Source: Chloroflexota bacterium (GTDB lineage: Bacteria; Chloroflexota; Chloroflexia; Chloroheliales; Chloroheliaceae). From it: a stretch of DNA of 37,423 bases. The position numbers were made by a program, and so were the translations under genes. This document shows, in pieces, positions 1 to 37,423 of this stretch. A model generated the notes under the pieces. That model was not told where the DNA came from. It saw only the letters and a program-made list of their open reading frames with translations, and did not search any database. The stretch lies in assembly GCA_902812345.1 (NCBI GenBank), contig CADDZM010000013.1, positions 1-37,423 of the forward strand. Direction: 5' to 3'. Position 1 is the stretch's first letter, and each line of letters opens with the position of its first letter.

Positions 1-33
1 TTTTTCCGCGTAAGCTTGCGCCTGTTCTCCCAT
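1..33 (-). CDS. 5' end of a leftward gene, product unknown
   Basis: On the minus strand an ATG at 33-31 follows an excellent ribosome binding site (AGGAGG at 43-38, four bases before the start). Only 11 codons lie in the window, reading MGEQAQAYAEK, so the family cannot be recognised. The strong Shine-Dalgarno and uninterrupted frame support a real start. The gene is divergent from the subtilase that begins at 250. Confidence 0.6.
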   Translation of the reverse strand, partial: MGEQAQAYAEK

Positions 34-249
34 AGAACCTCCTCTTTATTCCGGCGGGAACCCCTATTTTGTCTATGCCACTAGTATTACCCAAAAGACC
101 GCCGGAAAAGTAGTATAATTTATAAAGGATGGCCTAAAAATTGCAAATAATTTCACAAGCGACTATTTAATAAAGGCTAATCTTTTATTTTATAGAAAAA
201 TAATAAAGTAAACTTAAAAATACAAAAAAAAGAAAGATCCAAATCAGGA
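34..249. promoter_or_regulatory. Divergent intergenic region with candidate promoters
   Basis: This AT-rich spacer lies between two divergent genes. A perfect -10 hexamer (TATAAT, 114-119) faces the subtilase gene but has no convincing -35. On the minus strand, TTGCAA followed 18 bases later by TAAATT could serve the leftward gene. The stretch from about 176 to 240 is A-rich and contains no gene. The promoter calls are weak and rest on hexamer matches only. Confidence 0.3.
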
Positions 250-1611
250 ATGTTTAATCCCGAGAACCCCCAAGGAGCCGTGCAATGCCCGGTCTGCCAG
301 CAAATGGTCCGGCCAAACCAGCTTGCCGGGGCTTTTGATATAGAACCGGCCGCCCTCAACTTTTTACAGGAAAAATACCCGCTCTGGCAACCGGAACTGG
401 GCGTCTGCACCAATTGTATGCAGACTGTCCTTGAAGACTTGCTGCGCCGCCAGGAGGAAGAAACCGAGACTGAGCCGACCGTCGCGCTTTACGGCATTTT
501 GCCGGTCGGGCTGCGGTTGGGCGTTAACAACCACTTTGACGGCACCGGCATTACCGTGGCTTTCCTTGATTCAGGCTTTTCAAACCACCCGGACCTGGAA
601 GGCCGCATAAAACTTTACGTGGACGCTTCAACCCCGGAAATTCGCGAACTGCCGGAGGTCGAACAAAGCGGAGTGCTAAGCTGGCACGGCCTGATGACAT
701 CGGTAGTAGCCTGCGGCAACGGCAGCCTGAGCGGCGGCCTCTACCGGGGACTGGCGGCCGGGGCGGAGGTCGTGCTGGTAAAGGTCAGCGATAGCGAGGG
801 GCATATTAACGAGGAAGGCATCGGTCGGGGTCTGGCCTGGGTGCTGGCGAACGGCCCGCGCTACGGCATCCAGATTATTAATATATCGCTGGGCGGCCAC
901 CGGCCCGCCGACTTCAATCAGAACCCGGTGGATATGCTGGTCGAAGCCCTGGTGGCCCAGGGAACGCTTGTGGTGTGTGCGGCCGGGAACGCCGGGGAAC
1001 GCTGGCTGGTGCCGCCCGCCAGCGCGCCCAGCGCGATTACCGTCGGCGGCCTGGACGATAAAAATAGCCTTGACCCTAACTCGGCTGAATTATGGCACTC
1101 CAACTACGGCCAGACCCTCGGCGGGGTCTGGAAACCGGAACTGGTCGCGCCTAGCCTGTGGCTGGCGGCCCCGGTGCTGCCCGGCAGCGAGGTAGAGAAG
1201 GAAGCCCTGGTGCTGCAAAGACTGCGTAAGGCCACGCCCCAGGAATTGCCGGAATTGCTTTCCGACCCTGCACTTACCGGCAAAACTCATTTGCCCGCCG
1301 AAATCAGCCAGATGCCGCCCGAAATGGCCCGCCGACTTCTCCGGCAAGCCTGGAACGACCAGAAGCTTATCAATCCTTACTATCAGCACGTGGACGGCAC
1401 TTCATTTGCCGCGCCAATTGTCAGTTCGGTAGCGGCGCAGATGCTTCAGGCCAATCCGCACCTGCGCCCGGCGGGCCTCAAAGACCTGATTATGCGGACC
1501 GCCCGCTACCTCCCCGAGGTCTCACCCAGCCAGCAAGGGCACGGCGTGGTAGACCCCTGGGCGGCAGTAACGGCGGCCCTTTCGACTGCGCACCAGTTGC
1601 AGCTCACCTAG
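250..1611 (+). CDS. Subtilase (S8) serine peptidase with N-terminal Cys4 zinc-finger-like module
   Basis: A 453-aa subtilisin-like serine protease. The catalytic triad can be read as D107 (AFLDSGF), H146 (SWHGLM) and S385 (DGTSFAAPI), with oxyanion-hole N247 (AAGNAG). The His motif departs from the usual HGTHVAG. Before the protease domain are two CxxC pairs (C13/C16 and C53/C56) that would make a zinc-ribbon-like head, followed by a Glu-rich linker (about 67-77). Some 70 residues (about 310-380) between the oxyanion Asn and the catalytic Ser are rich in Leu, Glu and Arg and look helical. There is no signal peptide or membrane segment, so a cytoplasmic or leaderless role is inferred. The ATG at 250 is the only start that keeps the first CxxC; its RBS is weak. 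Substrate unknown. It converges on the S9 peptidase, 15 bases apart. Confidence 0.9.
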   Translation: MFNPENPQGAVQCPVCQQMVRPNQLAGAFDIEPAALNFLQEKYPLWQPELGVCTNCMQTVLEDLLRRQEEETETEPTVALYGILPVGLRLGVNNHFDGTGITVAFLDSGFSNHPDLEGRIKLYVDASTPEIRELPEVEQSGVLSWHGLMTSVVACGNGSLSGGLYRGLAAGAEVVLVKVSDSEGHINEEGIGRGLAWVLANGPRYGIQIINISLGGHRPADFNQNPVDMLVEALVAQGTLVVCAAGNAGERWLVPPASAPSAITVGGLDDKNSLDPNSAELWHSNYGQTLGGVWKPELVAPSLWLAAPVLPGSEVEKEALVLQRLRKATPQELPELLSDPALTGKTHLPAEISQMPPEMARRLLRQAWNDQKLINPYYQHVDGTSFAAPIVSSVAAQMLQANPHLRPAGLKDLIMRTARYLPEVSPSQQGHGVVDPWAAVTAALSTAHQLQLT

Positions 1612-1626
1612 CCGGCCGTCCGTCTT

Positions 1627-3483
1627 TTAGCGGTCCGCCTTGTTGAAGGCTTGCTCGAAAAACTGGACCTGGCGCGAATAAAGCGTTTTCTGGTTTTGGG
1701 GCTTGCTAATGCCGTGGCCTTCATCCTCGAAAGTCAGCACATCAAAGGAAATGTTGTTTTGTTCGAGGGCTTTAACGACCACGTCCAGGTTTTCCGGGCT
1801 GACGTTGGGGTCTTTAAGACCCTGGACGATTAAGAGACGGCCCTTGATATTCTGGACAAAGTTGATGGGCGAAGCGGCGAAGTATCTTTCCGGCTGCTGG
1901 GCCGGGCTGCCGCCCATCATGGCCTCGCTGTAAGGCCGCAGGTCGGGCCGGGTGGTTTCGTAGTCCACCACAAGGTCGGTCATGCCGCAAATCGGGATAG
2001 CCGCCGCGACCAGTTCCACCGGGTAACGGGTGATAGCGCACCAGGAGGTATAACCGCCATACGAAGTCCCGGTTACGCCCACCTTGCCAGGCTCGGCGAT
2101 TCCCGCCTGGATTAGGGCCGCGATTCCGTCGCGAATGTCGGTCTGTTCGCGGCCGCCCCAGCCGTCCTCTTTAATCGCCTCCTGGAAAGCCAGATTAAAG
2201 CCGGTGCTGCCCCGGTAGTTTGGGGTCAGCACGTTAAAGCCTGCCGCGACAAAGAACTGGACCTGGGCGTTAAAACGGTCCTCGGAGTGGGCGGTCGGGC
2301 CGCCGTGGACCTGGACGATGGTGCCTTTGGCCCGGCCGGACGGCACTTTAAAGAGCCAGCCCTGGATGGGCAGGCCGTCCTCGGCCAACCAGTGAAAGTC
2401 TTCGGCGGGTACGAGTTGGCCTGGTTCCAGGGAAGTTTCTTCCCAGAGATGGGTCAGGCTTATAAAATGCTCCGGCTGGACATTATCGGGAGAGAACTGG
2501 ACAAGGTCGGCCGGTTGGCGGGCGCTGAAATAGTAGCCAATCCAGTTTGGCGTCTCCGGCACCGGGGCCAGCGGGACGAGACCGCCTTCCAGGGCAGGCA
2601 GTCTGGTTTCCTGGCCGGTCGCTAATGCCAACCAGGAAGCGCGCGGCGTGGTTTCCTTGATTTCTTCGACAACTACCTGTCCGGGGGCGTTTTCGGGGAT
2701 AAAGGCGGCTTCGAGGTTGCGGTCAGGGTCGTTTATCAGCCAGCGGGTAGCGCCGCTCGCCATCTCCCACAGGCCGAGGCTGCGGTGCAAGCCGGTCTCG
2801 GCCAGGAAAAGGATGCTCTGACCGTCGGGCGACCAGGAAGCGTTAACTTTCTTATCCGGGCCAAAGTTCAGGATTTCACGGTCCTGCTGGCCTTCTATGT
2901 CTACCAGCCAGATTTGTTCGCCGTTAGGGTGCAAATCCATGCGGTTGTACAGCACGTGAGTGCCCTGGTGATTCAGTTCGACCAGGTCCGCGCCCGCTTT
3001 AAGAGGCCGGGCCAGCGTCTTGCGTTCGCCGGTGGTGAGGTCGTGGCGGTAGAGCCAGAAAGCTTCCAGCTCGGTGTTAGTGGCAAAATCGTAATTAGCC
3101 GTATAGAAAAGCCAGCGCCCGTTCGGGTGAAGTTGGCCGCCCCGGATAAAATAATGGGGGGAGGCTTCCAGCAACGGATGCATCTCGCCCGGATAATCCA
3201 ATGCCACTTCGAGCTTGAAAAGCTGGACCCGTTCGTCGCCCTGGTGGTCCTGCCCGACAATAAGCGCCCGGCTATCCGGCGACCAGCTTACAAGCTGGGT
3301 ATTTTCCGGCGTATCGGTAAAGCGGATTGGCCCGGTGGAACCGTCCGTAGCGGCAACATAGACTTCCGCCGTAGGGTGCAGCCCGACCCAGGTCCAGGCG
3401 ACCCATTCCCCGTCGGGAGAAACCATGTAGCGGCGGATATTGGGAACCGCCAATAAAGCTTGAATAAAGTCTGCTCTTGCCAT
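1627..3483 (-). CDS. S9 family prolyl oligopeptidase/acylaminoacyl peptidase
   Basis: A cytosolic serine peptidase of the prolyl oligopeptidase family, which cleaves short peptides or N-acylated ends. The N-terminal part (to about residue 340) is a WD40-like beta-propeller with repeated SPDG motifs. The C-terminal alpha/beta hydrolase holds the triad: nucleophile Ser in GTSYGGY, Asp in GLKDPNVSP and His in DEGHGIS. The HGGP oxyanion motif lies about 80 residues before the Ser. No signal peptide is present. The start is uncertain: the ATG at 3483 (MARADF) is 15 bases from a GGGAGG Shine-Dalgarno, while an in-frame TTG at 3495 is only 3 bases from it and would add four residues. Length (618-622 aa) is normal for the family. 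Specificity within S9 cannot be told. Confidence 0.93.
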   Translation of the reverse strand: MARADFIQALLAVPNIRRYMVSPDGEWVAWTWVGLHPTAEVYVAATDGSTGPIRFTDTPENTQLVSWSPDSRALIVGQDHQGDERVQLFKLEVALDYPGEMHPLLEASPHYFIRGGQLHPNGRWLFYTANYDFATNTELEAFWLYRHDLTTGERKTLARPLKAGADLVELNHQGTHVLYNRMDLHPNGEQIWLVDIEGQQDREILNFGPDKKVNASWSPDGQSILFLAETGLHRSLGLWEMASGATRWLINDPDRNLEAAFIPENAPGQVVVEEIKETTPRASWLALATGQETRLPALEGGLVPLAPVPETPNWIGYYFSARQPADLVQFSPDNVQPEHFISLTHLWEETSLEPGQLVPAEDFHWLAEDGLPIQGWLFKVPSGRAKGTIVQVHGGPTAHSEDRFNAQVQFFVAAGFNVLTPNYRGSTGFNLAFQEAIKEDGWGGREQTDIRDGIAALIQAGIAEPGKVGVTGTSYGGYTSWCAITRYPVELVAAAIPICGMTDLVVDYETTRPDLRPYSEAMMGGSPAQQPERYFAASPINFVQNIKGRLLIVQGLKDPNVSPENLDVVVKALEQNNISFDVLTFEDEGHGISKPQNQKTLYSRQVQFFEQAFNKADR

Positions 3484-3495
3484 TATATCTCTCAA

Positions 3496-3752
3496 TTTCC
3501 TCCCGGTTTTCTAAATTTTGTACCGTTTGTGCATAAACCCGATTATAAGAATTAAACCGGGCGCCGTCAAAACCGGCCCCAGGGCTGAACCGGTTACCGG
3601 CAACTGGCTTGCCAGCAGGAACCCGGTTTCTTGCGGGTTTTCCCATCCAACTTTAATTTCTTCTCGCTGAATACCGGCTACTGACTACCGGCTACTTTTT
3701 CATGGGGATAAGTCTGTGGGAAAAGATGTGGGTAAGTCGTGGATAAGATTCA
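3496..3752. promoter_or_regulatory. S9 gene leader and four phased DnaA-box-like sites
   Basis: No gene is seen here. Next to the S9 start lie several short GC-rich inverted repeats built on AACCGG/CCGGTT (about 3555-3645). A 14-bp unit TACCGGCTACTGAC is repeated 1.7 times at 3672-3695. At 3703-3746 four copies resembling the DnaA box TGTGGATAA occur in one orientation: TGGGGATAA (3703), TGTGGGAAA (3715), TGTGGGTAA (3727) and CGTGGATAA (3738). They start 12, 12 and 11 bases apart, about one helical turn. Three differ from consensus at one base, one at two. DnaA binding is inference; a degenerate tandem repeat is the alternative. Confidence 0.4.
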
Positions 3753-3781
3753 TTGACTCAACCGGGAAAGATTGTTACCAT
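3753..3781 (+). promoter_or_regulatory. Promoter of the candidate structured RNA
   Basis: TTGACT (3753-3758) and TACCAT (3776-3781) are separated by exactly 17 bases, a good sigma-70-type arrangement with five of six and four of six consensus matches. Predicted transcription starts near 3788. No plausible rightward gene follows before the terminator at 4040-4080, so the transcript is probably non-coding. Confidence 0.5.
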
Positions 3782-3787
3782 AGTGAT

Positions 3788-4082
3788 GTCAGAGTTGTTG
3801 AAGCCCACCGAAACGCAGCCAAAGGTTAGCAAGCAATCCGCAAGGAACGCCCTGACCGAGTTCTTCCGAGAGGTTGAGTTTTTCCGAAAAGCGGCCCGCA
3901 AGGGAACGCATCGTAAAAATTCTTCCGCCAGAGTTGGACAGGCCGGGCGCCAGTCCGCAAGGACTTCCACCGGTCCGGGTTCGCCCGTAAGGTCGAGCCG
4001 GTTGAGTAAGGCAGCGCTTCTATATACAAGGCTGGCACGAAATCCCGAAGAGCCGCAAGGTTTGTCGGGGTTTTTCGTTTTT
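3788..4082 (+). ncRNA. Candidate structured non-coding RNA of unknown class
   Basis: A GC-rich island of about 290 nt between two leftward genes, bracketed by a promoter and an intrinsic terminator. It holds four copies of CCGCAAGG (3838, 3896, 3955, 4053), each able to close a short stem with a GCAA (GNRA) tetraloop; the clearest is AGTCC-GCAA-GGACT. CGGG-TTCG-CCCG at 3976-3987 makes another tetraloop hairpin, enclosed by ACCGG (3969-3973) pairing with CCGGT (3998-4002). Two copies share the context GCAAGG(G)AACGC. I looked for hallmarks of RNase P RNA, tmRNA, SRP RNA, 5S rRNA, tRNA and common riboswitches and found none. A 153-codon open frame crosses it but has no RBS and an implausible composition. 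Class unknown. Confidence 0.5.
4040..4080 (+). terminator. Intrinsic terminator of the candidate RNA
   Basis: AAATCCCGA (4040-4048) pairs with TCGGGGTTT (4065-4073) including one G-U pair. Inside is a second stem, AGCC (4051-4054) with GGTT (4059-4062), closed by a GCAA tetraloop. TTTTTCGTTTTT follows. The gene order leaves no leftward use for it. Confidence 0.65.
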
Positions 4083-4175
4083 ATACTCTTTTCGTTTCAA
4101 GTTACAAAAACCTTTGCGCCTCAGATTTTTCTTCGGCTATTTCCCCGACCTGCGCCGAAAACATTTCAGGTCCAT

Positions 4176-4721
4176 TTAACCCTGGGCAGCCAGAAACACT
4201 TTGAGATAAGTTAAACCGGCCAGGGTGCTGCCTTCCCGGATTTCACCCTGCCGGGCCATTTCCTCGATTTCTTCAAGCCGGAAGGTTTTCACCTCCATAC
4301 CTGCTTCAGTCGGGTCGCGCCCCTGGGTGGCGGGCTTCAGGTCTTTAGCCAGAAAGACGGTGCATTTCTCGGTACTGAGGGAAGAATTGCTATTGAATTG
4401 GCCCAATCGCGTTAAATTCGAACTGGTAAATCTAATTTCTTCCTGTAACTCGCGTCTGGCAGCCTCTGCAGGGTCTTCCCCCTCATCCATCCCTCCCGCC
4501 GGGAATTCCCAGAATTTCTCCCGCAAGGGGTAGCGAAACTGGCGGACCATATAGTATTCCGAGCGTTCGTTGACAGCGATAAGCATAACACTGGGCCGGT
4601 ATTCCAGGTAAGTATAAAGCCTTTCCTGGCCGCCTGGCGGCACGATGCGGTCTTCCCAGAGCTTGAAATTCTGGTATTCGTATTTTTTGGTGTGCGAATT
4701 AGTAATCCATTTTTCCGGCAT
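4176..4721 (-). CDS. NUDIX hydrolase, ADP-ribose pyrophosphatase-like
   Basis: A 181-aa NUDIX enzyme that would hydrolyse nucleoside-diphosphate derivatives such as ADP-ribose with Mg2+. The Nudix box is at about residues 76-98: GGMDEGEDPAEAARRELQEE matches Gx5Ex7REUxEE, with all metal-binding Glu residues. The last conserved Gly of the box is replaced (EEIRF rather than EETGL), a small deviation. The N-terminal beta-sheet region (VMLIAVNERSEYYMVRQFRYP) and the position of the box resemble the ADP-ribose pyrophosphatase subgroup. The RBS is weak (AGGA about 15 bases upstream). It is leftward and separated from the S9 gene by the candidate RNA locus, so they are probably not co-transcribed. 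The exact substrate cannot be told. Confidence 0.9.
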   Translation of the reverse strand: MPEKWITNSHTKKYEYQNFKLWEDRIVPPGGQERLYTYLEYRPSVMLIAVNERSEYYMVRQFRYPLREKFWEFPAGGMDEGEDPAEAARRELQEEIRFTSSNLTRLGQFNSNSSLSTEKCTVFLAKDLKPATQGRDPTEAGMEVKTFRLEEIEEMARQGEIREGSTLAGLTYLKVFLAAQG

Positions 4722-4942
4722 AATTTTTTGAAATTTCCTGGTTTTTTTGCTTTAGATAGTTTGATATCCCGAATGAGGGTGTATTAAGGAACATCTATAT
4801 AAAGAGTCAGGCCAACTGAGAAATCCCAGCGCCGGATTTACGCCAGGTGCGCTGGGATTTCTCGGTAAACTTAAAATAACAAAACGCGCTCCTCACCCTA
4901 TCAGTTCAACTTTAGACTTGCTAAAATTCGGCTGGGCACGCC
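4722..4942. repeat. Spacer with a 15-bp perfect inverted repeat
   Basis: GAGAAATCCCAGCGC (4818-4832) is exactly complementary to 4849-4863, with a 16-base loop. It lies upstream of the NUDIX gene and downstream of the frameshifted small gene. There is no T-run on either side, so it is not a classical intrinsic terminator. It could be a REP-like unit or a factor-assisted terminator for the leftward AKR operon. Nothing else is seen in this spacer. Confidence 0.6.
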
Positions 4943-5348
4943 CTAGAAGCGATTAATATCGCCGTGGCCGTGAGTCGGCGGATCCTGGTCGGAGTCTACC
5001 GTATCACTGGCGGCAGTTTCCTCTCCCGCGCCGGGGACTTTAGATGTACCGGCGCTTTTCTCGTCCGGTTGGTTCGCGCCCCCCCGGGCGGATTGGCTGC
5101 TATTGGCATCCGAGGAAAGGCCGGTCAGACCGCTCCCGCCGTGGTCGTAATAGCCTTCCAGGCCGCGGCCCGCGCTGGCCTAACTCGCCCGCCGTGCGGA
5201 TATAGGCATCGTTGTCAGCGGGCAATTTATCCGCTGAAACCGGGTAAATCGGACTCTGGCCCACTTCGTCGCGGCGGCCCTGCCCGCCACCCGGCTCACC
5301 GCTCTCGCGCCGGGCATCTTCCGCCATATTTTTATTGTTCTCGTCCAT
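4943..5348 (-). pseudogene. Small acidic hydrophilic protein, apparent frameshift near 5170
   Basis: On the minus strand a well-placed RBS (AAGGAG, nine bases before the ATG at 5348) starts an open frame beginning MDENNKNMAEDARR. After about 58 residues (GELGQ) this frame turns into an unnatural Arg/Pro-rich tail and stops at 5100. The +1 frame takes over at the same point with a sensible composition (GRGLEGYYDHGGSG) and runs to a stop at 4943 (end: GHGDINRF). Deleting one G from the GGG at 5171-5169 joins both halves into one protein of about 135 aa. The second half has no start codon of its own. Either a real frameshift, a sequencing error or a programmed shift. It follows the aldo/keto reductase by 23 bases and is probably in its operon. 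Family unrecognised; the polypeptide is Gly/Ser/Asp-rich and looks disordered. Confidence 0.6.
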
Positions 5349-5371
5349 ATTAAAAAACTCCTTAACTTTGC

Positions 5372-6280
5372 CTAATACCGCACCAGGACCGGCTCGTCCT
5401 TCTCTTTCCAGCCCATTACCTGGGTATCATGCAGCCAGAAAAGCTTGCTCTCACCCTTCTGGCTTTCCTGGGCATCTTTCAGCACAAGGGGCCGCACTTC
5501 GTCTAAAAGCCGCTGTTCCTCGGCCCGTGAGAGCGGGCTAAAGCCAGCGGCAACACCCGCAATTTCGTCAATGTGCTGGGGCGTATCCATGCCTACAATC
5601 GCCAGGGACACCCCCGGCAAACCGAGCGAGTAACGCAAAGCCAGGTCGCGGGTCTGGAAGTTACCGTGGCCCAGCACTTTCATGGCAATCACGCCGGTGT
5701 TGTTTTCGACGGCGGCGGGCAAGACGAAATTTTCCGCCCCGCTCACAAGGTGGTCGGCAAAACCGAGGGCCGACAGCACCGTGTCAAAGGGATAACGGCG
5801 CAAGGCCAGGGCCAGGATTTCGGGCCGGGAGTGGCCTGTGATGCCGATGAAACGGCACAAACCTTCCTGCCGGGCCTGTTCCAGGGCTACCACCGCTCCA
5901 TCCGGCGCGAGAGCTTCTTCGAGGTCGGCCCAGGCGTTGACGGCGTGGACCTGAATCAGGTCTACGTGGTCGGTCTGAAGGTTGCGCAAAGACTCTTTAA
6001 GCTGGTCCAGGACCCCTTCTTTGCTGCGCTTATTAATCTTGGTTGCCAGGAAAACCTCGTTGCGCCGGGTCCGCATTACTTCACCCAGGTGCGGTTCGCT
6101 GCCGTAGTCGGGCGAAGTATCCAGGTAAGTGATACCGGCGTCAATCGCGTGGTTAAGGCATTTGACGGCGTGCTCGCGGGCGACTTCTTTCTTGCCCAGC
6201 GGAGCGGTGCCGTACCCCACAAGCGGGACTCTAACGCCGGTTTTGCCAAGCTCTCTTTGGGGATTGAGGATTTGAGCCAT
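5372..6280 (-). CDS. Aldo/keto reductase
   Basis: A 302-aa NAD(P)H-dependent (beta/alpha)8-barrel oxidoreductase of the AKR superfamily, reducing aldehydes or ketones in the cytosol. The catalytic tetrad is complete: D54 (YLDTSPDYG), Y59, K81 (FLATKI) and H112 (IQVHAVN). The N-terminal LGKTGVRVPLVGYGTAPLG is the usual AKR entry strand. The RBS AAAGG sits about ten bases before the ATG. The C-terminal tail after about residue 265 contains ESKLFWLHDTQVMGW, which I do not recognise as a common motif. It is the first gene of a probable two-gene leftward unit with the frameshifted small gene. Substrate unknown. Confidence 0.93.
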   Translation of the reverse strand: MAQILNPQRELGKTGVRVPLVGYGTAPLGKKEVAREHAVKCLNHAIDAGITYLDTSPDYGSEPHLGEVMRTRRNEVFLATKINKRSKEGVLDQLKESLRNLQTDHVDLIQVHAVNAWADLEEALAPDGAVVALEQARQEGLCRFIGITGHSRPEILALALRRYPFDTVLSALGFADHLVSGAENFVLPAAVENNTGVIAMKVLGHGNFQTRDLALRYSLGLPGVSLAIVGMDTPQHIDEIAGVAAGFSPLSRAEEQRLLDEVRPLVLKDAQESQKGESKLFWLHDTQVMGWKEKDEPVLVRY

Positions 6281-6415
6281 TTCTTCACACCTTTCACTTA
6301 TAGAAACTCTTATCGAAAATCTTTCAAAGCTCTAAAAATAAAAAATTACCGAAACGCATTCACATAAACCTGAACTTATTTTTAAACCTAACTTATTTTC
6401 CGACAAATTTTATAT

Positions 6416-6436
6416 AACCGGTTGGCAAGACCGGTT
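6416..6436 (-). terminator. Stem-loop downstream of rnj
   Basis: AACCGGT (6416-6422) and ACCGGTT (6430-6436) form a 7-bp stem with a 7-base loop, 15 bases past the RNase J stop codon. On the minus strand it is followed by an AT-rich tract rather than a clean U-run, so it is a weak terminator or an mRNA 3'-end stabiliser. The rest of the 170-base spacer to the AKR gene holds only AT-rich promoter-like sequence. Confidence 0.4.
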
Positions 6437-6451
6437 AAAATGCCCCGGCCC

Positions 6452-8140
6452 TTAAATCTCGTTCAAGACCGGGATAATCAGGGGCCGCAGACCGGTCGAA
6501 CGCAGGATATACGACCCCACGTTCTGCTTGATAATCTCGGAGAGCGACCGGGGGACCGCCCCGCCCTGGTGGCCGCGCTCGATTTGCTCAATTGCTTTCT
6601 GAACGATTTCCCGGCTTTGCTCCTGCAAGTTGTTCACACCGTCGTTGGAAAGAGAAGTCGGCAGACCGGTGGTCAGGATAGACGGGTCGCTTACCGGTTG
6701 GCCGGTCTGCGCGTCAAGGGTGGCCGAGACAATTACCAGGCCGTCGCTGGCTAAGCGCCGCCGGTCGCGCAGCACCACCTGGTTGACCTCCCCCACTGTC
6801 AGGCCGTCCACCAGGACCGCGCCGCTGCGAATCCGGCCATCCTTGCGCCCGCCTTCAGACGTAATGACTACCCCCTGGCCCACTTCGGTCAGGAAAACAT
6901 TCTCGAAAGGCACGCCCCGCGATACGGCGGCGACCCGGTTCAGCACCATCATGCGGTACTCGCCGTGGAACGGCACGACATAGCGGGGCTTGAGCAAATC
7001 TAGCAGTTCGAGATGTTCGTCATAGGCGGCATGACCGCTGACATGTACTTCCGGCATGACGCGGGGGTAAATAACTCTCGTGCCGTTACGCATCAGGTTA
7101 TCAATAATCCGCCCGACCAGTTTTTCGTTGCCGGGGATAGGGGAGGCCGACATTACCACGGTATCACCGGGCAGCGGCGAGACCAGGCGGTGTGTCCCGG
7201 CAGCCATCCGGGCCAGCGCGGCGGTCGGTTCGCCCTGGCTCCCGGTCAGGATAAGGACTACTTTCTCCGGCGGCATGCGCTGGGCAGCCTGGGCCGTCAC
7301 AATAGCCTCGTCGGGATAGTCGAGATAGCCGAGGCTGCGGGCTATCGGAATATTCTTTTCCATTGAGCGGCCCACAAAGGCGCAGACCCGCCCGTATTTC
7401 TGGGCCGCTTCAATGGTCCGCCCTACCCGGTTGACGTTTGAGGCAAAAGTGCTGATAACAATCCGGGCCGGGGCGTCGCGGACCAGTTGTTCCAGGGCAT
7501 CACCAACAACGCTTTCGGGCAGGGTCCGACCGGGCGACTCAATCCGCACGCAATCAGGTATAAGAACCAAAATTCCTTCTTCGCCAAGCTCGCGGTAGCG
7601 TTCAAAGCTAGCCTCGGGCAGCCCGGCGAACTTCCAATCCCCGGTGTGCAGGACCGTCCCGATTGGCGTGTGAATCGCCAGGGAGAAAGCGTCCGGGATA
7701 GAGTGGTCAACCGAAATGAACTCGACTTCCATCTGGCCCATCCGGACCAACTCGCCCCCGTTCACGGCGTGCCAGCGGGCTTTTTGCTCGGTGCCGGGAT
7801 GTTCGTCCAGTTTCGAGCGGACCAGACCCAGGGCCAACGACGAGCCGTAAATATCTATCGCATCCAGGTCGAGATAAGCCAGGGCGTAAGGGATGGCCCC
7901 GATATGGTCTTCGTGGCCGTGGGTAATGAGGATACCCCGGAAATTTTCTTTGTGTTCCTGGACATAGCTTAAATCCGGGATAATCAGGTCAATCCCGACC
8001 ATTTCTTCGTCCGGAAATTTCACGCCAATATCCACCAGGACAAACTCGCCGTTGTATTCGATTAAAGTACAATTTTTGCCAACTTCGCCGACGCCGCCAA
8101 GCGGCACAATCCTTACCTGGTTATTATTTTCAGAGGTCAT
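6452..8140 (-). CDS. rnj: Ribonuclease J
   Basis: A 562-aa metallo-beta-lactamase/beta-CASP ribonuclease with 5'-3' exo- and endonuclease activity, used in mRNA decay and rRNA maturation in bacteria that depend on RNase J. The zinc-binding motif HGHEDH is at residues 74-79. Further signatures are the beta-CASP region with STFASN, LTGSQGEPTAALARMA, and the late motif HVSGHAAYDEH followed by PFHGEYRM. The N-terminal IVPLGGVGEVGKN is diagnostic of the RNase J group. The last 100 residues form the usual small C-terminal domain, and total length is typical. Only a weak GAAAG Shine-Dalgarno precedes the ATG. It stands alone as a transcription unit, preceded by a repeat-filled 349-base spacer. Confidence 0.96.
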   Translation of the reverse strand: MTSENNNQVRIVPLGGVGEVGKNCTLIEYNGEFVLVDIGVKFPDEEMVGIDLIIPDLSYVQEHKENFRGILITHGHEDHIGAIPYALAYLDLDAIDIYGSSLALGLVRSKLDEHPGTEQKARWHAVNGGELVRMGQMEVEFISVDHSIPDAFSLAIHTPIGTVLHTGDWKFAGLPEASFERYRELGEEGILVLIPDCVRIESPGRTLPESVVGDALEQLVRDAPARIVISTFASNVNRVGRTIEAAQKYGRVCAFVGRSMEKNIPIARSLGYLDYPDEAIVTAQAAQRMPPEKVVLILTGSQGEPTAALARMAAGTHRLVSPLPGDTVVMSASPIPGNEKLVGRIIDNLMRNGTRVIYPRVMPEVHVSGHAAYDEHLELLDLLKPRYVVPFHGEYRMMVLNRVAAVSRGVPFENVFLTEVGQGVVITSEGGRKDGRIRSGAVLVDGLTVGEVNQVVLRDRRRLASDGLVIVSATLDAQTGQPVSDPSILTTGLPTSLSNDGVNNLQEQSREIVQKAIEQIERGHQGGAVPRSLSEIIKQNVGSYILRSTGLRPLIIPVLNEI

Positions 8141-8196
8141 TTTTTATCTTTCAAACTCGGTGGTTACAAATACAAAAAACGCGGCCCTTTCAGGTT

Positions 8197-8210
8197 AGTT
8201 TTATAAAACT
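8197..8210. promoter_or_regulatory. 14-bp perfect palindrome upstream of rnj
   Basis: AGTTTTATAAAACT is a perfect palindrome about 57 bases before the rnj start. Its centre (TTATAA) could act as a -10 element or an operator in the rnj leader. No protein can be assigned. Confidence 0.35.
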
Positions 8211-8489
8211 CTACCTCTAGGACTCAGCAAACGATATACCATCAATAGGGTTTAGTTATTAGTGTTTAGTTATTAGTGAATTCGCCAGTAAAAGACTATA
8301 GATGTTCAGGTTTGCTTTTGGAATCTTTCAGTATTTTCAAGCTCAAAATTCATCTGGTTTTTCCAGTTTCATTTCTGAACATCTATAGTTACTTTGCGTA
8401 GCCTTATTTTTAGATACTATGCGGGTGGCGCACGTTCAACGTTTAACGCTTTTACTAAACACTAAACACTAAACACTAAATACTTTTTG
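8211..8489. repeat. Nested inverted and tandem repeats between rnj and wecA
   Basis: The left flank has TTTAGTTATTAGTG duplicated exactly (8251-8264, 8265-8278). The right flank has nearly four tandem copies of ACTAAAC (8454-8480). The two flanks are partly complementary: TTAGTGTTTAGT (8259-8270) pairs with the right-hand array. Between them ACTATAGATGTTCAG (8295-8309) is exactly inverted at 8375-8389. The structure is a nested inverted repeat of about 230 bases with no open frame. It lies downstream of wecA and upstream of rnj. It may be a non-autonomous repeat element; this is inference. Confidence 0.6.
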
Positions 8490-9794
8490 CTACTTATGCT
8501 GTGAAACTTCTTCGGGCGGCAGGGTAGCATTGGGAGAATCGGAAACCGGGAGTTGCGGCTTGCGGAACCGGACGCTGTAGTAAAGCAGGGGAATCAGGCA
8601 GAGCATCAAAACGCCCAGGCTGACAAATTTGCTGAGTGGGTCATTGACGAAAGGTAGCAGGCCAACCACGCCAAAAAAGAGGCTGATGAAGTAAAACAGC
8701 GCCACAATCCACTCCTGTTTCCAGCCCATGTCCATCAGGCGGTGGTGGATGTGGCTGCGGTCGGCCTGTTTGGGGTCGCGGCGGTGATAAATCCGGTTGA
8801 GGTAAACGAAGGCCAGGTCCAGCACCGGGAAGCCGATAATCAACAGCGCAGCCGCCACTTTAGCCCCATCAATAATCGAAATGACAGCCAGGGCAAAGCC
8901 CAGGAAATTCGAGCCGCAGTCGCCCATAAAAATCGAGGCCGGGTGCCAGTTGAAAATCAGAAAACCCAGAATAGCGGCAGCCAACGCCAACGCCAGCACC
9001 GCGCTGGTAAATTGAAATTTGTCGCCCCGGCTCTGGAAAAGAGTTTCCAGGAACAAAATTACTGCTCCGATAAAGACCACGCCGCCCGCCAGACCGTCCA
9101 GGCCGTCTGTGGCGTTGACGGTGTTTATCATCCCCACAATCCAGAAGAAAGTAAAGGGGATTGCCACCAGCAGCCAGAACGGTGAGCCGAAAATATCCGC
9201 AAAGCGCCAGCTTGAGATGCTGGAAATCAGGATACCGATAGGGTGGTTATTATCGGCCAGGCTGCCGGTCCCGGCGATGAGTTGCGGCACAATAACAACT
9301 GCTGCCGCCCCAATCTGACAAAGCAACTTGGGCATGGGCGGCAAACCCTTCAAATCATCAACGAGCATGACGACCGTAACCATACTCGCGGCCACCAGGA
9401 GCAGGCAAATCCGCCAGATGTCGCCCGGCAGCCACAGGTTGGGTACGACCAACCCGGCAATAAGACTGCACAGTACCGCAAAGAAAAAACCGGTGAACAT
9501 GCCCAGGCCGCCGATGCGCGGGGTCGGGTTCTGGTGAACGCGCCGGGCTTCGGGCATATCGAACCAGCCCTTTTGTACAGCAAGGTCGCGCAACCGAGGC
9601 GTCACGAACCAGGAGGAGGCAAACGAGATTTCGGCCACAATCAGCAGGATAAGAGGATAGATGGTATCAGGCCGGTTGAAATCGGGCCTTTCTGCGGCGG
9701 GCGTGAGGATATACCAGATTAGCCCGATAAGCGCGGCAGCCAGGGTATAAAAAATTATAGGGTTGTACTGGTAAAAAGGTTTACCGTTGCGCAT
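8490..9794 (-). CDS. wecA: WecA/TagO-type undecaprenyl-phosphate N-acetylaminosugar-1-phosphate transferase
   Basis: A polytopic membrane enzyme of the MraY/WecA family that moves a sugar-1-phosphate from UDP-N-acetylglucosamine (or a relative) to undecaprenyl phosphate. It starts synthesis of wall teichoic acid, O-antigen-like or other cell-surface glycans. Diagnostic motifs are VDDLKGL (146-152), NATDGLDGLAGG (228-239), FMGDCGS (290-296) and the WecA/TagO-type HIHHR (349-353), which MraY proper lacks. About eleven hydrophobic segments are visible. An N-terminal extension of some 45 residues with one extra helix precedes the usual start. The ATG at 9794 is preferred over the TTG one codon upstream. 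It begins just after the upp stop and is the last gene of the glyA-upp-wecA operon. Confidence 0.9.
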   Translation of the reverse strand: MRNGKPFYQYNPIIFYTLAAALIGLIWYILTPAAERPDFNRPDTIYPLILLIVAEISFASSWFVTPRLRDLAVQKGWFDMPEARRVHQNPTPRIGGLGMFTGFFFAVLCSLIAGLVVPNLWLPGDIWRICLLLVAASMVTVVMLVDDLKGLPPMPKLLCQIGAAAVVIVPQLIAGTGSLADNNHPIGILISSISSWRFADIFGSPFWLLVAIPFTFFWIVGMINTVNATDGLDGLAGGVVFIGAVILFLETLFQSRGDKFQFTSAVLALALAAAILGFLIFNWHPASIFMGDCGSNFLGFALAVISIIDGAKVAAALLIIGFPVLDLAFVYLNRIYHRRDPKQADRSHIHHRLMDMGWKQEWIVALFYFISLFFGVVGLLPFVNDPLSKFVSLGVLMLCLIPLLYYSVRFRKPQLPVSDSPNATLPPEEVSQHK

Positions 9795-9803
9795 CAAATA
9801 TTT

Positions 9804-10463
9804 CTAGATTGTTCCGTATTGGCGGTCCCCGGCATCGCCCAGGCCCGGCACAATGTAGCCAAGTTCGTTTAGATGACTGTCGAGCGCGGCCACATAAACC
9901 TGAATATCCGGGTGGGCCTGGCGCAAGGTTTGCACGCCTTCCGGGGAGGCAATCAGACCCAGGAATTTAATTTGCCGGGCGCCCCAGTGTTTCAAAATAT
10001 CAATCGTGGCGACCGCCGAACCGCCGGTCGCCAGCATCGGGTCGAGGACCAGGCACATATCAACCGTGGTCTGGTCGGGCAACTTGTTGTAATACGTGAC
10101 CGGTTGAAGGGTCCGGTGGTCGCGGTACAGCCCAATATGCCAGACCTGGGCCGAGGGAATCATTTTGAGCATGGCGTTAAGCATTCCCATGCCGCTGCGA
10201 AGAATCGGCACCAGGCCAATCCGCGCGTCAATCTCCTGGCACTCGGTATCGGTGAGCGGCGTTTTAACCGTAATGGTATGGACGGGCAGGTCGGCGGTAG
10301 CCTCGTAGCAGAGCAGCGAGGTAATTTCATCAACGACCTCGCGGAACCGTTTTGGCTCGGTATTCACGTCGCGCAAGATGCTCAGTTTGTGCAGGATAAG
10401 CGGGTGTTTTGAAACGTGGAAATCTTTCAAATCCGCATCCGAAAGACCTACCTTGCTAGCCAT
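9804..10463 (-). CDS. upp: Uracil phosphoribosyltransferase
   Basis: A 219-aa cytosolic enzyme making UMP from uracil and PRPP, the uracil salvage step. The PRPP-binding loop is LVLDPMLATGGSA at about 138-150, and the uracil-specific C-terminus YIVPGLGDAGDRQYG at 203-217 is typical. GMGMLNAMLKMIPSAQVWHIG is the conserved dimer and substrate region. AAGGAT lies six bases before the ATG. The gene sits 27 bases after glyA and just before wecA, so all three probably share one transcript. Length and motifs are standard. Confidence 0.97.
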   Translation of the reverse strand: MASKVGLSDADLKDFHVSKHPLILHKLSILRDVNTEPKRFREVVDEITSLLCYEATADLPVHTITVKTPLTDTECQEIDARIGLVPILRSGMGMLNAMLKMIPSAQVWHIGLYRDHRTLQPVTYYNKLPDQTTVDMCLVLDPMLATGGSAVATIDILKHWGARQIKFLGLIASPEGVQTLRQAHPDIQVYVAALDSHLNELGYIVPGLGDAGDRQYGTI

Positions 10464-10490
10464 AAACTTATCCTTTTTTAATTTATTTAT

Positions 10491-11786
10491 TTAATTGATG
10501 CCCGGCACCGGGAAGCGGCTCACGATACCTTTGACGGCTTCCTCGACCTCGGCGTAGACCGCCTGGTCGCCGATATTCCTGACTACCTGGCTGATAAGCT
10601 GGCCGATTTGCTCCATCTCGGCTTCCTTGAAGCCGCGCGTGGTCGTAGCCGGGGTGCCCAGGCGGATACCGCTCGTAACCATCGGGCTTTTCTGGTCGAA
10701 GGGGATACCATTCTTGTTGACCGTGATATGCACTTCGTCCAGGGCCAGTTGAGCTTCCTTGCCGGTCTTGCCGATAACGCTCAAGTCCACCAGCATCAGG
10801 TGATTATCGGTGCCGCCGCTAACAATCCGCAAGCCTTCGGCCTGGATGGTCTCGGCCAGTTTCCGGGCGTTGTTAATGACTTGCTGCTGGTACTCTTTGA
10901 AAGAGGGTTGGAGGGCTTCTTTGAAAGCGACCGCTTTAGCCGCGATAACGTGCATGAGCGGGCCGCCCTGGATACCGGGGAAGACCTGCTTATCGAGCAG
11001 TTTGGCGATTTCAGGGTCGTTGCTCAAAACCATGCCGCCGCGCGGGCCGCGCAGGGTCTTGTGGGTGGTCGTGGTCGTGACGTGGGCGTAAGGAACAGGG
11101 CTGGGGTGCAATCCGGCGGCGACAAGACCCGCAATATGGGCCATGTCCACAATCAGGTAAGCGCCGACTTTATCGGCAATTTCGCGGAAGCGGTCGAAGT
11201 GAATGATGCGGGAGTAGGCGCTTGCCCCGGCGATAATGGCGCGGGGTTTGTGTTCGATGGCAAGCCGTTCGACCTCGTCATAATCAATAACTTCGGTATC
11301 TTTGGTGACGCCGTAAGGTACGATATTGTAGAAACGGCCGCTGAAATTGACCGGGGAACCGTGAGTAAGGTGGCCGCCGTGAGCCAGGTTCATACCCAGG
11401 ACGGTATCGCCGGGAGTTAGCAGGGCAAAGTAGGCCGCCATGTTTGCCTGGGCGCCGCTGTGAGGCTGGACGTTGGCATAGTGGGCTCCGAAGATTTCTT
11501 TGGCCCTGGCAATCGCCAGGTTTTCGGCAATATCCACAAATTCGCAGCCGCCGTAATAGCGTTTGCCCGGCAGACCCTCGGCGTATTTGTTGGTCAGGAC
11601 ACTGCCCTGAGCTTCCAGGACCGCCTCACTGACGAAGTTCTCACTCGCAATAAGCTCGATTTTATCGTGCTGGCGGCCTTCTTCCAGCTTGATGGCTTCG
11701 AATATTTCAGGGTCAACCGCCGCCAGCGAGTCTTTTTCTTTTAGAGCCTTGTCTACTATGCCACCGACCACATCTTTAATCATCAT
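10491..11786 (-). CDS. glyA: Serine hydroxymethyltransferase
   Basis: A PLP enzyme converting serine and tetrahydrofolate to glycine and methylene-tetrahydrofolate, the main source of one-carbon units. The PLP lysine lies in [11 protein letters not shown] (about residue 243 from this start). [10 protein letters not shown] and [15 protein letters not shown] are classical N-terminal motifs. I place the start at the ATG ATG pair at 11786-11781, directly after a purine-rich GGGAGAGGG. An upstream in-frame ATG at 11891 would add 35 residues (starting [10 protein letters not shown]) that lie outside the usual family start. The resulting 431 aa is normal. First gene of the glyA-upp-wecA operon. Confidence 0.96.
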
Positions 11787-12047
11787 TTCCCTCTCCCTGT
11801 TATCAAACACGCTTAACGACCTGACGCAGGCCGGATTACCTGCCCAAATTGGCAAAATAATGGCCGGTTTATTTCCGGGGACGTGTATCAATCTTTCACT
11901 TTTCGGCGCTGTTTCAGCTTTTTCGGACCACGTTTAACGTTTTATACCGCCCATAAAAGGCACGTTTTACGGTTGTTTAAGTATAACCCGCTTTAAGATT
12001 AGCTGCAACCCGCAGAAATCGATTATAGTGACAAGTAGTGACAAAAG
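11787..12047 (-). promoter_or_regulatory. glyA leader and divergent promoter region
   Basis: About 260 bases separate glyA from the divergent Fur-type gene. On the minus strand TATAAA occurs about 155 bases before glyA in GGGCGGTATAAAACG, so the leader may be roughly 150 nt. It contains small hairpins such as GCAGG/CCTGC (near 11825-11845). I recognise no known riboswitch. A small upstream reading frame in phase with glyA runs through it. Confidence 0.3.
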
Positions 12048-12092
12048 TTGACGCATATGGTAAAATTAAGAATGATTATTAAATAATAAAAT
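12048..12092 (+). promoter_or_regulatory. Promoter and PerR/Fur-like operator of the Fur-type gene
   Basis: TTGACG (12048-12053) and AATGAT (12071-12076) are 17 bases apart. Overlapping and just after the -10 is TTATT-AAAT-AATAA (about 12076-12089), an AT-rich dyad reminiscent of PerR boxes (TTATAATNATTATAA). Its position suits autorepression. The operator assignment is inference. Confidence 0.4.
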
Positions 12093-12144
12093 GAAATCAT
12101 AATCCAGAAAACTTGTAATTAAGTGAGAAGGGAATCAGTAAGAA

Positions 12145-12630
12145 ATGTTTACGGCTGAAGAAGTTGTAGCCAGAATCCGGGGATGTGAAACCGCCGGGGG
12201 CAATCCAATGAAAATTACCCCGCAGCGCCGCCTGATTTTCAAGGCGCTGGAAGGCAAAACCACCCACCCGACCGCCGATGACATTTACCGCGAAGTTAAA
12301 GATATCATACCGGATATTTCGGTCGCCACAGTCTACAAAACCTTAAATGAACTGGTAAAACTTGGCATTTTGCTTGAATTAAAGCACGATGGCGAACAAA
12401 GCCGCTTCGACCCCCGCACCGACCAGCACAGCCACCTGATGTGCATCGGGACGCGCACCAATGAAAAAGGCCGGACGGTAGCGTGCGGTCGCCTGGAAGA
12501 TGTTTCGACCAGCTTTCCCCAGCTAACCGTTCCGCCCGAAGACCAGCGCGGTTTTCAGGTCACCTATAACAAAGTAATTTTCTATGGTTACTGCCCGGAA
12601 TGCCAGCAGCGCAAGGGCGGCCAGAACTAA
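12145..12630 (+). CDS. Fur family transcriptional regulator, PerR-like
   Basis: A 161-aa metal-dependent winged-helix regulator. The DNA-binding half (about 20-85) includes ITPQRRLIFKAL and SVATVYKTLNELVKLG. Residues aligning with the PerR Fe/Mn site are all present: H41, D89, H95, H97 and D119, so a peroxide or metal sensor is likely. The structural zinc site is unusual. The second pair is normal (C150/C153 in GYCPEC), but the first pair is C100 and C114, separated by 13 residues instead of two, through an insert between HSHLMC and ACGRLEDV. The ATG at 12145 gives a normal N-terminal helix; RBS GAAGGGA is about 12-14 bases away. Two hotdog enzymes follow closely. Confidence 0.9.
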   Translation: MFTAEEVVARIRGCETAGGNPMKITPQRRLIFKALEGKTTHPTADDIYREVKDIIPDISVATVYKTLNELVKLGILLELKHDGEQSRFDPRTDQHSHLMCIGTRTNEKGRTVACGRLEDVSTSFPQLTVPPEDQRGFQVTYNKVIFYGYCPECQQRKGGQN

Positions 12631-12670
12631 ATCATTAAGGGTAAAGCTAACTTGAAGGCCGGGGGACAGG

Positions 12671-13066
12671 GTGGCGGATTTAGACGCTTTTTTACAGGAG
12701 GATAACTTCTCGCGGCACCTGGGTATCGAACTGGTGGAGGCCGCTAACGGCGCGGCGGTCGCCCGTTTGACTGTCGAGGAAGCGCATCTTAATATCCACA
12801 AAACGGTTCACGGGGCGGCTCTTTTCGCCCTGGCCGATGTCGCGCTCGAAGCAGCTTCCAACTCACATGGGGTTGTTGCCGTCTCTATTAACGCCAATAT
12901 TTCCTACATGAAGGCCGTATCAAGCGGCCTTTTGACTGCCACAGCCGCGGAAGTTTCCCTCACAAATACGCTCGGCATCTACGACATAAAAATTACCGGC
13001 GAGGATGGCGAACTGGTTGCGGTTTTCCAGGGAATGGTCTATCGTAAACGGCAGCGCATCGAATAA
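12671..13066 (+). CDS. PaaI-type hotdog-fold thioesterase
   Basis: A 131-aa acyl-CoA thioesterase of the PaaI/YbgC-like group, hydrolysing acyl-CoA (often hydroxyphenylacetyl- or aromatic acyl-CoA) in the cytosol. The active-site helix HGAALFALAD at 47-56 and the strand region VVAVSINANISYMKAV are typical. A tail VYRKRQRIE ends the protein. The start is GTG at 12671; a purine-rich GAAGGCCGGGGG lies just upstream. It begins 40 bases after the Fur-type gene and 23 bases before a second hotdog gene, so the three form a likely operon. Substrate unknown. Confidence 0.85.
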   Translation: MADLDAFLQEDNFSRHLGIELVEAANGAAVARLTVEEAHLNIHKTVHGAALFALADVALEAASNSHGVVAVSINANISYMKAVSSGLLTATAAEVSLTNTLGIYDIKITGEDGELVAVFQGMVYRKRQRIE

Positions 13067-13089
13067 AACATACCTGAATTCGGAGAGTA

Positions 13090-13548
13090 ATGACCATCTA
13101 TTTTGAGGACTTTCAGCCCGGCCACACCTGGGAACTGGGTAGCTACACCCTTACCGAAGAAAGCATCATAGAGTTCGCCCGCCAGTTCGATCCCCAGTAT
13201 TTTCACACCGACCCTGTTAAAGCAAAAGACTCTATTTTCGGCGGCCTGGTCGCCAGCGGCTGGCAGATCCTGGGCATTTACATGAAACTTATCGTCGAAA
13301 ACTTGATCAACCAGACGCACAGCCTGGGTTCGCCCGGTATGGAAGAAATCCGGTTCTTAAAGCCGGTCCGCCCTGGCGATACCCTTTCGGTCCGTTACAC
13401 TGTCCTGGAAAGCCGGACCTCGGCCAGCCGCCCTAATATGGGCATCGCCCGTTTTGAAGGAGCGTTATTTAACCAGGACGGCGAGCAGGTATTGAGCGTG
13501 GTTGGAACCGGCTTTTTCGGAAAAAAACCGGAAGGTAACGGCCAGTAG
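13090..13548 (+). CDS. MaoC-like (R)-specific enoyl-CoA hydratase
   Basis: A 152-aa hotdog-fold hydratase. The catalytic pair fits D34 and H39 in FDPQYFHTDP, followed by AKDSIFGGLVASGW, the standard MaoC/R-hydratase motif. Such enzymes add water to trans-2-enoyl-CoA, in beta-oxidation, polyhydroxyalkanoate supply or CoA-ester metabolism. GGAG lies four bases from the ATG. It closely follows the PaaI-type thioesterase, suggesting joint handling of acyl-CoA compounds under the upstream regulator. The exact substrate cannot be inferred. Confidence 0.88.
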   Translation: MTIYFEDFQPGHTWELGSYTLTEESIIEFARQFDPQYFHTDPVKAKDSIFGGLVASGWQILGIYMKLIVENLINQTHSLGSPGMEEIRFLKPVRPGDTLSVRYTVLESRTSASRPNMGIARFEGALFNQDGEQVLSVVGTGFFGKKPEGNGQ

Positions 13549-13673
13549 CTCTTAATAAACAAAAAACCACTTTTCGTTTTGTTACAATCCTCGCTTGCCT
13601 TAAAAAGGCTACGGCTTCTATAAGTGCATACCTGGGGCTTCTCTCGTTTTCTCCTCGAACCCAAATTTTCTAT

Positions 13674-13729
13674 AAAAATCGGCTTTGCCCGTCGCGCTGA
13701 GAAGCTGGACAAGCCGGATTTTTGTTTTT
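13674..13729 (+). terminator. Intrinsic terminator after the Fur/PaaI/MaoC unit
   Basis: AAAAATCGGCTT (13674-13685) pairs with AAGCCGGATTTTT (13711-13723) with one bulged base, enclosing a 25-base loop that can fold further. TTTTTGTTTTT completes the terminator. It lies 125 bases past the MaoC stop. The region from 13549 to 13938 holds no gene. Confidence 0.6.
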
Positions 13730-13760
13730 CAACTTAATTATGAGGCAATTTTCGTCCTGA

Positions 13761-13810
13761 TATAAGGCTGGTATCTGGTATAAGGCTGGTATCTGGTATA
13801 AGGCTGGTAT
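13761..13810. repeat. 18-bp tandem repeat, 2.7 copies
   Basis: TATAAGGCTGGTATCTGG occurs exactly at 13761-13778 and 13779-13796, then in part from 13797. It sits in the spacer upstream of mazG. Confidence 0.8.
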
Positions 13811-13853
13811 AAGGAATTATTTATTCTGGCTGGCCGCTGACTACTTTCAAAAG

Positions 13854-13862
13854 TGTTAAAAT
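13854..13862 (+). promoter_or_regulatory. Extended -10 promoter of mazG
   Basis: TGTTAAAAT (13854-13862) fits an extended -10 element (TGN before TAAAAT) about 75 bases before the mazG start. No good -35 is seen. Confidence 0.4.
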
Positions 13863-13938
13863 AGAGGTTCTGGAAAACTCTTGCCTTTTTACTAAAAACC
13901 AGGGCGAGAAAAAGCGAAAATCGAGAAACTTTTAAAAT

Positions 13939-15429
13939 ATGAACCGAAAGATTGTGATTGTGGGCCTGGGGCCGGGCGATCCCGACCAATTGACCCTCGG
14001 AGCGATGCGCGTCTTTGAGCAGGCTGCAACTGTTTACCTGCGCACCTCAAAACATCCCACGGTGCCGTTTCTGCCTAAAAATACCCGGCTGGAAAACTTT
14101 GACGACATTTACGACCGGGCCAATACCTTTGGCGAGGTTTACGATACCATCGTGGCTCGCCTGGTCGAAATGGCCCGGGAGCCAGGCGAAGGCCCGGTAG
14201 TTTACGCTGTGCCGGGCCACCCGCTGGTGGGTGAGTCGAGCGTACTGCGTCTTTTAGAGGCGGCCAAAAAGAACGGGATTGAAACTGAAATCGTCCACGG
14301 CCTGAGCTTTTTTGAACCGGTCTTCGGGACACTGGGCGTGGACCCGCTGGCGATTGGGTTGGTCGTCCTCGATGCGACCGAACTGGCCGAGCAACCCGAA
14401 AACAGTCTGCCGCGCCCGCACGGCCTGGAACTGCCCGTGACCCGGCCCCTGCTTGTCGGCCAGGTCTATAACCAACGGCTTGCCAGTGGGGTCAAACTGG
14501 CCTTGATGGAGAGTTACCCGGACGACCACCCGGTAACGCTTTTGCGAGGGGCCGGGATACCCGGTGAGGAGGGCAGGCTTGATATTCCGCTCTACGAACT
14601 GGACCGTCACCCGGAATGGACCGACCACCTGACCTGCGCCTACCTGCCCGCTCTGCCGGTACTGGATGCTTTTGGCACTTTCGCCAACGCCCATTACGTT
14701 GTGGCCCGGTTGCGCGCTCCCGGCGGGTGCGACTGGGACCGCGCCCAGACCCACGCCAGCCTGAAACGGCACCTGCTGGAAGAAGCCTACGAGGTCATTC
14801 ACGCCCTGGACGAAGAACCTGAAGCCCTTACCGAAGAACTGGGCGACTTGCTACTGCAAATCCTGCTGCATGCCCAGATTGCCGCCGAGGAAGGCCAGTG
14901 GAGCATCGCCGATGTTTTCCGGGAAATGAGCGAAAAGCTACTCCGCCGCCACCCCCATATTTTCGGGCCGGAGGCCGGGAAGACCGAAAAGCCGAACTGG
15001 GAAGAACTTAAACGCTCGGAGAAGGCCGCTAAAGGCGATCAATCTTCGGTGCTGGCCGGGGTGCCGCGCGATATGCCCGCCCTCCAACAGGCCCAGGCGC
15101 TTCAACGCAAGGCCGGGGATTTGGGCTTCAAGTGGCGTACCTTTGAAGAGGTTATTGATAAGCTGGTCGAAGAAGTGCAGGAGGTCCGCGAGGCCACCAA
15201 TCACGCCGAACTGGTCGAGGAAATCGGCGACGTGCTGGCGGTCCTGGCAAGCGCAGCCCAGGGCTTGAAAGTGGACGCCGAGGAAGCTTTACGGTTGGCG
15301 AACCTGAAATTCCGCCGCCGTTTTGAGCAGTGGGAAGCTATTGTCAAAGAGCGCGGCCTGGACCCGCACAAAATGGATTTAGCCGGGCTGCAAGCGGTCT
15401 GGACCGAAGCCCGCCAGCGGGCGGATTAG
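13939..15429 (+). CDS. mazG: Tetrapyrrole methylase/MazG fusion, nucleoside triphosphate pyrophosphohydrolase
   Basis: A 496-aa two-domain protein like Bacillus YabN. Residues 3 to about 225 form an SAM-dependent tetrapyrrole (CbiF/precorrin) methylase-like domain with the entry motif IVGLGPGDPD and the loop VPGHPLVGE. From about 258 on is a MazG module, which hydrolyses (d)NTPs to monophosphates and pyrophosphate and removes non-canonical nucleotides. The first MazG repeat shows GGCDWDRAQTHASLKRHLLEEAYE with metal ligands in EEAYE (281-285) and EELGD (299-303). The second repeat carries EEVQEV and EEIGDVL. What the methylase-like domain does in this family is not settled. The RBS is poor. 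It is a monocistronic gene between a tandem repeat and the aconitase promoter. Confidence 0.94.
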   Translation: MNRKIVIVGLGPGDPDQLTLGAMRVFEQAATVYLRTSKHPTVPFLPKNTRLENFDDIYDRANTFGEVYDTIVARLVEMAREPGEGPVVYAVPGHPLVGESSVLRLLEAAKKNGIETEIVHGLSFFEPVFGTLGVDPLAIGLVVLDATELAEQPENSLPRPHGLELPVTRPLLVGQVYNQRLASGVKLALMESYPDDHPVTLLRGAGIPGEEGRLDIPLYELDRHPEWTDHLTCAYLPALPVLDAFGTFANAHYVVARLRAPGGCDWDRAQTHASLKRHLLEEAYEVIHALDEEPEALTEELGDLLLQILLHAQIAAEEGQWSIADVFREMSEKLLRRHPHIFGPEAGKTEKPNWEELKRSEKAAKGDQSSVLAGVPRDMPALQQAQALQRKAGDLGFKWRTFEEVIDKLVEEVQEVREATNHAELVEEIGDVLAVLASAAQGLKVDAEEALRLANLKFRRRFEQWEAIVKERGLDPHKMDLAGLQAVWTEARQRAD

Positions 15430-15529
15430 ACAAAAAGTAATCAGCCGCCAGTAAGAGACGAGGGAAAGCAGCCATAACCTCAATTTTTGGTGAGTTTCCC
15501 TGAAGCCAGGTAAAAGACCGGCCCAAAAG

Positions 15530-15538
15530 TGTTATAAT
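15530..15538 (+). promoter_or_regulatory. Extended -10 promoter of the aconitase gene
   Basis: TGTTATAAT (15530-15538) is a perfect extended -10 element about 100 bases before the aconitase ATG. No strong -35 is seen. The leader of about 90 nt has no obvious structure. Confidence 0.5.
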
Positions 15539-15636
15539 TTCACTAATGCTTACTTTTTAATCATAATGACGGACTAATTGCTCGGAAATTATAAAAACCC
15601 TGCCGCCGCCATCAAGTTTTTCAGGAGTTTTACCAA

Positions 15637-17577
15637 ATGGGAACCAACCTGGCCCGTAAGATTTTAAGCGCTCACCTGGCCGAAGGTGAGCTTACGCCGG
15701 GTACTCAAATTGCCATCAAAATTGACCAGACCCTTACCCAGGATGCCAGCGGGACCGCCGCTTACCTGCAATTCGAGGCGATTGGCCTGCCGCGCGTCAA
15801 GACCGAAGTGTCGGTCAGCTATGTGGACCATAACATGCTGCAAATGGGTTTCGAGAACGCCGACGACCACCGCTTTTTGCAGTCCACCGCCCACAAGTTC
15901 GGCCTCTTTTTCTCGCGGCCCGGCAACGGCATCTGCCACCAGGTCCACGCCGAACGCTTCGCCGTCCCCGGTAAAACTCTACTCGGCAGTGACAGTCATA
16001 CCCCGCTTTGCGGCGGCCTGGGCATGATTGCAATCGGCGCGGGCGGCCTGGATGTAGCCGTAGCCATGGGCGGTGGGGCTTTTTACCTGATTATGCCAAA
16101 AATTTTGGGCGTGAAACTGACCGGGCATTTGCAGCCCTGGGTCAGCGGGAAAGACGTTATCCTGGAAATGCTGCGCCGCCTGAGCGTTAAAGGCGGGGTT
16201 GGGCGGATTATTGAATACACCGGGCCGGGCGTGGAATCGCTGGGCGTGATTGACCGGACCACCATCACGAATATGGGCGCAGAGCTTGGCGCGACCACCT
16301 CGATTTTCCCCAGCGACGAGCAGACCCGCCTTTATTTAGAGGCGCAGGGGCGCGGCGAAAGCTGGTCGGCCTGGTCTGCGGACCCGGACGCGGAATACGA
16401 CGAGCTTTTAGAGATAAACCTGGACGAACTGGAACCGCTTATCGCCCAACCGCATATGCCCGACAACGTGGTGCCGGTGCGTGAAGTGGCGGGTATCCCG
16501 GTGCAGCAGGTGTCGGTCGGCAGTTGCACTAATAGTTCCTACCGCGACCTCTCGATTGTGGCCTATGTCCTTAAAGGCAAAGCGGTCCACCCAAACTTGA
16601 GTTTTACGGTTAGCCCTGGCTCGAAGCAGGTCTACGCGACCGTAGCCCGGACCGGCGCTCTCGCGGACATGATTGACGCCGGGGCGCGTATGCTTGAATC
16701 GGCCTGCGGTCCCTGCGTGGGGATGGGCATGGCTCCACCGAGCAACAGCGTGGCGGTCCGCTCGTTCAACCGTAATTTCGAGGGCCGCTCCGGCACCAAA
16801 GACGCGAAGGTTTACCTCGCCAGTCCGGAAACTTGTGCCGCAACCGCTATCACCGGGGTTATAACCGACCCGCGCGACCTGGGCGACTATCCGGATATCG
16901 CAATGCCTGTCCGCTTCGATATTAACGATACAATGATTATTCCCCCGGCGACGGAAAGCGAAGCCGATTCGGTCGAAATCCTGCGCGGCCCGAACATCAA
17001 GCCGCTGCCTCGCTTCGGCCAGCTTGAAAATACTATTTCGGGTGAAGTGGTCCTGAAGGTCGGCGACAATATCACGACGGACCACATCTCTCCGGCAGGC
17101 GCGAAGGTGTTGCCTTTGCGCTCGAACCTGCCCGCCCTGGCCGAGTTTACTTTCGAGCGAGTGGACAAGACTTTCGCCAGCCGGGCCAGAGAAGCGGTTT
17201 CGGGCTTTATCGTGGGCGGCAGCAATTACGGGCAGGGTTCGGCCCGCGAACAGGCCGCCCTGGCCCCGCGCTACCTGGGCATCAAGGCGGTTATGGCAAT
17301 TTCGTTCGCCCGGATTCACCGCTCTAACCTGATTAACTTTGGCCTCGTGCCGCTTATCTTCCACAGCCAGGACGATTACAACCTGATTGACCAGGCCGAC
17401 CGGCTTGAAATCAAAAACGTCCGCGAACAACTCCGGGCTGGTTCGGAAGTGGTAGTGCGAAACCTGACTAAAGGGCTGGAAGTGACCCTATCCCATAATT
17501 TAAGCGGTCACGAACTGGAAATTTTGCTGGATGGGGGGCTGCTCAACCACCTTAAAGTCCAGGCGGCCAACAACTAA
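15637..17577 (+). CDS. Aconitate hydratase, short bacterial form
   Basis: A 646-aa [4Fe-4S] enzyme isomerising citrate and isocitrate in the TCA cycle. Cluster ligands are C297 (VGSCTNSS) and C357/C360 (ESACGPCVG). Further motifs are GSDSHTPLCGGLG (117-129) and, in the C-terminal swivel domain, VGGSNYGQGSAREQAALAPRYLG, with DNITTDHISPAG before it. The length of about 650 residues, shorter than E. coli AcnA (about 890), matches the compact aconitases of many anaerobes and deep-branching bacteria. A 3-isopropylmalate dehydratase would split this into two subunits, which argues for aconitase. The usual RBS is weak (CAGGAG about 14 bases upstream). It is transcribed alone, with a terminator at its stop codon. 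Confidence 0.93.
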   Translation: MGTNLARKILSAHLAEGELTPGTQIAIKIDQTLTQDASGTAAYLQFEAIGLPRVKTEVSVSYVDHNMLQMGFENADDHRFLQSTAHKFGLFFSRPGNGICHQVHAERFAVPGKTLLGSDSHTPLCGGLGMIAIGAGGLDVAVAMGGGAFYLIMPKILGVKLTGHLQPWVSGKDVILEMLRRLSVKGGVGRIIEYTGPGVESLGVIDRTTITNMGAELGATTSIFPSDEQTRLYLEAQGRGESWSAWSADPDAEYDELLEINLDELEPLIAQPHMPDNVVPVREVAGIPVQQVSVGSCTNSSYRDLSIVAYVLKGKAVHPNLSFTVSPGSKQVYATVARTGALADMIDAGARMLESACGPCVGMGMAPPSNSVAVRSFNRNFEGRSGTKDAKVYLASPETCAATAITGVITDPRDLGDYPDIAMPVRFDINDTMIIPPATESEADSVEILRGPNIKPLPRFGQLENTISGEVVLKVGDNITTDHISPAGAKVLPLRSNLPALAEFTFERVDKTFASRAREAVSGFIVGGSNYGQGSAREQAALAPRYLGIKAVMAISFARIHRSNLINFGLVPLIFHSQDDYNLIDQADRLEIKNVREQLRAGSEVVVRNLTKGLEVTLSHNLSGHELEILLDGGLLNHLKVQAANN

Positions 17578-17603
17578 AAGGGCAAGCCCTTTACCCGTTT
17601 TTT
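17577..17603 (+). terminator. Intrinsic terminator after aconitase
   Basis: AAAGGG (17577-17582), a CAAG loop and CCCTTT (17587-17592) form a 6-bp stem overlapping the stop codon, followed after five bases by six Ts (17598-17603). Confidence 0.5.
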
Positions 17604-17649
17604 ACCCTCCCGGTAAGGGCTAATACCGAGTACAAGTAAAGGCTCAATC

Positions 17650-17740
17650 CTTGTCATTCCGAGGAGCCAATTTGAACGAAGGCTTGCCCATAACGATCAC
17701 AAAACAGTCCCAACTATACCGCCTCCCTCGGAATGACAAG
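17650..17740. repeat. REP/MITE-like palindromic element
   Basis: CTTGTCATTCCGAGG (17650-17664) is repeated exactly in inverted orientation at 17726-17740, giving a 91-base element with 15-bp perfect termini. The core GTCATTCCGAG resembles a class of dispersed palindromic repeats found in many bacterial genomes. No gene lies inside. Only one copy is in this window. Confidence 0.6.
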
Positions 17741-17875
17741 CAACCAGCCGGCCTGGTAATATCTGGTATAACCGCAAGAACCACCTGATTTTCCATCATC
17801 TTTCATTCACAGGAATACACCTACTTTTATAGGGCTGACTCAGCTTTTATGCCTATTAAAATTTTATAAAAATAG

Positions 17876-17974
17876 GTCTAAAGTCTAATGCAATTCTATG
17901 ATGGAAAGCACTGTATTTTGCTTCTTATATGGTATAATTAGTCTATAAATAAAAAATGTCTAATAATATTAGAC
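17876..17974 (+). promoter_or_regulatory. Promoter with GTCTA half-sites and a dyad operator
   Basis: TGGTATAAT (17930-17938) is a perfect extended -10. About 20 bases downstream GTCTAATA-A-TATTAGAC (17958-17974) is a perfect dyad. The half-site GTCTA also occurs at 17876, 17883 and 17941. The dyad sits just downstream of the expected transcription start, where a repressor would act, or it may form a hairpin at the mRNA 5' end. It controls the two small genes that follow. Confidence 0.5.
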
Positions 17975-18048
17975 AGGGTTAAAGGTTTGTGAAATATTTA
18001 ATGCAATAATAATTATTTTTTAAGACCAGAAGGGGATAAGAAACGACA

Positions 18049-18237
18049 ATGTACAATAACCAATTAGATCCGGAGTTGTTACTCGCTAAATTTAAACAGA
18101 GTGATTTCGAACGACAGGCCGTGCGTTCGCGCCAGGCCCGTGAAGCTAAAGCCAATCAGTCGAGCTGGTTTACTCGGCCCGGTAGCCTGACCCGCGGCAA
18201 GGCTTCCAAAGAAACCGCCAGGTGGGATAGCAAGTAA
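18049..18237 (+). CDS. Small basic protein, unknown function (62 aa)
   Basis: I do not recognise this family. The 62-residue product starts MYNNQLDPELLLAKFKQ, is rich in Arg, Lys, Gln and Ser with a net charge near +6, and has a probable N-terminal helix (about 7-34) and a Trp/Arg-containing tail. No membrane segment or cysteine is present. AAGGGGAT lies about 12 bases before the ATG. It is the first gene of a two-gene unit with its own promoter, dyad and terminator, which makes it likely to be a real gene despite its size. Nucleic-acid or phospholipid binding is possible from the charge but unproven. Confidence 0.65.
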   Translation: MYNNQLDPELLLAKFKQSDFERQAVRSRQAREAKANQSSWFTRPGSLTRGKASKETARWDSK

Positions 18238-18305
18238 GTTAAAGTTAAGTAAGCAATTTTAAGTCAAGCGCGGTTGCAAGCTTCTTAGCAACCAGGAGAG
18301 CATTT

Positions 18306-18425
18306 ATGGAACTATTACTGGGTTTAGTCGGCTTAGTAAGCCTGCTGTCCGGTCTGGGCTGGGCGGCCATCAGGTATGGAGTGGACAGCCGTACCCCCGA
18401 ACTGTTGAAGGAAAAAGGGCTTTAA
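18306..18425 (+). CDS. Single-helix membrane microprotein, unknown function (39 aa)
   Basis: A 39-codon gene too short for usual gene calling. A strong RBS (AGGAG, eight bases) precedes the ATG. Residues 2-24 are a Leu/Gly/Val-rich hydrophobic helix, followed by a cytoplasmic-type tail YGVDSRTPELLKEKGL. It lies 68 bases after the 62-aa gene and 30 bases before a strong terminator, so it is the last gene of that unit. The layout resembles microprotein or toxin-antitoxin units, but no such family is recognised. RBS, membrane helix and terminator spacing all support translation. Confidence 0.6.
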   Translation: MELLLGLVGLVSLLSGLGWAAIRYGVDSRTPELLKEKGL

Positions 18426-18455
18426 CCGCACTTTGACCTGAAATTAAATTACCAT

Positions 18456-18491
18456 AAAAAAGAAGAGCCTTTCAAAAAGCTCTTCTTTTTT
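18456..18491 (+). terminator. Strong intrinsic terminator of the small-protein operon
   Basis: AAAAAAGAAGAGC (18456-18468) and GCTCTTCTTTTTT (18479-18491) make a perfect 13-bp stem with a 10-base loop and a built-in U-tract. Confidence 0.9.
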
Positions 18492-18535
18492 GTACCCGGC
18501 TTTGTGACCTGCTTAATATTAGCTTAATGGAAGCA

Positions 18536-18544
18536 TGTTATAAT
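18536..18544 (+). promoter_or_regulatory. Extended -10 promoter of the DedA gene
   Basis: TGTTATAAT (18536-18544) is a perfect extended -10 element, about 43 bases before the TTG start of the DedA gene. It is identical to the aconitase promoter core. Confidence 0.55.
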
Positions 18545-18586
18545 CCTCCTTAACGGCACATAATCGGCCTTAGTCAGGAGTAGTTT

Positions 18587-19237
18587 TTGGAAGCCTTTCT
18601 CAATTCCGTCATAGTCTGGAACTGGTTAGTCTATAGCTTTATTTTCCTGGCCCTCTTTGTGGAGAGCCTCGGCCTACCTGTTCCAGGGCTGACCGTGGCC
18701 CTGATCGGGGCGGCCCTGGCCGGACAGGCCAAGCTGGAAATCTGGCTGGTAATCGGCCTGACCGTGCTGGGTGGCGTACTGGGCGGGCTGGTTAGCTATT
18801 GGATTGGCCGGACCGGGGGACGCCGTTTTATAGAGCGCTGGGGCAGGTTTATTTTAATCACGCCCGCCCGCCTGGAAACCGGCGAAGTTTATTTTCATCG
18901 GTACGGGGCGAAAATCTTGCTGGTGGGGCGTTATCTGCCGGTGTTGTGCTTCGGGTCCGGGCTTTTGAGCGGCCTGACGCGGCTGCCTTACCGCCGTTTC
19001 TTCCTCTACAACATCCTGAGTATCGCTCTCTGGTCGGCTTCGCACCTGACCCTGTCTTACATTTTTGGCCGGAACCTCGATACGCTTATGCAAATCTTTA
19101 ACACAGCAGGCCTCGCGATGGTCGCCGTTATCGCGGCGGTAATTGGCCTGTTTATCCTGTTCAAGTTGAGACAACGCCAGAGCAAGCGGTTAAAAATGGT
19201 GGCTGAAAGGGCCAGACCCCAGGCAACGGATAATTAA
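18587..19237 (+). CDS. DedA family (VTT/SNARE-associated) membrane protein
   Basis: A 216-aa polytopic membrane protein of the DedA family, implicated in lipid-carrier (undecaprenyl phosphate) flipping and envelope homeostasis. Family marks are FVESLGLPVPGLTVALIGA near the N-terminus, GGLVSYWIGRTGG, and the re-entrant core YGAKILLVGRYLPVLCFGSGLLSG followed by YRRFFLYN. In many members the RxxPxxR core has a second Arg; here Cys occupies that place (PVLCF). The start is TTG at 18587 with AGGAG seven bases upstream. A basic tail (KLRQRQSKRLK) ends the protein. It is transcribed alone between two terminators. Which lipid it moves is unknown. Confidence 0.88.
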   Translation: MEAFLNSVIVWNWLVYSFIFLALFVESLGLPVPGLTVALIGAALAGQAKLEIWLVIGLTVLGGVLGGLVSYWIGRTGGRRFIERWGRFILITPARLETGEVYFHRYGAKILLVGRYLPVLCFGSGLLSGLTRLPYRRFFLYNILSIALWSASHLTLSYIFGRNLDTLMQIFNTAGLAMVAVIAAVIGLFILFKLRQRQSKRLKMVAERARPQATDN

Positions 19238-19257
19238 AGAGTTTCGGAATCCGATGG

Positions 19258-19288
19258 AGCAAGCTGTGGAAACGCGGCTTGCTTTTTT
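19258..19288 (+). terminator. Intrinsic terminator after the DedA gene
   Basis: AGCAAGC (19258-19264) pairs with GCTTGCT (19277-19283) around a loop carrying GTGGAAACGC, and six Ts follow. It lies 20 bases past the stop codon. Confidence 0.85.
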
Positions 19289-19410
19289 GTGTGACCATGC
19301 ACACATCCCCGACCGGTAATTTCAGGTCTAATAAACGCGTTATAGGGGTAGTGGGATTTTTAAATGATGAATGAATTTTTAAGAAACCGGAGAATGATGA
19401 AAGGAACCAG

Positions 19411-20148
19411 ATGTGCTCGCGTAAAAGAAATTCGGCACTTAATTTTCTATTTTTAGCTTCATTAGTGGTAACATCTTTAATGGTAACTTTGCTACTGGCG
19501 GCCTGTGGCGAGACTACCGCGACCACTGGCCCGGCAGCCCAACCGACCGCTACAGTCTTCACCGTCACCACGCCAACCGGCGCAGCAACCACTCAACCGG
19601 CCAATTCGACCGCAGCCGTCACTACGAGCGCGGTAACTACCGGAGCGGCTCCAACTAAACCGGTTACAACCACTGCAAGTACCGTTCCGGCCACAACGGC
19701 CGCCCCTACCAGACCTACCACGAGTAAACCGGCTACGACCACTGGACCGCCCAGTCCTACGCCTGGCTTGCCCGGTCCGATTAGCCTGGGCCAGCCTTTT
19801 GACCTGAAGGAAGGCCAGAGTGCGACCCTGCCCGGCAGCAATCTAACGGTGAAATTTGCCACAATCAGCGAGGATTCACGCTGTCCCGACTCCAATCCAA
19901 AAACGGGTAAATCGGTGGCCTGCTTCTGGTCAGGGCAGGTTACAGCCAATATTGAGGTTAGCGAGAATAGCGGGACTGCCCAGACGGTCAAGCTGACCCT
20001 GCCCGGTTCCGTAAACACGAAAACAGTATCAAAAGACAAAGTGGGAAATTACCAGCTTGAAGTAAAGCAGATTCTACCGCACGCTATCATTGATGAGGCC
20101 ATTGCGCCCGGCGATTACATCGTTACCCTGGTGGTTACAAAAGCTTAA
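19411..20148 (+). CDS. Lipoprotein with Thr-rich linker, unknown function
   Basis: A 245-aa predicted lipoprotein. A basic start (MCSRKRNSALNF) and hydrophobic core lead to the lipobox LLAAC with C32 as the lipidated residue. Residues 34 to about 118 are a Thr/Ala/Pro-rich low-complexity linker, probably extended and glycosylated outside the cell. The C-terminal 110 residues form a compact beta-type domain with two Cys in EDSRCPDSNP and VACFWSGQV. Similar RCP...C.W.G domains are known in bacterial lipoproteins without a firm function. AAAGGA lies five bases from the ATG. The gene ends in a strong terminator and faces the ABC exporter operon tail to tail. Confidence 0.85.
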   Translation: MCSRKRNSALNFLFLASLVVTSLMVTLLLAACGETTATTGPAAQPTATVFTVTTPTGAATTQPANSTAAVTTSAVTTGAAPTKPVTTTASTVPATTAAPTRPTTSKPATTTGPPSPTPGLPGPISLGQPFDLKEGQSATLPGSNLTVKFATISEDSRCPDSNPKTGKSVACFWSGQVTANIEVSENSGTAQTVKLTLPGSVNTKTVSKDKVGNYQLEVKQILPHAIIDEAIAPGDYIVTLVVTKA

Positions 20149-20154
20149 GTAAAT

Positions 20155-20194
20155 AAAAAGCCCTGCGAATTGAAATTCCGGGGGGCTTTTTATT
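20155..20194. terminator. Bidirectional terminator between lipoprotein and ABC operon
   Basis: AAAAAGCCC (20155-20163) pairs with GGGCTTTTT (20183-20191); the loop contains GAATT and AATTC that pair further. The symmetrical A and T tracts let it serve both converging units. Confidence 0.85.
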
Positions 20195-20212
20195 TTGGGC
20201 GAAACCGGCGCT

Positions 20213-22180
20213 TTAGCCGGTAATTTCACCAGCCGGAACCGCGCCAGCGCCGACGGTATCAGCGCCCTGTTCCTGGCGGCGGAACTGGCTCATATAGAGG
20301 TCGTAGAAAGTACCTTTGGCGTCCAGCAGTTCCTGGAAATTGCCTCGCTCCACAATCCCGCCATCCTTGAGGACCAGAATCTGATCGGCGTGTTTGATGG
20401 TGCTAAGGCGGTGGGCCACTACAAAACTGGTCCGGCCTTCCAGCAGCTTTTCAAGGGCGGCCTGGATAAGCCGCTCGGTGCGGGTATCCACGCTGGAAGT
20501 CGCCTCGTCGAGTATGAGGATACGCGGGTTTACCAGGGCAGCCCGGGCGATAGCGATAAGCTGGCGCTGTCCCTGGCTCAAACCCCGACCGCGTTCGCCC
20601 AGGACCGTCTTGTATTTGTCAGGCAGGCGTTCAATCAGGGTATCGGCGCGGGCTAATCGCGCCGCGGCAACCACATCCTCATCGGAAGCGTCCGGGCGGC
20701 CAAAGCGAATGTTGTTCATAACCGTGTCGCTGAACAAAAACGAGTCCTGCAAGACAATGCCAATCTGTTCACGCAGGCTGCTGCCCGTGATGTCGCGAAC
20801 ATCGCGGCCGTCAACCATAACCCGCCCGCCGGAAACATCATAGAAACGCGGAATCAGGTTAATAATGGTCGTCTTACCAGCCCCGGTCGGTCCGACAATC
20901 GCAATGGTCTGGCCTGGTTTGGCTTCAAAACTGACGCCCTTGAGGACCGGTTCGCCTTCTTTATACTCGGCCCGCACGTTGTCAAAGACCACCTCACCCC
21001 GGATAGGCGGCAAATTCGGCGCGCCCGGTTTATCCTGAATATCCGGCGCTTCGTCCAAAAGGCCGAAAATCCGTTCGGCCCCGGCGATAGCGCTCTGGAT
21101 ATTGGCCCAGAGCATCCCGATTTGCTGGATAGGCATGTTCAGGCGCTGGATATAGGCCAGGAAGGTAATTACCAGGCCGAGCGAGATAACCGTACCGAGC
21201 AGGCTGCCGTTGTCCAGAAGGAAGAAGCCGCCCACGCCCACTACGAGGGCAATCGAAACATAACCGAGAGCTTCCAGGGTAGGGGCCAGGGCGCTCGTCC
21301 AGGCCACCGCCTTGATATTGGCGTCGCGGTTGTTGGCGTTTACGGTCTTGAAAGATTCAATATTTTCGCCTTCCCGGCTGAAGGCCTGGACCTCACGCAC
21401 GCCGCTGATGCTTTGCTGCAACTCGGCGTTGACATTACCCATCTGGACGCGACTGCGGCGGAAGGCTTTACGGGCCTGGCCCGAAAACCAGTTTGTCGCC
21501 AGCAGCATAAACGGGAGCACAATCAGGCTGACCAGCGCGAAGGGAAAACTCCTGGTCAACATATTGTAAGCGACCCATATAATAAGCAGGATACCGCTCA
21601 CCACGTTTATGAGGGCGAAGCTAATAGCCTGCTGGATGGTCTCCGAGTCGTTGGTGATACGGCTCATCAGGTCGCCGACTTCGTGCCGGGAGTAATAGCC
21701 GAGCGATTGACGTTGAAGGTGCTTGAACAGGGCTACCCGGATATTCTTAAGGACGTTCTGACCGGCCCAGGCCATCGAAAGAAAGGTCAGGCCGGTGGCA
21801 AGCGCTCCCAGGACAAACAGCCCCGCCAGTTTTAGTACCAGGCCCAGCAGACCGCCGATGCGTCCCGAAGTTGAGAGCCTCGCCGCGTCGGGGTCGTACC
21901 AGCAGTTGGGAGAGGTGGCGGCAGTAGCCTGGCCGGGTATAGCTACGCCGGTCTGGCTGGAAGTGCCGGATACCGCCGGGGTTATATAGCAGTCAACCGC
22001 CTGGCCGGTCAGGTCAGGGGTCAGAACCTGGCTCCAGGTCGAAAAGATAATTAACAGCCCGGCCAGGAGTAAAATAAACCAGTAGGGTTTGAAATAGCCG
22101 CCAAACCGCCGGAGGGTTTCGCTGGTCTTTTTGGGTTTTGAAGTCTCCCGGTTTAGCAGCATGCCTGGATTGCCAAACAT
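20213..22180 (-). CDS. Heterodimeric ABC exporter, subunit with catalytic ATP site
   Basis: A 655-aa half-transporter: six-helix exporter membrane domain plus ATPase domain. Walker A is GPTGAGKTT (430-438), the Walker B end LILDEATSSVD has the catalytic E559, and the switch H590 (VVAHRLST) is present. Its signature is LSQGQ (534-538) rather than LSGGQ. Between helices 1 and 2 is an extra extracellular loop of about 45 residues with C64 and C93, which may form a disulfide-linked cap. The ATG lies one base after the partner's stop, and its RBS (AGGAGG) is inside the partner's last codons, so translation is coupled. With the neighbour it should form an asymmetric exporter of the BmrC/BmrD or TM287/288 type. 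Substrate unknown; the TetR neighbour suggests drugs or other toxic compounds. Confidence 0.93.
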   Translation of the reverse strand: MFGNPGMLLNRETSKPKKTSETLRRFGGYFKPYWFILLLAGLLIIFSTWSQVLTPDLTGQAVDCYITPAVSGTSSQTGVAIPGQATAATSPNCWYDPDAARLSTSGRIGGLLGLVLKLAGLFVLGALATGLTFLSMAWAGQNVLKNIRVALFKHLQRQSLGYYSRHEVGDLMSRITNDSETIQQAISFALINVVSGILLIIWVAYNMLTRSFPFALVSLIVLPFMLLATNWFSGQARKAFRRSRVQMGNVNAELQQSISGVREVQAFSREGENIESFKTVNANNRDANIKAVAWTSALAPTLEALGYVSIALVVGVGGFFLLDNGSLLGTVISLGLVITFLAYIQRLNMPIQQIGMLWANIQSAIAGAERIFGLLDEAPDIQDKPGAPNLPPIRGEVVFDNVRAEYKEGEPVLKGVSFEAKPGQTIAIVGPTGAGKTTIINLIPRFYDVSGGRVMVDGRDVRDITGSSLREQIGIVLQDSFLFSDTVMNNIRFGRPDASDEDVVAAARLARADTLIERLPDKYKTVLGERGRGLSQGQRQLIAIARAALVNPRILILDEATSSVDTRTERLIQAALEKLLEGRTSFVVAHRLSTIKHADQILVLKDGGIVERGNFQELLDAKGTFYDLYMSQFRRQEQGADTVGAGAVPAGEITG

Positions 22181-22181
22181 T

Positions 22182-24098
22182 TTACGCCTCCTGTCCTATC
22201 ATCGCGGTAGCGGCTTCTTCGTTCAAGTTCACGTCCTCAACCAGTTGAGACTGGTAAATCTGGGCGTAAATTTCACTTTCTTCCATTAATTCTTCGTGAG
22301 TTCCCCGCGCCACGATACTGCCTTTTTCAAGCACCAGGATAAGGTCGGCGTTGAGGACGGTACTGATACGCTGGGCGATAACCAGGCTGGTGCGGTTTAG
22401 CATCAACAGGTCAAGGGCTTTCTGGATTTTGTATTCTGTAACAAGGTCAACGCTGCTGGTCGAGTCGTCCAGGATAAGGATACGCGGGTCTAGCAGCAGG
22501 GCGCGGGCGATAGCGATACGCTGTTTCTGGCCGCCGCTAAGGGTCGAGCCAAGCTCGCCGACCGAGGTATCGTAGCCCTGGGGGAAGGTCATGATAAAGT
22601 CGTGAGCCGCCGCCGCTTTAGCCGCCGCCTCGACTTGCTCCTGGGTCGCGTTGGAACGGCCAAAAGCGATATTGTCCCGGATGGTGCCGGTAAACAGGTT
22701 CGTTTCCTGCAGGACGATCCCGATTTGCTTGCGGAGCGAGTCAATCGTCAGGTCGCGCAAATCGTGGCCGTCAATCAGGACTGCGCCCTGGGTCGGGTCG
22801 TAGAAACGCGGGACGAGGTTGATAATACTGGTTTTGCCGCTGCCGGTTGCGCCCAACAGCGCGATAGTCTGGCCCGGTTTAGCTTCAAAGCTAACGTTAC
22901 TAAGCACCGGTTGGGTACTGCCGGGATAGCTAAAGCTGACATCTTTAAATTCGACGTAGCCCTGGATGGCCGGGATAGGCTGCGCGCCCGGTTTATCCAC
23001 GACATCGCTCTGTGCGTCCAGGATTTCAAAGATACGATTGGCTGAAGCCGAAGCCTGGGCCATCTGGGTGATAATCATACCGAGTTGGGCCATCGGGAAG
23101 AAGATAAAAGCCAGGTAGAGGCTGAACTGCTGCCACTCGCCCAGCGTCAGGGTCTGGTTAATAATCTGGGTGCCGCCAGCGTAAAGAATGAGGGTCTGGC
23201 CCAGGTTGGCAATCAAGAAAATCAGCGGGAACAGAAAGGTAAAGACCCGCGAAATCGCTAATTGCTGGTTAACCAGGTTGGTCGCGGCCACCTCAAACTT
23301 GGCCTGCTGGTCTTTCTCCCGTGAAAAGGCTTTGACGACCTTGATACCGGCCAGGTTCTCCTGCAAAATAGTGTTCAAGGCCGAAAGCTTCATCTGAACC
23401 TTAAAAAAGAGCGGCTGCGCAACCGCCCCGAAGACGAAGAAGACAACCATCGCAACCGGCAATATCGGCAGCACGACCAGGGTCAGGGCGACATTCGTCG
23501 CGAAAAGGATAATCAGCGCGCCTACCAGCAGCACGACCGCCGAAAGGGTCATAATAAGACCCTGGCCCAGGAATAACCGCACTTTTTCAACGTCATCGGT
23601 GGCGCGAATCATCAACTGACCGGTCTGGTTGCGGTCGTGATAGCTGAACGAAAGGCGCTGAATTTTCGCAAAGAGGTCGTTGCGAAAATCATAGGCCACG
23701 CTCTGGGATAACCGCTCGGCGTTATAGTTTTGCAAGAACGTGAAGATGCCTTTGACCACCGCAAACCCGATTACCAGAAGGGAGGCTATTAACAGCTTGG
23801 AAGTAGTATTGTGACCAAACTCAACAACCTGCGCGTGAGAATAGTTCAGGGCTTTCTCGATTTGCGGCTGGAAAGCGGTGGGGGCCGCCATTATCTTCTG
23901 GGCAATTACGCCATTAGTAACGGTATCAATAATATTTCGGACGAGCGTGGGAACCACTAACTGCGCCAGGGTTGCCAGAATCAGCGAACCATAGGCAACA
24001 ACCATGATCCGGGGGTAATGTCCCAGGTAGACGCTGGCCCGCTTTAACCCGGCAAGGTTCATTTTTGGCCGGGCGGGTTTCATTGGTTTTACCGCCAT
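22182..24098 (-). CDS. Heterodimeric ABC exporter, subunit with degenerate ATP site
   Basis: A 638-aa half-transporter with the same domain order as its neighbour. Walker A is GATGSGKTS (416-424) and the signature is canonical LSGGQ (520-524). The catalytic Glu after Walker B is Asp (D545 in LILDDSTSSVD) and the switch His is Gln (Q576 in LVIAQRIST). These two changes are what the non-hydrolysing site of heterodimeric exporters looks like. Its canonical signature would complete the partner's active site, and the partner's altered signature would complete this degenerate one. A stretch between helices 1 and 2 (about 62-98) is longer than usual. RBS AAAGG lies before the ATG. It follows the TetR gene by 91 bases. 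Confidence 0.93.
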   Translation of the reverse strand: MAVKPMKPARPKMNLAGLKRASVYLGHYPRIMVVAYGSLILATLAQLVVPTLVRNIIDTVTNGVIAQKIMAAPTAFQPQIEKALNYSHAQVVEFGHNTTSKLLIASLLVIGFAVVKGIFTFLQNYNAERLSQSVAYDFRNDLFAKIQRLSFSYHDRNQTGQLMIRATDDVEKVRLFLGQGLIMTLSAVVLLVGALIILFATNVALTLVVLPILPVAMVVFFVFGAVAQPLFFKVQMKLSALNTILQENLAGIKVVKAFSREKDQQAKFEVAATNLVNQQLAISRVFTFLFPLIFLIANLGQTLILYAGGTQIINQTLTLGEWQQFSLYLAFIFFPMAQLGMIITQMAQASASANRIFEILDAQSDVVDKPGAQPIPAIQGYVEFKDVSFSYPGSTQPVLSNVSFEAKPGQTIALLGATGSGKTSIINLVPRFYDPTQGAVLIDGHDLRDLTIDSLRKQIGIVLQETNLFTGTIRDNIAFGRSNATQEQVEAAAKAAAAHDFIMTFPQGYDTSVGELGSTLSGGQKQRIAIARALLLDPRILILDDSTSSVDLVTEYKIQKALDLLMLNRTSLVIAQRISTVLNADLILVLEKGSIVARGTHEELMEESEIYAQIYQSQLVEDVNLNEEAATAMIGQEA

Positions 24099-24189
24099 TA
24101 TTATGACCTTTCGAAAAAGCTTTTAAGTAATAAATTTGAGTTCACTACTACCGCCCAAACCGGTAGAAAGTTTTTTAAGTCAGGAGAAG

Positions 24190-24837
24190 TTAAATTCCCC
24201 GGATACCGTTGAATAGAATATCGACAACAGTGCGGGCCAGTTTCTCCGGCTCCATCCCGGTATCACCTCGGTTCGCGTGAGCCTGGAGATGAAGGCTGCG
24301 CCCCAGAGAAAAGTTCATGCCGCTGAAAAGGGTCGCCAGCAGTTCAGGTGAGACTACTTTTGTTATCTCCCCATTGGCCGCGCCTTCCTGGAAAACTTTG
24401 GTGACAGTGGCGGCGTAATCCCCACCAAAGCGGTGCCAGAACTCACCCCGGCTACGCTCATCCTTAAGCTGGACCGAAATATCTCGCATCAACACCGGGA
24501 GTGCCTCATTACCGGCCGTCAGAAAGTACATCGTCAGGGCATAAAGCCGGTCTTGAATACAAAGGCTGCCGCTAATAGCCTGCTCCATGCCCTGTTTGCG
24601 CTCGTCAAGAATATTCTCTAGAACAGCCAGGAATAAAGCTTCTTTGCCATCGGGAAAATAGTAATAAAGTGCCGCCGGGGTAATACTGACCGCCTCGGCA
24701 ACATCTTTCATTGAAACGCCCTTAAAACCCTTCTCCTTGAAGAGAATTATGGACGCATGAATAATGCGGTTACGAGTTTCAAAGTCGGACGGGTCTACAC
24801 CCGCGTCTTTGAGATTTAATTTTTTTGGCCGGCCCAT
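24190..24837 (-). CDS. TetR/AcrR family regulator of the ABC exporter
   Basis: A 215-aa one-component regulator. The N-terminal helix-turn-helix domain (about 20-66) shows RNRIIHASIILFKEKGFKG and SMKDVAEAVSITPAALYYYF, a classical TetR signature. The remaining helices form the ligand-binding and dimer domain, rich in hydrophobic residues (LYALTMYFLTAG). It lies upstream of and in the same direction as the exporter genes, so it probably represses its own operon until the exported compound binds. A promoter is visible at 24985-25014. The RBS is weak (GAGAAA about 13 bases away). Confidence 0.92.
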   Translation of the reverse strand: MGRPKKLNLKDAGVDPSDFETRNRIIHASIILFKEKGFKGVSMKDVAEAVSITPAALYYYFPDGKEALFLAVLENILDERKQGMEQAISGSLCIQDRLYALTMYFLTAGNEALPVLMRDISVQLKDERSRGEFWHRFGGDYAATVTKVFQEGAANGEITKVVSPELLATLFSGMNFSLGRSLHLQAHANRGDTGMEPEKLARTVVDILFNGIRGI

Positions 24838-24984
24838 CAGGTTTTTATTTCTCAGGGAAATTTACTAAACGCTTATTTAATTATTCGCTCCGATTGTAAC
24901 CTGCTTTTCCAGGCGAGTCAATCTCTGGAAACGTTAGAATTTTGTTTGTAAAATATTCCAGCTTTTCAAAATGTTACCGGCAGT

Positions 24985-25014
24985 ATTATATAATATAAAC
25001 AGCTAATTAATCAA
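24985..25014 (-). promoter_or_regulatory. Promoter of the TetR-ABC operon
   Basis: On the minus strand TTGATT (25014-25009) and a perfect TATAAT (24990-24985) are 18 bases apart. The start would be near 24978, giving a 140-nt leader before the TetR gene. The AT-rich TATATTATATAAT around the -10 offers space for a TetR operator, but no clear dyad stands out. Confidence 0.5.
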
Positions 25015-25247
25015 TACCTTTTTATAACGATTTCCTGATTCCCTGCTGCAAATTTACAAGGGCTATGTAAATTCCTTTCCAGGATACACCTCTAACGGGC
25101 TTAAAACATCCCGCGTGGGTACAGTTGCCTTACTGTCCAAAAGGACGGTATTTTGCCCTTTTAGCCGCTACTTTCCAGAGTTACCAATAACTAAGAGCTT
25201 TTCGACCCGACCGATTGCCGATTTACATTTCCTCCAGGGGCAGGCTG
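25015..25247. other. Intergenic stretch with a short hairpin, no gene
   Basis: No gene is seen between the TetR promoter and the BNR promoter. ACTGTCC (25132-25138) and GGACGGT (25143-25149) form a 7-bp stem with an AAAA loop, followed by ATTTTGCCCTTTT. It could be a weak terminator for rightward read-through. Confidence 0.3.
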
Positions 25248-25256
25248 TGCTATCAT
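25248..25256 (+). promoter_or_regulatory. Extended -10 promoter of the BNR-repeat gene
   Basis: TGCTATCAT (25248-25256) is a near-consensus extended -10. Transcription would start near 25263, leaving a leader of about 22 nt that holds the RBS AAAGGA (25273-25278). Confidence 0.4.
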
Positions 25257-25285
25257 CCAAAAACTTACACAGAAAGGATATATGA

Positions 25286-28200
25286 ATGAGCAAAGAAAAA
25301 ACCCTTGATGGGCTATTCCGCTGGCGTTGTATCGGTCCTTTTCGGGGGGGCCGGGTCGTGGCGGTCAGCGGGAGTTATAGCGAGCCGAACACTTTTTACT
25401 TTGGGGCAACTGCGGGCGGCCTCTGGAAGACCATTGACGCCGGGATTTACTGGCGGCCCATTTCCGATGGATTTTTAACCACTTCCTCAATTGGGGCCAT
25501 CCAGGTCTCCCCTTCCGATTCAAATGTAATTTACGCCGGGACCGGCGAGACCACTATTCGGATTGATGTCTCGCACGGTGACGGTGTTTATAAGAGCGTG
25601 GACGCTGGAAAGACCTGGCAAAACATCGGATTGCGGGATACTCGCGCCATCGGCAAAATCAGGATTCACCCGGACAATCCCGATATTGTGTGGGTGGCAG
25701 CCCTGGGTCATCCTTTTGGACCGAACAAAGAGCGGGGTGTTTTCAAGAGTGAGAACGGCGGTAAGGACTGGCGGCAGGTGCTGTATGTCAGCGACAAGGC
25801 CGGGGCGGTTGACCTGAGCCTGGACCTGACTAACCCCCGTATTATGTACGCCTCAATCTGGGAGGCTTACCGCAATTTCTGGCAAATCAGCAGCGGAGGG
25901 CCGGATAGCGGCCTGTGGCAAAGCACCGATGGTGGCGAGACCTGGCAGAATATCGGCCAGCGGCAGGGCTTACCGACCGGGATACTGGGTAAAATCGGTG
26001 TGGCGGCCTCGCCGGCCCGGCCCGGACGGGTCTGGGCGCTTATCCAGCACGCCACCGAAGGCGGCCTTTACCGCTCGGACGACCACGGCGAAACCTGGCA
26101 AAAGACTAACGATGACCAGAACCTGCTTTCCCGCGCCTGGTATTTCACCCATATTACGGCCGACCCGGTTGACCCGGATACGGTTTATGTCAACAATTTA
26201 AGCTTTTACAAAAGCAACGACGCCGGTAAGACCTTCTTTGAAATGCCTACTCCCCACGGTGACAACCACGATTTGTGGATAGACCCGAAGGACAACCAAC
26301 GGATGATTCAGGCTAATGACGGCGGAGCCAATATCTCGCTCAACGGCGGCTTTTCTTTCTCGTCTATTTACAACCAGCCGACCGCCCAGTTTTATCACCT
26401 GGCAACCGATAACCGGGAACCTTATACGGTCTTTGGCACCCAGCAGGATAATTCAAGCGTCGCGGTGCCGAGCCGCAGTTCGGGGAGCGCTATCACCTGG
26501 GCCGATGGCTATATCGCGGGGAGCGGCGAGAGCGGCTATATCACGGTCCGGCCCGACAATCCGAATATTGTCTATGTCGGGGCTATCGGTTCGTCGCCCG
26601 GCGGCGGTAACTGCTTGCAGCGTTACGACCACTCCACCCGCCAGATTCGCCTGATAACGACCTGGCCCGAAAGCCAGCGCGGGCACGGCGCGGAAGAACA
26701 CAAATACCGCTTTGCCTGGACTTACCCGATTGTAATTTCGCCGCACGACCCGAATGTCCTTTACGTGGGCGGTAACAGAATCTTTAAGACTACCGACGAA
26801 GGCCAGAGCTGGGAAATCATCAGCCCCGATTTGACGAAGGCCGACCCTGAAACGCTTAAACCAAGCGGCGGGCCTATCAACAAAGACGCTGTGGGAGCCG
26901 AAATATACGCGACGGTCTTTGCCTTTGCCGAGTCGCGTTTACAAAAAGGCTTGCTCTGGGCCGGGTCGGACGATGGGCTTATCCACATCAGCCAGGATAG
27001 CGGAGGAAGCTGGCAAAACATCACGCCGCCCGACTTCCTCGAACATACGCTGGTTAGCGGCATCGAGCCATCTCCTTTTGAGGCAGGTACAGCTTATGTG
27101 GCGGCCACTCGTTACAAAGTGGATGACTACCGGCCCTATCTGTTCGTCACCCGCGATTTTGGGACAAGCTGGCAAAGACTGGACGATACCCTGCCGGACA
27201 ACAGCTTTACCCGCGTAATCAGGACCGACCCAACCCGCCAGGGACTGCTCTACGCCGGGACCGAAACGGGCATCCATGTGTCATTCGATGACGGCCAGAA
27301 CTGGCAATCTTTCAACGGAAACCTGCCGGTGACGCCTATCTTTGAAATCCTGGTTAAAGACTCCGATTTAATAGTGGGGACACACGGCCGCTCAATCTGG
27401 ATTCTTGACGACCTGCAACCCATCCGCAAGCTCGCCGAAGGCGTAGAAACAAGCCCGGCTTACCTGTCGGCTCCTCGTGATACCACAAGGGTGCTGCCGG
27501 GGGTAGAGTGGAGCACCCCCGTCGAAGACCTGACCAACTACTTCACGCACGGTGGCGGGGCTTACCTGGGGAAGGCGACCCCTGACGGCGAACGGATTCA
27601 CACTTACCTGGACGCGGGCGAGAACCCGCCAAACGGGGCTATCATTACTTACTGGCTGGACGAAATTCCTAAAGAACCGCTCCAACTCACCTTTAAGGAC
27701 AAAGACGGCCAGGAAATTGCAGCCTTTTCAAGCCGGAAATCGGACGACCCGGCCATTTCCAAAGAACTGCGCGCCCCGGTCCGCAAAGGCTGGAACCGCT
27801 TTATCTGGAACTTGCGCCACGCCAGTCTGCCTAAAATTGAGGGGACCGACCCGGTGTCGGAAAGCGCCGTTGAAGGGCCGATGGTCGCGCCGGGCGACTT
27901 CACCGTGACGCTTAAGACAGGCGAAACCGAGCTTTCACAGCCGTTCAAAGTGGTCAAACCGGCCAATCTTCCGGCGACCCAGGCGGACCTGGATGCCCAG
28001 CACGACCTGCTTTTGCGGATCCACAAACTGCTTGGCCGGATGGTCGAATACATCAACAAAATGCGTGGTCTGCAAGCGCAGTTGGACGATTGGGCCAAAC
28101 GAGCGGAAGGCCTCGAAGATGGTAAAGACCTGGCCGGTGAAGCTAAAAAACTCAGCCAGCAAGTGCTGGACATCGAGAAAACTTTCCAGGTTCCGGATTT

Positions 28201-28441
28201 GCGGGACGGGTGGGGCGACGCGATAAATAACGGCAGCCGCTTATTCGAAAAGCTAGGCGACCTGACCGGGTCCGTTGCGCTAGGAGATTACCGCCCGACC
28301 GATGCCGCCGAGGAGGTCTACCAGGAATACAAGACCGAGATTGAAAGCCAGTTCGCTATTTTCGATAAACTGGTGGCGGAAGAGTTAGCCGGGTTCAACC
28401 GGAAGTTAAAGGGGTCATCGGTAGGACTGATGCTGGCCTGA
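25286..28441 (+). CDS. BNR/Asp-box (sortilin-VPS10-like) beta-propeller protein
   Basis: A 1051-aa protein of the family usually annotated glycosyl hydrolase, sialidase-like or VPS10-like. It carries at least nine Asp-box motifs (SxDxGxTW pattern): SVDAGKTW, SENGGKDW, STDGGETW, SDDHGETW, SNDAGKTF, TTDEGQSW, SQDSGGSW, TRDFGTSW and SFDDGQNW. They span roughly residues 100-680 and imply two stacked propellers. After about 700 comes a beta-rich module with FIWNLRHA, then a helical C-terminus (about 900-1000) with coiled-coil character. No signal peptide is visible, although secreted relatives have one. The start has an ideal RBS (AAAGGA, seven bases). Enzymatic activity is unproven in this family; a binding or scaffolding role is equally possible. 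Transcribed alone. Confidence 0.85.
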   Translation: MSKEKTLDGLFRWRCIGPFRGGRVVAVSGSYSEPNTFYFGATAGGLWKTIDAGIYWRPISDGFLTTSSIGAIQVSPSDSNVIYAGTGETTIRIDVSHGDGVYKSVDAGKTWQNIGLRDTRAIGKIRIHPDNPDIVWVAALGHPFGPNKERGVFKSENGGKDWRQVLYVSDKAGAVDLSLDLTNPRIMYASIWEAYRNFWQISSGGPDSGLWQSTDGGETWQNIGQRQGLPTGILGKIGVAASPARPGRVWALIQHATEGGLYRSDDHGETWQKTNDDQNLLSRAWYFTHITADPVDPDTVYVNNLSFYKSNDAGKTFFEMPTPHGDNHDLWIDPKDNQRMIQANDGGANISLNGGFSFSSIYNQPTAQFYHLATDNREPYTVFGTQQDNSSVAVPSRSSGSAITWADGYIAGSGESGYITVRPDNPNIVYVGAIGSSPGGGNCLQRYDHSTRQIRLITTWPESQRGHGAEEHKYRFAWTYPIVISPHDPNVLYVGGNRIFKTTDEGQSWEIISPDLTKADPETLKPSGGPINKDAVGAEIYATVFAFAESRLQKGLLWAGSDDGLIHISQDSGGSWQNITPPDFLEHTLVSGIEPSPFEAGTAYVAATRYKVDDYRPYLFVTRDFGTSWQRLDDTLPDNSFTRVIRTDPTRQGLLYAGTETGIHVSFDDGQNWQSFNGNLPVTPIFEILVKDSDLIVGTHGRSIWILDDLQPIRKLAEGVETSPAYLSAPRDTTRVLPGVEWSTPVEDLTNYFTHGGGAYLGKATPDGERIHTYLDAGENPPNGAIITYWLDEIPKEPLQLTFKDKDGQEIAAFSSRKSDDPAISKELRAPVRKGWNRFIWNLRHASLPKIEGTDPVSESAVEGPMVAPGDFTVTLKTGETELSQPFKVVKPANLPATQADLDAQHDLLLRIHKLLGRMVEYINKMRGLQAQLDDWAKRAEGLEDGKDLAGEAKKLSQQVLDIEKTFQVPDLRDGWGDAINNGSRLFEKLGDLTGSVALGDYRPTDAAEEVYQEYKTEIESQFAIFDKLVAEELAGFNRKLKGSSVGLMLA

Positions 28442-28619
28442 AAAATTAATTCGGGAAGCGCGGCCGGTTGAGAAAAGTTGGGGAGTTTGTAACTATTCAG
28501 CCACCCGGCTTTAAGTTGGGGGAGGGAATTTTTCCTGACCGGTTCGGACTGGCATCGGGAATACAATTCCCTCCCACAGGGGAATAATTACGGGAGTTTT
28601 TGAAAAAGGAGATTGTATT

Positions 28620-28901
28620 ATGCATGAACTTTTCCCGATTCTGGGAGGAATGGTAATTGGAGGGTTGGCCCTCTTGATTCGCAACATCCCCCTGCGTATA
28701 GTCGCCTTTTTAGCGGGCTGCGTCCTGATAGGGGTTGCGGCAAGCTGGCTGAGCGGCGAACTGGAAGAAAGTTTTAACTTTATTTCGTTTGATATGCTGG
28801 AAGTATTCCTGGGCGGAGCAGTGGCGGTCGTAGCGATTACCATTTTGATGCGCACCTCTTTCGGGCGCAACCTCTTTAATCGCGGCAATCGCCAGCTTTA
28901 A
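28620..28901 (+). CDS. Small three-helix membrane protein, unknown function
   Basis: A 93-aa membrane protein that I do not recognise. Three hydrophobic segments are clear: LFPILGGMVIGGLALLI, IVAFLAGCVLIGVAASWL and VFLGGAVAVVAITILM. Between the second and third is an acidic, amphipathic loop (SGELEESFNFISFDM). The end is basic (RTSFGRNLFNRGNRQ). AAGGAG lies nine bases before the ATG, strong support for translation. It meets the GGDEF gene tail to tail, nine bases apart, with no terminator between. The 178 bases before it hold no other gene. Confidence 0.75.
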   Translation: MHELFPILGGMVIGGLALLIRNIPLRIVAFLAGCVLIGVAASWLSGELEESFNFISFDMLEVFLGGAVAVVAITILMRTSFGRNLFNRGNRQL

Positions 28902-28910
28902 GCCTGGAAT

Positions 28911-29615
28911 TTAATTGCGGTTGAGGTTTAAAAGGTCATACTCGTTCAGCCCTAATAGCTTTTCAGCATTGTCGTAGGGCTTGAAGTGGAACGGTTGTGA
29001 GCTTTCGTAAATTTTGACGCAATTCCGCCCGGCGGTTTTGGCCTGGTAAAGGGCGTGGTCGGCCAGAGGCAACAGTTCGTCAGCAGTAACAGCGTGTACG
29101 GGATAGACCGCAATCCCGGCTGAAAAAGTGGCCTGCAAGGTTGTTTCACCGCAGGTCACTTTTATATTTCCAAAAGCCAACCGCAACTGCTCCACCAGCT
29201 GGTAGGCGTTTTCCACCCTGCTGCCGGGCATAACAAGGACAAATTCCTCGCCGCCATAACGGCAGGCAATATCGGAAGAGCGGGTTTGCTCCTGCAACAG
29301 GCGGCCCAGGTTTTGCAGTATAACATCGCCGGTCTTGTGGCCGAAACTGTCGTTGATATTTTTGAAGTTATCAATATCCAGCATAACCAGGCTTAAATAA
29401 CCACTGCCCCGGTTAACGGTGGCTACTTCGCGCTGCAAGGTTTCGTCAAGGTAGCGTCGGCTGTAAAGTCCGGTCATGCAGTCTCGAATCGCATCGTCAC
29501 GAAGTTTACCCTGTAACTGTTCAATTTCCACCAGTTTCGCTTGCAACTGTTCGTTCGCCAGGCGCAATTCTTCCGCCGCCACCTTCTGGGCGGTAACATT
29601 ACGCAATAAAAACAA
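28911..29615 (-). CDS. GGDEF diguanylate cyclase with truncated sensor part
   Basis: The product makes cyclic di-GMP from two GTP. It has the GGEEF active-site motif (RYGGEEFVLVMPGS), metal-binding Asp in LVMLDIDNFKNIND and the start DCMTGLYSRRYL. Before the domain is a coiled-coil linker (about 12-42, EELRLANEQLQAKLVEIEQLQ) that normally joins it to a PAS sensor. The frame begins at a TTG at 29615 with no RBS, inside what should be the last PAS strand (WPLGPLFLLRNVT). The real start seems to lie further upstream and to be damaged (see 29616-29740). The domain has no obvious inhibitory RxxD site five residues before GGEEF. Whether the protein is made is uncertain. Confidence 0.8.
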   Translation of the reverse strand: MFLLRNVTAQKVAAEELRLANEQLQAKLVEIEQLQGKLRDDAIRDCMTGLYSRRYLDETLQREVATVNRGSGYLSLVMLDIDNFKNINDSFGHKTGDVILQNLGRLLQEQTRSSDIACRYGGEEFVLVMPGSRVENAYQLVEQLRLAFGNIKVTCGETTLQATFSAGIAVYPVHAVTADELLPLADHALYQAKTAGRNCVKIYESSQPFHFKPYDNAEKLLGLNEYDLLNLNRN

Positions 29616-29740
29616 CGGTCCGAGGGGCCATTTGATGGCCGTTTTTCAGGGAGTAACTACCAGGTCATAGGATTGTGGCTGGACGTTTCCGTTTTCAAAG
29701 CGGGTTTCTAGTTTAATTAAAAATATGCTTTGCGCCTCCT
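29616..29740 (-). pseudogene. Decayed 5' end of the GGDEF gene (PAS remnant)
   Basis: Reading the minus strand in the GGDEF frame gives LETRFENGNVQPQSYDLVVT, then a TGA at about 29655, then KTAIKWPLGPLFLLRNV. One base more before the TGA and one base less after CATCAA would yield SYDLVVTPLKNGHQ followed by WPLGPLFLL, a normal PAS end. This points to two compensating indels. A perfect RBS (AGGAGG, 29740-29735) is followed eight bases later by ATA (29726-29724) instead of ATG. The reading frame thus has a lost start codon and a stop, while the catalytic domain is intact. The PAS domain's front half is absent. Confidence 0.6.
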
Positions 29741-29741
29741 T

Positions 29742-29779
29742 AAAAATTAAAAGCCCCCGGCAGCTTTCAACCGGCCGGG
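29742..29779 (-). terminator. Intrinsic terminator after yigZ
   Basis: On the minus strand CCCGGC (29779-29774) pairs with GCCGGG (29761-29756) and is followed by TTTTAATTTTT. It sits five bases past the YigZ stop codon and separates it from the damaged GGDEF gene. Confidence 0.7.
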
Positions 29780-29784
29780 CCAAC

Positions 29785-30432
29785 TTAACGGACTAACTTG
29801 CCATCTGCGACTGAAGCAAAAACCTGTTCACCGGGCGTAATGGCGGCCTGGCCGTTAGTGGCGTCAGTAATGAGGGCTGAATAAGCCTCAAACTGCTCGA
29901 CCGGAGCCAGCGCTATAACCGCGACCCGGTCCTGGTAGTCGGTGTGGTCAATAAAATAGCCGCCGCCCAGGGTTTCGTTCTCGACCCGACCAAGCCAGGT
30001 GTAATCAATCTCAACCCGCACCGTCTGGAAAAGCGAACGGGTCACGACACCCGCCGCCTGTAAAGCTGCTCCAGCGGTTTGCCCATAGGCCCGGATGAGA
30101 CCGCCCGCGCCTAAAAGAGTGCCGCCAAAGTAGCGGGTTATAACGACAACGACATTTTTCAGGTTTTCTTTCTTGATGACTTCCAGGATTGGCCGCCCAG
30201 CGGTCCCGGCAGGTTCCCCGGCGTCATTCGACTTTTGAATTTCGTCGTTAAAACCAAGCTGGTAAGCGTAGCAATTATGGTTGGCATCCCAGTGTTTCTT
30301 TCGAATACCCTCGATAAACCGGACCGCTTCGGCTTCGGTCTCGACAGATTGGGCGTGGCCGATAAACCGGGACTTTTTTATGATAATGGTAGCCTCACCC
30401 GGCCCGCGTAGAGTTCTGTAAGCGGTCAGCAA
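29785..30432 (-). CDS. YigZ/IMPACT family protein
   Basis: A 215-aa protein of the YigZ (UPF0029/IMPACT) family. The conserved N-terminal domain holds KSRFIGHA, HNCYAYQLG and the signature DAGEPAGTAGRP, followed by NVVVVITRYFGGTLLGAGGLIRAYG. A C-terminal ferredoxin-like domain (about 140-205) completes it. Bacterial YigZ is structurally known, but its role (RNA or nucleotide-binding, translation-related) is unsettled. The signature has DAGEP where SDDGEP is more usual. Start TTG at 30432; the RBS (AGAAAG) is weak. It is divergent from the GNAT gene and ends in a terminator. Confidence 0.9.
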   Translation of the reverse strand: MLTAYRTLRGPGEATIIIKKSRFIGHAQSVETEAEAVRFIEGIRKKHWDANHNCYAYQLGFNDEIQKSNDAGEPAGTAGRPILEVIKKENLKNVVVVITRYFGGTLLGAGGLIRAYGQTAGAALQAAGVVTRSLFQTVRVEIDYTWLGRVENETLGGGYFIDHTDYQDRVAVIALAPVEQFEAYSALITDATNGQAAITPGEQVFASVADGKLVR

Positions 30433-30548
30433 CTGTATTTTCTTTCTTGTTTCAGCTTTTAAATTATTTAAATGATTGTAGCATACCCAACCAATAAAAT
30501 TTGTATGTTTACAGTATAAGCGATTGTGAAGTTTCTATCCTTACAGGG

Positions 30549-30554
30549 TATAAT
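30549..30554 (+). promoter_or_regulatory. -10 element abutting the GNAT start codon
   Basis: A perfect TATAAT ends only six bases before the ATG at 30561, so transcription is expected to begin at or next to the A of the start codon, giving a leaderless mRNA. The -35 is weak (TTGTGA is 19 bases upstream). Confidence 0.45.
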
Positions 30555-30560
30555 AGGGGA

Positions 30561-30968
30561 ATGACAGAGCAAAGTATTAAATACGAACTCAATCCGGCGG
30601 TTTCAAACGAGGATTTGAGCGAACTGTACGCTCTCGGCTGGGAAAGAGACCGCGTGGTGGTCTACGACTTTCAGCCTACCCACGAGCGGAGCCTGGGCTT
30701 TTTCTGCGCTTATTCCGGCGACAAACTGGTGGGTTATGTAAACCTTGCCTGGGATGGCGGGGTCCACGCTTTCCTGCTCGACCCGACCGTTCACCCGGCT
30801 TTCAAGCGGCGCGGCCTCGGGCGGGAGTTGGTCCGCCGCGCCATCGAGCTTGCCCGCGCAGGCGGCCTGGAATGGGTCCACGTAGATTACGAACCACACC
30901 TGGATAGTTTCTACAAAAGCTGCGGCTTCAAGCCGACCCTGGCAGGTCTTGTCAACCTGAAAGAGTAA
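30561..30968 (+). CDS. GNAT family N-acetyltransferase
   Basis: A 135-aa acetyltransferase (GNAT fold). The acetyl-CoA binding motif A is HPAFKRRGLGRELVRRAIELA, matching RxxGxG/A, preceded by the strand VHAFLLDPTV. The C-terminal VDYEPHLDSFYKSCGFKPT is the usual motif B (Tyr and YxxxGF). I start at the ATG at 30561 (MTEQSIKY). The frame is open upstream to a TTG at 30501, but those 20 residues would cover the -10 promoter and have no RBS. Substrate unknown: small-molecule amine or protein N-terminus. Its stop is two bases from the end of the opposing ABC ATPase gene. Confidence 0.87.
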   Translation: MTEQSIKYELNPAVSNEDLSELYALGWERDRVVVYDFQPTHERSLGFFCAYSGDKLVGYVNLAWDGGVHAFLLDPTVHPAFKRRGLGRELVRRAIELARAGGLEWVHVDYEPHLDSFYKSCGFKPTLAGLVNLKE

Positions 30969-30969
30969 A

Positions 30970-31695
30970 TCAAATAAAATTGCCGTCTTTCATGGTCAGG
31001 GTGCGGTCCGAACGGCTGGCGACTTTAGGGTCGTGCGTGACCAGGATGACGGTCAAGCCCATGTCGCGCCGCAACTGCTGAATCAGGTTTAGAATTTCCT
31101 CGCCGCGTTCGCTGTCCAGGTTGCCGGTAGGTTCGTCGCCCAGCAGCAGGGCCGGTTGGTTCGCCAGGGCGCGGGCAATCGCCACGCGCTGCTGCTCGCC
31201 GCCCGAAAGCTCTTTAGGTTTGTGGTTGAGACGGTGGCCCAGGCCGACCAGGTCGAGCAGTTCTTTGGCGCGTTTTTCCGGCTTGAAACGGCTCTTGTCA
31301 TCGAATTGGACCGGCAGCATAACGTTTTCGAGGGCGGTCAGGGTCGGCACCAGGTTAAAGAACTGGAACACGAAGCCGATAGTCCGGTTGCGTACATCAG
31401 CCAGTTTATCCTCGCCAAGTTTACTGATTTCCTGCCCGGCCAGGACAATTGAACCGCCGGTCGGGGTATCCAGGCCGCCGATAAGACCAAGCAAGGTAGT
31501 TTTACCTGAACCGGACGGCCCCACAATCGCCACAATCTCGCCCGGCTGCACGCTCATATTCACGCCCTTGAGGATAGCCAGTTTGTCCCGGCCCATCGGC
31601 AATTCCTTGACAAGGTTACGCACTTCCAATATAGGGCGCTGTTCCAGCACCGGGTTGGGCTGTAAAGGCTGGTTTGGGTTGCTAATTGGTTGCAA
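30970..31695 (-). CDS. ABC transporter ATP-binding protein (MacB/LolD type)
   Basis: A 241-aa ATPase of the MacB/LolD/FtsE family. Walker A is [10 protein letters not shown], the signature [16 protein letters not shown], Walker [13 protein letters not shown] with its conserved Glu, and the switch VTHDP with His. [16 protein letters not shown] and [18 protein letters not shown] are typical of this subgroup. An unusual Asn/Gln/Pro-rich leader (about 20 residues) precedes the domain. The start is TTG at 31695; AGAAGGG is about 13 bases away. Together with the adjacent 899-aa FtsX-type permease it forms a MacB-like tripartite-independent exporter or mechanotransmission complex. The gap of 111 bases between the two holds only a repeat. 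Confidence 0.93.
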
Positions 31696-31723
31696 AAGCT
31701 ATTTTTCCCTTCTAAGTTTCTTT

Positions 31724-31766
31724 GCTTGGCTTACTCTCTTAAATTCTCTGCCTGGTTTACTCTCTT
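31724..31766. repeat. Imperfect direct repeat in the ABC-permease spacer
   Basis: GCTTGGCTTACTCTCTT (31724-31740) and GCCTGGTTTACTCTCTT (31750-31766) match at 15 of 17 positions, 26 bases apart. No promoter or terminator is obvious in this gap. Confidence 0.6.
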
Positions 31767-31806
31767 TACCTTCTAAACCTATGAATAACCCTTTACGTGT
31801 AACTGC

Positions 31807-34506
31807 TTACTCGTAACGCAATACAACCAGGGGCTTTTCCTGGACCGCGCCCCACGCGCTGACCAGGGTCGCGGCAATCGCCAGACCGGCCCCGAGGGCC
31901 AGCAGCAGCACAGCGGTTAGCGGCGACCAGGTGATGCTGATTATAGCGGCCCGGCTGCCTCTTGAAGTAGCGTTTACCAGCACCGGAATCAGTAAGGCCA
32001 GGATGATGCCGGTCCCGACACCGATAATGCCGCCGAGCAGACCTACCAGGCTGCTTTCCCAGATTAGTATGCTAAAAACGCGCCGCCGTTTAGCCCCGAT
32101 AGCCTTCAAAACACCGATTTCGGTGCGCCGTTCCAGCATGGCCAGCGCGACATTGTTGGCAATCAGAATGGCCCCGCTAAAAAGGCTTAGCAAGCTTAAA
32201 AGCAAAGGAAAGGCCAGAATCTGGTCTAAAATCCGGGAGAAAGTGTCGAGCAAATCGCCCAGGTCAAAGACAAAACCGCCTAATAGTTTACTTTGGACCT
32301 GGTTCAGGGTTGTTTTTATCTGGGCGCGGTCCACCAGCATATAGAGAATACTGAAACTACCCCCCGCCGCGCCGACCATATTATAAGGCGCGACCCAACC
32401 CCGCTCAAACTGAATAGTGGTGCTGACCGGCGTGATAATGCCGATTATCTCGAAATCCAGGGTCTTCTCGCTGCCGTCCCCGACCGTGCGCGTTCTGGGA
32501 CCAAGCTGGCCGCCGCTCAGGTTGCTGCCAGAGATGGAGAGATTAACCTTATCCCCCGCTTTAAGACCGTATTTGGCCGCCTCGTCCTGGTAAACCAGCA
32601 GGACCGGCTTATCCATGTCCCCTGGGGTGAAATCGCGCCCGCTCACCACTCGCACCGGCCCGTTCGGGCTGACGCTGACCCCCCGCGCCAGGGTACGCCC
32701 GCTAAGAGAGATGCGCGACGAAAAAGAATTAGAGTCGAACGGTTTACCGTTGATTGTGTTGATGGAAGCCCGGCCGTTGGTGCTGGCGAAGACCTGCTTG
32801 ACGCCGGGCGTGTTCTGTTCCAGGCTGGACTGAATCTGCGGGGTCTGCCCACCGACCAGGTTCAGGGCAATCACGTTAAAGCCCAGGTGCAGGTCAAAAG
32901 TCTCCCGGAAAGAGGTCTTGATGCTGTCCGCGATTATAACGATAAAACTGATGAAAAAGAGGCCGATAGCCATAACCAGCAGAGTTGTAGCGGTGCGGCC
33001 CCGGTGGCGGCTGAAACTGCGCAAGGCCATTTTAAAGCTGGGGCCAAACGGCGCGGGCAACTTCCCGGTAAGAAAGACCACCACGTACATCAGGGCGGTC
33101 ATCAACAGGCAGACGAACATGGTAATAAAGCTGACAATCAGGCCGAGTTGGATGTCGTGCAGCAGCACCCCGGCAACCAGGCCCAGGGCAAGGGTCATTA
33201 GCAGCAAAAGGCCAACCGAGGCCGGGCCGCCAATCCGGGGCAGGGCGCTGCTTTGCTGGCGCAAAACCACCGCCGGGCGAACCTTTCCGGCGGCGTAAGC
33301 GGGCAAAAAGCCAAAGACCCCGGCGGTCACAGTGCCGACCAGCAGCCCGATTAAAATCGGCTGCGGGTAAATACCCCAGTTAAGGGGGCGGAAGAATAGC
33401 CCTTCAGCCACCCCTTTGATACCGTAACCCAGGGCCACCCCCAGGACCACCCCCAACACGCTTCCCATCACGCCCAGCATCAGGGCTTCAAGCGTGAAAA
33501 TGGTAAGGGTCTGGCGGGTCTTGAGGCCCAGCGCCTTTACTGTCGCGATTTCGGTGGTGCGCCGCCCGATGACTACCAGCATAGTATTGACTACGCCAAT
33601 GCCGCCAATCAAAATCGCCAGCAGCCCCACGTATGAAAGTAAATCCTCGACATAGACCAGATTGTCGGCCAGGGTCTGCTGGAGTTCGAGAGCGGTGGTA
33701 ACGTTGGAAAAGTGGAAGCCGTAATAATCCGGGTTGGAAGAGTCGGTCCCGCTGAAGGTCTCAAGCTGCCCAACCAGGCGGGCATTATCCGCGCCGGGCA
33801 GACTTTTTAAGTAGACCGAAAGGTTTTGGCGAGTAGTGGAAGCCAGGAAGCTATCGGCGGTGGACCGGGAAGCGATGCCAAAGCCAAAGACCAGCCCGGC
33901 GTCAATGGTGAGGCCGGGAACATCCGGGCTGACCTCACCCACGATTTTTACCCTGGCCGACCTCCCGGCGCTGTCCGCATCGGTCGAGAAGGCCGCCACC
34001 TCTATTTCCTGGCCGAGCTTGTAGTCGTTCTTCTCCCAGAGATTCTTGCTTAGCACAATTGTGTTTGGCTCGGAAAGCAACCGGTTCAAATCACCGCCGG
34101 AAGGCTGCAGCAGCGTAACTTTGCCGTAGAGCGGAAATTTGTCCGGCTCAATGGCGTAGAGCGTCGGCGGAAAACTGAAGTAGCCTTTAATCTGGAAGGT
34201 ATTTTTACTGAGGAAGGTATAATCTGTAATAGAGCCGTCCGATTTAAGACGCTCCAGAAATTGCCTTTCGGGATCGGCAAGGTTAAGTGAGTCGGTGGCG
34301 GAGGAGAAAGTGGTCGCAATCACGTCACCCCCGGCCCGCGACTGGATGTCGCCAATGAGGGTATCTTTGATGCTCACGGCCAGGGATTGCAAGGCTACCA
34401 GGGCCGCTACGCCGACCGCCACGCAAAGGATGGCAAAGAAGGTGCGTTGGCCGCCCCGCTTGACTGACCGGGCGGCGTATTTAAAGTAGAAGTCAAGTCT
34501 TTTCAA
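31807..34506 (-). CDS. FtsX-like ABC transporter permease (two-module)
   Basis: An 899-aa membrane protein with two MacB-type modules. Helix 1 lies near residues 20-45 ([20 protein letters not shown]), followed by an extracellular MacB_PCD-like domain (about 50-280) and three helices (about 285-410) with [22 protein letters not shown], the FtsX signature. A second helix cluster (about 435-550) and a second extracellular domain (to about 760) lead to a second FtsX domain with [27 protein letters not shown]. The end [11 protein letters not shown] is typical of this family. The start is TTG at 34506, with GGAG six bases upstream. It is the first gene of a two-gene unit with the ATPase. Such systems export antibiotics or lipoproteins, or transmit ATP-driven signals; the cargo is unknown. 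Confidence 0.9.
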
Positions 34507-34659
34507 CGGTTACTCCGGTGGCAGATTATAAAATAACTCTTGCAAGTAATAATTATAAAGAGGCCCAAATGTTTCAACTAATATTTTTGTTATTGTTTTT
34601 ATAATTATTTCAATCTGATTACAATTTGACACTGCTTATTGCCCGATTAAACGAACTGA

Positions 34660-34668
34660 TGCTAAAAT
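34660..34668 (+). promoter_or_regulatory. Extended -10 promoter of the histidine kinase gene
   Basis: TGCTAAAAT (34660-34668), an extended -10, is preceded 18 bases upstream by TTGCCC. The start would fall near 34675. The 34507-34660 stretch is AT-rich and has no gene. Confidence 0.45.
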
Positions 34669-34770
34669 AAAACAAGGTGGTTGACTTTACCTTTGCTCCT
34701 TTTGCCCACCTTAAACTCGGGCTTTAAAATTTTTACGCCTTTTACACCATTAAATGAGTTAGATAGCTTT

Positions 34771-36702
34771 ATGTCAAACTCTGAACAGGACCCGGACAAT
34801 ACTCTTGTGAATAAACTTTCAGACCAGTTTTCACCGGCACCACCGGACCGGCGGAAGGCTCTTACCACGCCTCTCAGGCCGATCCACGAAGTCAACTCGC
34901 CTTATCTGGCCAGCCGCAGCCAGCTTATTGCCGAAGTCGAGCGGCAGGCTCGCGAATTGCGCCTGCTTCACGAAATGCGCACGGCCCTGGTTGGCGTAAA
35001 TGACCTGGCGGAAATCTATCTGACCGCTGTCGAGAGTATTGCCGCCATCTTTAATTTTGAGTTTGTGAGCGTCTACAGCCTGGTGGATGCCGAACTGCAC
35101 CTGCAAGCCCAGTTCGGTTACAAACAGTTCTCCGAAGTTGTACCGCTTCATCAAGGCATAATGGGCCGGGCCGCCAATTCCGCCCGGGGCATCCTGATTA
35201 CCAATGTAAAGCAACAGCCTGAAAATATGTTTGCCTCGCCAGAAGTCACCAGCGCCATCTGCGTACCGCTTGTGGGGCCGGGTAAAGAGGTCTTAGGCAC
35301 GCTTTCGATTGAATCGGGGCCGGGCCGCACGCTTGACGAACGCGACTACAAGCTGGCGCAGGCCCTGGCGGAACACGTCACGCTGGCGGTGGCCCAGGCG
35401 CTCGCCCACGAACGCGAGAAACGCCGCTTTTCCCAGCTAGCTCTGCTCAATCACGTCGGACGCGACCTGGCGGCGGCCCTGGAAGTGGACCAGATTATCG
35501 AGCGGATGACCGGACCGGTCCGCCAGAGCTTGAACCTTTATAGCGTCAACATCGGTCTCGTTGAAGGGGACGACCTGGCTTTTATCCTGGGGCCTTCCCA
35601 GGCAACCACCGGAACGCGGTACCGCTGGCCGCTGGCAACCACCAATTCGCTGGCCTGCCACAGCGCCCGCACAGGTGAAATGATTGTCGTCCCGGATGTT
35701 ACGGTCGAGCCGCGCTTCATGCCGCTCCCGGAAATCCCTAACACCAAAGCCGAGGTTATAATTCCGCTACGCTCCAGCGGGCAGATTATCGGCGTGCTGG
35801 AAGTGGTCAGCGATGGCTCGAAAGTCTTTGAGGACGACGATATTATTTTACTCAAAACCCTGGCCGACCAGACCAGCGTGGCCCTGACCAATGCCCGCCG
35901 CTTTGCTGATTTGCAACGCCAGAGCAAAGAACTGGAAGCGATTAACCAGGCTCTCGCCGAAGCCAACCGCCTCAAAAGTGAATTCCTCTCGAACGTCAGC
36001 CACGAACTGCGGACTCCCCTTAACTCGGTGGTCGGCTACGTAGATATGATTCAGTCCGGCTTTTACGGTGATATTCCGGCTGAAATGAACGACCCACTCG
36101 AACGGATTTCCCGCAACGGGCGGCGGCTGATGGGCCTGATTAATGACGTGCTGGACCTGGCGAACCTTGAAACCGGGCGGCTTCGCCTGTTGCTGGAAGA
36201 AACCAGCACCTCGGATTTGCTGTCGGTGCTGTCCCTGACCGGGCAGACCGCCGCCGAAGACAAAGGTCTGCAATTCTCGGCCAGAATAGACCCGGGTGCG
36301 CCCCGCTTTATCCGCACTGACGTCAAACGGCTGCAACAAATCATTGATATTCTTATGTCAAACGCGGTCAAATTTACCTCAAAAGGTGAAATTAGCCTGA
36401 GTATCGGGGCGGGTACGATTGGCGACCTGGCCCAGGAGTTAGGCCCGGAAGCGTTCGCTATCTCGGTAACAGATACGGGAATCGGTATTGCCGAAGAAGA
36501 ATACGAACACATCTTTGAGGAATTCCGGCAGGTAGACGGCAGCAGCACCCGCCAATTCGGCGGCGCGGGCCTGGGTCTGGCCCTGGCCCGGCGGCTGGTC
36601 CGCCGCCTGGGCGGTACCATTGCAATTTCCAGCAAGCTTGAGAAGGGCAGCACCTTCACGGTCACGCTGCCCAATCAACCCCTGGAATCACTCTCCATGT
36701 AA
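34771..36702 (+). CDS. Soluble GAF-GAF sensor histidine kinase
   Basis: A cytoplasmic two-component kinase. Two GAF domains (about 75-210 and 235-380 counted from this start) sense a small ligand or redox state, linked by helices to a HisKA dimer domain with the H-box SNVSHELRTPLNSVVGY (phosphorylated H411). The HATPase domain shows the N-box IDILMSNAVKF, G1 DTGIGI, F-box FEEFRQ and G2 GGAGLGLALARRL. No membrane helix or receiver domain is present, and no response regulator gene lies adjacent, so its partner is elsewhere. The ATG at 34771 (MSNSEQDPD) begins the protein-like composition. A TTG at 34681 next to AAGGTGG is in frame and would add a 30-residue hydrophobic stretch of less plausible codon use. 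Confidence 0.9.
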   Translation: MSNSEQDPDNTLVNKLSDQFSPAPPDRRKALTTPLRPIHEVNSPYLASRSQLIAEVERQARELRLLHEMRTALVGVNDLAEIYLTAVESIAAIFNFEFVSVYSLVDAELHLQAQFGYKQFSEVVPLHQGIMGRAANSARGILITNVKQQPENMFASPEVTSAICVPLVGPGKEVLGTLSIESGPGRTLDERDYKLAQALAEHVTLAVAQALAHEREKRRFSQLALLNHVGRDLAAALEVDQIIERMTGPVRQSLNLYSVNIGLVEGDDLAFILGPSQATTGTRYRWPLATTNSLACHSARTGEMIVVPDVTVEPRFMPLPEIPNTKAEVIIPLRSSGQIIGVLEVVSDGSKVFEDDDIILLKTLADQTSVALTNARRFADLQRQSKELEAINQALAEANRLKSEFLSNVSHELRTPLNSVVGYVDMIQSGFYGDIPAEMNDPLERISRNGRRLMGLINDVLDLANLETGRLRLLLEETSTSDLLSVLSLTGQTAAEDKGLQFSARIDPGAPRFIRTDVKRLQQIIDILMSNAVKFTSKGEISLSIGAGTIGDLAQELGPEAFAISVTDTGIGIAEEEYEHIFEEFRQVDGSSTRQFGGAGLGLALARRLVRRLGGTIAISSKLEKGSTFTVTLPNQPLESLSM

Positions 36703-36930
36703 TTATCCCCTGGTATAATCTCTCAATAGCAAATTAAATAAACTTAAACCCCCCTTTAATTTGTGGTACAATTCCCGTCCCTTTACCCTTCGACTTTGGC
36801 AGGCCTGAGCTTTAAACTTTACCGGCTGGGGCTGAGCTGAAAAATTGATGCAATTTAACCCGGCGCTATTATGAAAGTTATTAGCATCTTCCCGGTAAGA
36901 ATACCGGAATAACGCCCAGGAGCCTTTTCG
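36703..36930 (+). promoter_or_regulatory. Spacer with two extended -10 promoters
   Basis: TGGTATAAT (36711-36719) and TGGTACAAT (36764-36772) are both extended -10 elements facing rightward. A small hairpin, CCGGTA-AGAA-TACCGG (about 36893-36908), precedes the RBS of the transporter fragment. No terminator is seen after the kinase. No open gene lies here. Confidence 0.4.
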
Positions 36931-37221
36931 ATGCGAAGACCTGACGAAAAAGTTTATGGCGAAACCGGGCCTTTGTTAATCTATGGGCGGGTCAATTCGC
37001 TCTTTACCTTTGTCTCGCAGGGCGCAGCCCCGCTTGGCGCGGTACTGGGCGGCGTGATTGGCACCCTCATCGGCTTGCGCCTGACCCTGGCAATCGCCGT
37101 TGCGGGAGAATTCACAGCCGGGCTTGTGCTGCTGTTCTCGGCTTTACGCAACTTTGAGGGTATTCCGGCTGAACCTGAACCGGAGCCTGAAATTGATTCC
37201 ACTTTATCCGGCAAAGCTTAA
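36931..37221 (+). pseudogene. C-terminal fragment of an MFS transporter
   Basis: A 96-aa frame matching only the end of a major-facilitator (EntS/drug-type) transporter: GRVNSLFTFVSQGAAPLGAV, then GGVIGTLIGLRLTLAIAVAG and GLVLLFSALRNFEGI, which are the last two or three helices. A full protein would have about 400 residues and twelve helices. The rest is not upstream in any frame I checked. An AGGAG about nine bases before the ATG means the remnant could still be translated. The Pro/Glu-rich tail (PAEPEPEPEID) is a natural end. It lies next to a putative insertion-sequence end, which may explain the truncation. Function as a transporter is not expected. Confidence 0.65.
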
Positions 37222-37298
37222 ATTTTGTATAAAAGAGTTTATTGTGATCCTACAGGCTCGAACGATATAAAAACAGTGCGGGCTGGCCTCCTATAGCT

Positions 37299-37423
37299 GT
37301 GACTGCTCCGTCCCGTAAACGAGACGGCTTCTACGGTCTTACACCGAAACTCATCAGCCCATGAGTTATTAAAGTCGTAGACAACCATCGTCCTGTAGGT
37401 AGTGAACGCTGACAGAACTCAAG
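37299..37423 (-). mobile_element. Possible right end of an IS200/IS605-type element
   Basis: On the minus strand the sequence runs into GAAGCC, a hairpin (CCGTC-c-CGT / ACG-a-GACGG, 37308-37327), then GGAGCAGTCAC, ending near 37299. Hairpins of the form GAAGC-stem-GGAG..GTCAC are a common right-end signature of IS200/IS605-type elements, where the 3' end of the TnpB guide RNA lies. A second structure, CTACG (37331-37335) with CGTAG (37376-37380) enclosing CTCAT/ATGAG (37350-37365), lies further in. The element would continue past 37423, so no transposase can be checked. This is pattern recognition, not proof. Confidence 0.35.

Follow-up and report, generated by a model that had tools for sequence, protein, structure and literature searches.

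On the plus strand of the window, by which we mean the whole stretch of Chloroflexota DNA analysed here (37,423 nt), a predicted RNA gene occupies positions 3753-4078. It is flanked by two genes on the minus strand, encoding an S9 peptidase and a NUDIX hydrolase, which bears out its earlier placement between two leftward genes. Subtilase, S9 peptidase, aldo/keto reductase and RNase J genes are found around this copy. The promoter proposed in the preliminary description is indeed present, together with an extended -10 TG, and is preceded by four DnaA-box-like 9-mers (Table 1).

Table 1. Predicted features of the RNA locus and its upstream array, in window coordinates.
Feature	Position	Strand	Remarks
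DnaA-box-like 9-mer 1, TGGGGATAA	3703-3711	+	
DnaA-box-like 9-mer 2, TGTGGGAAA	3715-3723	+	
DnaA-box-like 9-mer 3, TGTGGGTAA	3727-3735	+	
DnaA-box-like 9-mer 4, CGTGGATAA	3738-3746	+	ends 6 bp before the -35
Promoter	3753-3781	+	-35 TTGACT, 17-bp spacer with extended -10 TG, -10 TACCAT
RNA gene body, class C (multi-arm)	3787-4078	+	predicted transcript of ~290 nt; exact ends inferred
Outer stem P1, 5' side GUCAG	3788-3792	+	pairs with 4032-4036 CUGGC
P1b, 5' side UUGU	3795-3798	+	pairs with 4026-4029 ACAA
P2, 5' side GAAGC	3800-3804	+	pairs with 4016-4020 GCUUC; GAAGU/AYUUC in other copies
P3, 5' side CAGCC	3816-3820	+	pairs with 4000-4004 GGUUG; compensatory change in three pairs
Arm 1	3824-3857	+	GCAA loop 3840-3843; compensatory change in four stem pairs
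Internal arm, CCCGCAAGGG hairpin	3889-3910	+	loop 3898-3901
Internal arm, UCCGCAAGGA hairpin	3952-3965	+	loop 3957-3960
Terminator hairpin	4042-4078	+	conserved cap AGCCGCAAGGUUUG, then U-rich tail

Folding of positions 3780-4085 on the plus strand resulted in a predicted energy of -116.1 kcal/mol (z -4.1), which none of 100 shuffled sequences reached, while the opposite strand of the locus folded no better than chance (z 0.06). The interval contains four CCGCAAGG units on the plus strand, compared with five on the plus and none on the minus strand of the entire 37.4 kb. All four are placed in GCAA hairpins by the predicted fold, in line with the GNRA loops suggested for them earlier, and two additional GNRA hairpins carry a GAGA and a GUAA loop. 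The latter takes the place of a TTCG hairpin that had been read from the sequence and does not appear in the fold: GGTTCG is paired there with CGAGCC. The terminator proposed at the end of the gene was recovered with an inner AGCC-GCAA-GGUU cap; a simple terminator scan did not flag it on the plus strand of this locus.

To define the distribution of the gene, we performed a DNA search with positions 3740-4100 in 61 genomes, which gave matches solely in the genome of the window and in two genomes of the same genus, Chloroflexi bacterium 54-19 and isolate RYN_336. The order to which they belong, formerly 54-19, has been renamed Ca. Chloroheliales (PMC10972752). Model R1, built from the promoter region on sequence alone, detected six paralogous loci in the genome of the window, six in strain 54-19 and three in RYN_336. 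The matched copies are whole genes with common ends and middles of varying length. Each of the six loci in the genome of the window has a counterpart in strain 54-19 that adjoins the same genes, and the ortholog pairs are 78-84% identical.

The copies fall into three classes. Class B forms one interrupted stem and is ~135 nt long, counted from close to the start up to the terminator, class A (~170 nt) folds into a three-way junction that bears two GCAA arms, and class C (235-470 nt), to which the window copy belongs, has more arms. Common to all are GCAA hairpins, the outer stem and a terminator cap that hardly varies, but the number of internal arms differs. Arms that are retained in its ortholog are missing from the window copy, which is shorter by ~113 nt, indicating that arms are gained or lost. 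As a separate observation, two different class C loci in strain 54-19 adjoin thioredoxin genes that are 78% identical (L100:4511-4837, L105:5906-6232, L106:6040-6375), which suggests that thioredoxin and RNA genes were duplicated jointly as one unit.

The preliminary description had seen the signature of no known RNA class, and the covariance models agree with this: Rfam 15 gave no match at the gathering score for the window or the other copies. At E-values up to 10, the sole match in the window was MEG3 on the opposite strand (13.7 bits), and ARAGORN detected no tmRNA or tRNA gene in the window. 6S RNA was rejected, with no match to the window copy (E up to 10) or to the other copies (E up to 1); it forms a single rod with a central bubble, whereas classes A and C are multi-branched.

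To assess the conservation of the structure, we aligned the 12 copies of classes A and C after cutting out the variable internal arms of class C. The alignment supports a common structure of the outer stem (GUCAG/CUGRC), the inner stems, arm 1 and the terminator, and the same stems were given independently by RNAalifold. In total, 95.3% of the pair cells were paired in contrast to 32-46% in slid controls, a generous control since the tested structure was derived from the same sequences. Thirteen pairs were changed on both sides (6.7 in shuffles, 1-3 in the slid controls) and 30 cells were double-changed (9.5 in shuffles); as only three species contribute, paralogs account for this covariation no less than orthologs do. 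In class B alone, 10 of 44 pairs were double-changed among three sequences. All 15 copies keep the plus-strand terminator, whose stem shows compensatory changes, and its cap reads AGCCGCAAGGUUUG in 14 of them and GCCGAAAGG in the remaining one.

Fold z-scores ranged from -2.7 to -6.2 across all 15 copies and still from -1.2 to -4.3 for the bodies without the terminator. The antisense strands of the bodies were mostly near zero; class B was the exception, with a simple stem that folds stably on either strand. Homologous regions in related Chloroflexota thus exist and covary, and the proposal of a stand-alone structured RNA without an Rfam match is supported by sequence and fold evidence. The RNA gene is real and is predicted to encode a structured non-coding RNA of ~290 nt. 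No description of it was found in the open-access literature, and the locus represents a structured RNA family not described before. Membership in a multi-copy family, the variable number of arms and the conserved DnaA-box-like array at the promoter go beyond the preliminary description.

As far as searched, the family is confined to one genus of Ca. Chloroheliales. Model R2 identified no convincing member in 158 genomes of the class or 400 of the phylum. Its matches outside the genus (G094, G370, G422 and G004) either were driven by the terminator or were marginal, and such E-values are not remarkable in a search of hundreds of genomes; the family is absent from G004. A pattern that combines the terminator cap with a T-run behind it was matched in only two of the 400 phylum genomes, the window's own and G422. 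In viral contigs that matched the terminator or the 5' pattern, the remainder of the gene was absent.

Two of these genomes contain candidate RNA-like regions of their own. G422, from another Chloroflexota family, has a multi-copy gene of ~90 nt (L128:1405-1545, L135, L139 and L153; three full copies and a partial one). It resembles the window family in having several copies, a promoter (TTGACAA-17-TATTAT), a GNRA-capped hairpin and a terminator, here with the cap GCCGCAAGGUUU, but differs in its length, in an outer sequence that is unrelated and in that no DnaA-like array was seen. It had no Rfam match and was not found in eight relatives of its family; the shared terminator cap may reflect homology or coincidence. 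On the minus strand of the same genome, a stand-alone, strongly folding region (L096:714-960, z -5.5) has the same terminator cap, carries a TTGACTC-16/17-TATCGT promoter-like sequence and has no Rfam match either. A region on the minus strand of G370 (L097:1501-1690) combines a promoter-like sequence, a ATGTCAGA start, a folded body (z -4.2) and a GGCCGCAAGGUUU terminator, and in its predicted layout resembles the plan of the family.

A closer look at the promoter revealed a strictly kept arrangement. The promoter is strong and of the sigma-70 type. In 14 aligned copies the -35 is invariant and the -10 reads TACYAT, and all 15 copies carry four 9-mers spaced by 12, 12 and 11 bp. DnaA is the protein that starts DNA replication, and the pooled consensus of the 60 boxes, TGTGGATAA, equals the DnaA box as read on this strand. 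Individual boxes deviate from it, box 1 usually by one mismatch and boxes 2-4 usually by one to two. Matches to the box matrix are enriched in the dnaA flanks of the three genomes (7-8 per 3 kb vs 0.3 in shuffles). In 120 genomes, the sole match of R1 outside the genus with an E-value below 0.001 was found in G089, a member of another family (E 2.5e-4); it lies in the region upstream of dnaA, with the box part aligned. Judged from the sequence, the RNA gene and its DnaA-box promoter are well supported, and DnaA is the likely binder of the array.

The array might still be bound by another regulator whose site resembles a DnaA box, with the RNAs being stand-alone and regulatory all the same. Position-specific deviations are kept across copies in three of the four boxes (e.g. 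CGTGGATAA in box 4), as would be expected for a different protein, but the identity of the pooled consensus with the DnaA box, the richness of the dnaA flanks of the same genomes in matrix matches and the match of the promoter model in another family, where it falls on an oriC-type cluster that precedes dnaA, make this rather unlikely. With DnaA as the binder, the loci could mainly serve to titrate or inactivate the protein, comparable to datA or DARS, and the RNA would be a by-product or an aid in opening the site. The presence of six such sites in a genome, all with four phased boxes and stably positioned on the chromosome, would suit such a role. Titration requires neither an RNA structure, which is under strong selection here, nor a constant spacing between the boxes and a strictly conserved promoter, as found in all copies, and we consider this explanation distinctly unlikely.

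Other explanations concern the RNA itself. In each of the three genomes, an M20 peptidase gene is located downstream of class A and reads in the same direction, as expected if the RNA were a cis-acting leader or riboswitch of the gene that follows. At the five remaining loci of the window's genome (the window copy, C223, C78, C43 and C189), however, the downstream gene is convergent, so that the RNA gene stands alone; a terminator ends every copy, and in the window's genome another gene even separates the class A copy from the M20 gene, which together make a leader very improbable. This intervening gene is restriction-system-like (MAVPSHTELFN...; L101:829-2100, C139) and is not found at this place in strain 54-19 or RYN_336. 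Several dispersed copies per genome with common ends also recall a mobile repeat of the MITE or REP type that folds by chance. This is hardly credible given that the positions are orthologous between species, that the copies diverge by class yet keep their pairs, that the conserved unit includes the promoter and that searches of the phage and plasmid collections found no copy. Finally, the window copy contains a long open frame (153 aa, 3753-4214), but the frame starts at the -35 hexamer, varies between copies that differ by whole arms and has no long equivalent in classes A and B; the probability of a short protein-coding gene is practically negligible.

Several known systems share single traits with the family. 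CsrB, CsrC and RsmZ are sponge RNAs that stand alone and present many near-identical hairpins. By analogy, the window family would work like them as a stand-alone RNA with repeated hairpins. It differs in repeating a GCAA tetraloop on a CC-GG stem, where both G are paired in the predicted fold and no GGA is exposed in a loop. Moreover, CsrA (PF02599) was detected in none of five genomes examined, while the controls E. coli, B. subtilis and T. maritima were positive, which disfavours a Csr-type sponge. In E. coli, datA and DARS are dispersed chromosomal clusters of several DnaA boxes; DnaA-box-like clusters are likewise dispersed over the chromosome here, but each forms the upstream part of the promoter of a structured RNA. 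Chloroflexi-1 RNA (RF01698), listed for Chloroflexus aggregans, is also an orphan structured RNA of the phylum, but the Rfam 15 scans of the family copies gave no RF01698 match. The nearest published ideas that we found come from Caulobacter: predicted DnaA sites upstream of ncRNAs (PMC5988900) and CcnA of Caulobacter crescentus, a single gene at the origin that is presumed to be activated by CtrA (PMC8959179). In contrast to CcnA, the family described here comprises six genes at dispersed positions, each preceded by four phased boxes, and is unrelated in sequence.

Taken together, we consider it probable, on balance, that the loci form a genus-specific family of stand-alone regulatory RNAs with DnaA-responsive transcription, for which we propose a role as a trans-acting platform. 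DnaA would bind the array cooperatively, with one protomer per helical turn, and from its position just upstream of the -35 would raise transcription or time it with the replication cycle; the conservation of the boxes by itself does not tell activation from repression or titration. With regard to the partner and the effect of the RNA, we infer with less confidence that it may act in trans as a multivalent platform, whose repeated GCAA hairpins and invariant terminator cap would bind a protein or RNA partner. The recurrence of CC-GCAA-GG hairpins and the conservation of the cap suggest that both are putative binding sites, and six copies with added arms would provide more of them. Only tentatively do we extend this to a replication-linked RNA regulon, in which DnaA on four phased boxes would drive six multi-arm GCAA-hairpin RNAs whose valency evolves by gain and loss of arms.

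If true, this would be a new RNA family whose members are under one common promoter controlled by DnaA boxes. It would connect a set of RNAs with the initiation of replication in the Chloroflexota, a phylum in which little is known about small RNAs and the cell cycle, and the paralogs, differing in their number of arms, would offer a natural series that relates the valency of an RNA to its function.
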